The translations under genes were made by a program, and so were the position numbers. 54,393 nucleotides of DNA from Gammaproteobacteria bacterium (lineage in GTDB: Bacteria; Pseudomonadota; Gammaproteobacteria; S012-40), in contig JALUUH010000038.1 in the NCBI GenBank assembly GCA_027021445.1, positions 1 to 54,393 of the forward strand, in the 5' to 3' direction. The notes beneath the pieces are model-generated. The model did not search any database. It saw only the letters and a list, made by a program, of their open reading frames with translations, and was not told the DNA's origin. Numbering within the stretch: the first letter of the stretch is position 1; each line of letters starts with the position of its first letter. Positions 1 through 54,393 of this stretch are shown one piece after another.

Positions 1-264
1 CGCTTCAAATACCGACTCTAACGCATTTTCTCCGACCTTTTTTTGAATTCTGGAAGATTTACTATAAAAGGCACTTAAGTCCGAGGTTGACCAAAACTCA
101 GATTCAAAATTATCGGCATTATCCTTAGCTCTTTTAAGCAATCGAAACTTGCCAATAATGACCGTCCAAGATATCACCGATGCAACCACTAACACGAGCA
201 TAACCAGTTGCACAACAAGTGATGCGCTTAAGACTAAATGAATTATAGATAAATCAGTGTTCAC
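1..264 (-). CDS. tolQ: TolQ, N-terminal part (cut by window edge)
   Basis: The first 88 codons of TolQ, the inner-membrane subunit of the Tol-Pal complex that uses the proton motive force to keep the outer membrane tied to the envelope during constriction. The protein begins VNTDLSIIHLVLSASLVVQ, followed by one hydrophobic segment (about residues 14-37) and the soluble stretch with FESEFWSTSDLSAFY, which aligns with the FEDKFWSG-ELSRLY region of E. coli TolQ. The start is GTG at 264, seven bases after AAGGAG; an ATG slightly upstream runs into a stop after four codons. ruvB lies upstream in the same direction, the usual neighbourhood, but ybgC, which often separates them, is absent. The rest of the gene lies outside the window. 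Confidence 0.88.
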   Translation of the reverse strand, partial: MNTDLSIIHLVLSASLVVQLVMLVLVVASVISWTVIIGKFRLLKRAKDNADNFESEFWSTSDLSAFYSKSSRIQKKVGENALESVFEA

Positions 265-532
265 TCATTACTCCTTAATCAAAGTCGTTGCGCAGCGTTA
301 TTCAACCTTGAAAAGCAAAACATTGAGGAATGCATTCTATTCCCAACCGTTTTGCCCTAACCGCAACACAGACAACGATGAAATCCCTATAAAAGCTTCC
401 AGTTTTGGAAGCGCACTCTACCGCGGTAACATTGCACCAAAAACTACTGCCATGCAACGTTCGATGCGAATATTATTTGTCACCAACCTGAGACAATTCA
501 ATTACCGCAAAATTCGTTTCATCCTTAACCCT
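265..532. other. Intergenic, no gene recognised
   Basis: Together with the repeat at 533-676 this makes a 400-base gap between ruvB and tolQ. Both strands contain only short open frames broken by stops. The minus strand ends with the tolQ ribosome binding site. I looked for remains of ybgC on the minus strand and saw none. It may hold the tolQ promoter. Confidence 0.5.
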
Positions 533-676
533 ATGTAACAACTCCGCATGTTTCGATTTTGCTTCAGATCAAGGTATTTTCATACGGAAAGAGGGCGCAT
601 ATAGAAATATGTAACCGATTGAGTACGAAAATAACGCAGATACGGAGCAAAGGATGAATACGCTGAGTTGTTACAT
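533..676. repeat. MITE-like hairpin element at the ruvB 3' end
   Basis: A 144-base segment bounded by perfect 12-base inverted repeats, ATGTAACAACTC at 533-544 and GAGTTGTTACAT at 665-676. The interior is also imperfectly self-complementary: TTGCTTC...TATTTTCATACGG on the left answers GAGTACGAAAATA...GGAGCAA on the right, so the whole element can fold into one long hairpin. There is no open frame. No convincing target-site duplication was found. The right terminus overlaps the last codon and the stop codon of ruvB. Confidence 0.6.
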
Positions 677-1675
677 CATTTTTTTATACCCAAAATGATG
701 ATAAGCCGATTCAGTCGCAACTCGGCCACGTGGCGTTCGCATCATAAACCCTCCCTGAATAAGATAAGGCTCAAGCACATCTTCAATGGTTCCACGCTCT
801 TCACCGATAGCTGCGGCAATGTTATCCAAACCCACAGGGCCGCCGTTAAATTTTTCAATCATTGCTTTTAACAAAGCGCGATCCATAACATCAAACCCTT
901 CACTATCAATATCCAACATGCGCAAAGCATCATCCGCTAACTGGGCAGAAATTTTTCCATCGCTTTTAACCTCCGCATAATCACGAACCCGTCGTAACAA
1001 TCGATTCGCAATCCTGGGCGTGCCTCTAGATCTCCGCGCTATTTCTTTTGCCCCCTCTGAGTTCAACTCTACGCCCAGTATACTCGCCGAACGTAATAAT
1101 ATCGTCATTAAGTCCTTGGCATTGTAAAACTCCAAGCGTTGCACGATACCAAAGCGATCACGTAAAGGTGACGTCAACAAACCAGCGCGGGTCGTAGCCC
1201 CCACCAAAGTAAAAGGCGGCAAATCCAATTTAATTGACCGCGCAGCTGGCCCCTCACCAATCATTATATCAATTTGATAATCCTCCATCGCCGGATAAAG
1301 CACTTCTTCTACCACCGTACCTAAGCGATGTATTTCATCGATGAATAAAACATCATGCGATTCTAAATTTGTTAACAATGCCGCCAAATCACCCGGACGC
1401 TCCAATGCAGGCCCTGAAGTATGCCTGATTTTCACATCCATTTCAGACGCAACAATATTTGCCAAGGTTGTCTTGCCTAAACCGGGTGGCCCATAAAGTA
1501 AAACATGATCCAGGGCCTCGCTACGATTTTTTGCTGCATGTATAAAAATTTCGAGTTGAGTTTTAACGCCCTGCTGACCAATATACTCGGCTAATTTTTT
1601 CGGTCTTATTGCTCGATCAACCGCCTCATCTTGCGCAAGCTCAGTCGTGGTAATCAATCGATCATTATCTATCAC
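671..1675 (-). CDS. ruvB: Holliday junction branch migration ATPase RuvB
   Basis: Hexameric AAA+ motor that, with RuvA, drives branch migration of Holliday junctions during recombinational repair. At 334 residues it is full length. Walker A is GPPGLGKTT (about residues 63-71), Walker B contains FIDEIH, sensor 1 is GATTRAG, and the C-terminal winged helix ends [16 protein letters not shown] as in the family. The start is GTG, overlapping the ruvA stop in a GTGA junction, so translation is coupled. The last residues (KKMM) and the stop codon lie against the terminal repeat of the hairpin element at 533-676, which may have replaced the original 3' end without harming the protein. Confidence 0.97.
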
Positions 1676-2286
1676 GCAGAAACCTTGGCTGCTGTCTGTA
1701 AAGCATGTCGAATAATTTCTTCACTACCCAAGCCCTCTACATTGATAGAACGAACCATTTTATTTGCTTCTATTCCTTTATACCCTAGCGCCACTAATGC
1801 ACTCACCGCATCGGACAACGGATCAGAAGCAATTTCTTCCATTTCATCCGTCGGCGAAACCTCAGCGCCTGTTGTTTCTGTCAAGCCTTTTAACTTATCA
1901 CGCAGCTCAATCAATAAACGCTCTGCCGTTTTTTTCCCTACACCGGGAAGTCGAACCAGCGCAGCGACATCATTACTATTGACTACTGCAGTCAGATCTC
2001 TTATTGACATCCCAGACAATATAGTCAAGGCTAACTTTGCACCAACACCGTTAATTCGAATCAAGGTTCGAAACAATGCCCGCTCACTTTTCGAGCTAAA
2101 CCCGTAAAGCAAATGTGCATCTTCGCGCACGATCAAGTGCGTAAATAAAACAGCCTCATGTCCAATCTCCGGTAACTGGTAAAAGCTTGTCATAGGCGCT
2201 TCGACCTCGTACCCCATGCCTTGCACATCCAATAATAATTTTGGTGCTTTTTTTTCAATCAACACACCTTTAAGTCGACCTATCAT
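1672..2286 (-). CDS. ruvA: Holliday junction DNA helicase subunit RuvA
   Basis: Tetrameric DNA-binding subunit that holds the four-way junction and docks RuvB. It has 204 residues, matching the roughly 203 of E. coli. The OB-fold domain begins [13 protein letters not shown], two helix-hairpin-helix motifs follow ([10 protein letters not shown] and [12 protein letters not shown]), and the C-terminal RuvB-binding domain contains [13 protein letters not shown] chose the ATG at 2286 because it starts the family N-terminus exactly and overlaps the ruvC stop by one base (TAATG); the frame is open further upstream but that sequence lies inside ruvC. Confidence 0.96.
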
Positions 2287-2786
2287 TACTGTGCTATCCC
2301 TTTTTGCAACCGCTGAGCAAACCGACTCATTTGTGCGTGACATAAAGCAACCGCCAAAGCATCGGCCGCATCTTGCGGAGGCGTTTCAGAAAGTTTTAAT
2401 ATTGCTTTAACCATGTGCTGTATTTGCTCTTTATCTGCACGCCCAGCCCCGACTAATGCTTTTTTGACTTGCGTCGGCAGGTATTCACTGACCACTAAAT
2501 TTTTAACTCCACAAGCCGCTAATGCCGCACCACGAGCTTGCCCAAGCTTAAGTGCTGAAACTACATTTTTTTTCACGAACACTTGTTCAACCGCCACTTC
2601 GTTCGGGGAAAAAGTAGCGAGAATATTTTGCACACCTGCATAAATAATTGCCAATCGCGGAATAAAGTCTGCGTCTTCTGTACGAATACAGCCGCTTGCA
2701 ATATATTGATAAACACCTTGTGTAGACCGCACAACGCCATAACCCGTGACTCTGGAACCAGGATCAATTCCCAGAATAATGCTCAT
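2286..2786 (-). CDS. ruvC: Crossover junction endodeoxyribonuclease RuvC
   Basis: Dimeric resolvase that nicks Holliday junctions symmetrically. It has 166 residues with the RNase H-like fold and the expected acidic residues: the first in LGIDPGSRVTGYG (D7), the second in VAVEQVFV, and the last two in DAADALAVALCH. It is first in the ruvC-ruvA-ruvB run and is coupled to ruvA by a one-base overlap. The truncated yebC frame ends 12 bases upstream, so ruvC is probably transcribed through the yebC remnant, as it is from intact yebC-ruvC operons in other gammaproteobacteria. Confidence 0.96.
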   Translation of the reverse strand: MSIILGIDPGSRVTGYGVVRSTQGVYQYIASGCIRTEDADFIPRLAIIYAGVQNILATFSPNEVAVEQVFVKKNVVSALKLGQARGAALAACGVKNLVVSEYLPTQVKKALVGAGRADKEQIQHMVKAILKLSETPPQDAADALAVALCHAQMSRFAQRLQKGIAQ

Positions 2787-2798
2787 GCTAAAATATAC

Positions 2799-3029
2799 TC
2801 AATGAGACTGTTCGCTTAGTCGCGCTAATACCGCTTCAGAAATATCTGCTGCTCCTATCGCATATGAAATCATTCCAAGCTGGTTAAACAAATAAGCCGC
2901 CAAATCAGCGCCGCCTAATTTTTCAGCAATAGCAATCTCTCTAATTAAACGCGTAAATATCTTGCCGCGTTTGGCATCTTGCGCGCCTTTCCTATGCTTA
3001 ATATTCGCCCACTTACTGCGACCAGCCAT
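2799..3029 (-). pseudogene. yebC: Collapsed YebC/PmpR family gene
   Basis: The N-terminus [19 protein letters not shown] is unmistakably YebC, a family of about 246 residues that includes transcriptional regulators and factors helping ribosomes through polyproline stretches. After about 43 residues the sequence jumps in frame to [12 protein letters not shown], which belongs near residue 130 of the normal protein, and it stops about 25 residues later. Roughly 85 internal residues and the C-terminal third are missing, leaving 76 residues. The position upstream of ruvC is the normal one. The collapse reads as a deletion followed by loss of the 3' end; a functional mini-protein is possible but unlikely. 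Confidence 0.8.
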
Positions 3030-3154
3030 GCATTCCTCGGTACAAACTTTAAAACCGCATAATTCTAGCATTCTGAGCTTAGTAATTTAACCCTCGCTCC
3101 TCAATCACCTCAGCGAATCCTAATATTAACCTACTGCGAACTTTGTAATCACCT

Positions 3155-4030
3155 CTATTCCTCTTGAAGAACATACTCAACACCTAGATCATTTAACCAG
3201 TGCTTTCCTTCACTCGGCCCTTTCAGCAAACCAATCGTGCTCGCCGTACCCGCGACAATACAAGTATCCGCGTGCACACTTACACTACTAACCCCACTCA
3301 CCGGCCAACCGGTTAACGGGTTCAATACATGACCATAACGATGACCATTGACGCTTATAAAACGCTCATAATTTCCACTGGTTGCAACACCACCGCTGCT
3401 CAGCTCAATTTTTGCGATCGCCGCTTTTGGCGTGCAAGGGTTTCTAATACCTACTTGCCAAGGCTTACCACTCGGATGAGGGCCAATGGCTCGAATATCT
3501 CCACCTAGATCCACCAAGCCATGACAAACATTATGTGCAAGGAAATAACTGGCTACGGCATCAGCAGCATATTCTTTTACGATACCCCCGAAATCAATCT
3601 GCATACCTTTGGGTATTATTATCGAAGCACCTTCCCGGATAATTTTTTGCCAACCGATATAGGGCATCAAACTTTCTATCAATTCATGCGTAGGAATGGA
3701 TTGCGATTTAAAATTCCATGCTTTACGCAATACGCCCGTCGTGATATCAAATAACCCATCACTATTGTGAAAGGCAATATCTGCGTAATTCAGCAAGGCA
3801 ATCGTTTCATTATCTAAGCCTGTTGTTTCTCCATCTTTATTCATTTTCGAGAGAATGCTCGTTGATTGGTAACGCGAATATTTTGCTTCAAGCTGATGAA
3901 CTAATTGAATCGCAGCTTGAGCAACATGGAGTTCTTGCTGACGACTAAGGTAAACATGAATTTTGCAGGGACTCCCCATTGCCTTAAATGAAAAAACTTT
4001 AAGCAGAGAATCTTTTTTAACAGAAGACAT
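3155..4030 (-). CDS. apbE: FAD:protein FMN transferase, ApbE family
   Basis: ApbE enzymes cleave FAD and attach FMN covalently to Thr or Ser of extracytoplasmic proteins, using magnesium. Family landmarks in this 291-residue protein are AMGSPCKIHVYL near the N-terminus, KYSRYQSTSILSKMN, FDITTGVLRKAW, IDFGGIVKEYAADAV, LVDLGGDIRAIG and HVLNPLTGWPV. The metal-binding DADTC-like motif appears as HADTCIVAGTAST. No cleavable signal peptide or lipobox is obvious at the N-terminus, although many ApbE proteins are exported. It is the last gene of a three-gene unit (DUF4266, DUF3570, apbE), seven bases after the DUF3570 stop, which suggests it flavinylates a partner in that system. Confidence 0.93.
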   Translation of the reverse strand: MSSVKKDSLLKVFSFKAMGSPCKIHVYLSRQQELHVAQAAIQLVHQLEAKYSRYQSTSILSKMNKDGETTGLDNETIALLNYADIAFHNSDGLFDITTGVLRKAWNFKSQSIPTHELIESLMPYIGWQKIIREGASIIIPKGMQIDFGGIVKEYAADAVASYFLAHNVCHGLVDLGGDIRAIGPHPSGKPWQVGIRNPCTPKAAIAKIELSSGGVATSGNYERFISVNGHRYGHVLNPLTGWPVSGVSSVSVHADTCIVAGTASTIGLLKGPSEGKHWLNDLGVEYVLQEE

Positions 4031-4037
4031 CGCTATT

Positions 4038-5210
4038 TTAGAAGTTAAAATTCAAACCTGTAGTAAACATCACGTAGTTCACTAAACCTGGCGATTCAAA
4101 ACTAATATTTCGATAAGAATAACTTGCTGAACTATCATACCACTCAATAGTCGCCGTATAAGAAAAGCGTTTTAGCGTTTGCACATATTTTAATTTCGCA
4201 CTAATCGCACCATAGGATGATAATCGGTAATCGGTAGAAAAAAAACCATCACTTCGCGCAGTTGTAAAATAGCGATCATAAAACTCTGCTTCAGTCTGAA
4301 CATAATAACGCAATGATGGAATTAATTGGATATCGTACTTAATATTCTGATACCAAGACAATTTAACTGCATGCGAATTAATATTCCAATCATCGGTATA
4401 ATAGCGGTAGCCTATATGCATGGCAGCATCCTGCGCTGCGAAAAATATCCGCGCACCTGCAGACCATGTATATTGGTTCTTGGATTCTGGCCTAACATCG
4501 CCTTCCAGCGCTTTATAGGGATCCGTTAAATAACCCGATAACAGAGTCGTTCCAAAACCAGTCTGCAGCATCGCTTGTGCACTCACAAGCTGGGTGATAC
4601 TTGCAACCATAGATACACTTTGTTTGGACTGCGTAAACTGCTTAGACTGCTCATCGACGCGACCCGTAGGGGAAAGCGTATCGGATGAAACGCTGCTGGC
4701 TAATTTCACACTAGTATTTTTTTTATTAAAGTGCCGCTCAACATCAATGCCGCCATAAGTCGCATCATAATCATTTTCATTCGACACCCCGACACTCATG
4801 CCTAGATTCCCGTTTTCAGCATACCATCGCACGGTAGAAGAAACATCGCGGCGACTCTCTTTAATACTGGCAGCACTCATAATTAACTGACTTTCACCAC
4901 CATCACCTGCCTCTGTTCCAACCGGAGACGCACCACTCATGCTTTCTTGAATATAATTGAAGTTTATTGAAACACTTTCATTAAGCGGAGCAAGCAATTG
5001 AAATTGGTTTACATAAATTGAATAACGCTCTGGGCTACCTGAGCTAAGCTTATCCACCGGCGCATCTCCTTCCTGATAAACATAAAAACGATAACCCACA
5101 CTCGCCGCTTCCGGAGCTGAATCGGCTTTCACATTCAAGCCTGGCAAAGCAAGTGCGCTGGTGGTTAATGCAGCGAGCATGGGATTGGTTCTTTTTTTAG
5201 TTGCAGCCAC
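4038..5210 (-). CDS. DUF3570 outer-membrane beta-barrel protein
   Basis: A 390-residue member of the DUF3570 family, predicted to be an outer-membrane barrel. The N-terminus VAATKKRTNPMLAALTTSA with LALPGLNVKA is a signal-like segment, and the rest alternates short aromatic beta strands (VGYRFYVYQEGDAP, FNYIQESMSGASPVG, HIGYRYYTDDWNINS) before the terminal strand ending TTGLNFNF, whose final Phe is the classic barrel-insertion signal. The start is a GTG at 5210 inside the 3' end of the DUF4266 gene, preceded by GGAGGT, which is at once the ribosome binding site and the two Gly codons of the DUF4266 tail. Longer starts would lie mostly inside DUF4266. Function is unknown; the conserved link to apbE suggests envelope redox chemistry. 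Confidence 0.85.
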   Translation of the reverse strand: MAATKKRTNPMLAALTTSALALPGLNVKADSAPEAASVGYRFYVYQEGDAPVDKLSSGSPERYSIYVNQFQLLAPLNESVSINFNYIQESMSGASPVGTEAGDGGESQLIMSAASIKESRRDVSSTVRWYAENGNLGMSVGVSNENDYDATYGGIDVERHFNKKNTSVKLASSVSSDTLSPTGRVDEQSKQFTQSKQSVSMVASITQLVSAQAMLQTGFGTTLLSGYLTDPYKALEGDVRPESKNQYTWSAGARIFFAAQDAAMHIGYRYYTDDWNINSHAVKLSWYQNIKYDIQLIPSLRYYVQTEAEFYDRYFTTARSDGFFSTDYRLSSYGAISAKLKYVQTLKRFSYTATIEWYDSSASYSYRNISFESPGLVNYVMFTTGLNFNF

Positions 5211-5421
5211 AGCCACCTCCCGCACTAGTACTTCCCCCAGAAGAAGCTTCCTTGCTAAAATAAACATGCTCCTCAAGTGTCGCCTCCATGCTATCGGTCG
5301 TCCACAACATTTCAGGCTTGGTGAGATACTCCCTTTCCCAGGGCTGAACTGCGACACAGCCAGATAATAAGCCCAAGAGCAAAATTAGCCCCACTTTAAA
5401 CCTTGCTGAATGAGTTTTCAT
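5197..5421 (-). CDS. DUF4266 small lipoprotein with Gly-Cys tail
   Basis: A 74-residue lipoprotein. The signal peptide ends in LLSGC with the lipidated Cys at position 22. After it comes VAVQPWEREYLTKPEM, the family signature, then a short linker rich in Ser and Gly ending GGGCGCN. Two cysteines in a flexible glycine tail could bind a metal or carry a modification. It is the first gene of the unit with DUF3570 and apbE, and its last codons overlap the DUF3570 start, so the two proteins are made in step. The biochemical role is unknown. Confidence 0.87.
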   Translation of the reverse strand: MKTHSARFKVGLILLLGLLSGCVAVQPWEREYLTKPEMLWTTDSMEATLEEHVYFSKEASSGGSTSAGGGCGCN

Positions 5422-5470
5422 AGTCTGAACCCTCGTGGAATCGCTTGCACAAAAAAGAAAGAGCGCATAA

Positions 5471-5650
5471 ATGGCTCACCCTATATTTTCCTCTTTATTT
5501 GCAGGGCAAAAATTTCAAGCTAAGCTATTTCAAACTCAAAAATTGAATCTCGGGACCGGAACTTTTGCCCAGCAAAAACAAACATTACATATTCACCTTG
5601 TCGACCCAAGAATAGCTTACAAACTACTCTCGGATAAACCCAAAACATAA
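5471..5650 (+). CDS. Possible 59-residue protein, unrecognised
   Basis: An open frame on the strand opposite to its neighbours, starting MAHPIFSSLFAGQ and ending LLSDKPKT, in the gap between the DUF4266 gene and fusA. AAAGAG sits nine bases before the ATG. It ends where the fusA terminator begins. It has no recognisable domain and the same stretch must hold the DUF4266 promoter on the other strand, so chance is a serious alternative. Confidence 0.2.
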   Translation: MAHPIFSSLFAGQKFQAKLFQTQKLNLGTGTFAQQKQTLHIHLVDPRIAYKLLSDKPKT

Positions 5651-5681
5651 AAAAGCCGAGTAAAATCGCTTCTACTCGGCT
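5648..5681 (-). terminator. Rho-independent terminator after the EF-G gene
   Basis: A perfect 9-bp stem AGCCGAGTA (5654-5662) and TACTCGGCT (5673-5681) with a 10-base loop, followed on the minus strand by six T. It lies about 50 bases past the EF-G stop codon and separates it from the DUF4266 unit. Confidence 0.85.
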
Positions 5682-5729
5682 CATACATTCCACTAAAAAG
5701 CCTAAGAGGTATTCTCAGACAAGATCCAG

Positions 5730-7811
5730 CTATTTTTTATTACGCTCTTCCGCTTCTTTAATAATCACTTCAGCCACATTTTTTGGACACGGCATATAAT
5801 GCGCGAACTCCATAGAAAACTGACCACGCCCCGAAGTCATTGTACGAAGATCACCGATATAACCAAACATTTCACTCAAGGGTGCATCCGCCTTGATACG
5901 TACTCCCGACGGCCCTGCTTCCTGACCCTGAATCATACCACGACGACGATTTAAATCACCAATCACATCACCGACATGATCTTCGGGAGTAAATACGTCA
6001 ATCTTCATGATGGGTTCCATTAACTGAGCACCGGCTTTAGGCATGGTTCGACGATAAGCGGCTTTCGCTGCAATTTCATAAGCAACCGCAGAGGAATCGA
6101 CCGCATGATAAGAACCGTCTAACAGAGTTACCATAACATCTAAACAAGGGTAACCCGCAAGCACCCCTTTATCCATACTGTCTTTAAAACCTTTTGAAAC
6201 TGCTGGCCAGAATTCTCGCGGCACATTACCGCCCGTCACTTTTGATTCAAAATTAAACCCACTACCCGCTTCACCTGGCTCGACCACATAATCAATTTTC
6301 GCAAATTGACCTGAACCACCTGTTTGTTTCTTATGCGTATAAGTATCTTCGACACGCTGAGTTATCGTTTCACGATAGGCCACCTGAGGCTTACCAACAC
6401 TTACCTCAACCCCATGAGTTCGTTTCAAAATATCAACTTTGATATCAAGATGAAGCTCACCCATGCCCTTAATAATCGTCTCGCCACTTTCTTCATCAGT
6501 TTCAACGCGGAAAGAAGGATCTTCTTGAATCATTTTGCCGATGGCAATACCCATTTTTTCTGATGCTGCTTTATCTTTCGGTGAAATGGCAATTGAAATA
6601 ACCGGATCAGGGAAAACCATAGGCTCCAATGTCGCCGGATATTTCGGATCACAAAGCGTATGACCTGTGCGAACATTCTTCATACCCAGAACCGCCACAA
6701 TATCACCTGCTTGCGCGCTATCAAGTTCAATACGCTCATCCGCATGCATTTCTACGATACGGCCAATACGCTCTGTTTTACCTGTAAAAGTATTTAATAT
6801 GGTAGTCCCTTTTGCCAGTTTTCCCGAGTAAATGCGAATAAAGGTCAATGCCCCATAGCGGTCATCCATTATTTTAAAAGCAAGCGCACGAAGTGGCTTG
6901 TTAACATCCACTATTGCAAATTCCCCCGTTTCAACACCTTCCAAATCAACCTCTGGCTGAGGTTTAACTTCCGTAGGACTAGGCAGGTAGTCAACGACGC
7001 CATTCAACACTAATTGCACGCCCTTGTTTTTGAACGATGAACCACAGTATGTTGGGAAGAAATCTAAGGCGATGGTTCCTTTACGAATACAACGCTTCAG
7101 GTCTTCATTGGTAGGCGTATTGCCTTCTAGATAAGCTTCCATTAAATCATCGTCTTGCTCAACGGCTGTTTCAATCAGCTTTTCACGATACTCAGCTGCT
7201 TTCTCTTTATATTCGGCAGGTATCTCAATAGTCTCATAATTCATTGGATCGCCGGAATCATCCCAGACCCAAGCCTTCATTTCCATTAAATCCACAACGC
7301 CGGTGAAATCATCTTCCACTCCAATTGGCAATGTCATAACCAATGGGTGTGCACCCAATACTTTTTCGACTTGCTCAACCACTCGATAAAAATCCGCACC
7401 CAATCGATCCATTTTATTAATATAAATAATACGTGCTACTTCGGAGTCATTCGCATAACGCCAGTTTGTTTCTGACTGTGGCTCCACACCGCCTGAACCA
7501 CAAAACACCCCCACACCACCATCTAACACTTTTAATGAACGATAGACTTCAATGGTGAAGTCAACATGTCCCGGAGTATCGATAATATTAAACCGGTGAT
7601 CATCCCAGAAACAAGTTGTTGCAGCTGACTGGATCGTAATCCCACGCTCTTGCTCTTGCTCCATAAAATCAGTAGTTGCAGCACCATCATGCACTTCACC
7701 TAATTTATGGATTTTTCCAGTAAGCTTAAGAATGCGCTCGGTTGTTGTTGTTTTGCCGGCATCCACGTGAGCAAATATGCCAATATTTCGATAATGTGTT
7801 AGATCTGTCAT
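5730..7811 (-). CDS. fusA: Elongation factor G paralogue (EF-G2 type)
   Basis: A 693-residue translational GTPase. The G domain carries G1 [12 protein letters not shown] (residues 14-25), G3 DTPGHVDF and G4 NKMDRLGAD, followed by domains II-V, including the domain IV stretch [11 protein letters not shown] and the domain V end [13 protein letters not shown]. It matches the second EF-G of Vibrio, Shewanella and Pseudomonas closely (for example [20 protein letters not shown] and [18 protein letters not shown]) rather than the str-operon EF-G. It stands alone with its own terminator and no rpsL, rpsG or tuf neighbours, so a canonical fusA is probably elsewhere. Whether it works in elongation, ribosome recycling or stress is not decided by the sequence. 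Confidence 0.93.
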
Positions 7812-8197
7812 GTTAGTACTCTAAAGTTATATTAAAAAAAGCCAGTCTAAGGGGAATGCACACAATATTTACACACCACCTCTCCGATTCCACCCATCTC
7901 GACGGACAAAGCCATCTGAGAACTTTCGGCTCGGAAATTAATTCATTGAGTTTGCGGCCACATGGAATGTTGAACAAATCAAGAAATCACTCATTTCTCG
8001 CAACTCCGGCTAATCCTGCCGATTTAAAAAGGGCGTTATTCTACCTGAATTCTCGGTAAAAACAGAGAACAACCATCAAATTAAGTAAAACCACCCCAAA
8101 AAGAATCTAACCGATTGATATAATGAAATTATTCATAGGTAGGTATCGCCGTACTTAGGAAACTAAACAATATAGAAGAGCAAAATACTAAACTCGA
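7812..8197. other. Intergenic, no gene recognised
   Basis: A gap of 386 bases between two minus-strand genes. It should contain the promoter of the EF-G gene near 7812. The only open frame, on the plus strand at 7856-8059, has low-complexity His- and Ser-rich content and no recognisable similarity. No hairpin, RNA gene or repeat stands out. Confidence 0.4.
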
Positions 8198-8782
8198 TTA
8201 AAAATCGACCTGTATTCCAAATCGTCCTGAGGCATCAATATCCAGTGATTGATTAACGGTCTCATTATTAGCATTCACACTTTCTTTCGTCATTGCAAAT
8301 TGTCGATACTCGATATAAATTATCGCTTGCGGCAATACTTCATAACCCAGCCGTCCGGCAAGCTCCCACATACTCGTAGCATCAAGCCAAGAAACAACCG
8401 ATGGCGCATAATATCCATCAAATCCAATATTCAATCTCTCCATACCCGGAATGGAATAACGCAATTGCGTACCTAAACCAATAGCTGAGAATTGATCATC
8501 GCTGATTGTTCCACCGTAAATTTTCCCACCAATGCCCACCAATAAATTCGGCAACCGAGAACCAGCCTCATCAACAACTTGAAAACCAGCATCAAACAAA
8601 TAGCCTCCATTTTCATTATAAACAAGACCTATACTTGACTCACTGCGACCAAAGCTCTGCCCACCGACCAATAAACTATAGCGCATCAATGCACTATTCT
8701 CACTCAAGCTAATCAACGCAGTCTGAGCAAAACTTGATGCTGTCACCAAGAATGTAGCGAGAAAAACCATTATCCTTAACAT
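8198..8782 (-). CDS. YfaZ-family outer-membrane protein
   Basis: A 194-residue predicted porin-like barrel. MLRIMVFLATFLVTASSFAQ is a signal peptide with cleavage after SFA; the mature part alternates amphipathic strands (YSLLVGGQSFGRSESSIG, LLVGIGGKIYGG, IGLGTQLRYSIP, IYIEYRQF) and ends FGIQVDF, a terminal aromatic barrel signal. The pattern matches YfaZ, a small outer-membrane family of unknown substrate. I chose the ATG at 8782 because GGAG lies eight bases before it and it begins the signal peptide; an earlier ATG adds eight charged and aromatic residues. It is a single gene. Confidence 0.8.
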   Translation of the reverse strand: MLRIMVFLATFLVTASSFAQTALISLSENSALMRYSLLVGGQSFGRSESSIGLVYNENGGYLFDAGFQVVDEAGSRLPNLLVGIGGKIYGGTISDDQFSAIGLGTQLRYSIPGMERLNIGFDGYYAPSVVSWLDATSMWELAGRLGYEVLPQAIIYIEYRQFAMTKESVNANNETVNQSLDIDASGRFGIQVDF

Positions 8783-8931
8783 CTGAAATCTCCAAAAATT
8801 TGGCACAATTTAACATATTTAAATCTATTAGTAAGCGGGTTTTTAAGCATGGCTTTTAGAGGAAAACTGCAGTTTTCATGCAACAAACTAACCATTATCG
8901 TTACAAACAACACACACAAAAACAACCGATC

Positions 8932-8958
8932 AAAAAAAACCCGCTTTACAGCGGGTTT
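8932..8958 (-). terminator. Rho-independent terminator after rpmG
   Basis: A perfect 9-bp stem AAACCCGCT (8937-8945) and AGCGGGTTT (8950-8958) with loop TTAC, followed on the minus strand by a run of T. It ends the rpmB-rpmG transcript about 34 bases after rpmG. Confidence 0.9.
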
Positions 8959-8991
8959 AGGATAAAAAACAAGATAACAACTACTCAATAA

Positions 8992-9147
8992 CTATTTAAT
9001 TTTGGCTTCTTTATAAGCAACATGCTTGCGGACAACGGGGTCATATTTCTTAATCTCCATCTTTTCTGGCATGGTGCGTTTATTTTTGTCAGTCGTATAA
9101 AAATGACCGGTACCTGCTGACGATACTAAACGTATTTTTTCACGCAT
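8992..9147 (-). CDS. rpmG: 50S ribosomal protein L33
   Basis: A 51-residue L33 that begins [19 protein letters not shown] and ends [10 protein letters not shown]. It lacks the four cysteines of zinc-binding L33 forms, so it is the zinc-independent type common in gammaproteobacteria. GAGGAG stands seven bases before the ATG. It follows rpmB by 12 bases and shares its transcript. Confidence 0.97.
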
Positions 9148-9159
9148 GATTCTGCTCCT

Positions 9160-9396
9160 CTAAACCTTTTCACCACGAGCACGGATATCAGTAAGCACTG
9201 TATCGATACCCTTTTTATCAATAGTACGCATACCATTCGCAGTAACTCTTAATTTAACCCAACGGTTTTCGCTTTCCACCCAAAAACGTCGGTCATGTAA
9301 ATTCGGTAAAAAACGACGCTTTGTCCTGTTATTGGCATGCGAAACGTTATTCCCTGTAATAGGACGTTTTCCCGTAACCTGACACACTTTCGACAT
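9160..9396 (-). CDS. rpmB: 50S ribosomal protein L28
   Basis: A 78-residue L28 starting [20 protein letters not shown] and carrying the conserved [18 protein letters not shown]. It heads the rpmB-rpmG pair, whose order is conserved across gammaproteobacteria, often with radC or coaBC nearby as here. It has a single Cys in the CQVTGK segment, so it is probably the non-zinc form. Confidence 0.97.
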
Positions 9397-9610
9397 GATA
9401 AAATCTCCAAATTCTTGTTCGCGCTAATCTTGGGCAATTGTTGCCTAATGGGCGTGAGGGCGCACTTTATACCAGAAACGCGCAGCAGGTTCAATGCGAA
9501 ATGAAAAATTACCGAGCGACTTATTGTCGCTGGCACGACTTAAGGAGTAATAATCTTCTGGTCAAACACCTCGAAGTGAGACATATTAGGGCCTGTAGAA
9601 GTCTCATCGG

Positions 9611-10285
9611 CTAAATAAGCCCATTCTCGGCAAAAGAATACCCCTTCCCATCGCCTACAATAAAATGATCAAGTACTCGAATATCTACCATGCCTAGCGC
9701 TTTAACCAATAACTCGGTGAGACGCTTGTCGCTAGAACTTGGCTCGGTCACACCTGACGGATGATTATGCGCAAAAATGATAGCCGCTGCATTTTCCTTC
9801 AGCGCTATTTTAACCACTTCACGCGGATGAACACTCGCCCCATCTATCGTTCCACGGAAAAGCTCTTCCCACTTAAGAACCCGATGCCGATTATCTAAAA
9901 ACAAAACCCCAAATACCTCATGATCGTATGCTCTTAACTTAGAAATCAAAAAGTTACGTGTATTATCTGGATTACTTAAAGGATCGCCGCGCTGTAATTG
10001 CTCATCAAGATGTCTCCGCCCCATTTCCAACACGGCTTGCAACAATGCAAACTTAGCAGGCCCCAAACCTTTCGCCTCACAGAACTCTGATTGATCAGCT
10101 TTTAGCAAATTCCGTAAGCTTCCAAAACCTAGAAGCAGGTCTCGCGAGAGGTCAACCGCTGTTTTTCCTTTCACCCCCGTGCGTAGAAAAATGGCGAGCA
10201 ACTCCGCATCCGACAAGGCCGGCGCACCTTTTTGTAGTAGTTTTTCACGTGGTCGTTCATCGGCAGGCCAATCCGTAATAGCCAT
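9611..10285 (-). CDS. radC: RadC/JAB-domain protein
   Basis: A 224-residue RadC family protein. An N-terminal helix-hairpin-helix region ([13 protein letters not shown] to [11 protein letters not shown]) precedes a JAB/MPN metalloprotease-like domain with the zinc motif [16 protein letters not shown] (His-x-His and the downstream Asp) and [12 protein letters not shown] at the end. The name comes from a supposed repair role later shown to be wrong in E. coli; the biochemical activity is still uncertain. It is transcribed divergently from coaBC across an 81-base spacer with a large inverted repeat. Confidence 0.94.
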
Positions 10286-10306
10286 TAATCCCTATCCTCA
10301 TTTATT

Positions 10307-10350
10307 ACCTAGATCCCGCACTTCAACTCGTGCAGCGGTGGAATCTAGGT
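10307..10350. promoter_or_regulatory. Inverted repeat between radC and coaBC
   Basis: An interrupted palindrome centred in the divergent spacer: ACCTAGAT (10307-10314) pairs with ATCTAGGT (10343-10350) and inner GCAC (10318-10321) pairs with GTGC (10330-10333). It could be an operator serving both genes or a structured leader of coaBC. No known binding consensus was recognised. Confidence 0.4.
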
Positions 10351-10366
10351 TAAACTTATCCTCCTT

Positions 10367-11584
10367 ATGGAAAAATTAACACATAAAAAAATATTGCTCG
10401 GCATCACTGCAGGCATTGCAGCTTATAAATGTCCTGAACTCGTCAGGCAGCTAGTCAAGGCAGGCACTGAGGTCAAGATTGTTATGAACCAAAGCGCGGC
10501 GCAGTTTGTTACCCCGCTTAGTCTTCAAGCCTTAAGCGGCCAGCCTGTTTATACCCACTTATTTAGCAGTAACGAGCATGCGATGGAGCATATCGATCTC
10601 GCTCGTTGGGCAGATTTGATCCTAGTCGCGCCTGCGACAGCGAACTTTCTCGCCCAACACGCACACGGACTTGCTGATGACTTATTAACCACACTATGCC
10701 TTGCCGCAAATGGAAAATTATTATTCGCGCCATCAATGAATCAACAAATGTGGAAAAATGCAGCAACCCAAGGCAACGTATCATTATTAAAAACAAGAGG
10801 AATTCAATTTGCTGGCCCTGCAGAGGGTGAACAAGCCTGTGGCGAAACTGGGCCAGGACGAATGCTAGAACCCGCAGAGCTGATACAGGCTTGTGAACAA
10901 ATGTTTACCAGCGGCCAACTTGAAGGAAAAACCGTACTCATTACTGCCGGCCCCACTCAGGAAGCGATAGACCCCGCGCGCTTCATTTCCAACAAAAGCT
11001 CGGGAAAAATGGGCTATGCATTAGCCGAAGCCGCAAAATCGGCGGGAGCTAAAGTCATACTCATTAGCGGCCCCGTAAGCTTAGCACCGCTCACTGACGT
11101 GACGACCATTCAGGTAGACACCGCCGCAAACATGCATCATGCGGTAATGAAACACGTCGCTATAACCGATATTTTCATCTCTGCAGCAGCTGTCGCAGAC
11201 TACCGCCCAACCACACCCGCACGCGAAAAAATTAAAAAAAGCACCTCACTTATCAATATAGAGATGACAAAAACCAAAGATATTCTGCAAGATGTCGCCG
11301 CTAGACTCAATCGGCCTTTTTGTGTGGGGTTTGCCGCCGAAACAGAAAACCTGGAACAAAATGCGCTTGAAAAATTGCGCACAAAAGCAGTCGACATGAT
11401 TGCCGCCAACTGGGTAGGCGAAGTCGCTCAAACACAAAACACGGGATTTGATAGTGACAACAACTCCATACATGTTTTTACCACAGAAAATAACACGTTA
11501 TTAAGAAAAACATCTAAAACAAAAATTGCCCAACAACTAATAGAGTTAATTACCGAAAAATATTATGAAAAAAATCCAGCTTAA
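10367..11584 (+). CDS. coaBC: Bifunctional PPC decarboxylase / PPC synthetase CoaBC
   Basis: Makes 4'-phosphopantetheine from 4'-phosphopantothenate and cysteine in coenzyme A synthesis. The N-terminal CoaC flavoprotein half (about residues 1-190) has [18 protein letters not shown], the active-site His in [32 protein letters not shown], and the substrate-recognition clamp with Cys in [14 protein letters not shown]. The CoaB half begins with [20 protein letters not shown] and has AAVADYRP and the KTKDIL substrate motif. At 405 residues it is full length. It overlaps dut by 20 bases, the usual coaBC-dut order. Confidence 0.97.
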
Positions 11585-12020
11585 AATACTCGACGATCGC
11601 ATAGGCACTGAATTTCCACCACCCCATTACGCAACGCCAGGCTCAGCTGGTTTAGATCTACGCGCGTGTTTAGACACACCTCTTGAAATCGTTCCAGGGG
11701 AAACACAGCTTTTACCTACTGGAATTTCCATCCATATTGAAGACCCATCGATGGCCGCCGTTATCTTGCCACGCTCTGGTCTGGGCCATAAACACGGCAT
11801 CGTACTCGGCAACCTCGTCGGACTCATCGACTCAGATTACCAAGGTCCGCTCATGGTTTCCTGCTGGAACCGGAGCGCTAAAAACTTCACCGTTGAGGTC
11901 GGTGAACGCATCGCGCAATTAGTCATTATTCCTATCATTCAAGCTGAATTTGCTATGGTTAATGAATTTACCGTATCAGACCGAGGTGAAGGCGGGTTTG
12001 GGTCGTCTGGACGGCATTAA
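11565..12020 (+). CDS. dut: dUTP diphosphatase
   Basis: Homotrimeric dUTPase that hydrolyses dUTP to dUMP, keeping uracil out of DNA and feeding thymidylate synthesis. It has 151 residues and all five family motifs: [34 protein letters not shown] with the catalytic Asp, GERIAQLVI, and the C-terminal P-loop-like [10 protein letters not shown] that closes on the nucleotide. The start lies inside the end of coaBC. Confidence 0.97.
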
Positions 12021-12114
12021 ATAATAAAAAACCACCTGAGCACGCATAACAAGCCTGCACTTTTTTCTGTATTAAATTCAAGACCACCGACTTGTTAGCT
12101 CTGTATTCTGAATC

Positions 12115-12139
12115 TATACCCGTGCGTTTGAGGTCTAGG
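12115..12139 (+). repeat. TATACCCGTG-family repeat, copy A
   Basis: TATACCCGTGCGTTTGAGG followed by TCTAGG. Related sequences occur at 20291, 29640 and 30447, all between genes. This copy lacks one G of the TATACCCGTGGCG core. Confidence 0.5.
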
Positions 12140-12193
12140 AAGAGAATGCTTAGTTGTTAATCTTTGGATGATAAAACGAAAGAATAAACTCAT

Positions 12194-12469
12194 TCAACGT
12201 GAACCCCAGATTTTTGCTACTGCTCGATCATTTCCCAGAAACCCTATAACCAAGCCCAACAAGCCCCCACCCCCAAAAACAAATACCGGAATCAAATAAC
12301 TTAGCTCCTGACCTGGCGCGACTAAAATGACTGCACTAGCTAGCCCACAAAATAACATGCTCATCACCAATAATATCGTTCGATGTGAAGACTTATATGA
12401 ATAGACTTGATCTCCAGATTCGAACCGGTTCAAGACGGGAGAGAATAATTTTTGTAGCATCTGTTTCAC
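12194..12469 (-). CDS. Small two-helix membrane protein
   Basis: About 91 residues with a basic, soluble N-terminus (NRFESGDQVYSYKSSHRT) and two hydrophobic segments, ILLVMSMLFCGLASAVILVA and LIPVFVFGGGGLLGLVIGFL, ending in a charged tail. It resembles short uncharacterised membrane proteins found near algC in gammaproteobacteria, but I do not recognise a named family. Several starts are possible: I chose the GTG at 12469 because GAGGAG lies upstream at a usable distance; a GTG at 12481 sits directly on that motif. Confidence 0.6.
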   Translation of the reverse strand: MKQMLQKLFSPVLNRFESGDQVYSYKSSHRTILLVMSMLFCGLASAVILVAPGQELSYLIPVFVFGGGGLLGLVIGFLGNDRAVAKIWGSR

Positions 12470-12723
12470 GAAGATGGGCACTCCTCAATAAGTACTAGAT
12501 TCCGCAAAGTATAATCCATACATCTTAATAAAACAGGTATTTCATACGCAAAACGGCATGGAAAAACATGCAACAAAACAGTCTGGCAAACTCAAAACGC
12601 GCCGCCATGGTAAACACTTACTAAATCCCTAGCCCTTTGTTAGTCTATTCTTTCTCCTTCACTTAATTTTTTTTTAGCTTATAATGCCCTCCTATTCGAA
12701 TAACTACATTAATAAGGACATAT

Positions 12724-14115
12724 ATGACCTACTCCCGCCCTACCACGATACCTGATGCCATTTTCAAAGCTTACGATATTCGAGGCATTGTCGAGAAATC
12801 ACTCACTACGGATATTGTATATGCCGTTGGTCAGGCATTCGGCAGTGCAGCACTAATGCACAAGCAAAGCTGCGTTACGGTCGCACGGGACGGACGTTTG
12901 TCAGGGCCAGGATTATTACAAGCGCTAATTGACGGACTTTTATCTACCGGTATTAATGTCATAAACATCGGCCAAGCACCTACTCCGGTGCTATATTACT
13001 CTACCTTTTTATTAGAAACAGGTACGGGCATCATGTTAACCGGCAGCCATAACCCTCCAAACTACAACGGCTTAAAGATGGTAATGGCAGGGGTAACGCT
13101 TTCTGGTGATACCATCCAAGGCTTAAAAAACAGAATAATCAATCAAGACTTCAACCAGGGCACGGGGCAATATTCAGAGCAAGACATTGCTGAAAATTAC
13201 CTCAGCAGAATCACCAATGATATCAAACCTGTAAAACCACTAAAAATCGTTATTGATTGCGGCAATGGTGTAGCAGGCGAACTCGCTCCTAAGCTCTATA
13301 AAATGATGGGCTGTGATGTCACCGAAATGTATTGTGAAATTGATGGTAATTTTCCAAATCATCATCCTGACCCTAGCCAACCAGACACTCTGGCGGAACT
13401 TATTGCAAAGGTTAAAGAACTAAAAGCCGATCTTGGTTTTGCATTTGATGGTGATGGTGATCGACTCGGTGTAATTGCTCCATCAGGTGAAATTATCTGG
13501 CCTGACCGCCAAATGATTTTATATGCGACCGATATTATTCACCGAATTCCCGGTGCCGAGATTATTTATGACATAAAGTGCTCACGTAATCTGGATTCCG
13601 CAATCACTGCAGCCGGCGGTAAAGCGACCATGTGGAAAACCGGGCACTCACTGGTAAAAGCAAAATTAAAAGAAACCGGCGCTCCACTCGCGGGAGAAAT
13701 GAGTGGCCACATTTTTTTCAAAGACCGTTGGTATGGGTTTGATGATGCGTTATATACAGGAGCGCGCTTACTCGAAATTCTTGCCAAAGATGGCAGATCT
13801 GCTCACGAGATTCTCGATTCATTGCCCAATATGATTAATACACCTGAACTACGGTTACATATGCCGGAAGGCGAGCATTTTAAATTTATGGAAAAACTGC
13901 AAATCGCCGCGTCTTTTCCAAATGACAAAGTAACCACCATCGATGGCTTACGGGTAGATTTCGTGAATGGCTGGGGACTCGTACGCGCATCGAATACCAC
14001 ACCTTGTTTAGTTATCCGATTCGAGGGCGATAACAAACAAGCAATGGTAGAAATTCAAGAAAAATTTCGTGCTTTGTTTAATTCACTCGATGACAAACTT
14101 GCTTTACCCTTTTAG
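12724..14115 (+). CDS. algC: Phosphomannomutase/phosphoglucomutase
   Basis: Interconverts hexose 1- and 6-phosphates, supplying precursors for exopolysaccharide and LPS. The 463-residue protein has the phosphoserine loop TGSHNPPNYNG (residues about 107-117), the magnesium loop FDGDGDRLG, the sugar-binding GEMSGHIFF, and the phosphate-binding loop near the C-terminus (RASNTTPCLVIRFEG). It starts six bases after AAGGA. The pair algC-argB, 60 bases apart here, is common in gammaproteobacteria. Confidence 0.95.
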   Translation: MTYSRPTTIPDAIFKAYDIRGIVEKSLTTDIVYAVGQAFGSAALMHKQSCVTVARDGRLSGPGLLQALIDGLLSTGINVINIGQAPTPVLYYSTFLLETGTGIMLTGSHNPPNYNGLKMVMAGVTLSGDTIQGLKNRIINQDFNQGTGQYSEQDIAENYLSRITNDIKPVKPLKIVIDCGNGVAGELAPKLYKMMGCDVTEMYCEIDGNFPNHHPDPSQPDTLAELIAKVKELKADLGFAFDGDGDRLGVIAPSGEIIWPDRQMILYATDIIHRIPGAEIIYDIKCSRNLDSAITAAGGKATMWKTGHSLVKAKLKETGAPLAGEMSGHIFFKDRWYGFDDALYTGARLLEILAKDGRSAHEILDSLPNMINTPELRLHMPEGEHFKFMEKLQIAASFPNDKVTTIDGLRVDFVNGWGLVRASNTTPCLVIRFEGDNKQAMVEIQEKFRALFNSLDDKLALPF

Positions 14116-14160
14116 CAGTGCTTGCAAAAATTTGAGCACACTTTTCATAATGCAAAGTAA

Positions 14161-15069
<909 letters not shown>

Positions 15070-15120
15070 GGTTCGTCAGCTGAACTACATATTTATGCTC
15101 GATAAATTAGGAGAAAGAGA

Positions 15121-15714
15121 TTGCCATCGACTCAAAAGGTTTCTCGTAAACAACAAATTCTCGAATCACTCGCTAGGGAATTAGAGCGTAACCCAGGCAC
15201 CTCTATAACGACCGCAGGTCTAGCCAAGGCTGTGGGCGTTTCAGAAGCAGCCTTATATAGACACTTTGCAAGCAAAGCAAAAATGTTTGAAGCACTTATT
15301 GAATTCAGCGAGGAAAGTGTTTTTTCACTGTGCAACCGAATCCAGGCCGAAGAAAAAAATGTCGCCACGCGATGCGAAAAAACGCTGCATCTACTATTAG
15401 GATTTTCTGAAAAAAATCCTGGCATTACTCGCATACTACTTGGCGATGCCATCGTTGGAGAAAATGAACGCCTGCGTATTCGGGCAGGACAATTTTACGA
15501 ACGACTAGAGACTCAGTTAAAGCAATTTCTAAGAGAAGGCATCATGCACAATGAGCTAGCAGAAGACACACCTATTAATGCTTATGCTAATTTATTGCTC
15601 GCGATTGTTGAAGGCAGAATGATCCAATACGTACGTACTAATTTCACCAAAAAACCGACTGAAAACTGGACTCAGCAATGGAACGCCTTACAAACAAGTG
15701 TATTTTCTCAATAA
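15121..15714 (+). CDS. slmA: Nucleoid occlusion factor SlmA
   Basis: A TetR-like protein that binds chromosomal sites and blocks FtsZ ring assembly over the nucleoid. The 197-residue protein has the DNA-binding helices TTAGLAKAVGVSEAALYRHF and the FtsZ-interacting C-terminal domain including EGRMIQYVRTNFTKKPT. The start is TTG at 15121, seven bases after AGGAGA. argB-slmA proximity is a common gammaproteobacterial arrangement; pyrE, often the next gene, is 2.3 kb away here, separated by two inserted genes and a repeat. Confidence 0.92.
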   Translation: MPSTQKVSRKQQILESLARELERNPGTSITTAGLAKAVGVSEAALYRHFASKAKMFEALIEFSEESVFSLCNRIQAEEKNVATRCEKTLHLLLGFSEKNPGITRILLGDAIVGENERLRIRAGQFYERLETQLKQFLREGIMHNELAEDTPINAYANLLLAIVEGRMIQYVRTNFTKKPTENWTQQWNALQTSVFSQ

Positions 15715-15815
15715 GGATTGAGATCTTTAGAATTCACTAAGTTAGTCAGCTTCCCATGCCAACACCTAATAATATCAACCCATAACTGTGCATCGCTCAT
15801 ATTGGAAAAATATCT

Positions 15816-16571
15816 GTGCCGCTGATTGATCAGCTCATCCTTTTTTTTGTTTCATTAATTGCCAACATCATGTCTGCTTTTGCCGGCGGTGGTGCCGGGC
15901 TTATCCAACTTCCTGCCATTATTTTTCTTGGGCTACCTTTTTCCATTGCTCTCGCAACACATAAAGTCGCAAGTGTATTTTTAGGTATTGGCGCCACTCT
16001 TAGAAATCTCAAAGAAAAAAGAATCGAAAGAAGATTTGCACTTTTCATTCTTGCAACGGGCTTGCCTGGTGTTTTCTTAGGCGCTCATATTATTATCAAT
16101 ATACCCGATAATATCGCGCGCACCGCGCTAGGTGTTTTAACCATCTCATTAGGACTTTACTCCTATTTCAAGCCCGATTTAGGCACCACAGCAATGGCGC
16201 TTAACCGAACGACGAAGGGTTTTATGATTGGCGGCATTAGTCTTTTCACGATTGGCACTCTTAACGGCTCTCTTACATCTGGCACAGGATTGTTCGTCAC
16301 ACTTTGGTTGGTACGCTGGTTCGGCTTAGATTACAAAACAGCGGTAAGTTACACCTTGGTATTGGTTGGATTATTTTGGAACGCTAGCGGAGCAATTACA
16401 TTGGGCCTGTTGAGCGAAATCGCCTGGGACTGGCTGCCAGTGCTTATTGTGGGATCATTGCTTGGAGGATATATTGGCGCGCATCTCGCCATCACCAAGG
16501 GCAATAAAGCCATTAAAATCGTTTACGAAACTATCACCATCGTTGTCGGACTCCGATTGATCTTTTATTAA
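15816..16571 (+). CDS. TauE/SafE family membrane transporter
   Basis: A 251-residue integral membrane protein with about eight hydrophobic segments. The opening FAGGGAGLIQLPAIIFLG and the second-half repeat TSGTGLFVTLWLVRWFG are the paired family signatures. The family exports sulfite, sulfoacetate or related organosulfur anions, but no sulfur gene lies next to it, so the substrate cannot be named. The start is GTG at 15816, with GGAAAA upstream. Confidence 0.88.
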   Translation: MPLIDQLILFFVSLIANIMSAFAGGGAGLIQLPAIIFLGLPFSIALATHKVASVFLGIGATLRNLKEKRIERRFALFILATGLPGVFLGAHIIINIPDNIARTALGVLTISLGLYSYFKPDLGTTAMALNRTTKGFMIGGISLFTIGTLNGSLTSGTGLFVTLWLVRWFGLDYKTAVSYTLVLVGLFWNASGAITLGLLSEIAWDWLPVLIVGSLLGGYIGAHLAITKGNKAIKIVYETITIVVGLRLIFY

Positions 16572-16670
16572 ACGAACAATTTATTCGCTTGGTGTTTTCT
16601 GCCACAAAAACATGATATGGTTTGCTCACCATACTAAATATAAAAGCGACTTTTAAATTTCGGAGGAATA

Positions 16671-17798
16671 ATGAAATTCACGCAAACAACGGCAACCCTT
16701 AATGACTGCCCTAAAAAATCATTTAAACTCACACAACTCGCTCTTTACGTGGGAGGTATTCTTACATTGGCGGCGTGTGGTGGCTCTAATGAGGCAACAA
16801 GCCCTGCCAACACAAATGCAGCGCCGGTGGCCCAAACCAGTGGTGACATTACGGTGCGAGCGGGTAAAACAACTCAGCTAGATGCCTCATTAAGTACTGA
16901 CAGCGATGGAGATAAACTCAGCTATACCTGGACCCAGGTTAGCGGCCACACTGTTGAATTAACAGACGCTAATACGGCAAAACCTTCGTTCATCGCGCCG
17001 AACCTAGCTGGAGATATCGTATTTAATGTTGCAGTCAGTGATGGAAAACTTTCATCGGCTCAATCTCCCGTAACCATTACTATTTTGCCAACTCCCCCCT
17101 TAAATGTGAATGCAAGCGGCCCAAAAACAGTCGCTCATAACAAGACGGCAATACTAGAAGGCTCGGTATCAAATGTCAGTTCAAACGAGGGGCTTACATT
17201 TAAATGGACACAAATCGGCGGTGTACTCGTTGAACTTAGTAATGCCGACACTGCCACAGCGAGCTTTAACACTGGAAATAAATCGGGATTTGCGTTCTTT
17301 AATGTCGACGTAAGCAGTAATAATGGTGGAACGGGTTCAAAGCAAATAGCCGTTGAAATTACCAATACTCCGCCAATAGCAATAGCTGAGCTTAACGGTT
17401 CCGCAACCGCAGGACAAAAAGTCCAATTATCTGCAGGTAATAGCAAAGATGCCGATGGCGACAGCTTAAGTTACACATGGAAACAAATCGCTGGTGAAGC
17501 TGTTGAAATCACAAATGCGGATTCAGCAACTGCATCATTTGTAGCACCAAACAGTGCAACTTTTCTAGCTTTTGAAGTTCAAGTTAACGATGGAGAATTT
17601 AGCTCTCATCCCGCAACATTACTGGTAACGGTTGATGCGAGTGAAGCGGTAAGCTCGACGACGACTGAAACGACTCCCGCTGAAACCGTGGCAGAAACTC
17701 CTGCGGCAGAAACAACTCCAGCAGCGAAAACTGTGACAGAAGCTCCTGTAGCTGAAGCGACGCCAACAGTTGAAACTATTGCCAGCAATCCACAGTAA
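16671..17798 (+). CDS. Lipoprotein with tandem PKD-type domains
   Basis: A 375-residue predicted lipoprotein. An unusually long n-region precedes the hydrophobic stretch and the lipobox LAAC with Cys at position 36. Three immunoglobulin-like repeats follow, each with a signature of the type DGDKLSYTWTQVSG near the start and FNVAVSDGKLSS near the end (about residues 55-140, 145-235 and 235-320), typical of PKD/REJ folds. The C-terminus is a low-complexity stalk of Glu, Thr, Ala and Pro. A surface spacer or carbohydrate-binding scaffold is likely. GGAGG lies five bases before the ATG. Confidence 0.8.
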   Translation: MKFTQTTATLNDCPKKSFKLTQLALYVGGILTLAACGGSNEATSPANTNAAPVAQTSGDITVRAGKTTQLDASLSTDSDGDKLSYTWTQVSGHTVELTDANTAKPSFIAPNLAGDIVFNVAVSDGKLSSAQSPVTITILPTPPLNVNASGPKTVAHNKTAILEGSVSNVSSNEGLTFKWTQIGGVLVELSNADTATASFNTGNKSGFAFFNVDVSSNNGGTGSKQIAVEITNTPPIAIAELNGSATAGQKVQLSAGNSKDADGDSLSYTWKQIAGEAVEITNADSATASFVAPNSATFLAFEVQVNDGEFSSHPATLLVTVDASEAVSSTTTETTPAETVAETPAAETTPAAKTVTEAPVAEATPTVETIASNPQ

Positions 17799-17840
17799 AA
17801 AAAGTCCGACGGGAGAATTGAACTTTTAATATTCCGCTGG

Positions 17841-17999
17841 CGCCTGTCCGAGAACCGTGATCGTAGCGAGGGCAAACCATTTTGAGCCAGATTTTTCGAT
17901 TAAATGAGGCGAATATTGAGCATATTTAACGAATTTAATCGGCAAATCTGGCCCAAATAGATTGGTCGCAGTAGGTCAGTCTGTTCTCGGACAGCCTTC
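17841..17999. repeat. GGAGCCTGTCCGAGAAC-family element, long copy
   Basis: The longest copy of this family in the window. The ends are CTGTCCGAGAAC (17844-17855) and GTTCTCGGACAG (17983-17994). Inside, GCCAGATTTTTCGATTAAAT and ATTTAATCGGCAAATCTGGC form a second, 20-base inverted repeat with two mismatches. It contains GATCGTAGCGAGGGCAAACC, also seen in the copy at 47488. It lies between the convergent lipoprotein gene and pyrE. Confidence 0.75.
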
Positions 18000-18036
18000 T
18001 AGAAACCCATCAAGCACAAGCAAAAAAGTGATTAAC

Positions 18037-18678
18037 TCACACACCATATTGTGAACGATACTGTTGAACCGAATCAAGATGATGAGCCATGTCGGTTTTA
18101 TCTTGCAGGAATCCAAGCAAACTTTGTAACTGGATAATGCTCGCAACTTTTAGTTCTAATTCATTTTCAATTTCTTGAATAGCAGATAATTCATTTTGTC
18201 CTTTTTCCTGCCGATCTAAAGCGATTAAAACTCCAGCGGGTACGGCACCCGCTAATTCAATGATTTCGATAGACTCTCTTACCGATGTTCCAGCGGAAAT
18301 AACATCATCCACAATTAACACTTTCCCCTTGAGTTCCGCACCGACAATACTACCACCTTCTCCATGCGCTTTAGCTTCCTTGCGATTAAAAGAATAAGGC
18401 ACATCTCTCTGATATTCAGTCGACAAGGCAATTCCCAAAGAAGCGACTAAAGGAATTCCCTTATAAGCAGGCCCGAAAATCATGTCATATTTAATTTTTG
18501 AAGAATCCAATGCATGCGCATAGAATAGGCCTAATGTGGCTAAGCTATCACCACTATTAAACAAGCCACTATTAAAAAAGTAAGGACTGATTCTTCCAGA
18601 TTTTAAGACAAACTCGCCAAATCGCAGAACACCAATCTGCAATGCAAATTCTATAAATTCTTTTTGATAATTCTGCAT
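18037..18678 (-). CDS. pyrE: Orotate phosphoribosyltransferase
   Basis: Joins orotate to PRPP to give OMP in pyrimidine synthesis. The 213-residue protein has the N-terminal [19 protein letters not shown], the flexible loop [12 protein letters not shown] that covers the active site, and the PRPP motif [13 protein letters not shown]. It is divergent from the exonuclease III gene, the arrangement seen at the pyrE-crc locus of pseudomonads. Confidence 0.96.
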
Positions 18679-18828
18679 GATTCACACTCAGATCTAAAAA
18701 GACTGTATTTTAACTGATGGATGGCAATGCAACAACTTTACAAACGGCCATTATTCGATCTCTAGCCCGTATCAAATTGGTGTATCATAGAAGAAACTGA
18801 CAAACAGCAATTCAATAAGAGTTTACAT

Positions 18829-19602
18829 ATGCAAGTCATTTCAGCAAACCTCAATGGTATTCGATCAGCCGCTAAAAAAGGATTTCTTGAGTGGATAAAA
18901 AATACTGAGCCAGATGTTATTTGCATCCAAGAAACCAAGGCCCAGGAAAACCAACTTTCTAATGGTGAGCATTTTCCAGAAAATTACCATTGTTACTTTC
19001 ACGATGCAGAGAAAAAAGGTTATAGCGGTGTCGCTATTTTTTCTAAAACCAAACCTGACAAAGTCACAATGGGCTTGGGTAAAGGATTCGAAGACATGGA
19101 TGCAGAAGGACGATTCATTCAAGCGGACTTTGGCAAACTCAGTATCATCTCTCTCTACCTACCTTCCGGTTCAGCGAAAGAAGAGCGCCAAACCATTAAA
19201 TACAGCTTCATGGAAAGATTTGAAGAAAGAATGAAAAAAATGCGTCGCCAAAAAAGAGAATTCATCATTTGCGGTGACTGGAATATCGTACACAAAGAAA
19301 TCGATATAAAAAATTGGAAGAGCAATCAAAAAAACTCAGGCTGCTTACCCGAAGAACGTGCGTGGTTAGACAAATTGTTTGGACCTATGGGTTTTGTTGA
19401 TGGCTTTCGAGTCGTAAACCAAGACGCTCATCAATACACCTGGTGGTCAAACCGAGGGCAATCGTGGGCAAACAATGTGGGATGGCGTATTGACTATCAT
19501 GTCATCACTCCTGGACTCAAAGATAAAATTATAAGTGCGAGCATTTACAAAGAACAACGTTTTTCGGATCACGCACCGTTAATTTTAGATTATGATTTGT
19601 AA
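18829..19602 (+). CDS. xthA: Exodeoxyribonuclease III / AP endonuclease
   Basis: A 257-residue member of the endonuclease/exonuclease/phosphatase family that cuts abasic sites and degrades duplex DNA 3' to 5'. Catalytic residues are present: Asn in SANLNGIRSA, Glu in CIQETKAQ, Asp and Asn in CGDWNIVH, and Asp-His in FSDHAPL. Overall sequence (RREFIICGDWN, ERAWLDKLFG, WRIDYHVITPGL) is close to Pseudomonas Crc, which sits at the same place beside pyrE but has lost the catalytic acids. Here they are intact, so this should be an enzyme and not a Crc-type translational repressor. Confidence 0.93.
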   Translation: MQVISANLNGIRSAAKKGFLEWIKNTEPDVICIQETKAQENQLSNGEHFPENYHCYFHDAEKKGYSGVAIFSKTKPDKVTMGLGKGFEDMDAEGRFIQADFGKLSIISLYLPSGSAKEERQTIKYSFMERFEERMKKMRRQKREFIICGDWNIVHKEIDIKNWKSNQKNSGCLPEERAWLDKLFGPMGFVDGFRVVNQDAHQYTWWSNRGQSWANNVGWRIDYHVITPGLKDKIISASIYKEQRFSDHAPLILDYDL

Positions 19603-19621
19603 ATTTAAGAAACCCTATTAC

Positions 19622-19652
19622 AAAAAACGCCCTAGGACAGGCTCCTAGGGCG
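19622..19652 (-). terminator. Terminator built from a repeat end
   Basis: A perfect 10-bp stem CGCCCTAGGA (19628-19637) and TCCTAGGGCG (19643-19652) with loop CAGGC, followed by six T on the minus strand. It terminates the Sel1 gene transcript and may also serve the convergent xthA. The sequence GGACAGGCTCCTAGG at its core is the terminus of the dispersed repeat found at 47488 and 50417. Confidence 0.8.
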
Positions 19653-19688
19653 CTTCATTTACTCAATAAGGTGTACAACCTCTACTGG

Positions 19689-20075
19689 CTAACGAAAGTC
19701 TCCAGCCATTCTAACTTTGTTTTCCCAATATTTTGCTTGTTTTTTATTGACTTTTAAACCGAACCAGCCTTCTTTATAAGCTATCGCCAGGTATTCCTGT
19801 GCAACAAGATTTCCACCTTCAGCCGCTTTTTTATAAAGATTAACGGCGGCCACCTCATCTTGCTCTCCGGCGATTCCACTGTGATACATCATTCCTAGCA
19901 TAAATTGCGCATTCGGATCGCCCCGCTTAGCAAGCCGCTCCCACTTTTGGACAGCTACTTTATAATCATGTTGCTCAGCAGCTTTGAAACCATTTAAAAA
20001 TTCATCCGAAGAGACCGGCATCGAAAAAAACAGCATTGTTGATAAAACTGATCCTACAAGAATTTTATTATTCAT
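19689..20075 (-). CDS. Secreted Sel1-like repeat protein
   Basis: A 128-residue protein with a signal peptide (NNKILVGSVLSTMLFFSMPV, cleavage near SSD) and about three Sel1/TPR-like helical pairs: AQFMLGMMYHSGIAGEQDEV, AVNLYKKAAEGGNLVAQEYL and the end region WFGLKVNKKQAKYWE. Such solenoids mediate protein contacts in the periplasm. I start at the ATG at 20075, six bases after GGAG; upstream in-frame ATGs extend the protein with a non-signal sequence. No partner gene is adjacent. Confidence 0.82.
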   Translation of the reverse strand: MNNKILVGSVLSTMLFFSMPVSSDEFLNGFKAAEQHDYKVAVQKWERLAKRGDPNAQFMLGMMYHSGIAGEQDEVAAVNLYKKAAEGGNLVAQEYLAIAYKEGWFGLKVNKKQAKYWENKVRMAGDFR

Positions 20076-20290
20076 TATGCTCTCCATCATTAATAGTGAT
20101 ATTTTTCTAGTCTTACTTTGTGTGTCGGACTTGACGAGATTTTTTAAAGGTTTTATTTCGCTAAAAATGAGATTTATTTCACACACTTATCTTCATTAGG
20201 GATGGGCATGTAATAACTTCCCGGTTTAGCGCTCAAGTTTAGTTCGTATTCGTTTGTTCTGATTGAGAAAAATCACAAAAATAGTTGTTC

Positions 20291-20309
20291 TATACCCGTG
20301 GCGTTATCA
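20291..20309 (+). repeat. TATACCCGTGG-family repeat, copy B
   Basis: TATACCCGTGGCGTT followed by ATCA. Only the first 15 bases match the other copies at 12115, 29640 and 30447, so this is a fragment. Confidence 0.4.
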
Positions 20310-20361
20310 ACCAGGAAATCACTCAGGATGGAATAAGGAAAAACATTCAAAGAATACGGAG

Positions 20362-21246
20362 CTACAAACCTCGCTGCCACTCTTCGCGCAAGTTTATATT
20401 ATTTGGATTTTTTTGAGCCATGCGAAGTTTCTCCAGTAAGCGTTGTTTGTCTTTTCCAAGCACTCCTTTTAAAACAAGATAATTTGAAGCATGATCACTA
20501 CGGAAAATACTTTGATTAAGTTTTGTATTTTCTAAAAAAACTTCCATTTCATGAAATAAGCCTTGCTGATCCAGCATTTCAAAACCAGATGCAAAATGTT
20601 TTACAAACCGCTCCTCTCCTAACGGGAAACTCACGACCAGAGTGGCTAAATAATGCGGCTGGGTTTCATTCACCAAGCGTGCTGAATTTAAGGCATGCTG
20701 TGCCGAAAATTCCTTTCCTCCTAAGCCATTGAGCACCATTACCGAGGTTTTAATATCGGCGGAGTGAAGCTTTTGTATGGACTCAACCGTTGAAAAAAAT
20801 GTTTCCCCTTTATCTATTATTTTCAATAATTCATCATCGCCAGACTCCGCACCCACATAAACAAGACTTAGCCCCGCATCACGTAAGTCCTGCAACTCGC
20901 TCACAGACTTCGCTTTAACATTGCGCGGTAAACAATAAGAAGATACTCGTTGTATATTCGGAAAGCGTTTTCTTATCAGCGCAAGAATTGCGAGTAAGCG
21001 ACGAGTAGACAATACCATTGCATCACCATCTGCAAGAAATATCCGTCGCGTATTCGGAAACTGTAATGCAGAATTTTCAATATCTTGCGCTATTAATGCT
21101 TGTTTTTTTGCGCTAAATTTTTTCTGCGGCGCGGTATACATCTCACAAAAAGCACATCGATTCCATGAACATCCATTAGTAACTTGTAGAATGAATGAAT
21201 TCGCTTCACTCGGCGGTCGAAAAACAGGTTCTATATAATCTAACAT
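20362..21246 (-). CDS. Radical SAM protein, function unassigned
   Basis: A 294-residue radical SAM enzyme. The 4Fe-4S site is CSWNRCAFC (C-x4-C-x2-C), the spacing of the group with Asn or Arg before the second Cys rather than the classic C-x3-C-x2-C. Further landmarks are RIFLADGDAMVLSTRRLL (the DGDA strand), LVYVGAESGDDELLKIIDKG and SVMVLNGLGGKE. Similar proteins are widespread and uncharacterised. It overlaps the sdaA stop by seven bases and is surely co-transcribed with it, but serine catabolism gives no hint of the substrate. Confidence 0.85.
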   Translation of the reverse strand: MLDYIEPVFRPPSEANSFILQVTNGCSWNRCAFCEMYTAPQKKFSAKKQALIAQDIENSALQFPNTRRIFLADGDAMVLSTRRLLAILALIRKRFPNIQRVSSYCLPRNVKAKSVSELQDLRDAGLSLVYVGAESGDDELLKIIDKGETFFSTVESIQKLHSADIKTSVMVLNGLGGKEFSAQHALNSARLVNETQPHYLATLVVSFPLGEERFVKHFASGFEMLDQQGLFHEMEVFLENTKLNQSIFRSDHASNYLVLKGVLGKDKQRLLEKLRMAQKNPNNINLREEWQRGL

Positions 21247-22616
21247 TCGGTAATACTCACCGCTAAACCCCCTAAAGAAGTTTCCTTATATTTCACTGAC
21301 ATTTCTAAACCCGTTTGCTTCATCGCGGCGATACATTTATCAAGTGGCATAAAATGCTGCCCGGTTCCTCTAAGTGCAAGCGAAGCGGCTGTATAAGCTT
21401 TTATCGCACCAAAACCATTGCGTTCAATACATGGAACTTGCACAAGTCCAGCAACGGGGTCACAGCTCATTCCGAGATGATGCTCTAAAGCGATCTCTGC
21501 AGCGTTTTCTATTTGCGCCGATGTTCCTCCGCGAATAGCACAAAGCCCCGCTGCCGCCATTGCGGCGGCAGAGCCTACTTCTCCCTGACATCCAAGTTCG
21601 GCACCGGAAATGGAGCTACGATGTTTAATAATCCCTCCAATAGCGCCAGCCACTAATAGAAACTCAGGAATTTGCCGCTGCGTCACATTTTCGTGCTGTA
21701 AAACATAGTACAACACCGCCGGTATAACCCCAGCAGCGCCATTTGTCGGCGCGGTGACAACCATGCATCCAGCCGCATTTTCTTCATTGACCGCCATCGC
21801 ATACGCACACAACCAATCATTCATTGTCGCCTCATCCGGCGAGCCTATTAATTGATCATGCAAATATTTAGCGCGCCGAGATATTTTCAAGCCCCCCGGC
21901 AATAAGCCCTCATTGCCTAAACCATTCTCCACACAGAGGCGCATTGCATCCCAAATAGTCTCCAAGCCCGCATTCAATTCAGCCTCCGGCAAGCACGCCG
22001 TTTCGTTGCATCTTTTCATCTGCGCAATAGATAACTGATGATTAGACGACATTCTCAGCATCGCATCAGCGGAATCAAAAGCATATGGAGGAGTAAATGC
22101 TTGCAAACTTAAAGGTGTCGTCAATTGTCTTATTTCTGCTAAGGTATCAACAAACCCACCACCAATTGAAAAATAAGTTTCGCTTAATACTACATCGCAA
22201 TCTTCATTCAGCAAATTAAAAACCATTCCGTTTGGATGCTCTGGAAGTGGCTTTCCCTGATCAAAAACAATATCACGTTCTGCTTTAAACTTCACAATAC
22301 CTAATTCACTCAAGCGCAGAGTTTGGCTATTATCCAGCTTTTGCTTTAAGGCTCTCACATCTTCATTCACCAAGGCTTTTGGCTCATACCCATTTAAACC
22401 CAAGGTCACTGCCAAATCTGTTGCATGGCCTTTTCCGGTATATGCGAGCGAGCCTCGAAGAATACAACGCACCGAAAGAGTATTAAGCAAGCTAGATGTC
22501 CCTAGGAATTTCTTAATCTTTTGCGCAAACTGATTTGCCGCTATCATTGGCCCCATCGTATGGGAGCTAGAAGGGCCTACTCCAATTTTAAAAAGTTCAA
22601 GTACACTAATAAACAT
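21240..22616 (-). CDS. sdaA: L-serine ammonia-lyase, iron-sulfur type
   Basis: Converts L-serine to pyruvate and ammonia with an oxygen-sensitive 4Fe-4S cluster. The 458-residue single-chain enzyme has the N-terminal domain motif [15 protein letters not shown] and the catalytic domain with [54 protein letters not shown] and [20 protein letters not shown], which supplies the cluster cysteines. The start at 22616 follows GAGGTG and begins the family N-terminus; a start four codons earlier is possible. Confidence 0.95.
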
Positions 22617-22987
22617 CAGACACCTCAATCGCTACGGGTATATAAAACAATGATTTTAATAAGCATGTATGATTTGCCATCGCTCGGTCATCTACCCCAT
22701 GCGAAAATAGCATCAAAACATATTCCATCCTCACAGAAAAACTGTGCAAAAATACGCGGAGTAGTTACACTGAAAAAAACATGACGCGCACGCAATGAGT
22801 CTAACAGCGAATTGGCGAGCACTAGGAGGCTGTCCGAGAATAGAAATCCTAGCGGAAACCTCGGAATATTTGAAGTCCTAGCGGAATCAAGTAGTTGACG
22901 ACAATCCGGCATATATTAAAGGCCGAATAAATAGCCAATAAATCGTAATATTAACCAAGTTTGTTCTGAATCTTAAAGGCCATAAAC
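22617..22987. other. Intergenic spacer with repeat debris
   Basis: A gap of 371 bases between divergent sdaA and the DUF188 gene. It should carry both promoters. It holds one end of the dispersed repeat at 22822-22843 and, beside it, TCCTAGCGGA twice (22847-22856 and 22876-22885). Short open frames on both strands show no recognisable product. Confidence 0.4.
22822..22843. repeat. GGAGGCTGTCCGAGAATAG repeat end
   Basis: CTAGGAGGCTGTCCGAGAATAG, a single terminus of the family with full copies at 17841, 47488 and 50417. The matching opposite end is not found nearby, so this is a solo end or a decayed copy. Confidence 0.6.
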
Positions 22988-23440
22988 ATGAAAATTTGGG
23001 TAGACGCAGACGCATGCCCCGTTGTAATTAAAGACATATTATTCAAGGCAGCTCAGCGAACAAAGGTTGAAACAACCCTGGTCGCAAACCAGTCAATACA
23101 AACACCCTCCTCGCCTTACATTAAAATGCTGAGAGTAACATCCGGCTTTGATGTGGCGGATAATGAAATAGTTAAAAGAGCAAATGCTGGTGACCTGGTC
23201 ATAACCAGCGATATCCCGTTAGCTGCAGAAGTCATCGAAAAAGGTGCGCTCGCACTCAACCCCAGGGGCGAGCTTTATTCAGCGAACGACATAAAAGCAA
23301 AGCTAAATATGCGAGATTTTATGGACACGATGCGATCTAGCGGTATACGTACAGGCGGGCCACCCGCCCTAAGTCAAGCAAATCGCAGAGATTTTGCGAA
23401 CAATCTTGATAAACTACTCACAAAACATACACAAGCTTAA
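22988..23440 (+). CDS. YaiI/YqxD family (DUF188) protein
   Basis: A 150-residue member of the DUF188 family, a PIN-like fold of unknown activity. It begins [18 protein letters not shown] and contains [32 protein letters not shown] and the C-terminal [20 protein letters not shown], all conserved in the family. The Asp residues in WVDADACP and TSDIPLA suggest a metal site. It stands alone between sdaA and the zinc-ribbon gene. Confidence 0.93.
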
Positions 23441-23459
23441 GTTTTCAACTAAGCGGATA

Positions 23460-23648
23460 TTAAGATTGAGAGAAATGAGAACTCTTCTGGCGATCCATGA
23501 GAACCAGTATATTTTTGTTGCAAATAGCACATGAATAGAATCTGCTGCTAGGAACGATACGCATCCACAATCTACGCCTAATACGTATAAAATTGACTGA
23601 TTCGCATCCAGAACACTTTAGTTCCTTGCGGGAAAGTTTTATGCTCAT
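23460..23648 (-). CDS. Zinc-ribbon micro-protein
   Basis: A 62-residue basic protein with two Cys pairs, CSGC (residues 12-15) and CAIC (40-43), separated by a strongly basic stretch FIRIRRRLWMRIVPSSRFY. This is the layout of a minimal zinc ribbon that could contact nucleic acid. The ribosome binding site is weak. It is convergent with the DUF188 gene, 20 bases away. No named family is recognised. Confidence 0.55.
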   Translation of the reverse strand: MSIKLSRKELKCSGCESVNFIRIRRRLWMRIVPSSRFYSCAICNKNILVLMDRQKSSHFSQS

Positions 23649-23820
23649 TTTTATTTCGCTTGATTAAACCCAGATTTCGCAGTTGACCGCTTAACGATGA
23701 ATGCAAACTATTAAAATGCGGCAAATACTGAACTATGACTATTAAATCACGTAAGAAGTTCTCGAAATTTTATAATAATACTGAAGAAAAATTTGCGCTT
23801 TTCGAGTCCAGCGAAAAATA

Positions 23821-25200
23821 TCAATAAGCGTATCTCAATGCGATATAAATATTATCATTATTTTGAAACTGCCCTTTATCGGTGTTTATGCTTTCACCAA
23901 ATAACAGCATTCCCCCCATCGAATACGAGCAATGATCATTCTGTTGATAGTTCAATGAGCTGCGCATAAAGCCATCTTCATCACGCGGGGCGTATAAAGA
24001 AAAAACAGTCCATCGTATTTTTTGGCTGAATGCCATGCCGGTTAATCTCACGGATAACTCATGGCGGATTTCATTCTCCGCAAACATATTTGCGGCTATG
24101 GCATTTAAATAATTATCATATTGATTTTTAATTCGAAAATAATATTGAACTGCCACGGTTAAGTCAGGCATCGCTTCCTGCTCATAGCCCAGTAAACCAC
24201 GGAATTCACTATTAGGAATAAAGGGACTAGTGCCCCCTATGTCATCTGCAGATCTATATTGGCCAAACTCCGCATTGGCAATACCCGTTAATAACGGGCC
24301 ACGAAGGCTTGCCCCAAACACACTCAAGCGTGGAAATATCAACTCAGCATTTTGCGAATTAATACCGGTCGGGCTTTTCCAATATCCATAATAGCCGTAG
24401 CTCGCAAGTTCATAATTAGCAACGTTTCGATAGGCACGTAAAGCAAACTCTTGACTCTCAAAAAACTGATCTGGCTGATCAATAACAAGACCTGAATTAG
24501 TCCCGGTAATTTGATTTATCTGAGGATTAAAAAAAGAAGTACGCTGCCCATCGATATATCGATCCGCATCAAAAAGCGGGGTATAAACAAGATCAAGATT
24601 CATTATGTCGTTAAACAACGCAATTTTTATTGCATCCGACGGCGCTTTTAAATAGTTCTCTTTTCTGCCGATAAAAAAAGAATTCCAGTCTTTCGGAAAT
24701 AAATCATTAATAAAAATAAGATCACCCGTTCCCCAGGTAACAATTTGCCGACCCACTTTTACATCCATAAAAGCAATCGGCGTAAAGCTTATATTCAAGC
24801 CTCTTAAATCTAGCCAACCTTTACCCTTTTCGAGATCCAAACCTTGTGCGGCAGTCACGTCATCATAGATAAAATCTGCCGCCATTGAATAACTCAAATA
24901 ATCAGTCGCTTTATCGAGTTCAAATTGCACCCTAGCCTCATTAAGTGGTCGGTCAGTGAGATAGGTTTGCTTGTTGCGCCAGTATCCACCTCGATAATCC
25001 AAGGATATTTCGATATCAGTCCAGTCATCCTCTGCAAATTCGGCAAAATCATCCTCTTCATCAGAATCAACGAAAATCTCAATATTATTCGTATTGGCGG
25101 TTAAAACATCCCCGGCATTTGCCAAAGATAAAACACCGAACAAAAAACAAACAAAAATTACTTTAATAACTTGAGGAATAATTAACAACTTCAATGGCAT
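23821..25200 (-). CDS. DUF1302-like outer-membrane channel
   Basis: A 459-residue protein with a signal peptide (about residues 1-29, ending SLANAG) and an acidic stretch (VDSDEEDDFAEFAEDDW) followed by a long run of amphipathic strands. VKVGRQIVTWGTGDLIFIND is the motif of the DUF1302 and alginate-export-like porins, and the C-terminus ends IALRYAY with an aromatic last residue. It lies 94 bases after the LolA-like gene, read in the same direction as the RND transporter, so it probably provides the outer-membrane step of that system. Confidence 0.82.
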   Translation of the reverse strand: MPLKLLIIPQVIKVIFVCFLFGVLSLANAGDVLTANTNNIEIFVDSDEEDDFAEFAEDDWTDIEISLDYRGGYWRNKQTYLTDRPLNEARVQFELDKATDYLSYSMAADFIYDDVTAAQGLDLEKGKGWLDLRGLNISFTPIAFMDVKVGRQIVTWGTGDLIFINDLFPKDWNSFFIGRKENYLKAPSDAIKIALFNDIMNLDLVYTPLFDADRYIDGQRTSFFNPQINQITGTNSGLVIDQPDQFFESQEFALRAYRNVANYELASYGYYGYWKSPTGINSQNAELIFPRLSVFGASLRGPLLTGIANAEFGQYRSADDIGGTSPFIPNSEFRGLLGYEQEAMPDLTVAVQYYFRIKNQYDNYLNAIAANMFAENEIRHELSVRLTGMAFSQKIRWTVFSLYAPRDEDGFMRSSLNYQQNDHCSYSMGGMLLFGESINTDKGQFQNNDNIYIALRYAY

Positions 25201-25294
25201 CTTGTTTCAAACCCTAGTTTTATAAAATAATCCTGATAATGAACCACGGAGATCACAGAAGAAAAAATCTAAGAACACCCGCCATAGATTCCTA

Positions 25295-26128
25295 CTACCG
25301 CAGATATTTCTTAGGTGGCTTTCTTAAATAACGCTCTGAAAAAAGCTGATCATCAAGATTAATATTGTATTCCACTTTTCGATAGCGCATTACCGTCTTA
25401 CTCCCGGTCAATAAATTTTCCATGCTGGCCTTCGTCACTGTAGGAAAGCCGCTGATATTCTCCTGCTTCAATGCCTTAGCAATACGATACTTTCTATCAT
25501 TTTTATCGAAATATTCGATAGTTATAGGAATAAAACTCTGCCTATGAATATAGAGTCTATAATACGAAAACTCTACTGAACCTGGGTCTTTAGGGACTCC
25601 TTTTATGACATACAACTTATCCGTAGTTTCTTCTAAGGTAAAATTATCTTCTTGCAAATTTCTCCCTGAAATATCTTCATAGAAGAAGTCCGAACCGACA
25701 AAACTCGTACGCTTATCGCTTGCCGCAATTCGTTTTACTAAATCCAGCGCAGGTAGATAAACCCAGCGTGAATCATTTTTCCGCAAATGTTTCCATATCA
25801 AGAATGTCATCTTGCTGACGTCAGCGGGGCGATGCAGATAAACATAAAACTTCTGATCACCTAGATAGGCTAATCCTGCAACCTCATCAGAGTCAGCAGC
25901 ATCTCTGCGTAACACCGTCATTCTGCGCTTTCTCTCACGGCCCTGATTATCCGTAATCACCATAGAAATCTGTGCGCGACCGCTTTTACCTTGGTAATAA
26001 ACCGCCTGATTAGAACGTTGCACAATCTCATCCACTGACAAGGGTTTAGCGACTACAGGGCTTATAAAGAAAAAACTCAGCACTACTTGGATGCAAAAAA
26101 AACGCAAATATAAATGATGTTTATTCAT
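25295..26128 (-). CDS. LolA-like outer-membrane lipoprotein-sorting protein
   Basis: A 277-residue periplasmic protein with a signal peptide (hydrophobic LYLRFFCIQVVLSFFFISPV, cleavage near VVAKP). The mature half-barrel sequence has ISMVITDNQGRERKRRM, VYLHRPADVSKMTFLIW, the domain-typical RWVYLPALDLVKRIAASDK and SFVGSDFFYEDISGR, all seen in the LolA-like family that accompanies COG1033 transporters. These proteins bind a hydrophobic ligand in the periplasm. The ATG at 26128 overlaps the transporter stop (ATGA); an upstream ATG lies inside the transporter gene. Confidence 0.9.
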   Translation of the reverse strand: MNKHHLYLRFFCIQVVLSFFFISPVVAKPLSVDEIVQRSNQAVYYQGKSGRAQISMVITDNQGRERKRRMTVLRRDAADSDEVAGLAYLGDQKFYVYLHRPADVSKMTFLIWKHLRKNDSRWVYLPALDLVKRIAASDKRTSFVGSDFFYEDISGRNLQEDNFTLEETTDKLYVIKGVPKDPGSVEFSYYRLYIHRQSFIPITIEYFDKNDRKYRIAKALKQENISGFPTVTKASMENLLTGSKTVMRYRKVEYNINLDDQLFSERYLRKPPKKYLR

Positions 26129-28845
26129 TTTGACGATACCCATAAGTATTTTTGTAGCATCGTTATTAATGCGGGAAGCATCAATAAAGAGGCAATTCCT
26201 GCGCTTATCAATATCGAAGCGATTAACACCCCAACGGTTTGATACGGTACCAGCGGCGCAGCTAATAGCGGTAAAAACCCTACGCCTACAATAATCGCAT
26301 TACGGGTAATCGCACGTGCGGGTTCGGCAAATACTGCGTTCAAGGTATCCGGCCAGTTACCATGTAGGGCATAAAACTGGCGGGAACGAGAAAGAAAATG
26401 AATCGCATAATCAATCGCCAGCCCTAAGCTCAAAGCACTGAGTACTGCAACAGGCATATCGTAATCCTTGCCGATCAAACCAATAACGCCGTAAATAAAA
26501 CCCAGGCTCATCGTTAGCGGAATCATAGAGAGAAGCCCCCATAACATGGATCGAAACAGAAAACTCATCATTATAAAAACGACAATAAAACTTCCAGCCA
26601 GAGCGTTCGCCATACCTGCAACCATTTTCTCCTGCCAAACACTGTTAATATACGTTAAGCCAAACCAGCGATAAGACAACTCAACCGGGGGAGGATTATT
26701 TTCAAAATATTCTTTAACCGCCTGCTCCACAATCAACATATCTTGATTATCCCCACTGCTTAACTGCAACATAATATTAGCCTTGCGATAATCCGGCGTT
26801 ACAAAATGCCATAAGTCATGTGGTCTATGACTATTTTGATAACTTATTAATGTTTGAGCGACCGCATTTCGATTATCAGGAATGCGAAAATCTTCAATAT
26901 TTCCCAGGTGTAACTCGCGATAAACTGTTTTGACAATATCCACCAGAGAGTTCGATTTACCCACCACCGAAATAGTTTTCAGATATTCCTGTAGACCTTC
27001 GATATAATTAAGAATTTCAGGATCTTTAAAAAGTTCTACTTTTTGTTTTTCAGCATCGATGACTGCTTGTACTTGCTCCCACACATCCATATCCGCTGAT
27101 TCTGCTTCCTCTATTTGCATCTCTATATAGGAGTCTAAGAATAGGATTAATTCATTCTGCGTGACATTCACTTTGACTTTTTGCGTAATCGCATTCACTA
27201 TTTTTTTATTGATCGCAGCAAGCTGGGCTGCTTCGCCATTACCCGATATCTTTTGCTCAGCAATCACTTTTCTCATTAAGCCTGTAGCATAGTTGTCCAG
27301 CGAAACCGCGACCGCGTTCGATTCCAAGGCGAGATAAGTCAGATAGGTTCCCGCAAACTTTTCATTAAGCACACGATCGGCAACCCGGATCGGATGAGAC
27401 TCTTCAAACCATTTAGTAGGGTTATCATTAATATTGATTTTCTTGATACCCATTACAGCAACAACTAGCATAACCAAGGTTCCCAAAATAATTAATTTTC
27501 GTTGTTGAAAACTAAAACGACCTGTTTTTTTTAATACTCTGGATAACAAACTATTCTCCGCGCTACCATCACCACTGACATAGCCAAAGTTTTCTAGTTT
27601 TTTCTCTGGAATAAACATAATGAAAGCGGGAATAAAAGTAATCGTCCAAAACCAAGCGAGGAACACACCTAACGCGACAAACAAGCCAAAAACCTGAACC
27701 GGCGGTATCGGCGTAAAATAAAGCGAAGCAAAACCTGCCATCGTGGTTAAGGTAGTGAATAACATCGGCTTAAATAAATGCCCCATCACCTTGATCAAGG
27801 TCGATTTGCGATCTCGAGTTTTTTGATACTCATCAAAAAATTCAGACAAAATATGTACCGAGTCCAGAACCGCTATAGGCATTATAAAAATAGGGATCAT
27901 CGAACTCATTATATGAATCGTATTACCCGTCGCGATGAACACACCCATCGTCGTCAATGAACTCACCATTGCAACAATCATTGGCGATATAACAATGCTT
28001 AGTTTTTTGAAAAAAAACCAAAGTAATAAAAAGATAAGCAACATCGCCAAGGGTGCTGAAATCGCCATTTGATAAAACATCTCAATGCCAAAGGTGGCTT
28101 CAGCCACCGGCAAACCGGTAATATGAAATTGGTTATTATGATCACTGCCCCAGCTTGTTATTTTTTCTTCCAACGCCTCTTTCACTTGATAGCTGTAATG
28201 CTTGTCTGATAGAGGAAGGTAAATCGCAATCGCTTTACCATCGTCACTCACCAAGGTTCCATTTAGTAGAGGAATTTTTTGCGCCTTATCTCGAATCGAG
28301 AGAGCTTGTTCCTGAGTCGCCGGGGGCTCAGGCATTAGCCAATCAAATTTTACTGACCCTAGGCCAGCTTGTTCGATGCTATCAAGCAGGGATGGCGCGA
28401 TCATATCAACTTCAATCACCCCTTTTAGTGATTCAGGTTGGCCGGGAATAGGCTTAGGATCTGGCCACACCAAGGTCTTTGCAAACTCCGTCAACTCAAA
28501 TACCTGAGCAAGGGTTTGCGGATTAAAAACACCTTCAGGATGCACATCATTAATCACCCCGACCACGACCATATCGCTTAAGGAAAATGCCTGCTTCATC
28601 TGCTGATGAAACACCCTTACCGGTTCCTCGCTAGACAACATGTTCTCTGGGTCGGTATCCACTGCCAACGGATTCAGCATTGAAAATGTCGCAGGCCAAA
28701 TACTGGGAAGCACAGCCAGCATGATGGCCAGTACGGTAGAAACCAGCATAGCTGCGGTTACCCTTCCTGGTTTATCCACTGAATAATGAATCAGTCTATT
28801 CTCGTCACTTCCCACTCTATGCACCCTCTGGTAAATATCATCCAA
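26125..28845 (-). CDS. RND/MMPL family transporter
   Basis: A 906-residue inner-membrane protein of the COG1033 type, with about twelve transmembrane segments in two halves. Each half opens with one helix and a large periplasmic domain (about residues 55-250 and 470-705), then a five-helix bundle. Motifs are PIFIMPIAVLDSVHILSEFF in half one and LSLGLAIDYAIHFLSRSR in half two, where the Asp probably relays protons. There is no partner adaptor or TolC gene; instead a LolA-like protein and a porin follow. By analogy with HpnN and MmpL proteins it probably moves a lipid or other hydrophobic molecule, though nothing here identifies the cargo. Confidence 0.92.
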   Translation of the reverse strand: MDDIYQRVHRVGSDENRLIHYSVDKPGRVTAAMLVSTVLAIMLAVLPSIWPATFSMLNPLAVDTDPENMLSSEEPVRVFHQQMKQAFSLSDMVVVGVINDVHPEGVFNPQTLAQVFELTEFAKTLVWPDPKPIPGQPESLKGVIEVDMIAPSLLDSIEQAGLGSVKFDWLMPEPPATQEQALSIRDKAQKIPLLNGTLVSDDGKAIAIYLPLSDKHYSYQVKEALEEKITSWGSDHNNQFHITGLPVAEATFGIEMFYQMAISAPLAMLLIFLLLWFFFKKLSIVISPMIVAMVSSLTTMGVFIATGNTIHIMSSMIPIFIMPIAVLDSVHILSEFFDEYQKTRDRKSTLIKVMGHLFKPMLFTTLTTMAGFASLYFTPIPPVQVFGLFVALGVFLAWFWTITFIPAFIMFIPEKKLENFGYVSGDGSAENSLLSRVLKKTGRFSFQQRKLIILGTLVMLVVAVMGIKKININDNPTKWFEESHPIRVADRVLNEKFAGTYLTYLALESNAVAVSLDNYATGLMRKVIAEQKISGNGEAAQLAAINKKIVNAITQKVKVNVTQNELILFLDSYIEMQIEEAESADMDVWEQVQAVIDAEKQKVELFKDPEILNYIEGLQEYLKTISVVGKSNSLVDIVKTVYRELHLGNIEDFRIPDNRNAVAQTLISYQNSHRPHDLWHFVTPDYRKANIMLQLSSGDNQDMLIVEQAVKEYFENNPPPVELSYRWFGLTYINSVWQEKMVAGMANALAGSFIVVFIMMSFLFRSMLWGLLSMIPLTMSLGFIYGVIGLIGKDYDMPVAVLSALSLGLAIDYAIHFLSRSRQFYALHGNWPDTLNAVFAEPARAITRNAIIVGVGFLPLLAAPLVPYQTVGVLIASILISAGIASLLMLPALITMLQKYLWVSSK

Positions 28846-28978
28846 TCTGCTAATCCAAATAAGTATATTAGAATTTTATTATATTGTAAAGATAGAGTTA
28901 ATCATGCGCTGAAAACGACCCAACCACCCTTTAAAGGTGGATAAATAACCAATCATACGGTCACAAAAAACCGCTAGT

Positions 28979-29265
28979 GTGCGAAACATCGAGAGAAAAG
29001 ACAGAGAACAATTACTCGCTATTGGCAACTAAGCGAGGCGCCTTTTAATGTAAGAGTTTTTGGCTCTGTTTCCAGAGAAGAAGAAACCTTAGAAAGTGAT
29101 ATCGATATTCTTGTTTCTATGGAAAAGGGGCGCAGTCTGTTGGATATGGCTGGCTTACAACAGGACTTATCTGAAATTCTCTCACGAAAAGTCGATGTTA
29201 TTTCTGATAATGGCTTAAATAAATATTTGCGTGATCGGATACTTGATGAGGCACGGCCATTATGA
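28979..29265 (+). pseudogene. MntA-type antitoxin nucleotidyltransferase, frameshifted
   Basis: A remnant of a minimal nucleotidyltransferase of the MNT-HEPN toxin-antitoxin type. The reading runs REQLLAIGN, then one extra T at 29030, KRGAF, another extra T at 29046, then NVRVFGSVSREEETLESDID with the family motif GS-x9-SD-x-D. The three pieces restore the family sequence only if both T are skipped. The C-terminal part (GLQQDLSEILSRKVDVISDN) is intact and ends in TGA overlapping the next ATG. Confidence 0.8.
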
Positions 29266-29351
29266 GTAAAGATCGATCAGTATATATTAAACATATTTAT
29301 GATTGCACAAGGGAATATTCATTATCACTTTCTTTAAAAAGCATATCCTGA
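29262..29351 (+). pseudogene. HEPN toxin remnant
   Basis: A 29-residue frame beginning MSKDRSVYIKHIYDC, the start typical of HEPN partners of MNT proteins (a family near 110-120 residues). It overlaps the MntA-like stop as ATGA, as in intact pairs, but stops long before the R-x4-6-H ribonuclease motif. The toxin cannot be functional. Confidence 0.65.
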
Positions 29352-29380
29352 CAACGATTACCACGCTGAGTAATATTACG

Positions 29381-29488
29381 ATGCGATCTGTTCCGTTAAT
29401 ATTAAATGGACGTCGAAACCTCACATGCCCAATGATCAAAAAGCTGCACGATAATCTACACATCCCTTTGGAAGCCTTGGTCTCTTGA
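29381..29488 (+). pseudogene. HigA-type antitoxin, C-terminal fragment
   Basis: The frame encodes ILNGRRNLTCPMIKKLHDNL followed by HIPLEALVS and a stop. This is the last part of the XRE/HigA family DNA-binding domain, where the usual form is VLNGKR-LT--MIRKLH--L-IP-E-LI. No start or recognition helix precedes it, and no HigB toxin is adjacent. It lies just after the HEPN remnant. Confidence 0.7.
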
Positions 29489-29639
29489 TCTAACAGACAA
29501 TAGAATCGTGAAATCAAAAGGCAAGACACGACCCCGTTGAATCAATTGTCATTTTGCCATTGTAATCAATAGAGGCAACGAAATAAAAATGCTGGTAGAA
29601 AAAATTATTCAACTACCGGTTAATTACACCTGATAACAA

Positions 29640-29676
29640 TATACCCATGGCGTTTGAAATTTAGGTGTTTAGCAAA
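29640..29676 (+). repeat. TATACCC-family repeat, copy C
   Basis: TATACCCATGGCGTTTGAAA followed by TTTAGGTGTTTAGCAAA. It matches the copy at 30447 over most of this length, including the AGCAAA end, so the family unit is about 40 bases. The two copies flank the tag gene. Confidence 0.55.
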
Positions 29677-29687
29677 TTAATAGTGGT

Positions 29688-29761
29688 CTGTCCCCTATTT
29701 CCGTTTCCGCCCTGTCCCCTATTTCCGCTTTTCCTATTTCCTATTTCCTATTTCCTATTTT
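29688..29761. repeat. Tandem CTGTCCCCTATTTCCG and TTCCTAT repeats
   Basis: CTGTCCCCTATTTCCG occurs twice (29688-29703 and 29712-29727), followed by four tandem copies of TTCCTAT. The preceding GTGGTCTGTCCCCTATTT is a string I associate with termini left near REP-type or Tc-like elements in many gammaproteobacteria. The run sits downstream of tag. Confidence 0.6.
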
Positions 29762-29795
29762 CCTTTTTTTGAAATATTTCATTCTCGAACACGTA

Positions 29796-30374
29796 TCATG
29801 AATTACTCTGTAATTTTATAACTTCAGAATAACGGAAACACGAAACAACATGGTCGTTAACCATTCCAACAGCTTGCATATATGCGTAGCAAGTAGTGGA
29901 ACCGATAAATTTGAAACCCTTTTTCTTTAGGCTTTTACTCATATCATCTGATTCTAGTGAGCTTGCCGGAACTTCTGATAATGCCTTCCATTTGTTATTG
30001 ATAGGTTTTCCACCTACGAAAGACCAAATATATTTATTAAAACTCCCATATTCTTTTTGCAGCTCTAAAAACCGATTTGCATTTGTAACAGTCGCATTGA
30101 CCTTTAATTTGTTTCTGACTATTCTGGGATCTTGAAGTAATTTTTCAATTTTCTTTTCTGAATATTTTGATATTTTAACGGCATCAAAATTATCAAAAGC
30201 CTTTACGTATCCATTTCTCTTTTGCAGGATAGTTGCCCAGCTGAGTCCTGATTGCGCACCTTCAAGGATTAGCATCTCAAATAGGAGCCTATCGTCGTGG
30301 ACGGGAACACCCCATTCTTCATCATGATGCTCAATTTCCAATTGATTTGAATTTGCCCATTCACATCGATTCAT
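29796..30374 (-). CDS. tag: DNA-3-methyladenine glycosylase I
   Basis: Removes 3-methyladenine from alkylated DNA. The 192-residue enzyme starts MNRCEWAN, followed by HHDEEWGVPVHDD with the conserved acidic and aromatic residues, GAQSGLSWATILQKRNGYVKAF and the end VGMVNDHVVSCFRY, which with the N-terminal Cys and His supplies the zinc snap (Cys4, His17, His and Cys of DHVVSC). It is a solitary gene with repeats on both sides (29640-29761 and 30447-30486), compatible with movement as a cassette. Confidence 0.95.
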   Translation of the reverse strand: MNRCEWANSNQLEIEHHDEEWGVPVHDDRLLFEMLILEGAQSGLSWATILQKRNGYVKAFDNFDAVKISKYSEKKIEKLLQDPRIVRNKLKVNATVTNANRFLELQKEYGSFNKYIWSFVGGKPINNKWKALSEVPASSLESDDMSKSLKKKGFKFIGSTTCYAYMQAVGMVNDHVVSCFRYSEVIKLQSNS

Positions 30375-30446
30375 AGCATGTTCTCACTTCTTGTTTTTCA
30401 TTCATATTTTCCAGAATATTCTCTCAATTGTTAATTAAGCCCCCTC

Positions 30447-30486
30447 TATACCCGTGGTGTTTGAGAGATAGGTATAGATTAGCAAA
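30447..30486 (+). repeat. TATACCC-family repeat, copy D
   Basis: TATACCCGTGGTGTTTGAGA followed by GATAGGTATAGATTAGCAAA. It is the partner of the copy at 29640 in the same orientation, 0.8 kb away on the other side of tag. Confidence 0.55.
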
Positions 30487-30543
30487 CACTTCATAATTCA
30501 CACAATACTTATCAGAAAAAAGCTTGAAACTAAGAATGGTGTT

Positions 30544-30558
30544 TGCAACATTGTTGCA
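30544..30558. promoter_or_regulatory. Perfect palindrome upstream of glycosyltransferase
   Basis: TGCAACA-T-TGTTGCA, a perfect 15-base palindrome, 70 bases before the glycosyltransferase start. Its size and position fit an operator. I do not recognise the regulator. Confidence 0.4.
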
Positions 30559-30628
30559 CCTCTTTCCTGCGCAGGTATAATTATAATATATACCCTCTAG
30601 ATTTTGTTAAAGTGTAGTATTTTAGCCT

Positions 30629-31837
30629 ATGTCAAATATTACATTCTGTTGGGAACTTGGTGCCGGCTATGGACATATCGCAGGCTTTCAAGCCCTAGCG
30701 GATGGACTCATTCGGCGCAAACATACGGTTAACGCGCTATTGCGCAATACTGCCAGCGCCGCTGCTTTTTTTAAGCATGATGCTTTAAAAATAGAAGCAG
30801 CGCCGTTCTCGCGCCCAGCGAAAAAACATACCTCGCCGACGATAAGCTATGCAGATATTATTCAACGCCTTGGTTATGATTCGATAGATACATTGTTACC
30901 ATTGGTAGAGCATTGGCGTAAAAAATTCATCCATAACAACACTGAGCTCATTATTGCTGATCACTCGCCAACCGCATTACTGGCAGCGCGTACCTTGGGT
31001 ATCCCAGCTACCGATTACGGTAATGGTTTTTTTTCTCCTCCAGCGATATACCCGCTACCCACATTAACGCCTTGGTTAAAATCAGCACCGGGGTTTCTAG
31101 AACAGATAGAAAGCCAGGTGCTATCGGTGATTAACTCCGTATTGCTGCATTATTCAAAAATAGGCCTATCCCATTTGCATGAGTTATTTGCCATTGAAGA
31201 AAATTTCTTATGCACATTTCCAGAACTCGATCACTATAACAATCGCCCTGCTGATGCGTATTGGGGGCCAAGATTTAGTAACAATACGGGTGTAACAGCA
31301 CAATGGCCAGCAAACAACAGGCAAAATATTTTTGTTTATGCAAAAAAAAACTATAGATTGTTGGATAAATTGTTATTCAGTATTGGGCAAATAGATGCCA
31401 ATATTTTGCTACATTGCGCGGGGCTTTCCAATGAAATGATTAACACGCATGCCTCTGATAATCTGGTTTTTTCAAATGATCCCGTACAAATGAACAGTCT
31501 TATGGGCAAAGTGGATCTTGTTATTAACCATGCAGGTCATGGTGTAGCCTCTGCGTGTCTGTTAATGGGCATTCCCCAGCTTTTACTACCCATGCAGTTA
31601 GAGCAAATGATGTTGGCAAATAAACTAAAATGGTTACGTTTATGCGATATGGTACCAACATGGGATAAATCACCCGATTACTCCGACCTTATAAAATCAA
31701 CCATGCAAAATACTGATCTTCAAAAACAGGTAAAATTATTTGCCAATTATTATCATGGCTTTGATCGCAATCAACAAATTGAAGAAATTATACTATGCTG
31801 TGAGGACATATTGGCAACACAAAAAAAGGCGCTATAA
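30629..31837 (+). CDS. GT-B glycosyltransferase, family-1 type
   Basis: A 402-residue glycosyltransferase of the UDP-glucuronosyl/macroside type. The N-terminal domain opens CWELGAGYGHIAGFQALADG and the C-terminal domain has DLVINHAGHGVASACLLMGI with the nucleotide-binding His, and LLLPMQLEQMMLANKL. Such enzymes glycosylate lipids, sterols or small molecules. The acceptor cannot be told and no pathway genes are adjacent; it is a single transcription unit, with a palindrome upstream. Confidence 0.85.
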   Translation: MSNITFCWELGAGYGHIAGFQALADGLIRRKHTVNALLRNTASAAAFFKHDALKIEAAPFSRPAKKHTSPTISYADIIQRLGYDSIDTLLPLVEHWRKKFIHNNTELIIADHSPTALLAARTLGIPATDYGNGFFSPPAIYPLPTLTPWLKSAPGFLEQIESQVLSVINSVLLHYSKIGLSHLHELFAIEENFLCTFPELDHYNNRPADAYWGPRFSNNTGVTAQWPANNRQNIFVYAKKNYRLLDKLLFSIGQIDANILLHCAGLSNEMINTHASDNLVFSNDPVQMNSLMGKVDLVINHAGHGVASACLLMGIPQLLLPMQLEQMMLANKLKWLRLCDMVPTWDKSPDYSDLIKSTMQNTDLQKQVKLFANYYHGFDRNQQIEEIILCCEDILATQKKAL

Positions 31838-31867
31838 GCACCTTTTTCCATCAACATAAATTACAGC

Positions 31868-32818
31868 TTAACGATTGCGTTGTTTGCGTCTTCTGCTATA
31901 AGCCAAACCAGCTAGGCCTCCGCCCAGCAAAAATAAGGCGCTTGGTTCTGATACCGCAACCGCTGAACTGGTTACCGTGTTGTTGTTAATGGGTGCTGAA
32001 CTAAAGCCATTAGGATCACCAAACTGTGATTTGACAAAATTATTTATGCAAAATGAGACTCCGTTATCGCCATCATTACCACCAGCCTCACCATAACCTT
32101 CCGCGTCACCATAACCTTCGCTATAGTCAAAACCCTCGCATTCAGAATATGGGATATTACTACTTGCAAATGTGGTGATATCGTACTCTAGGGTAAATGT
32201 TTCACCTATACCGATGGTACCAAGATTCAAGGTGTCACTGTATTCCCCCCAATTATAGGAATCTGATCCTGGCGAGTAACTCCCTAGTACCAGCCCGTCT
32301 GTTATCAGGCTTGCTCCCGATGTATTTGTTGTTAATTCAGCTGTACTATTAAATATTTCGGCGCCATTAAGTGTAATAGAAACCTCATTACCCGCTGTCG
32401 TAAAATCCTCATTCGCTAAAGGAATATAAGCTATTGAGGATAAGCTGCCAAAATTAATCGTGAAATCAAAAAAGTAATTTTGAATACTACCGGTGGTATT
32501 CGTAAATTCAACAGATTGTTGAATTGTGCTTTGTGCCGTAAAAATACCATCGCCCCGTGAGTTTGAATACATCCAACCGGTATCATTACCATTGGCACGA
32601 GCCTCACTAAGTCCATTAGCATCCGAAAGAAACGAATTCGACCCAGCAAAATTACTGCCGCTATCAGTATTTGATGAGCTATTACTAGGTATTGTAACGA
32701 GCGTATCAGCGGTTAAAATTAATGCCTGGGCATTAGACGTTACTGCTAAAAGTCCGACACATATTGCTGCGGATATCAGATTTTTTTCAAAAGGCGGCGT
32801 GCAATTATTAGTTCTCAT
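31868..32818 (-). CDS. PEP-CTERM sorting-domain protein
   Basis: A 316-residue exported protein. The signal peptide runs to about residue 32 (ISAAICVGLLAVTSNAQA). The mature part is rich in Asn, Ser, Thr and Gly, like a beta-sandwich, with a local acidic YGDAEGYGEAGGNDGDN run. The C-terminus has SEPSALFLLGGGLAGLAYSR followed by RRKQRNR, the PEP-CTERM tripartite signal (SEPS, hydrophobic helix, basic cluster) recognised by exosortase. No exosortase gene is in the window. The role is probably in extracellular matrix or surface display. Confidence 0.88.
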   Translation of the reverse strand: MRTNNCTPPFEKNLISAAICVGLLAVTSNAQALILTADTLVTIPSNSSSNTDSGSNFAGSNSFLSDANGLSEARANGNDTGWMYSNSRGDGIFTAQSTIQQSVEFTNTTGSIQNYFFDFTINFGSLSSIAYIPLANEDFTTAGNEVSITLNGAEIFNSTAELTTNTSGASLITDGLVLGSYSPGSDSYNWGEYSDTLNLGTIGIGETFTLEYDITTFASSNIPYSECEGFDYSEGYGDAEGYGEAGGNDGDNGVSFCINNFVKSQFGDPNGFSSAPINNNTVTSSAVAVSEPSALFLLGGGLAGLAYSRRRKQRNR

Positions 32819-33203
32819 TTTTCAAATTTCCTTGTACCCAAAAAAGGCATTTATAATGTGCTTATACTAGTGACACCTACTTATAAGCAAGACCTATTCC
32901 ACTTCAGTTTACGCAATTAAGATGTTGAATATTAACAACAAATAAACATCTCAAACAAACACCTTACATTACATGTAAACTTTATCGACAGCCCCTGTAT
33001 CAGGATAGATGTCTGCAACTATTGAGAATCAGCGAACACCAAGAACCCGCCCGCCCGAGAACAGCCTCCTAAGCTCTTCGCATTGCAATTGAGTCCGCTA
33101 TTCATTATATTCTATCCTAATAAAAGTATAGCCAATTTTGGAATTTGGAATTTGTTTTATACTGAAGATGAATTGACAAACAAACTGATAAGGATGCGAA
33201 TAA
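32819..33203. other. Divergent intergenic spacer
   Basis: This 385-base gap holds the promoters of the PEP-CTERM gene (minus) and the DUF481 gene (plus). On the minus strand TTGCTT and TATAAG, 18 bases apart at about 32892 to 32863, make a plausible sigma-70 pair. A repeat fragment lies at 33053-33073. Confidence 0.35.
33053..33073. repeat. Repeat end, GCCCGAGAACAGCCTCCTAAG
   Basis: Resembles both halves of the dispersed family fused: CCCGAGAACAG as in the left end and AGCCTCCTA as in the right end, with the interior missing. A solo remnant. Confidence 0.5.
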
Positions 33204-33917
33204 ATGCGTAACTGCATGATGTTTACTATGGGCGGAATGATGATTAGCAGCCTTGCTATAGCTGGCGTTCAAGCAAATGATGAATGGAAAGGAGGGGCTG
33301 AACTTGGCTTATTGCTTACCGATGGCAATAGCAAAACACAAACGACTAATGCGAAGTTTAACCTTCAGCACGAGCGTAATAACTGGCGTCATTCCTTGGG
33401 GTTGGAAGCGCTAAAATCTGGGGACGATAAAACGACAACTTCCGAACGCTATACCGGACAAGGAAAAACAGCATACAAGTTTAGTCAGTTTAACTACGCT
33501 TTTGTTGAAGGTAATGCTGAGCATGATCGATTCAGTGGTTATGATTATCGAATCAGCGGCGTTTTGGGTTACGGACGACGCTTAATGGATAAAGATAACA
33601 TGCGCCTGGATGCGGAGTTTGGTCCAGGTTATCGTGAAAGCAAACTAGATTTCGCTTCCGCTGAAGGCGAAACGGTATTTCAAATAAGAGGAAAGTATGA
33701 ATGGGACATTACTGAAAAAACCTTGTTCACTCAAGAGTTAGTGTCGCAAATCGGTGAAGATGCAACGATTACTAAATCTATCACCGCATTATCTGCACAA
33801 ATTGTTGGCAATATGGCCATGAAAACTTCCTTGACTATTCGGCATACTGACAAAGTTCCGGATGAAATTAGAAACACCGATAGCGAGCTTGGTGTAACGC
33901 TTGTTTATAGCTTTTAA
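33204..33917 (+). CDS. DUF481 (YdiY-like) outer-membrane protein
   Basis: A 237-residue barrel of the DUF481 family. The signal peptide is about residues 1-24 (MMISSLAIAGVQAND). The family signature KGGAELGLLLTDGNSKTQTT is followed by strand pairs such as YRISGVLGYGRRLMD and LDAEFGPGYRESKLD, ending SELGVTLVYSF. The Phe at the terminus is the barrel signal. The function of DUF481 proteins is unknown; some are salt- or acid-induced. Confidence 0.88.
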   Translation: MRNCMMFTMGGMMISSLAIAGVQANDEWKGGAELGLLLTDGNSKTQTTNAKFNLQHERNNWRHSLGLEALKSGDDKTTTSERYTGQGKTAYKFSQFNYAFVEGNAEHDRFSGYDYRISGVLGYGRRLMDKDNMRLDAEFGPGYRESKLDFASAEGETVFQIRGKYEWDITEKTLFTQELVSQIGEDATITKSITALSAQIVGNMAMKTSLTIRHTDKVPDEIRNTDSELGVTLVYSF

Positions 33918-34007
33918 CAGGATTTTGGTATTGACTTTTTCCGTGTCATCAACCACGGGTTTATTTATTAAAGAACCTATGGTTAGACTAAAGCAAGGAG
34001 AGAATAT

Positions 34008-34244
34008 ATGAAAACGATGAGTTGCAAACAACTCGGCGGAGCTTGTGAAGAAAAATTTCAGGCGAATACTTTTGAAGAGATTGCAGAATTAAGCAAACAG
34101 CACGGCATGGAAATGTTTCAAAAAAAAGATAATGCACATCTGGCCGCCATGAATAAAATACAAGAACTTATGCAGAAGCCACAAGCGATGAAAGACTGGT
34201 TTGAAAGCAAGAAAAAAGAATTTGATGCATTACCTGAAGATTAG
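34008..34244 (+). CDS. DUF1059-like small protein
   Basis: A 78-residue cytosolic protein opening MKTMSCKQLGGACEEKFQAN, with FEEIAELSKQHGMEMFQKKD and a helical C-terminus. This is the small DUF1059-type family with two Cys in the first 15 residues (CKQLGGAC), of unknown function. AAGGAGAG precedes the ATG. Confidence 0.82.
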   Translation: MKTMSCKQLGGACEEKFQANTFEEIAELSKQHGMEMFQKKDNAHLAAMNKIQELMQKPQAMKDWFESKKKEFDALPED

Positions 34245-34325
34245 AAAAATATGTAGTTCGCTGCAAGTATGTTATACCCAAACCTGGCGCTTTGCTCTGT
34301 AAACCATACAATGACAATAGACGGA

Positions 34326-34799
34326 CTATTTCAGCGCCGCTTGCAAGGCCTTTTCAAGATCAGATTTATCTTTTGTTCTAAACCCATAATGTTTTTCTAT
34401 AAGCTTTCCATTTCTATCAATAATATAAGAACTCGGCATGACTTGGACTTTATAAGCGTCAGCCACTTCACCTTCGGGGTCGTAGGCAATCGTAAAATTA
34501 GCAGGAACTTTTTCAAGAAACTTTGCCACCTTTTCTTTTTTAGAATCCATACTAATCGCAATTATTTCTAATCCTTGCTTTTTATACTTATCATTCATTT
34601 CGTTCATCCAAGGAAAAGATTTTCGACAAGGGCCACACCATGTTGCCCAGAAGTCGACATATACCACTTTTCCTTTGAGCGCGGTTAATGACACCATGCC
34701 ATTGTCCGAGGGCAAGCTAAACTTCGGCGCTTGCTCTGCATATACATTTATTGACAACAACAATAAACAAATCATGCTATACCAGTTTTTTTTATACAT
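34326..34799 (-). CDS. TlpA-like thiol-disulfide protein
   Basis: A 157-residue exported thioredoxin-fold protein. After the signal peptide (WYSMICLLLLSINVYA) the domain has VVYVDFWATWCGPCRKSFPW with the active-site CGPC, the cis-Pro in VQVMPSSYIID and the strand KLIEKHYGF. It probably acts as a periplasmic disulfide reductase. I start at the ATG at 34799, which begins the signal peptide and follows AGAGAAAGA. DUF4266-DUF3570 loci in other bacteria often include a thioredoxin-like gene; this one is 29 kb away. Confidence 0.9.
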   Translation of the reverse strand: MYKKNWYSMICLLLLSINVYAEQAPKFSLPSDNGMVSLTALKGKVVYVDFWATWCGPCRKSFPWMNEMNDKYKKQGLEIIAISMDSKKEKVAKFLEKVPANFTIAYDPEGEVADAYKVQVMPSSYIIDRNGKLIEKHYGFRTKDKSDLEKALQAALK

Positions 34800-34971
34800 T
34801 CTTTCTCTAATCCCTTTTATGAAAAGCACTTATGTCACTGAAAGCATGTTAGTCTACTTTCAAAAATAATACTCAACAGCGTATAAGCACTCTGCTCTAC
34901 CCCACTTACCCATCCAAGTCTATTGTTCAGACCTGCCATTTCTATATCACGCACGTCGAATAGGCATTAAA

Positions 34972-36015
34972 TTAAACTCCAAACGCAGCTTTAAATCCAC
35001 CGAGTATTTTTTCAATATCCGCATTCCAATCAAGATAGAAGCGCAGCACATCTTTTTCGGTTGCCTTGCTATCCCAGGGTAATGCGAGATTAGCAATGCC
35101 TCCAAAAAAAATACGCGTTCCTTGACCGAATTTATAAATCGGCATTTGCACGCCTATCTCCAATCTATTCGAACGCAGACCCTGAGTTTTTCCATACAAT
35201 ATCTCAACATAAGTCTCTGGATTGATCGCATCCCTGAAACCGCCATAGACAGTAGACTTTGCTTGATCATCTGTTTCGTTCTTTTTAATACCGACTTTTA
35301 ATACCGCCCCCAGAAAATCGCTCAAAGAATTATCAAGCCGAATAGGCGAATGAAAAAAGGGAACAAACATCCCCCCAGATAATTGCAAAGTATTGGAAAC
35401 CTCATTTGTTACGTTAGTATTGACCTCCCCTGAACTCGTTAACTGAATGGCGCCAAACACATGCAAGCCATAATAGTTTAGACCTTCGTTAACCGTGGGT
35501 GTCTCCCCATAGCGACGATAGTGGTAAAAACCGATTCGTGGTACACCGGTTTGAAAAATCGTATCTAAGCTAACGTATTCGTAACCTAAGTTAAAAGTGT
35601 AATGGTGCCGGTGGTAAGATTTTTCTGGATTATCGTAGTCTATATATACAGGTTCTATTAGTTTATCGTAACCGGTGAAATCAATACTCTTTTCCAAGGC
35701 AATTAATTGCCTTCTTCCCTTATCAATTTTTTGCAGGTAAGCATCATAGTCTTTCGAATCAAGGATGGGATTATTCACCAAAAGCATATAGTTCTTAATT
35801 GAATTCGCCAAATTACGCCCTTGTGCGCGCAACGATATCTTTAGATCTAGTTTAGAGGCCTTGCATCGCGTATCCTGAAAACAAGCGAGTAATTCATCAA
35901 TATTATACTCAGGGATAGGCGGCTTGCACGAACAGGAATCATCCGCGTAACTAGTCGATACCGAGAAGAAAAAAAGTGATGCTATTCCTAGCAAAAAAAT
36001 CAAGACTCTATACAT
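34972..36015 (-). CDS. Unrecognised outer-membrane protein, Cys-rich N-terminus
   Basis: A 347-residue protein with a signal peptide (YRVLIFLLGIASLFFFSV) and the mature start DDSCSCKPPIPEYN. Residues 25-110 are helical with further Cys in LLACFQDTRCKA, suggesting two disulfides. The rest is beta-rich (YTFNLGYEYVSLD, NRLEIGVQMPIYKFG, TRIFFGGIANLALPW). The chain ends GGFKAAFGV without a clear terminal aromatic. I do not recognise the family; a small N-terminal domain joined to a barrel is the best description. The ATG at 36015 follows AAAGGA. Confidence 0.7.
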   Translation of the reverse strand: MYRVLIFLLGIASLFFFSVSTSYADDSCSCKPPIPEYNIDELLACFQDTRCKASKLDLKISLRAQGRNLANSIKNYMLLVNNPILDSKDYDAYLQKIDKGRRQLIALEKSIDFTGYDKLIEPVYIDYDNPEKSYHRHHYTFNLGYEYVSLDTIFQTGVPRIGFYHYRRYGETPTVNEGLNYYGLHVFGAIQLTSSGEVNTNVTNEVSNTLQLSGGMFVPFFHSPIRLDNSLSDFLGAVLKVGIKKNETDDQAKSTVYGGFRDAINPETYVEILYGKTQGLRSNRLEIGVQMPIYKFGQGTRIFFGGIANLALPWDSKATEKDVLRFYLDWNADIEKILGGFKAAFGV

Positions 36016-36076
36016 GCAAAACGATCCTTTCATCGTTAGTTAGCCAAGCAGACTCAATAAATAATCAATTCTAAAA

Positions 36077-37294
36077 CTATTTTTTCTTTTTAAGTAGCTG
36101 TTTACGAATATAACTATCCAACCAGATATCCACCCCCCCCCAAAACCACGTTAGAACTCGTAAACGAAACGGCCGCCTTTTCCAATCCGATAATTGTATA
36201 TGTTGCGACTCTGCTCTATCTTTCTGCAACATCCCAATAACCTTCTTAACAAATTCAGCATCCTCTATCTCTTGGTTTGCCTCCAAATTCCAACGGAAAT
36301 TCCATCGATCCAAGTTACTCGAGCCAATGGATACCCAGTTATCACAAAGCAATACTTTTTGATGCATAAAGCGTGGCTGGTATTCGTAAATATTCACACC
36401 TGCATTTAATAGCGACAGGTAAAAACGACGGCCCGCATGCCGTACTGCAGGGTGATCAATATGGCTTCCTGGCAGAATAAGCGACACTTCAACACCGCGC
36501 CTAGCAGCTCTGGCTAATTCACGCCTCACTTTCAATGAGGGCATAAAATAAGCAGTAGCGACCCAAACACATTTTTTGGCTCGCCGCACTCGATTGATGA
36601 AGGATCTCTTAATTTCTTGCTTACCGGGACCTTTTGCCAATGTAAGTCGGCCCAATACATTTTTTGCTACCGGATCTTTATCGAGTTGCTCATCATTTAT
36701 ATATTCATTCGTTACACGCTCCATCGTCGGATGTTTGAGTTGCAGGCCTCGTTTGGTAGTCAATAACCATGTTGACTTAAACAGATCAATCCAGTCCTCG
36801 ATACACGAACCTTGAATTTGCAAAACAGTCTCCCGCCAATAGAGTTTCTGGTTGCTCTCATGATCGAACACATCTGTTATACCGATTCCTCCCACAAACA
36901 CAGTTTTATTATCCACTACGAGTAATTTTCGGTGATTACGAAATAGCCCTCTACGCAATTCACCTAGCTTGATAGGATTATAGTATTCAAGCTCAATATT
37001 TTCATTCTCAAGGCGTTTATGGTCTTTACTAGAGAAACTACCCGCACCGAAAGCATCAAATAGTAAGTAGATCTTTACTCCCCGCTGAGCCGCTAGGAGA
37101 AATGCCGCAATAAATTTGTCGACAATCTGTCCCGATTGAATTAAGTACATCTCGAATAAAATGAAATTTCTTGCTGTATAAATGGCAGCAAGCATGGAGG
37201 GAAAAATTCGCGGGGAATCGACGAGCAATTTAACCTCATTTTTATCCCTCCATAAGTAGTGAAAAGAATGCTCAGACTTAGATGACATAGTCAT
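36077..37294 (-). CDS. clsB: ClsB-like phospholipase D family cardiolipin synthase
   Basis: A 405-residue phospholipase D superfamily protein with two HKD motifs: [20 protein letters not shown] in the first half and [20 protein letters not shown] in the second. The layout and the basic C-terminus (RKQLLKKKK) fit ClsB, which makes cardiolipin from phosphatidylglycerol at the inner membrane. The ATG at 37294 overlaps the ubiB stop in an ATGA junction. It closes the ubi run, which links a membrane-lipid enzyme to ubiquinone synthesis. Confidence 0.85.
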
Positions 37295-38952
37295 TTTTTC
37301 AGAATTTGCTTCCAACCCATATAAAACAAAATACCACCCATTATTGCCAACACCCAACTTGCGATCGGAACACTGGAAATATTTGCAACTGCACTAAACG
37401 ATAATAAATACACAAATATTGCCAAGATGATCAGCAATACCGCCGACGATAAAAGATAAATATGTTTAACCGCAGCGTTAAGCTCTTGTTTAATGAGCAG
37501 ACCCTGACTCTCTCGTTCCTCCAAGGAAGCATAACTACCTTTGGCAAGTGTTAATGTGTCGTATAATAGCTCCGGAATTTCGGGGAATTTTTCCATCCAC
37601 AGCGGCCACTTAGATTTTAACGATTGAAATACCGCCTTTGGCCCCACACGTGTCATCATCCAATTTTCGAGATAGGGTTTAGCCGTCTTCCATAAATCCA
37701 ACTCTGGATTAAGCTCGCGCCCCAGTCCTTCGATATTTAATAGCGTCTTCTGTAATAAAACCAACTGCGGCTGAACTTCCATATTAAACCGTCGCGCTGT
37801 TTGAAAAAGGCGTAATAATACTTGGCCAAATGAAATATCTTTTAATGGTTTTTCAAATATCGGTTCACACACTGTTCGAATAGCCGACTCAAAGTCTTCT
37901 ATACTTGTTCCACGAGGGACCCATTCTGATTCCACATGTAATTCTGCAACACGGCGATAATCGCGTTTAAAAAATGCAAGAAAATTTTCCGCAAGATAAT
38001 GCTGGTCATCGGAGGTTAACGTGCCAATTATGCCAAAATCTACCGCAATATATTGACCTTTAAGTGAAACAAAAATATTCCCTGGATGCATATCAGCATG
38101 GAAAAAATTATCGCGAAAAACCTGAGTAAAAAATATCTCCACTCCACGCTCAGATAACGCAACCAGATCAACTCCAGCCTGTTTTAATTTTACTAAATCA
38201 CTCACCCGAATTCCAGATATTCGCTCCATGACCATGACGTTCTTACGCGTATGAGGCCAATAGATTTCTGGAATGTATAATAATTTTGAATTTAAGAAAT
38301 TACGCCTAATCTGAGAAGCATTTGCGGCTTCACGCATAAGGTCAAGTTCATCAATAATAGTTTTTTCATATTCAGTAACAACTTCTATCGGCCTTAGTCG
38401 TTTGCCTTCATTCCAATAACGCTCGGCAAGTTCGGCAATAATAAATAACAAGCCTATATCTCGCTTTATGGTCTTTATAATATCAGGGCGCACTACCTTT
38501 ACGATGACACTCTTTCCGTTTTTTAATTTCGCAGTATGAACTTGTGCAATAGAAGCTGACGCAAGCGGATTTTCATCAAACTCGTCAAAAACTTCTTCCA
38601 ACGGATAGCCATAAGCATCTTCGATAATTTGCTTTGCAAGCCGCCCCGAAAACGGAGGTACTTGGTCTTGCAATAGCGCTAGTTCTTTGGCGATATCTGC
38701 TGGAAGTAAATCAGGCCGAGTAGAAAGCATCTGACCAAATTTAACAAAAATAGGACCTAAGTCTTCTAAAGCACAACGAATACGCCCACCAATGGGGGTC
38801 GCCTCTTTGCGAAACCAATTCCAGGGGAAAAATTTCTGCACAAACCGTAAGGGTCGAAATAAATGAGTGGCAAAAACAATATCATCTAAACCATGCCGTA
38901 CGAGTATTCGATTGATAAAAATCAAACGTGAAATCTGAGAAATTTTTATCAA
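37291..38952 (-). CDS. ubiB: Ubiquinone biosynthesis accessory kinase-like protein UbiB
   Basis: A 553-residue atypical kinase/ATPase needed for ubiquinone synthesis. Landmarks are the KxGQ motif [16 protein letters not shown], the Ala-rich loop ASASIAQVH, the catalytic [10 protein letters not shown] and metal-binding AVDFGIIGT, and two C-terminal transmembrane segments (about residues 500-525 and 530-548). The start is TTG at 38952, overlapping the ubiJ stop (TTGA). Confidence 0.95.
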
Positions 38953-39569
38953 TCGTTTAAACCTTCCAACCGCTGTAGTAGATTTTCTATACGCAGCTCA
39001 AGTCGAGCACAATCATTACGCAGCACATCAACTTTTTGGTTAAATACTTCCAATTCATAGTTCGTCACAATATCTTTGCTTTCTTCGGAAAAATACTCGA
39101 CTGAATCGAGTGCAAACGTATTAAATGTATTATCAAGCCAACTTAAACCATCTCGTGCAACACTTGCCATTTGATGTGCTACCACGTCGCCAACAACTTG
39201 AGAAAGCGGCTCTTCGAAATCAATATCAATATTTTCTAAAATACGCTGGAATTTTTGTCCTAGCTCTAAGTCACCAGAGATCACAACATCGCCACTAAGA
39301 ACGCCCGCTTTTGTTTTATTCACAGCGGTTGCAAACAATGCCAAGGGTGTTCCTTGTATTGTCGTATCTGCTTCAGCCGCGTATTCAGCAAGCAACTGAA
39401 CTCCATCTAAGCTTGGCGCTAGATAAATGACTAATTCCAATCCTGATAGATGTATCGCAATGACCTTACCAGACATCGCTATAAATTGATTGCGTGCATT
39501 ATCGTCAAAACTTATCGCCCGGTTAAAAGCAACTTCGATTGTAGCAATTAAGGGATGAGGCAATTTCAA
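38949..39569 (-). CDS. ubiJ: Ubiquinone biosynthesis accessory factor UbiJ
   Basis: A 206-residue UbiJ: an SCP2 sterol-carrier-like lipid-binding domain at residues 1-110 ([33 protein letters not shown]) and a C-terminal coiled coil ([20 protein letters not shown]). With UbiK it organises the Ubi metabolon and holds hydrophobic intermediates. The TTG start overlaps the RDD gene stop (TTGA). Confidence 0.9.
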
Positions 39570-40078
39570 CGCACTTCCTTCATTAATTGTGCTAAAGATT
39601 TTTCTGACTCTGAATCGACAGGTGGTTTATGTTGCATAATAACCACGGTCTTGGCTATTTTGTCATGAAACCCTTGCTTCTTTTTATCAAAGGCGATCCA
39701 GATAAAACCCAAGCCCAGAGGAATTATTGAAATATAATATGACAAATAACGCACTAAAGCCTGTCCGACTTTCATTGGCTGATGGGTTTTTTCATCAACA
39801 ACGATGCAATCGAAAAACAGCTTTCCGGGTGTTCCTAAAAATTTCTTCCACATTAATACCGTTAGCAATAAACTGATTAGGGTTTCCCATATGGAGAATG
39901 TTTGCCATAATATCTGACTCAAACTTACAGATGCGAGATCCATGCTTGCCATGGGTAAGTTATTCATAATCCCCAGCGCACCTCGAATCAAAACAAAAAG
40001 AATTAAAAAGATAATGCTATCGATGATAGATGCAGCAAGCCTACGCCAAAAACCTGCATACTGTGTCAAATCGTTCAA
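39566..40078 (-). CDS. RDD-family membrane protein
   Basis: A 170-residue protein with an RDD motif near its start ([20 protein letters not shown]), three or four hydrophobic segments and the conserved [23 protein letters not shown] proteins are membrane proteins of mostly unknown role. It sits between ubiE and ubiJ, which are usually adjacent in related bacteria. The TTG start overlaps the ubiE stop (TTGA), so it is fully coupled to the ubi genes. Confidence 0.88.
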
Positions 40079-40836
40079 AATTTATATCCACGATGTAGAG
40101 CAACAATACCTCCTGACATATTGATATAATCACAACGTGAATAACCTACAGCCTCCATCATTTTTTTCAACATTCCTTGATCGGGATGCATTCGAATAGA
40201 CTCCGAAAGATAACGATAACTGTCCTCGTCATTCGCGACCAGCTTGCCAATTTTTGGCAAGAGTTTAAACGAATAAAAATCATAAACTGGTTTTAATCCC
40301 GGTAAAATCGGTTTGGAAAACTCCAATACTAATAATTTACCACCTGGCTTCAATACTCTATACATAGCCGCTAACGCTTTATCCTTATCGGTTACGTTGC
40401 GCAAGCCAAACGCGATGGTAATGCAATCAAAATAATTATCTGGAAAAGGCAAAAGTTCAGCATTGACTTGTATGCATTTAATATTATGGAACAAGCCATT
40501 ATCTATCGTTCGGTCGCGCCCTATGCTCAGCATCGAGCCATTGATATCAGACAATATGACTTGTCCTCTATCACCCACATGCGGCGCAATTTTTAAGCTC
40601 AAATCACCGGTTCCACCCGCCAGATCAAGAATTTTTTGCCCTTCCCTAGGACGCACGAACTCAACAACGATACGTTTCCATAGTCGATGAATTCCAAATG
40701 ACATCAAATCATTCATAAGGTCATAATTTTCCGCCACAGAATGGAAAACATTGGCTACTTTGCCTGCCTTTGCCGACTGCTCGACTTGCTCATAGCCAAA
40801 ATGTGTTTGATTTTCCTTTTTTTCAGAATTCGTCAT
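40075..40836 (-). CDS. ubiE: UbiE/MenG methyltransferase
   Basis: SAM-dependent C-methyltransferase acting on ubiquinone (and menaquinone) precursors. The 253-residue enzyme has [19 protein letters not shown], the SAM-binding [35 protein letters not shown] and [10 protein letters not shown]. The ATG at 40836 follows GAGA; a start four codons earlier is possible. DUF971 lies 18 bases upstream. Confidence 0.96.
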
Positions 40837-40854
40837 AATGATTCTCATTTATTC

Positions 40855-41250
40855 TTAGGAAGTTTTGCTTTTTCGTTGATAGTCGGCTTTTTGCAATCTA
40901 TTGAGATAATCATTCCACATCTCTTTTTGATCAAGACCCATACTGTATAATAAAACCCAAGAAAATATCCCGGTCGAATGGCCGTCAGAAAATGTGGGTT
41001 TGATCGCGTAATTACCCACAGGTTCAAGCGCATCAATAGTGACATCCTCCTTACCCAACTGCAGTACTTCCTGCCCTGGCCCGTGCCCCTGGACTTCCGC
41101 TGAAGGAGAATAGACTCGCAGAAATTCACATGAATAATCGAATTGACGGCCATCACTAAAAGTAATTTCTAGCACTTTAGATTGCTGATGCAGTTTAATC
41201 TCAGTAGGAGTGACTTGAGTATCATTGGTCTTATTCATGTTAGACCCCAT
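40855..41250 (-). CDS. DUF971 domain protein
   Basis: A 131-residue protein of the DUF971 family (gamma-butyrobetaine hydroxylase N-terminal-like, possibly an iron-sulfur assembly domain). Conserved stretches are PTEIKLHQQSKVLEITFSDG, SCEFLRVYSPSAEVQGHGPG and YAIKPTFSDGHSTGIFSW with the family His. The first ATG overlaps the hslU stop (TAATG); a second, four codons on, has GGGG upstream. It is the usual neighbour between hslU and ubiE. Confidence 0.9.
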   Translation of the reverse strand: MGSNMNKTNDTQVTPTEIKLHQQSKVLEITFSDGRQFDYSCEFLRVYSPSAEVQGHGPGQEVLQLGKEDVTIDALEPVGNYAIKPTFSDGHSTGIFSWVLLYSMGLDQKEMWNDYLNRLQKADYQRKSKTS

Positions 41251-42584
41251 TACAAAATATATCGACTTAAGTCTTCATTATCAGCCAGACTCGCTAAGTT
41301 TTCTTCAACATAGGATTTATTCACGACTAAAGTTTGACCCGATTTATCCGAAGCTTCGAAGGAAATAGTTTCCAGTAATCTTTCGAGTACCGTATGCAAT
41401 CGTCGGGCACCAATATTTTCAGTCCGTTCATTAATTTGCCAAGCAAATTCAGCAATGCGTGCTACACCATCTTCGGTGAAAGATAACTGCATATTTTCTG
41501 CATTCATCAGTGCTTTATATTGCTCAGTCAAAGAAGCATCCGGCTCCGTTAAAATCTTAACAAAGTCCTCTACCCCTAAGGCACTCAACTCAACCCGAAT
41601 GGGTAAACGCCCTTGTAATTCAGGAATAAGATCGGAGGGTTTCGATAAATGAAAAGCACCAGAGGCGATAAACAAGATGTGATCTGTTTTAATCATTCCA
41701 TATTTTGTAGTCACCGTAGAACCTTCCACCAAGGGCAATAAATCGCGCTGTACACCTTCGCGTGAAACATCTCCGCCCGTTTGCTCCGAGCGTTTGCATA
41801 TTTTATCCATTTCATCTAGAAACACGATACCGTTTTGTTCTACGGCATGCAAAGCGGCGGCTTTGATCTTGTCATCGTTCACCAACTTACCAGCTTCTTC
41901 ATCCGCTAAGGCCTTGAGTGCGTCTTTGATCAAAATCTTGCGCTGCCGCGTGCGAGTACTGGATATATTCTGAAATATTCCTTGCAACTGACTAGTCATG
42001 TCTTCCATACCTGGAGGACTCATTATTTCTATACCGACATTAGGTTCTTGTAATTCAAGTTCAATTTGCTTGTCATCAAGCTTTCCTTCACGCAACATCT
42101 TGCGAAAACGTTGGCGAGTTCCTGACTCATCGTCCTTATGATTTGAGGTATTATTTCCCTCGCTGCGAGCCGGTCGTAACAAAGCATCTAATACACGCTC
42201 TTCTGCCGCTTCTTCCGCACGATATTTTACTTTTGCGGTTTCTTGTTCTCGTGTGAGCTTAAGCGAGACCTCCATGAGATCGCGTATAATCGACTCGACA
42301 TCTCGACCCACATAACCCACTTCAGTGAATTTTGTGGCCTCAACTTTTACAAAGGGTGCATTAGCTAACTTCGCCAGACGTCGAGCGATTTCAGTTTTTC
42401 CTACGCCCGTTGGACCGATCATTAAAATGTTTTTTGGCGTTATTTCACTACGCAATGGCTCATCAATTTGGCCTCGACGCCAGCGATTTCGTAACGCAAT
42501 CGCAACTGCGCGCTTCGCTTCTTGTTGACCGATAATGTGTTTATCTAACTCTTGTACGATTTCTCTTGGTGTCATTTCCGACAT
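41250..42584 (-). CDS. hslU: HslU, ATPase subunit of the HslUV protease
   Basis: A 444-residue AAA+ unfoldase that feeds substrates to HslV. Walker A is [17 protein letters not shown], the pore loop is [12 protein letters not shown], the I-domain is at about residues 110-245, Walker B is [12 protein letters not shown], and sensor 2 is [10 protein letters not shown]. The C-terminus DLSRYIL inserts into HslV. It follows hslV by 52 bases. Confidence 0.97.
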
Positions 42585-42636
42585 GTTTCTTTTCCTAACT
42601 TCGCTATGTTCTGGATGAACTATTTATATCAGTGAA

Positions 42637-43182
42637 CTATTCACTGCAATCAATCTCTTCGAAGATCAAATTATGGTTGGTATAAATACAGATGTCCGCA
42701 GCAATATTCAATGCAGTCTCTACGACCTCACGTGCTCCCAGTTCAGTATTCTCTCTTAACGCACGCGCCGCTGATTGCGCAAAGGGCCCACCAGAACCTA
42801 TCGCAATAAGTCCATTTTCCGGTTCAATCACATCACCATTGCCCGTAATCACTAATGAAGTCGTTTTATCTGCCACTGCTAATAGGGCTTCTAAACGGCG
42901 TAAAGCACGATCCGTACGCCAATCCTTGGCCAATTCCACCGCTGAACGAGTTAAATGCCCTGAGTGTTTTTCCAGCTTGGCTTCAAAACGCTCAAACAAA
43001 GTAAACGCATCAGCCGTTCCACCCGCAAAGCCTGCAATCACCTTATCCTTATATAAACGCCTGACTTTTCGAGCATTTCCTTTCATCACGGTATTGCCTA
43101 AACTCACTTGACCGTCACCGCCAATGACTACTTTATCAGCACGCCGCACGCATAAGATTGTTGTACCCCGGTATTGTTCCAA
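42637..43182 (-). CDS. hslV: HslV, proteolytic subunit of the HslUV protease
   Basis: Threonine peptidase that forms a dodecamer capped by HslU. The start is TTG at 43182, ten bases after AAGGG, giving a 181-residue precursor [14 protein letters not shown] whose first six residues must be cut away to free the catalytic Thr. E. coli HslV lacks such a propeptide beyond Met. Conserved segments are [36 protein letters not shown] and [20 protein letters not shown] longer frame upstream is not similar to the family. Confidence 0.93.
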
Positions 43183-43344
43183 TGATCTAACCCTTGTGTA
43201 TCTGACTAAAACACTGATTTTACATGATAGCGCACCGAGATAACCACCTTTGTAGGTCATTAATCAAGGTGAGCGCGCCTTGGGTAAATTTTCAACGGGA
43301 TATGCGCAACTAAGATCATTTTTGCAATCACTGTTCAAGCATAC

Positions 43345-44250
43345 TCAGCTTTTCTTCGCCCGAGGATGCGCATTTTCATACACACTCGCCAGGTGTTGAA
43401 AATCGAGATGGGTATAGACCTGAGTGGTGCTGATATTACTGTGTCCCAGCAATTCCTGAACGGCACGTATATCGCCACTGGATTCTAGCAAATGACTGGC
43501 AAATGAATGGCGTAATCGATGCGGGTGCAATGAACCAGTAACATCTGACATTTTTCCTTTGTTAGCCAATCTTGCTTGCACACTACGTGCTGCTAATCGA
43601 CTTCCGCGCTGAGAAAGGAATACCGCTTGGATTTCTTCTTTTGACCACTGATGTCTCAAGTTAAGCCAATGAAGCAAGGCCTCTTTGGCTTTTGTGCCCA
43701 CGGGAAGCAAACGTGTTTTACTTCCTTTACCGAGTACTTTCACCAGGCCTTGCTGAAGATCGAGATCTTTGAGATCAAGACGGATTAGTTCGGCAAGCCT
43801 TAATCCTGAAGAATAGAGTAATTCCATCATCGCCCAATCTCGTACTTCGATGAGGCTTTGCGCTTCAGGTGGAGTTTTCAATAATGCATTGACTTGATCT
43901 ACATCAAGCGTATTGGGTAGTTTTTTTGCCGATTTGGGTGCAGCCACTCCATCTGCTGGATTACTATCAAGCCATTTTTCTCTTTGCAAATAACGAAAAA
44001 AACCTCGCACGGCAGAAAGTTTTCGCTGTATGCTTTTTCCCGTTAAACCTTTGCGGTACAGACTTGCCGCAAACAGTCTGACGCTATTGGGATTAACCCC
44101 TGACCAAGATGCAATGTCTTGCTGCTCACAATACTCGGCAAATTGAACTAGATCACGCTGATAGGAAAGTAAGGTATTCGGCGAATAACGACGTTCATTT
44201 TTTAAATATGTGTAAAAATCATCAAGAACAAGTAACTCTGTTGATTTCAA
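43345..44250 (-). CDS. xerC: Tyrosine recombinase XerC
   Basis: Site-specific recombinase that resolves chromosome dimers at dif with XerD. It has 301 residues: an N-terminal SAM-like core-binding domain (FYTYLKNERRYSPNTLLSY) and a catalytic domain with Arg in YSSGLRLAELIRL, Lys in VLGKGSKTRLLPV, HxxR in HPHRLRHSFASHLL and the nucleophile Tyr in SNISTTQVYTHLD. It lies in the dapF-DUF484-xerC order typical of gammaproteobacteria. Confidence 0.96.
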   Translation of the reverse strand: MKSTELLVLDDFYTYLKNERRYSPNTLLSYQRDLVQFAEYCEQQDIASWSGVNPNSVRLFAASLYRKGLTGKSIQRKLSAVRGFFRYLQREKWLDSNPADGVAAPKSAKKLPNTLDVDQVNALLKTPPEAQSLIEVRDWAMMELLYSSGLRLAELIRLDLKDLDLQQGLVKVLGKGSKTRLLPVGTKAKEALLHWLNLRHQWSKEEIQAVFLSQRGSRLAARSVQARLANKGKMSDVTGSLHPHRLRHSFASHLLESSGDIRAVQELLGHSNISTTQVYTHLDFQHLASVYENAHPRAKKS

Positions 44251-44286
44251 TTAAGAAAAGCACCTCAAGCACGTCACACTAAAAGC

Positions 44287-44994
44287 TTATGACTCATTAA
44301 AAAATCGCTGTAGAGAAGCCGATGCTATCTCGGCAAGCTGGCTTAAAAACACAGTGCTAATGCCGGCCTTAAATCTATTCTGATCATTACTCGCAACGGC
44401 GAAAAAACCCATCGCTTGATCACCGTTCATAATCGGGACAAAAGCAACCGATTTTATTTTTTCAACCTTCTCTATAAACAAAGATTCCAACTGCTGTTTA
44501 TTGAAACGCCCACAGATAGGATTTCCTTGCTTGAGAATGGAGTCGAAAGGTTTTAGGCTTGCTGCATCACGCGGCACTAATACATCGGGCCGTGATGCAT
44601 TAAATTCTCCGATCAATTTAATGACAACCGCATGCGCGTTAAAATCGACCAGTAAACGTTCGTTGATAATTGCTAAATATTCATCGATATTTTTTGCCTT
44701 AACCAATTCGGTACTCACCTGATGTAATCGTAACATCAGCTGATCATTTTCTTTCGCAATCTCGATGAGTTCTTTTCTTTTGTTACGCAGATCTTTGTTT
44801 TCAGTACGCAGCAAAGCAACCTGTCGTTCAATCAACGAAACCACACCTCCGTTAGGATGAGGAACCGCTAAATCTGTCAATAACTGGGGATTTTCGACAA
44901 AAAAATCGTCATTCTGCTGAAGAAAATCAATAACATCTTTGGCAGAAATAGAACTTGGAGTCGTTTTTTCACTCGATGGTCCTTGAATAGTCAT
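44287..44994 (-). CDS. DUF484 family protein
   Basis: A 235-residue protein with an N-terminal coiled coil (about residues 50-105: LIERQVALLRTENKDLRNKR) and a GAF-like C-terminal domain (SVAFVPIMNGDQAMGFFAVA). DUF484 is always found between dapF and xerC in this lineage and its role is unknown. The family opening VIDFLQQNDDFFVENPQLL is clear. Confidence 0.93.
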   Translation of the reverse strand: MTIQGPSSEKTTPSSISAKDVIDFLQQNDDFFVENPQLLTDLAVPHPNGGVVSLIERQVALLRTENKDLRNKRKELIEIAKENDQLMLRLHQVSTELVKAKNIDEYLAIINERLLVDFNAHAVVIKLIGEFNASRPDVLVPRDAASLKPFDSILKQGNPICGRFNKQQLESLFIEKVEKIKSVAFVPIMNGDQAMGFFAVASNDQNRFKAGISTVFLSQLAEIASASLQRFFNES

Positions 44995-45022
44995 GCTTAT
45001 ACTTTTCCTTAAACTACAACCC

Positions 45023-45048
45023 AGGAGGCTATCCGAAAACAGCCTCCT
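45023..45048. repeat. Compact hairpin copy of the dispersed repeat
   Basis: AGGAGGCT (45023-45030) and AGCCTCCT (45041-45048) form an 8-bp stem around ATCCGAAAAC. The sequence is the dispersed family shortened to its two ends. It sits between dapF and DUF484, where it could slow transcription between them. Confidence 0.6.
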
Positions 45049-45076
45049 AGGTACAATCTTAAACCTATCGACAAGA

Positions 45077-45931
45077 TTAATTCAACAAAAACTCGCCATC
45101 AAAGACGTGAACAGCAGGCCCTTTCATCTTGACCACGCTTTCACCGCCTTGCCAATGAATGTTTAATACGCCACCAGCCAAGGTAACCGCAACGTCGTTA
45201 TTAAGAACGCCTTGATTAATCCCCGCAACCACGGCCGCACACGCCCCGCTGCCACAAGCAAGAGTTTCACCCACGCCTCTCTCAAAAACACGAAGCATAA
45301 TATGTTCCCGATCAACAACTTGCATAAAACCTACATTAACCTTCTGGGGAAACCGTGGATGTTGTTCCAGCACTGGCCCCAGTGTTTCAACCGCTGCTTT
45401 GCTAACATCTGCAACGGTCATCACCATATGCGGGTTTCCCATGGACACCACAGCCACGGAGAATTGCCGTGTTTCGGCAGCAGAGTCTGTACTGACTACT
45501 TCAATCGAATAACTCGACGCTTGCTTCTCAGCAATGAATGGAACGTCCTCTGGATTTAAAATAGGCTGCCCCATATTCACTTCTACCAGGGAATCATCCA
45601 TCAGTTGTAAAACAATATTACCCGTATTGGTTTCTACACAAATTGCGCTATTTTGGCTTAATCCTTTATCCACTACAAAACGCGCAAAACAACGCGCCCC
45701 ATTTCCGCATTGCTCCACCTCGTTTCCATCGGCGTTAAATATGCGATATTTGAACTCGGCAGCGGCTGACTCAGGAGACTCAACCAGCAGCAATTGGTCG
45801 CAGCCTATACCAAAATGACGATCTGCAATAAATTTAATCTGCTGGGAATTCAGCGATATATTTTGGTTAATCGCATCTAACACCACAAAATCATTCCCTA
45901 AGCCATGCATTTTTGAAAACTTAATTAACAT
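45077..45931 (-). CDS. dapF: Diaminopimelate epimerase
   Basis: Cofactor-free epimerase turning LL- into meso-diaminopimelate for peptidoglycan and lysine. The 284-residue enzyme starts [20 protein letters not shown], with the two catalytic cysteines in [13 protein letters not shown] and [16 protein letters not shown]. It heads the long minus-strand run through xerC, hslVU and the ubi genes. Confidence 0.97.
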
Positions 45932-46011
45932 AAACGGTTGATTATCCTTACAGTCAGAGACACCCCTAAAAATACTTTAAGCGGCCTACCAGTCCATCGT
46001 TTTTAAAAAGT

Positions 46012-46025
46012 TTGATGGCGATCAA
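46012..46025. promoter_or_regulatory. FNR/ANR box upstream of hemN
   Basis: TTGATGGCGATCAA, a perfect match to the FNR/ANR consensus TTGAT-N4-ATCAA, centred 64 bases before the hemN start. TATAAT follows at 46039-46044. It predicts activation of hemN when oxygen falls, as known for hemN in Pseudomonas and other bacteria. Confidence 0.8.
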
Positions 46026-46082
46026 ATACGATTAACATTATAATCTATAACGAAATCCACATCATTATTATCAGGAAATCTT

Positions 46083-47483
46083 ATGGACCAATCTATCATT
46101 TTCGATCTTGAACTTATAAAACGGCATGATAAGGCAGGTCCAAGATACACATCCTATCCCACAGCGGTGCAATTCAATGAGCAATTTACCGCTAAACAAT
46201 ATGTTCAACATTGTGAAAAAACCAATGCAATAAGCCAAGCTGAAAATGTTCCAACACCGCTGTCTTTATATTTCCATATTCCCTTTTGCGATACGGTTTG
46301 TTTTTATTGCGGTTGTAACAAAGTCGTCACCAAAGACCGCAGCAAAGCGCGTCCTTATCTCGACCGAATGCACAAAGAAATAACCATGCACAGCAAACTT
46401 ATTGACGATAACCGAGTGGTCAAGCAATTGCACTGGGGCGGCGGTACTCCTACCTTTATTAAGCATAATGAAATGCGCGAACTCATGGCCGTCACCCGTC
46501 AGCATTTTAACTTAGCGAACGATTCTATCGGTGAATACTCCATCGAAATTGATCCTCGAGAAGTCTCAGCCAAAACCATTGCGGTACTCAGGGAAATTGG
46601 CTTTAATCGCCTCAGCTTAGGTGTGCAAGATGTGGATCCGAACGTTCAAAAAGCGGTTAACCGAATTCAACCAAACGAAGTGACATTGGCAGCCATTAAC
46701 AATGCCCGCCAACAAGGGTTTAAATCCATCAGCATTGATCTCATTTATGGATTACCCTTGCAAACGGCAGAATCCTTTAATAATACCATAGACTGGGTTA
46801 TAGACACTGCACCTGATCGTTTGTCTGTTTTTAATTATGCGCACTTGCCTGAAATGTTTAAACCACAACGCCGCATCAATAAAGCTGATTTACCTTCTGC
46901 ACAAGAGAAGTTGCTCATTCTACAGCAAACTATCGAGAAACTAAGAACGGCAGGATACGTTTATATTGGCATGGATCATTTTGCTAAACCTGACGATGAA
47001 CTTGCCATCGCGCAACGCCAAGGAACGCTTTATCGAAACTTCCAGGGCTATTCAACCCATTCCGATTGCGATCTCGTCGCAATGGGGATTACGTCTATCG
47101 GTCAAATCGGAGATACTTATAGCCAAAATGTTAAAGACCTGGCAAGCTATTACGAATTGATTGATGCGGATAAATTACCAGTATATCGCGGTGTTGAACT
47201 AAACAATGATGACGTGCTACGGCGTGCAGTCATTACCCAACTGATTTGTCACTTCGGCTTGGAAAAAAGCACAATAGAAACTCAGTTTAATATCAAGTTT
47301 GATGATTATTTTAACACTGAACTGGAAGAACTTAGCAGAATGGAGCAAGAAGGCTTAGTTTCTGTTAGCGACAAAAATGTATCGGTTATGCCCGGTGGCC
47401 GTTTACTGATACGTAATATTTGCATGGTGTTTGATCGTTACCTGAGAAATGCGACGGAACAACGGTACTCAAAAGTCATTTAA
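46083..47483 (+). CDS. hemN: Oxygen-independent coproporphyrinogen III oxidase
   Basis: Radical SAM enzyme that decarboxylates coproporphyrinogen III to protoporphyrinogen IX for haem synthesis without oxygen. The 466-residue protein has the family start PRYTSYPTAVQFNE, the cluster motif IPFCDTVCFYCGCNKVV (CxxxCxxC plus the fourth Cys typical of true HemN), LHWGGGTPTF and MDHFAKPDDELAIAQ. The fourth Cys and the trip-wire-like N-terminus separate it from HemW. The FNR box lies just upstream. Confidence 0.97.
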   Translation: MDQSIIFDLELIKRHDKAGPRYTSYPTAVQFNEQFTAKQYVQHCEKTNAISQAENVPTPLSLYFHIPFCDTVCFYCGCNKVVTKDRSKARPYLDRMHKEITMHSKLIDDNRVVKQLHWGGGTPTFIKHNEMRELMAVTRQHFNLANDSIGEYSIEIDPREVSAKTIAVLREIGFNRLSLGVQDVDPNVQKAVNRIQPNEVTLAAINNARQQGFKSISIDLIYGLPLQTAESFNNTIDWVIDTAPDRLSVFNYAHLPEMFKPQRRINKADLPSAQEKLLILQQTIEKLRTAGYVYIGMDHFAKPDDELAIAQRQGTLYRNFQGYSTHSDCDLVAMGITSIGQIGDTYSQNVKDLASYYELIDADKLPVYRGVELNNDDVLRRAVITQLICHFGLEKSTIETQFNIKFDDYFNTELEELSRMEQEGLVSVSDKNVSVMPGGRLLIRNICMVFDRYLRNATEQRYSKVI

Positions 47484-47487
47484 CAAT

Positions 47488-47566
47488 CCTAGGAGCCTGT
47501 CCGAGAACAGCGATCGTAGCGAGGGCAAACCATTTGGGTCAGTCTATTCTCGGACAGGCTCCTAGG
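47488..47566. repeat. Dispersed repeat element, 79-bp copy
   Basis: Ends CCTAGGAGCCTGTCCGAGAA (47488 on) and, inverted, TTCTCGGACAGGCTCCTAGG (to 47566), 23 bases each with one mismatch. The interior has CGATCGTAGCGAGGGCAAAC, as in the copy at 17841, but lacks about 80 bases of its central inverted repeat. It lies five bases after the hemN stop and 24 bases before the ABC transporter start. Confidence 0.8.
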
Positions 47567-47590
47567 AAACACATCAGCTAAACTCAAATT

Positions 47591-49375
47591 ATGTCGCCAC
47601 CTATTAAATACACCGAAACACCTAATAGCAAAGGTAACGATTGGTATAACGTTAAAAAATTGCTGCCTTATCTGTGGGAGTATAAAGGCCGTGTAATCAT
47701 CGCATTGTTATGCCTAATCCTCGCCAAAGTCGCTAATGTCGGTGTCCCCATTATATTACGCGACATTGTGAATAGCTTAGACATTAGCCTTCATCAAACC
47801 CTGGTACTGCCGGTATTACTCCTCATGATTTACGGTGCCTTGCGTATTTCAAGCGCACTCTTTAATGAGCTACGTGATGTATTATTCACCCGAGTGCGTT
47901 ATCGGGCGATGAGAAGAATAACCATCCTCACGATGGAGCATTTACACAATTTATCATTGCGCTTTCATCTAGAACGAAAAACCGGGGCCATTAGTCGAGA
48001 CCTGCAACGCGGTGCAACCAGTCTAAGTTCATTATTGAATTATTTCACTTTTAGCATCATTCCTGTCATCGTTGAGCTTTTATTAGTTGCTGGGTTTTTG
48101 CTTTATTCGTATGACGGAATATTTACCTTAATCATTTTTTCATGTATCGCTGTGTATATCGCCTTCACGCTTGCTGTTATGAATTGGCGCCTATCGCATC
48201 GACAAGAAATGAATAAACACGAATCCAATGCGAATAATATTGCCATTGACAGCTTGATTAACTATGAAACCGTTAAGTATTTTAATAACGAAGAACTAGA
48301 GCGTAGTCGCACCGACAAACATTTAGAGAACTGGGAAAACAGCGGAGTTTTAACTCAAACTTCAATGTCCATACTCAACTTTGGACAGGCTGCCATTATT
48401 GCAGTTGGCGTAACCATCGTCATGTTCTTTGCCGCCAACCAAGTTGCTACCGGGGTAATGACACTGGGTGACCTTGTTCTCGTAAATGCCTTTTTATTAC
48501 AACTTTTCATTCCATTGGGGTTTCTTGGCATAATCTATCGGCAAATTAGATATTCTCTGACTGATATGGAGAACTTAGTTCATCTATTGGAAGAGCAACC
48601 CGAAATCAAGGACAAAAAGAACGCTAAAAATTTATCGGTCAAACAAGGAGAAGTTAAATTCAATCATGTTGATTTTTCCTATTCGAAACAACGACCTATC
48701 CTAAAAAACATTAGCTTTACGATAAAACCCGGAGAAAAAATTGCGCTCGTCGGTGCAAGCGGAGCCGGAAAATCAACGATAGCGAGACTTTTATTCCGAT
48801 TCTATGAGGTAGGCAATGGCTCAATAACGATTGACGGACAAAACATCGCCGAGGTAAACCAGCAAAGCCTTAGAAAAAACATAGGTATCGTCCCCCAAGA
48901 CACCGTTTTATTTAATGAAAGTATTTACTATAATTTGTCTTACGCAAAAGCAAATGCGACAAAAGCTGAAATTTACCACGCCGCTAAAATGGCGAATATC
49001 CATGATTTTATTCAAAGCCTACCGGACACTTACGACACCGTAGTTGGTGAACGAGGGCTTAAACTTTCAGGCGGTGAAAAACAGCGTATTGCAATCGCGC
49101 GAATTATCCTAAAAGCCCCTAAAATACTGATATTTGATGAAGCAACATCCGCGCTAGACACACGTTCAGAGCAAAGTATTTTAACCGAACTGAGACAGGC
49201 TGCAATCAACCACTCAACGCTAGTCATTGCACATAGGCTTTCGACGATTGTTGATGCCGATGAAATCATGGTACTTGAAAATGGTGAAATTATAGAGCAA
49301 GGCACTCATGAGGTCTTAATGAAAAACCAACAAAATTATTTCAATATGTGGCAACTTCAGCTACAGGAATCCTAG
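47591..49375 (+). CDS. ATM1/HMT1-type ABC exporter
   Basis: A 594-residue half-transporter with six transmembrane helices (about residues 25-320) and a nucleotide-binding domain. Walker A is ALVGASGAGKSTIARLLF, the signature is KLSGGEKQRIAIARI, Walker B is ILIFDEATSALD, and the switch His is in LVIAHRLSTI. NNIAIDSLINYETVKYFNNE is the ATM1-family segment; relatives export glutathione-linked or metal compounds. The C-terminus is unusual: TAG at 49373 is supplied by the CCTAGGAGG end of a repeat, so the original terminus may have differed. Confidence 0.93.
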   Translation: MSPPIKYTETPNSKGNDWYNVKKLLPYLWEYKGRVIIALLCLILAKVANVGVPIILRDIVNSLDISLHQTLVLPVLLLMIYGALRISSALFNELRDVLFTRVRYRAMRRITILTMEHLHNLSLRFHLERKTGAISRDLQRGATSLSSLLNYFTFSIIPVIVELLLVAGFLLYSYDGIFTLIIFSCIAVYIAFTLAVMNWRLSHRQEMNKHESNANNIAIDSLINYETVKYFNNEELERSRTDKHLENWENSGVLTQTSMSILNFGQAAIIAVGVTIVMFFAANQVATGVMTLGDLVLVNAFLLQLFIPLGFLGIIYRQIRYSLTDMENLVHLLEEQPEIKDKKNAKNLSVKQGEVKFNHVDFSYSKQRPILKNISFTIKPGEKIALVGASGAGKSTIARLLFRFYEVGNGSITIDGQNIAEVNQQSLRKNIGIVPQDTVLFNESIYYNLSYAKANATKAEIYHAAKMANIHDFIQSLPDTYDTVVGERGLKLSGGEKQRIAIARIILKAPKILIFDEATSALDTRSEQSILTELRQAAINHSTLVIAHRLSTIVDADEIMVLENGEIIEQGTHEVLMKNQQNYFNMWQLQLQES

Positions 49376-49394
49376 GAGGCTGCCCGAGGACAAG
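49371..49394. repeat. Dispersed repeat end supplying a stop codon
   Basis: CCTAGGAGGCTGCCCGAGGA followed by CAAG. The CCTAG at the left edge provides the last base of Ser and the TAG stop of the ABC transporter gene. The inverted partner end is missing; the glycosylase stop codon lies three bases further on. Confidence 0.6.
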
Positions 49395-49396
49395 CT

Positions 49397-49909
49397 TTAG
49401 CTATATTTCTTAATAATAGACCAGGCTTTAAGCTTCTCTGGTTTTGATAACATCGCCATAGCGGGGCTGGTTGAGGGCAGCCTGAACGATAAAAAATCCT
49501 TTGCTTCTGCATTATTAAGCCTAGGCAACACATGTTTATGATATTCAGCCTCTGCTTTAGTACCATTGAAAAAAATCGATTTTATCAATGGATAGCTTTG
49601 ATAAAAAAGACTGAATTCATTCACGATTGTTGATTTATTATCAATCGATGAATCAAGACTGCCTTTTCTTTTACACGTTTTGATCACATCCCAAACAGCC
49701 ACTCTATTATTCAACAATTTTTCGACCCGCTCTTGGTAGCTCAGCGCCAAATCAAAAGTAAATAACTCAGCCATAATATACCAAAAGCTGTTCTGGGGAT
49801 GGGCATAGTATTGCCTCTGAGCAAGAGACTTTTCACTCGGCATAGAGCCAAGAATAAGTATGCGTGCTTCTTTATCCACCAAAGGAGGAAAACCAAACGC
49901 TGTATTCAT
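49397..49909 (-). CDS. Family-6 hypoxanthine/uracil-DNA glycosylase
   Basis: A 170-residue glycosylase of the HDG (UDG family 6) type that removes deaminated bases such as hypoxanthine. It has ILILGSMPSEKSLAQRQYYA with the family Ser and Asn (HPQNSFW), and the product-loop motif RLPSTSPAMAM. It begins MNTAFGFPPLVDKEARILIL. It is convergent with the ABC transporter gene. Confidence 0.88.
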   Translation of the reverse strand: MNTAFGFPPLVDKEARILILGSMPSEKSLAQRQYYAHPQNSFWYIMAELFTFDLALSYQERVEKLLNNRVAVWDVIKTCKRKGSLDSSIDNKSTIVNEFSLFYQSYPLIKSIFFNGTKAEAEYHKHVLPRLNNAEAKDFLSFRLPSTSPAMAMLSKPEKLKAWSIIKKYS

Positions 49910-50030
49910 AACAATGAATCGCTAACAATGAAAGTAAATCACATCAAAATATCATAATTTTTGAATAAACTGTGAACATAATCACACCTCATAATCCAGA
50001 TTGTCCACCATACTTAAAAAGTCGTAAAGA

Positions 50031-50270
50031 ATGCGTATAAACCTTAGAACCATTATCAATTCAGAGGAAGAACAAAACAAAATGGGACAACTTCCACATT
50101 TCTATCGCCTAAATTACAAAGGACTTCAAAAGAAGGCAAAACCGGTGTTTTTTGTTATCGGGGTCATGGTAACGCTGTATTTATCGATGCAACTTTGGCC
50201 CGAAGATCCACAAGTCCTACATATACCCACCAATAAGCAAGCCGTACTTATTTCATCCTCGTCATATTGA
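50031..50270 (+). CDS. Possible small single-helix membrane protein
   Basis: A 79-residue frame with one strong hydrophobic segment (FFVIGVMVTLYLSMQLW, about residues 41-57) preceded by a basic stretch (KGLQKKAKP) and followed by a short tail. An internal ATG at 50082 (MGQLPHFYRLN) may be the true start. No family is recognised and the ribosome binding site is poor. Confidence 0.35.
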   Translation: MRINLRTIINSEEEQNKMGQLPHFYRLNYKGLQKKAKPVFFVIGVMVTLYLSMQLWPEDPQVLHIPTNKQAVLISSSSY

Positions 50271-50416
50271 TAATGCCTTGCGCCTAAAGCAAGAACATAC
50301 TTTTTTAAATTGACAGCCTCAGCCTGCGGAATCATTATCCATCTAGGGTAATTTATTATGATATTCGTGCTAATTGACATAAAATAGCCCTAGAAGTACT
50401 ACTGGATCTTTATAGC

Positions 50417-50503
50417 CCTAGGAGCCTGCCCGAGAACAGACTGACCTACTACGAACAAACCTGATTGCGCTCGTAACGATCGCTGTTCTCGGACAGGCTC
50501 CTG
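50417..50503. repeat. Dispersed repeat element, 87-bp copy
   Basis: The left end GGAGCCTGCCCGAGAACAG (50421-50439) and the right end CTGTTCTCGGACAGGCTCC (50483-50501) are inverted repeats with one mismatch. Read on the minus strand, the interior (CGATCGTTACGAGCGCAATC and GTAGTAGGTCAGTCTG) matches the copy at 17841, so it is inserted in the opposite orientation. It lies between the small membrane protein and the TPR-barrel gene. Confidence 0.8.
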
Positions 50504-50529
50504 AAAAACCAACCTGGAATTAATGTTAA

Positions 50530-52041
50530 ATGAACATAATAGCGGCTCTATATGTAATCACTGCTCTCACGATTAGTATATTACCGCAACCTGTGACGGC
50601 GCAAACAAATGACTTCGGTTCAGCGATTGCCGAATATAACGCCGATAATTACGAAGAAGCTCTAGACATCCTATTGGCTAACAATGAGACAACTCGATCT
50701 ATCGATGAAACAATATTACTTGGGCTTAGCTATTTTAATCTACTCAATTTCAGCGATGCCTTATCTCACCTCGAAATTGCACTCAATGCAACAGCAACCA
50801 ACCGTCAATTAGAAATTGACGGTAACCTGGCCTTAATCGAAATCTATTTAGCGAAATCTGAGTTAGAAAAGGCGAGTCATTTACTCCATAGAGTTAAAAT
50901 CAAGCATCCCATTCATCGCGCGCAAAAAAACTTTCTAAAGGGCGAGTTAAGCCTCGCCGAAAACCGCCAAAAGGACGCTATTTACCACTATAGCAAAGCT
51001 AAAGAACAAAACCCTTCACTCATACCCGCAGCCAATTTCAAAATTTCCCAAGCCTATGTGCAAAACCACCAGCTGAGCAAGGCGAAAAACCTTCTATCAC
51101 AAACACTTAAACTATATCCGGATAGATTTGAGTCTGGGCAATTACGTCACAGTTTAAAAGAGATCAAAAGACTTGAAAAACATCGCTTTGTAGCACAATT
51201 AGGCTATCGCATTGAATATGACAGCAATGTCGCCTTATACCCCGATGACGACACCATTACTCCCCGTAATTTTAGTAGCGGGAAACAGGATTTTCGTAAT
51301 ACTTTTACCGCTGATACTATCTTCAAAAAAAATCTAGGCACAAATTGGCGTCTACATTCCGAGGGACATTTTTACCAAAGCCTTCTCCCTGACCTCGAAA
51401 ACTATAATGAAACACGTTTTACATTTGCAACTAGCCCCACCTATAACAAAAATAACTGGAAGATTCATTTACCTTTAGAATGGAGCTATGCCAAACGCCG
51501 TCAAAACAATAATGAGCGTACGGTGGGCGTACTTCCGGGCATTACTTATACGCTCAACAATGGGATCAATCTACATCCCTATCTTAACTACCAAATGATA
51601 TCGTTCGATACCCCAAGTATTGAAAATGAAGATAGAAGCGGCAACTTCATCGGTACCGGGCTGTTAGCACTATTACCATTTGACAGCCGACAAGGCCTCA
51701 TTCGAGTCCTCGTGCAGTATGGCAACAACAATACGAAGGGAAGCAATTGGGATAATACGGAAACCAATTTCACTAGTCAGTTTCATTATGCAATTTGGCC
51801 AGAAATTTTTGCCAATATTAGCTACCAATATCTCAATAGCGCGTATAAAAACTTGCATCCCCTTGAGCTACTAAAGAGAAGAGATAGTGCTCATTTAGTA
51901 ATGGCTAAACTGGAATTAAAATTCTGGAAGAACTGGGCAGTATATGGACAAGCGACTTACGTGGAAAACAACTCTAGTATTGCAATTTATGATAACTCCC
52001 GGCGTGTCGTATCCGTCGGTGGCTACTGGCATATAAGATGA
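50530..52041 (+). CDS. TPR-domain outer-membrane beta-barrel protein
   Basis: A 503-residue protein in three parts: a signal peptide (residues 1-24, ending VTAQ), a periplasmic TPR solenoid (about 30-215, for example YNADNYEEALDILLANNE and FLKGELSLAENRQKDAIYHY), and a barrel (about 220-503) opening VAQLGYRIEYDSNVALYPDD and ending VVSVGGYWHIR. The architecture recalls Slam and other TPR-barrel secretion pores, but the final residue is not aromatic and the match to Slam is not strong. It overlaps the FecR gene (ATGA) and is followed by an adhesin gene, which suggests a role in exporting or anchoring it. Confidence 0.8.
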   Translation: MNIIAALYVITALTISILPQPVTAQTNDFGSAIAEYNADNYEEALDILLANNETTRSIDETILLGLSYFNLLNFSDALSHLEIALNATATNRQLEIDGNLALIEIYLAKSELEKASHLLHRVKIKHPIHRAQKNFLKGELSLAENRQKDAIYHYSKAKEQNPSLIPAANFKISQAYVQNHQLSKAKNLLSQTLKLYPDRFESGQLRHSLKEIKRLEKHRFVAQLGYRIEYDSNVALYPDDDTITPRNFSSGKQDFRNTFTADTIFKKNLGTNWRLHSEGHFYQSLLPDLENYNETRFTFATSPTYNKNNWKIHLPLEWSYAKRRQNNNERTVGVLPGITYTLNNGINLHPYLNYQMISFDTPSIENEDRSGNFIGTGLLALLPFDSRQGLIRVLVQYGNNNTKGSNWDNTETNFTSQFHYAIWPEIFANISYQYLNSAYKNLHPLELLKRRDSAHLVMAKLELKFWKNWAVYGQATYVENNSSIAIYDNSRRVVSVGGYWHIR

Positions 52042-52805
52042 ACTTAATAAAAAACGCTTACCCTCTCATTGTTATTTTACTGATTTTTTCCAGCGGATCT
52101 GCGTATGCAGAAGCAGTAGGCAAAGTTACTAGCCTATTTGGAACAGCTGATTACACTCGCCAAGGACAGCCGAGTAAAAAGATTAGCATTGGAGATATCA
52201 TCGAAAAGCAAGATATCATTAGAACAAAACGAAACTCCCGGCTTGAAATCACGTTTAACGATGGCAGCAAAATCACCTTAGCCCAACGAACACGAATGAT
52301 TGTTGAAAATTATATAACGGGCGAACACGCAAATGCACTTTTCAGTGTAACTCGAGGAAAAATCCGCGCCTTTGTTACCGATACATTTTCCAATAGAAAA
52401 GAATCATTTAGAACTCGATCTAAAACCGCAATTGCCGGAGTACAAGGTACCGACTACGAAATGCACTCTTCGGGCTTAGGTACACAAGTCATTGTACATA
52501 AAGGACTGGTATCCTTTCAAAGTCTTGAGCCTAATATACCGCTCGTGCAACTATTACGCAGTGGCGAGTCCGCGCTTATACGCGCCTCCTTGCCTCCGAT
52601 TGCAATACATCAATCCAGCGGCTTAGCACGCTCTATCAAAGAAACAGAAAAGTCAGAGCACGCTAACAATAATTTGAACTCAGAGATTAACAGTGGCAGT
52701 ATGCAAGATCTGATCGCATCAGGATTTCAGACCCAAAATCCAAACAGCCTCACACCACAAAAAAATGTCCTTATCATACTACCTCCCGAACCTAACTTAC
52801 CATGA
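52038..52805 (+). CDS. FecR-domain periplasmic protein
   Basis: A 255-residue exported protein. The signal peptide covers residues 1-24 (LIVILLIFSSGSAYA). The FecR domain (about 30-175) has GDIIEKQDIIRTKRNSRLEI, TLAQRTRMIVENY, FSVTRGKIRAFVTDTF and SKTAIAGVQGTDYEM, the usual signature of free-standing FecR proteins without a sigma-factor partner. The C-terminal 80 residues are low-complexity and probably unfolded. It is translationally coupled to the TPR-barrel gene and ends ten bases before the best start of the adhesin. Confidence 0.9.
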   Translation: MNLIKNAYPLIVILLIFSSGSAYAEAVGKVTSLFGTADYTRQGQPSKKISIGDIIEKQDIIRTKRNSRLEITFNDGSKITLAQRTRMIVENYITGEHANALFSVTRGKIRAFVTDTFSNRKESFRTRSKTAIAGVQGTDYEMHSSGLGTQVIVHKGLVSFQSLEPNIPLVQLLRSGESALIRASLPPIAIHQSSGLARSIKETEKSEHANNNLNSEINSGSMQDLIASGFQTQNPNSLTPQKNVLIILPPEPNLP

Positions 52806-52814
52806 CCGATATCA

Positions 52815-54393
52815 ATGATAAAGCAGACTAATAAAACTCATAGAGACCTTTGCACAAAAACTATTTTTCGTGCAAAGGTCTCTCATATTAAGGAAAGCCG
52901 AAGCACAAATCTTATGCTTCGTTTATGGGTGAGCATGAGCTTAGCATTCCTAACGACGCTTTCTGTAGCTGCCGAAATTTCTTGGACAGGCGAAGGAAAT
53001 ACGCGTAACTGGAATAATGCGGCGAATTGGAACGGAGAAATTCCGGGAGCTAATGATGATGTCATTATCTCTGATGATCAACCAGACGCAATCATCATTA
53101 GTGACGATATTGTCGTTAAAAGCTTGCAATTAAACCGCGCAAACCTTGAAGTATCAAATTCGTTCACAATAAATGGCGCTTTTGTTTGGAGTAGTGGCGC
53201 ACTATCGGGTAATGGAAAAACGTATTTAAAGGGAATGAGTGAGTTTTCATCGAAAAGCTCTGTATTAAATCAAAATCTTGAGCTTATTAATAACGGAATA
53301 TTGAACTGGAAGGGTAAACAAATCATCTTAAATGATGATTCTAAACTTACAAATTCTGCAACAGGTAAATTTATATTTTCAAGCAATGCTACGAGCTTTT
53401 TTTCTGGCACCGGCCTATTTGTCAATGACGGGCTTATGAAAAACCATGCTGAAAAAAAACAAAATATAGAGATACATACCCGATTTAATAACAATGCATT
53501 AATTCAGCTGCTGACAAATTACACAGATAGCTATACGAATATCTCACTGTATGGGGATGGCATGCATTTAGGGGTTTTTGATCTCGGAGCAGAAAATTCA
53601 GGAATACTTACATTTGCAAGTGGTACACATGCCATTGGTTCTACAAGAAATATTTTAGGTGATGCCACGCAAACGCCTGTTTTTTTATCGAGTGCCGTTG
53701 TAACATTTACTGAACAGCGACTATTGCAAACCGGAACAACAGACGAGGTATTAGTGGATGCTGGGCCACTGGAAATTTCCAGCATTTTTTCATCAAATAA
53801 CTTTAATGTAGCCACAAGTATAGAGGGTGCTTCCACTTCACTCATTTATACACCTGATCCAGAATATCTTGGCGCCGACAGCCTCAGTTATTCAATAACA
53901 CCCGCTAATGAAAACATCAACGCATTTATTCATTACACAATCATTGATTTTTCACTCGATAATAACGAAATTGCAGAAAATGCAACAATCGTCGGCACAT
54001 TGTCTTCTACGGACCCAGATGCCGGTGGTAGCGCAAATCATATATATTCATTGATAGATTCAAACTCTCCATTTGAGATTGACGGCAATCAATTAATTGT
54101 TTCAGCATCGGCCAGCTTGGATTTTGAAACCACACCGCAATATCAAATCACTATTGAGGTTTCGGATGGTCTTCTAACGCTGCAACAAATGTTCACCATC
54201 AATGTAACGAATATCAACGAAGCTCCCTCAAGCTTAACTCTCAGCAATTCATCCATTGCAGAAAACGCAACAATCGTCGGCACATTGTCTTCTACGGACC
54301 CAGATGCCGGTGGTAGCGCAAATCATATATATTCATTGATAGATTCAAACTCTCCATTTGAGATTGACGGCAATCAATTAATTGTTTCAGCAT
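52815..54393 (+). CDS. Giant cadherin-repeat surface adhesin, 5' part
   Basis: The frame is open from 52815 to the window edge, 526 codons so far. From residue 34 there is a signal peptide (LRLWVSMSLAFLTTLSVAAE). The mature start ISWTGEGNTRNWNNAANWNG is the opening repeat of beta-helix surface proteins. A beta-rich region follows up to about residue 350 with a YTPDPEYLGADSLSY motif as in VCBS-like domains, then cadherin-like repeats of 95 residues (IAENATIVGTLSSTDPDAGG). Two starts are possible: ATG at 52815 (long n-region, close to FecR) or ATG at 52914. The longer one carries an in-frame 15-codon insertion made by the repeat at 52838. The gene is cut by the window edge. Confidence 0.85.
   Translation, partial: MIKQTNKTHRDLCTKTIFRAKVSHIKESRSTNLMLRLWVSMSLAFLTTLSVAAEISWTGEGNTRNWNNAANWNGEIPGANDDVIISDDQPDAIIISDDIVVKSLQLNRANLEVSNSFTINGAFVWSSGALSGNGKTYLKGMSEFSSKSSVLNQNLELINNGILNWKGKQIILNDDSKLTNSATGKFIFSSNATSFFSGTGLFVNDGLMKNHAEKKQNIEIHTRFNNNALIQLLTNYTDSYTNISLYGDGMHLGVFDLGAENSGILTFASGTHAIGSTRNILGDATQTPVFLSSAVVTFTEQRLLQTGTTDEVLVDAGPLEISSIFSSNNFNVATSIEGASTSLIYTPDPEYLGADSLSYSITPANENINAFIHYTIIDFSLDNNEIAENATIVGTLSSTDPDAGGSANHIYSLIDSNSPFEIDGNQLIVSASASLDFETTPQYQITIEVSDGLLTLQQMFTINVTNINEAPSSLTLSNSSIAENATIVGTLSSTDPDAGGSANHIYSLIDSNSPFEIDGNQLIVSA
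52838..52887. repeat. Back-to-back IS-like terminal repeats with TCATA duplication
   Basis: A 40-base near-perfect palindrome, GAGACCTTTGCACAAAAA at 52843-52860 and TTTTTCGTGCAAAGGTCTC to 52882. It is flanked by identical TCATA at 52838-52842 and 52883-52887. The ends resemble IS5-group termini beginning GAGACCTTTGCA. It has no room for a transposase. It adds 45 bases (15 codons) to the adhesin reading frame. Confidence 0.75.
53970..54393 (+). repeat. Tandem 285-base cadherin-domain repeat
   Basis: ATTGCAGAAAATGCAACAAT at 53970 recurs at 54255, a period of 285 bases (95 codons). Over the 139 bases available to the window edge the two units differ at one base (T at 53981, C at 54266, silent). 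More units probably follow beyond the window. Confidence 0.9.

Follow-up and report, generated by a model that had tools for sequence, protein, structure and literature searches.

The TPR barrel, the FecR-domain protein and the cadherin-repeat protein encoded consecutively at one end of a gammaproteobacterial contig look like a branch, so far undescribed, of a protein-display machinery that is already known. The window, that is, the whole stretch of DNA analysed, is the complete contig C38 (54,393 nucleotides) of a 67%-complete assembly. Three ORFs follow one another on its plus strand, the third of which remains open and leaves the contig end. Pfam assigned TPR repeats, a FecR domain (PF04773) and a cadherin domain (PF00028, E 2.4e-13), respectively, to their products, bearing out the three same-strand genes of the original prediction. 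The barrel and FecR ORFs share an ATGA, and an ORF survey of the contig revealed no sigma-factor gene adjoining the trio, both as had been claimed. Because the same gene order is seen again in relatives, the co-orientation of the three genes goes beyond chance. The region contains the following features:

50420..50502, unstranded: palindromic repeat dispersed in the genome (64 matches per strand), lying shortly before the barrel gene; not operon-specific
50530..52041, plus strand: TPR and 14-strand outer-membrane barrel protein of 503 aa, Slam/T11SS-like candidate translocon (ORF, TPR matches, AF2 model, clade profile against true Slam)
50611..51180, plus strand: periplasmic TPR domain, residues 28-217 (Pfam TPR matches, AF2 model)
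51181..52038, plus strand: 14-strand beta-barrel domain, residues 218-503 (AF2 model, hhalign)
52038..52805, plus strand: exported protein of 255 aa with a FecR domain and no anti-sigma domains; its gene shares an ATGA with that of the barrel (ORF, Pfam)
52116..52313, plus strand: LapA-type retention-module-like stretch of the FecR protein, residues 27-92 (NF033682, E 8.4e-5, below its cut-off)
52215..52511, plus strand: PF04773 FecR domain, residues 60-158 (Pfam, E 2.6e-13)
52842..52883, unstranded: near-perfect palindrome separating FecR from the signal peptide of the adhesin (38 of 42 positions symmetric, ends GAGACCTTTGCAC, fold z-score -5.5)
52914..54393, plus strand: cadherin-repeat surface protein, incomplete at the contig end; ATG 52914 is the likely start and ATG 52815 the alternative (ORF, Pfam)
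53673..53909, plus strand: Big_9-like domain, sub-threshold (PF17963, E 0.002)
53967..54393, plus strand: pair of near-identical cadherin repeats, of which the second is incomplete because the contig stops (Pfam, local alignment)

Fifteen loci, from nine gammaproteobacterial genomes and one Nitrospirota contig, show the order of barrel, FecR and large repeat protein (the window, L042, L094, the Nitrospirota locus L063, L049, L057, L095, L104, L058, L060 from the window's own genome, L194, L195, L196, L200 and L213). Within the window's branch, the large protein comes next at all seven loci that could be judged. The barrel and FecR genes overlap by 4-13 bases in the window and at L042, L049, L057, L058, L095 and L104, and at L049 and L058 the gene of the large protein also overlaps that of FecR. 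With an order that is kept across two phyla and genes that overlap or nearly touch, the originally predicted dedicated unit of barrel, FecR and adhesin is well supported. Many relatives carry the barrel-FecR pair alone with no adjoining large protein, and several of the large partners are lipoproteins as judged by their lipobox. The barrel pair profile recovered three loci from the species collection, including the Nitrospirota trio, in a search that requires conserved peptides; the full barrel profile, run on 369 genomes, returned mostly generic TPR proteins, and the useful matches were those spanning the barrel.

On balance, we favour the view that the operon encodes a surface-display system, with the Slam-like barrel as translocon, FecR as export partner and the cadherin protein as substrate. 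We infer adhesin export by the barrel and the role of FecR from what was observed directly, namely the gene order, its conservation, the remote Slam homology and two likenesses of the FecR protein. The TPR barrel would act as a translocon in the outer membrane, of the Slam/type XI type if that term is taken broadly, and the cadherin-repeat protein, equipped with a Sec signal peptide, would be its substrate. FecR would serve as a dedicated export partner, probably as an anchor or adaptor: it would bind to the barrel and either retain the substrate or pass it on. In type I-secreted adhesins this task falls in cis to the N-terminal retention module; FecR would perform it in trans.

It appears unlikely that FecR and the barrel instead detect an envelope or surface signal and relay it to a CHASE2 nucleotide cyclase, the adhesin being merely co-regulated and exported by another route. 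CHASE2 and cyclase genes do adjoin several sister loci (L194, L199, L210 and L095), a FecR-LysM protein and a CHASE2 kinase have been described in one biofilm operon (PMC5192318), and the FecR domain is similar to the signalling domain of PupR. However, within the limits of the contig neither a cyclase nor a sigma gene adjoins the trio of the window, and both the presence of the large protein at every judged locus of the window's branch and its gene overlap with FecR at two loci argue against sensing. The window protein shares the PF04773 domain and a PupR-like fold with the FecR/PupR anti-sigma regulators, but it is exported with its own signal peptide, has no cytoplasmic anti-sigma domain and has no ECF sigma gene beside it.

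In the display system that we favour, the barrel is the candidate translocon. Its AlphaFold (AF2) model, with a mean pLDDT of 88, consists of helices at residues 28-217 followed by 14 beta strands at residues 220-502. PF04575 (SlipAM) did not match the window barrel in Pfam and profile searches, and as a single sequence the barrel gave no convincing match to Slam (3%). The barrel-only profile of the window's clade aligned with true Slam barrels by hhalign (93.9%, E 1.5e-7, 265 columns), whereas TpsB, autotransporter and porin controls reached at most 0.6% in the same comparison. Judged by this clade profile, the window barrel is a distant Slam relative, and the separation from Slam drawn in the original prediction has to be given up. 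PF04575 is matched by 7 of 17 relatives. When 321 genomes were scanned with PF04575, FecR adjoined 13 of the 15 weak (remote Slam-like) hits and none of the 14 strong Slam hits, and in a tree the FecR-coupled barrels fell on their own side. Since two TPR barrels without FecR (L105 and L111) were equally close in the profile comparison, the superfamily is wider than Slam.

The Slam/T11SS systems (DUF560, PF04575; PMC8406197, PMC9090332, PMC12282271) and the present loci have in common an N-terminal TPR domain followed by a 14-strand barrel, a detectable barrel homology, an adjacent cargo gene that often encodes a lipoprotein and, in sister loci, a TbpB-like lobe. They differ in that the window barrel lies under PF04575 detection, that FecR is a frequent fixed neighbour here and stands beside no strong Slam hit, that the TbpB-like lobe of sister loci is located on FecR and not on a separate cargo, and that the putative cargo is long and of the Ig/cadherin type. 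The T11SS genomic papers searched do not mention FecR in their main text, and no publication on FecR together with Slam-like barrels turned up in a literature search.

Quite unlikely, in our view, is a reading of the barrel as a polysaccharide exporter (BcsC/PgaA/PelB/EpsL-like) with the large protein as a glycan-binding matrix protein and FecR as an accessory. BcsC, PgaA and PelB likewise combine TPR with an outer-membrane barrel, and in a Foldseek search of the PDB, BcsC ranked first with PelB also listed; the TPR region gave a weak PgaA match, and relatives gave EpsL matches below cut-off. Yet no synthase or glycosyltransferase gene lies beside the window trio and none is evident in the neighbourhoods of relatives, the conserved neighbours are repeat proteins, and the barrel profile aligns with Slam barrels. 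At L048, L056 and L043, two-partner secretion systems (ShlB/FhaC) with a FecR neighbour also bring together a giant exoprotein, FecR and a barrel, which there is of the POTRA/Omp85 type whereas the window barrel is of the TPR type. Membership of the window barrel in two-partner secretion was rejected, as POTRA and a ShlB barrel are missing.

The proposed substrate of the Slam-like translocon, the cadherin-repeat protein, probably starts at ATG 52914, 108 bases past FecR, where a Sec-type signal peptide recognised by inspection (MLRLWVSMSLAFLTTLSVAA) begins. The ORF predicted to begin about ten bases past FecR does exist, at ATG 52815 and nine bases past the FecR stop, but it lacks a visible ribosome-binding site and runs across the palindrome. 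The visible part of the adhesin comprises 493-526 aa, and the corresponding large partners in relatives have 830-2502 aa. Because the contig ends within a near-identical repeat (local-alignment score of 137 over 139 bases between the second cadherin repeat and the first), the predicted cadherin protein stands as such and its giant size is a presumption; a search of the other contigs in the 67%-complete assembly did not recover the remainder of the gene. No GGxGxD motif occurs in the visible, N-terminal portion of the adhesin, whose C-terminus lies beyond the contig end, and this portion does not bear out the description as RTX-like. RTX arrays were also absent from those complete large partners of relatives that were checked.

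That the adhesin uses type I secretion as a LapA/RTX-like substrate, with the barrel-FecR pair as an unrelated neighbour, seems to us very unlikely. Type I loci are known for cadherin/Big_9 adhesins (BapP, PMC12153261), and the C-terminus of the adhesin is missing from the assembly, but the Sec signal peptide, the lack of RTX arrays in complete partners and the conserved adjacency argue against this. In agreement with the original prediction, no type I set (ABC/MFP/TolC) was seen beside the trio. The window's closest ABC gene (47591-49375, 1.2 kb upstream) stayed under the cut-off of every type I model and was rejected as transporter of the adhesin, and six of the seven trio genomes had no LssB/LapB-type ABC over the cut-off.

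For the favoured display system, the FecR protein itself provided two likenesses. Its N-terminal half resembles the RTX adhesin retention module by sequence and fold: besides the NF033682 match, the FecR family profile found PDB 5ix9 (E 4.2e-6), an entry labelled as the domain that anchors an antifreeze protein to the cell surface. In contrast to LapA/RTX adhesins, the module-like part is a separate protein here, the adhesin has a Sec signal and the operon is devoid of an RTX array or type I transporter. The second likeness concerns sister loci, one of them in the window's own genome, in which FecR has a TbpB/LbpB-like C-terminal lobe that the window FecR does not have. For the own-genome paralogue, the model matched LbpB (1.2e-4) and TbpB (1.7e-3). 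TbpB and LbpB are classic Slam cargo, and lipoproteins are the usual Slam substrate class. By sequence the likeness of the lobe is modest (47% in the closest set and 9% in the full set), and we rejected it as proven on these values. A search with this lobe alone led to FecR proteins adjoining the same barrels.

Tethering of the system to peptidoglycan by FecR, or sensing of substrate passage, as originally proposed, lacks direct support and is highly improbable. FecR-LysM fusions do occur in other operons (PMC5192318), but no peptidoglycan-binding domain (LysM, OmpA-like) was found in the window FecR or the scanned relatives; the retention-module match and the TbpB-like lobe of sister loci are better clues to its role. 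A more specific form of the display reading, which we put forward tentatively as a possibility, is that FecR acts as an in-trans retention module: the Slam-like barrel would recognise FecR, via the TbpB-like lobe where present, FecR would plug the barrel or anchor in it, and through FecR the large cadherin/Ig protein would be exported and kept on the surface, constituting a distinct FecR-dependent type XI-like branch for giant adhesins.

The problem of crossing the outer membrane has been stated outright for a Sec-signal cadherin/Big_9 adhesin in the study of BapP (PMC12153261), and the conserved barrel-FecR-adhesin operon offers a concrete candidate route for large Sec-dependent cadherin/Ig adhesins without RTX signals. 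If true, long surface proteins would join the range of the Slam/type XI family, a function would suggest itself for the large class of sigma-less FecR proteins, and accessory parts of different exporters (retention module, FecR and TbpB lobe) would be linked.

Two palindromic elements lie in the region, one before the barrel gene and one between FecR and the adhesin. The hairpin at 50420-50502 was rejected as an operon regulator, being a repeat with 64 matches on each strand. The 42-base palindrome at 52842-52883 has further copies in the same genome (G000:C79 and C138) and is probably a mobile-element remnant, which may uncouple expression of the adhesin from that of FecR at this locus.

The last 3.9 kb of the window contain three ORFs, all on the forward strand, and Pfam analysis confirmed the predicted succession of genes for a TPR-repeat protein, a FecR protein and a cadherin-repeat protein, the first two joined by an ATGA overlap:

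50530-52041, + strand: TPR-repeat protein (barrel), 503 aa, TPR repeats by Pfam
52038-52805, + strand: FecR protein, 255 aa (Pfam FecR, 2.6e-13), overlapping the barrel gene at ATGA
52815 (possible ATG) or 52914 (ATG of the signal peptide) to beyond the contig end, + strand: cadherin-repeat ORF (Pfam cadherin, 2.4e-13)

A DNA-deoxyinosine glycosylase gene (49397-49909, TIGR04274, 3.4e-50) lies upstream on the opposite strand. The genome is incomplete (2.65 Mb, 240 contigs), and the window is one whole contig. The contig end cuts the second of two nearly identical cadherin repeats, which align locally with a score of 137 over 139 bases; such repeats often break assemblies. Since the contig stops within a repeat and the remainder of the gene was found on none of the genome's other contigs, the visible length of the adhesin is not its full size.

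The best-supported reading of the three genes is a protein-display operon. The Slam-like barrel would act as translocon, the cadherin protein would be its substrate, and FecR would serve as anchor or adaptor; we infer export and anchoring from genomic association and from sequence and structural resemblance. To determine whether the gene order recurs in related genomes, FecR homologues were drawn from 274 gammaproteobacterial genomes and their neighbourhoods inspected. Barrel, FecR and a large protein occurred in this order in genomes G112 (barrel 5e-49), G250 (two loci) and G005, and a genome scan yielded a Nitrospirota contig, L063 (barrel 2.8e-35, FecR 1.5e-26, large exported protein). Later rounds added G327, G094, G165, G050, G123 and a second locus in the window's genome, L060, as well as second loci in G112, G327 and G005, giving 15 loci in total. 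A further gene, encoding 140 aa, separates FecR from the large gene in L060 and L213. A third barrel-FecR copy in the window's genome, L162 (G000:C70), which carries an additional FecR lobe, has decayed to a set of short ORFs and is followed downstream by a Big_9-like stretch. About twenty further loci encode the barrel-FecR pair without such a large partner. The alternative that barrel and FecR form a signalling unit gains from CHASE2-cyclase genes adjoining four sister barrel-FecR loci (L194, L199, L210, L095) and from an already published FecR/CHASE2 biofilm operon (PMC5192318).

AlphaFold modelling of the window barrel from 17 sequences predicted TPR helices and 14 strands (mean pLDDT 88). 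The nearest solved structures in Foldseek were BcsC, CymA, PelB and OmpG, and Slam was not among the matches listed. Resemblance of the barrel to BcsC/EpsL strengthens a second alternative, in which it exports a glycan. More informative than the Foldseek ranking is a barrel-only profile comparison, in which the window clade matched ten true Slam barrels at 93.9% (E 1.5e-7, 265 columns) and the sister clade at 99.3%, as against ≤0.6% for TpsB, autotransporter and porin controls; the window sequence alone reached only 3%. Two TPR barrels without FecR (L105, L111) were about equally near Slam, and the superfamily is thus broader than Slam. This clade, from two genomes, adjoins genes that by appearance are nucleotidyltransferase- and phosphotransferase-like. 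Among the PF04575 matches in 321 genomes, FecR adjoined 0 of 14 strong and 13 of 15 weak ones. A quick tree split Slams from FecR-coupled barrels at 99 and grouped the window with L042 and L094 (95), then L063 (81); its deeper branching order is unsure because the branches are long. The main text of two genome-based type XI studies does not mention FecR, and no publication linking FecR to Slam-like barrels was found in the open-access literature searched.

Repeats in the scanned large partners are of the Big_9, cadherin, PKD, HYR, FG-GAP or He_PIG types. Nine partners have a lipobox (L049, L057, L058, L095, L104, L194, L195, L196, L200), while those of the window, L042, L094 and L063 look like ordinary Sec substrates. 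Type I export of the adhesin, whose end is missing from the contig, is still conceivable, but the adhesin has a Sec signal, the complete partners checked in relatives lack RTX arrays, and six of seven trio genomes lack a LapB-type transporter over the cut-off.

With regard to FecR in the proposed display operon, the window protein comprises a signal peptide and a single PF04773 domain, and Pfam detected no anti-sigma parts. Family-wide, the N-terminal half of FecR resembles the LapA retention module, with matches under the model's cut-off. The family profile retrieved one solved structure, 5ix9 (4.2e-6), an antifreeze protein domain annotated 'cell surface anchoring domain', which also occurred among the Foldseek matches of a FecR model (rmsd 1.0 over 63 columns). 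FecR C-termini in the window's branch (L042, L094, L049, L057, window) have proline-rich tails, e.g. LPPEPNLP, LPLPTQPNTP, VEVPLP and IHLPTP. Another branch carries an extra lobe of ~240 aa, absent from the window FecR; a lobe-only search of 350 genomes matched nearly exclusively FecR proteins, most visibly adjoining the same barrels. TbpB-likeness of the lobe was expected from its sequence pattern ahead of modelling. For the modelled paralogue from the window's genome (lobe pLDDT about 90), Foldseek listed, after FecR structures, LbpB (1.2e-4), TbpB (1.7e-3) and LbpB (7.7e-3), the aligned part not being reported. A sub-threshold PF01298 match (E 0.15) and hhalign (47%; controls ≤0.1%) point to the lobe as the probable part behind these matches. 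FecR proteins also adjoin an autotransporter-type barrel and two-partner (ShlB) loci whose exoproteins measure 1204-2668 aa (L048, L056, L043, L061), and FecR may thus accompany the export of giant exoproteins in general.

The original prediction placed the adhesin start about ten bases after FecR. An ATG at which the ORF can begin does lie nine bases past FecR, at 52815, but it has no visible ribosome-binding site; the signal peptide begins at 52914. The frame from 52815 crosses one of two types of palindrome:

52842-52883: 42-base near-palindrome, the rarer type, with GAGACCTTTGCAC ends; also at loci L003 and L004, with a longer form with similar ends at L004
50420-50502 (upstream of the barrel gene), 47493-47561 and ~60 other genome sites: dispersed palindromic repeat with GAGCCTGTCCGAGAACAG ends

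As FecR and the large gene are only 17-22 bases apart in the close relatives L042 and L094, the near-palindrome is most simply read as a short insert in an otherwise compact operon. Its end has two more genome copies, one in a similar hairpin and one ending a longer element, the L004 form, which suggests a decayed insertion element. The GAGCCTGTCCGAGAACAG-ended repeat resembles a MITE or REP-like family and has 64 genome matches per strand.
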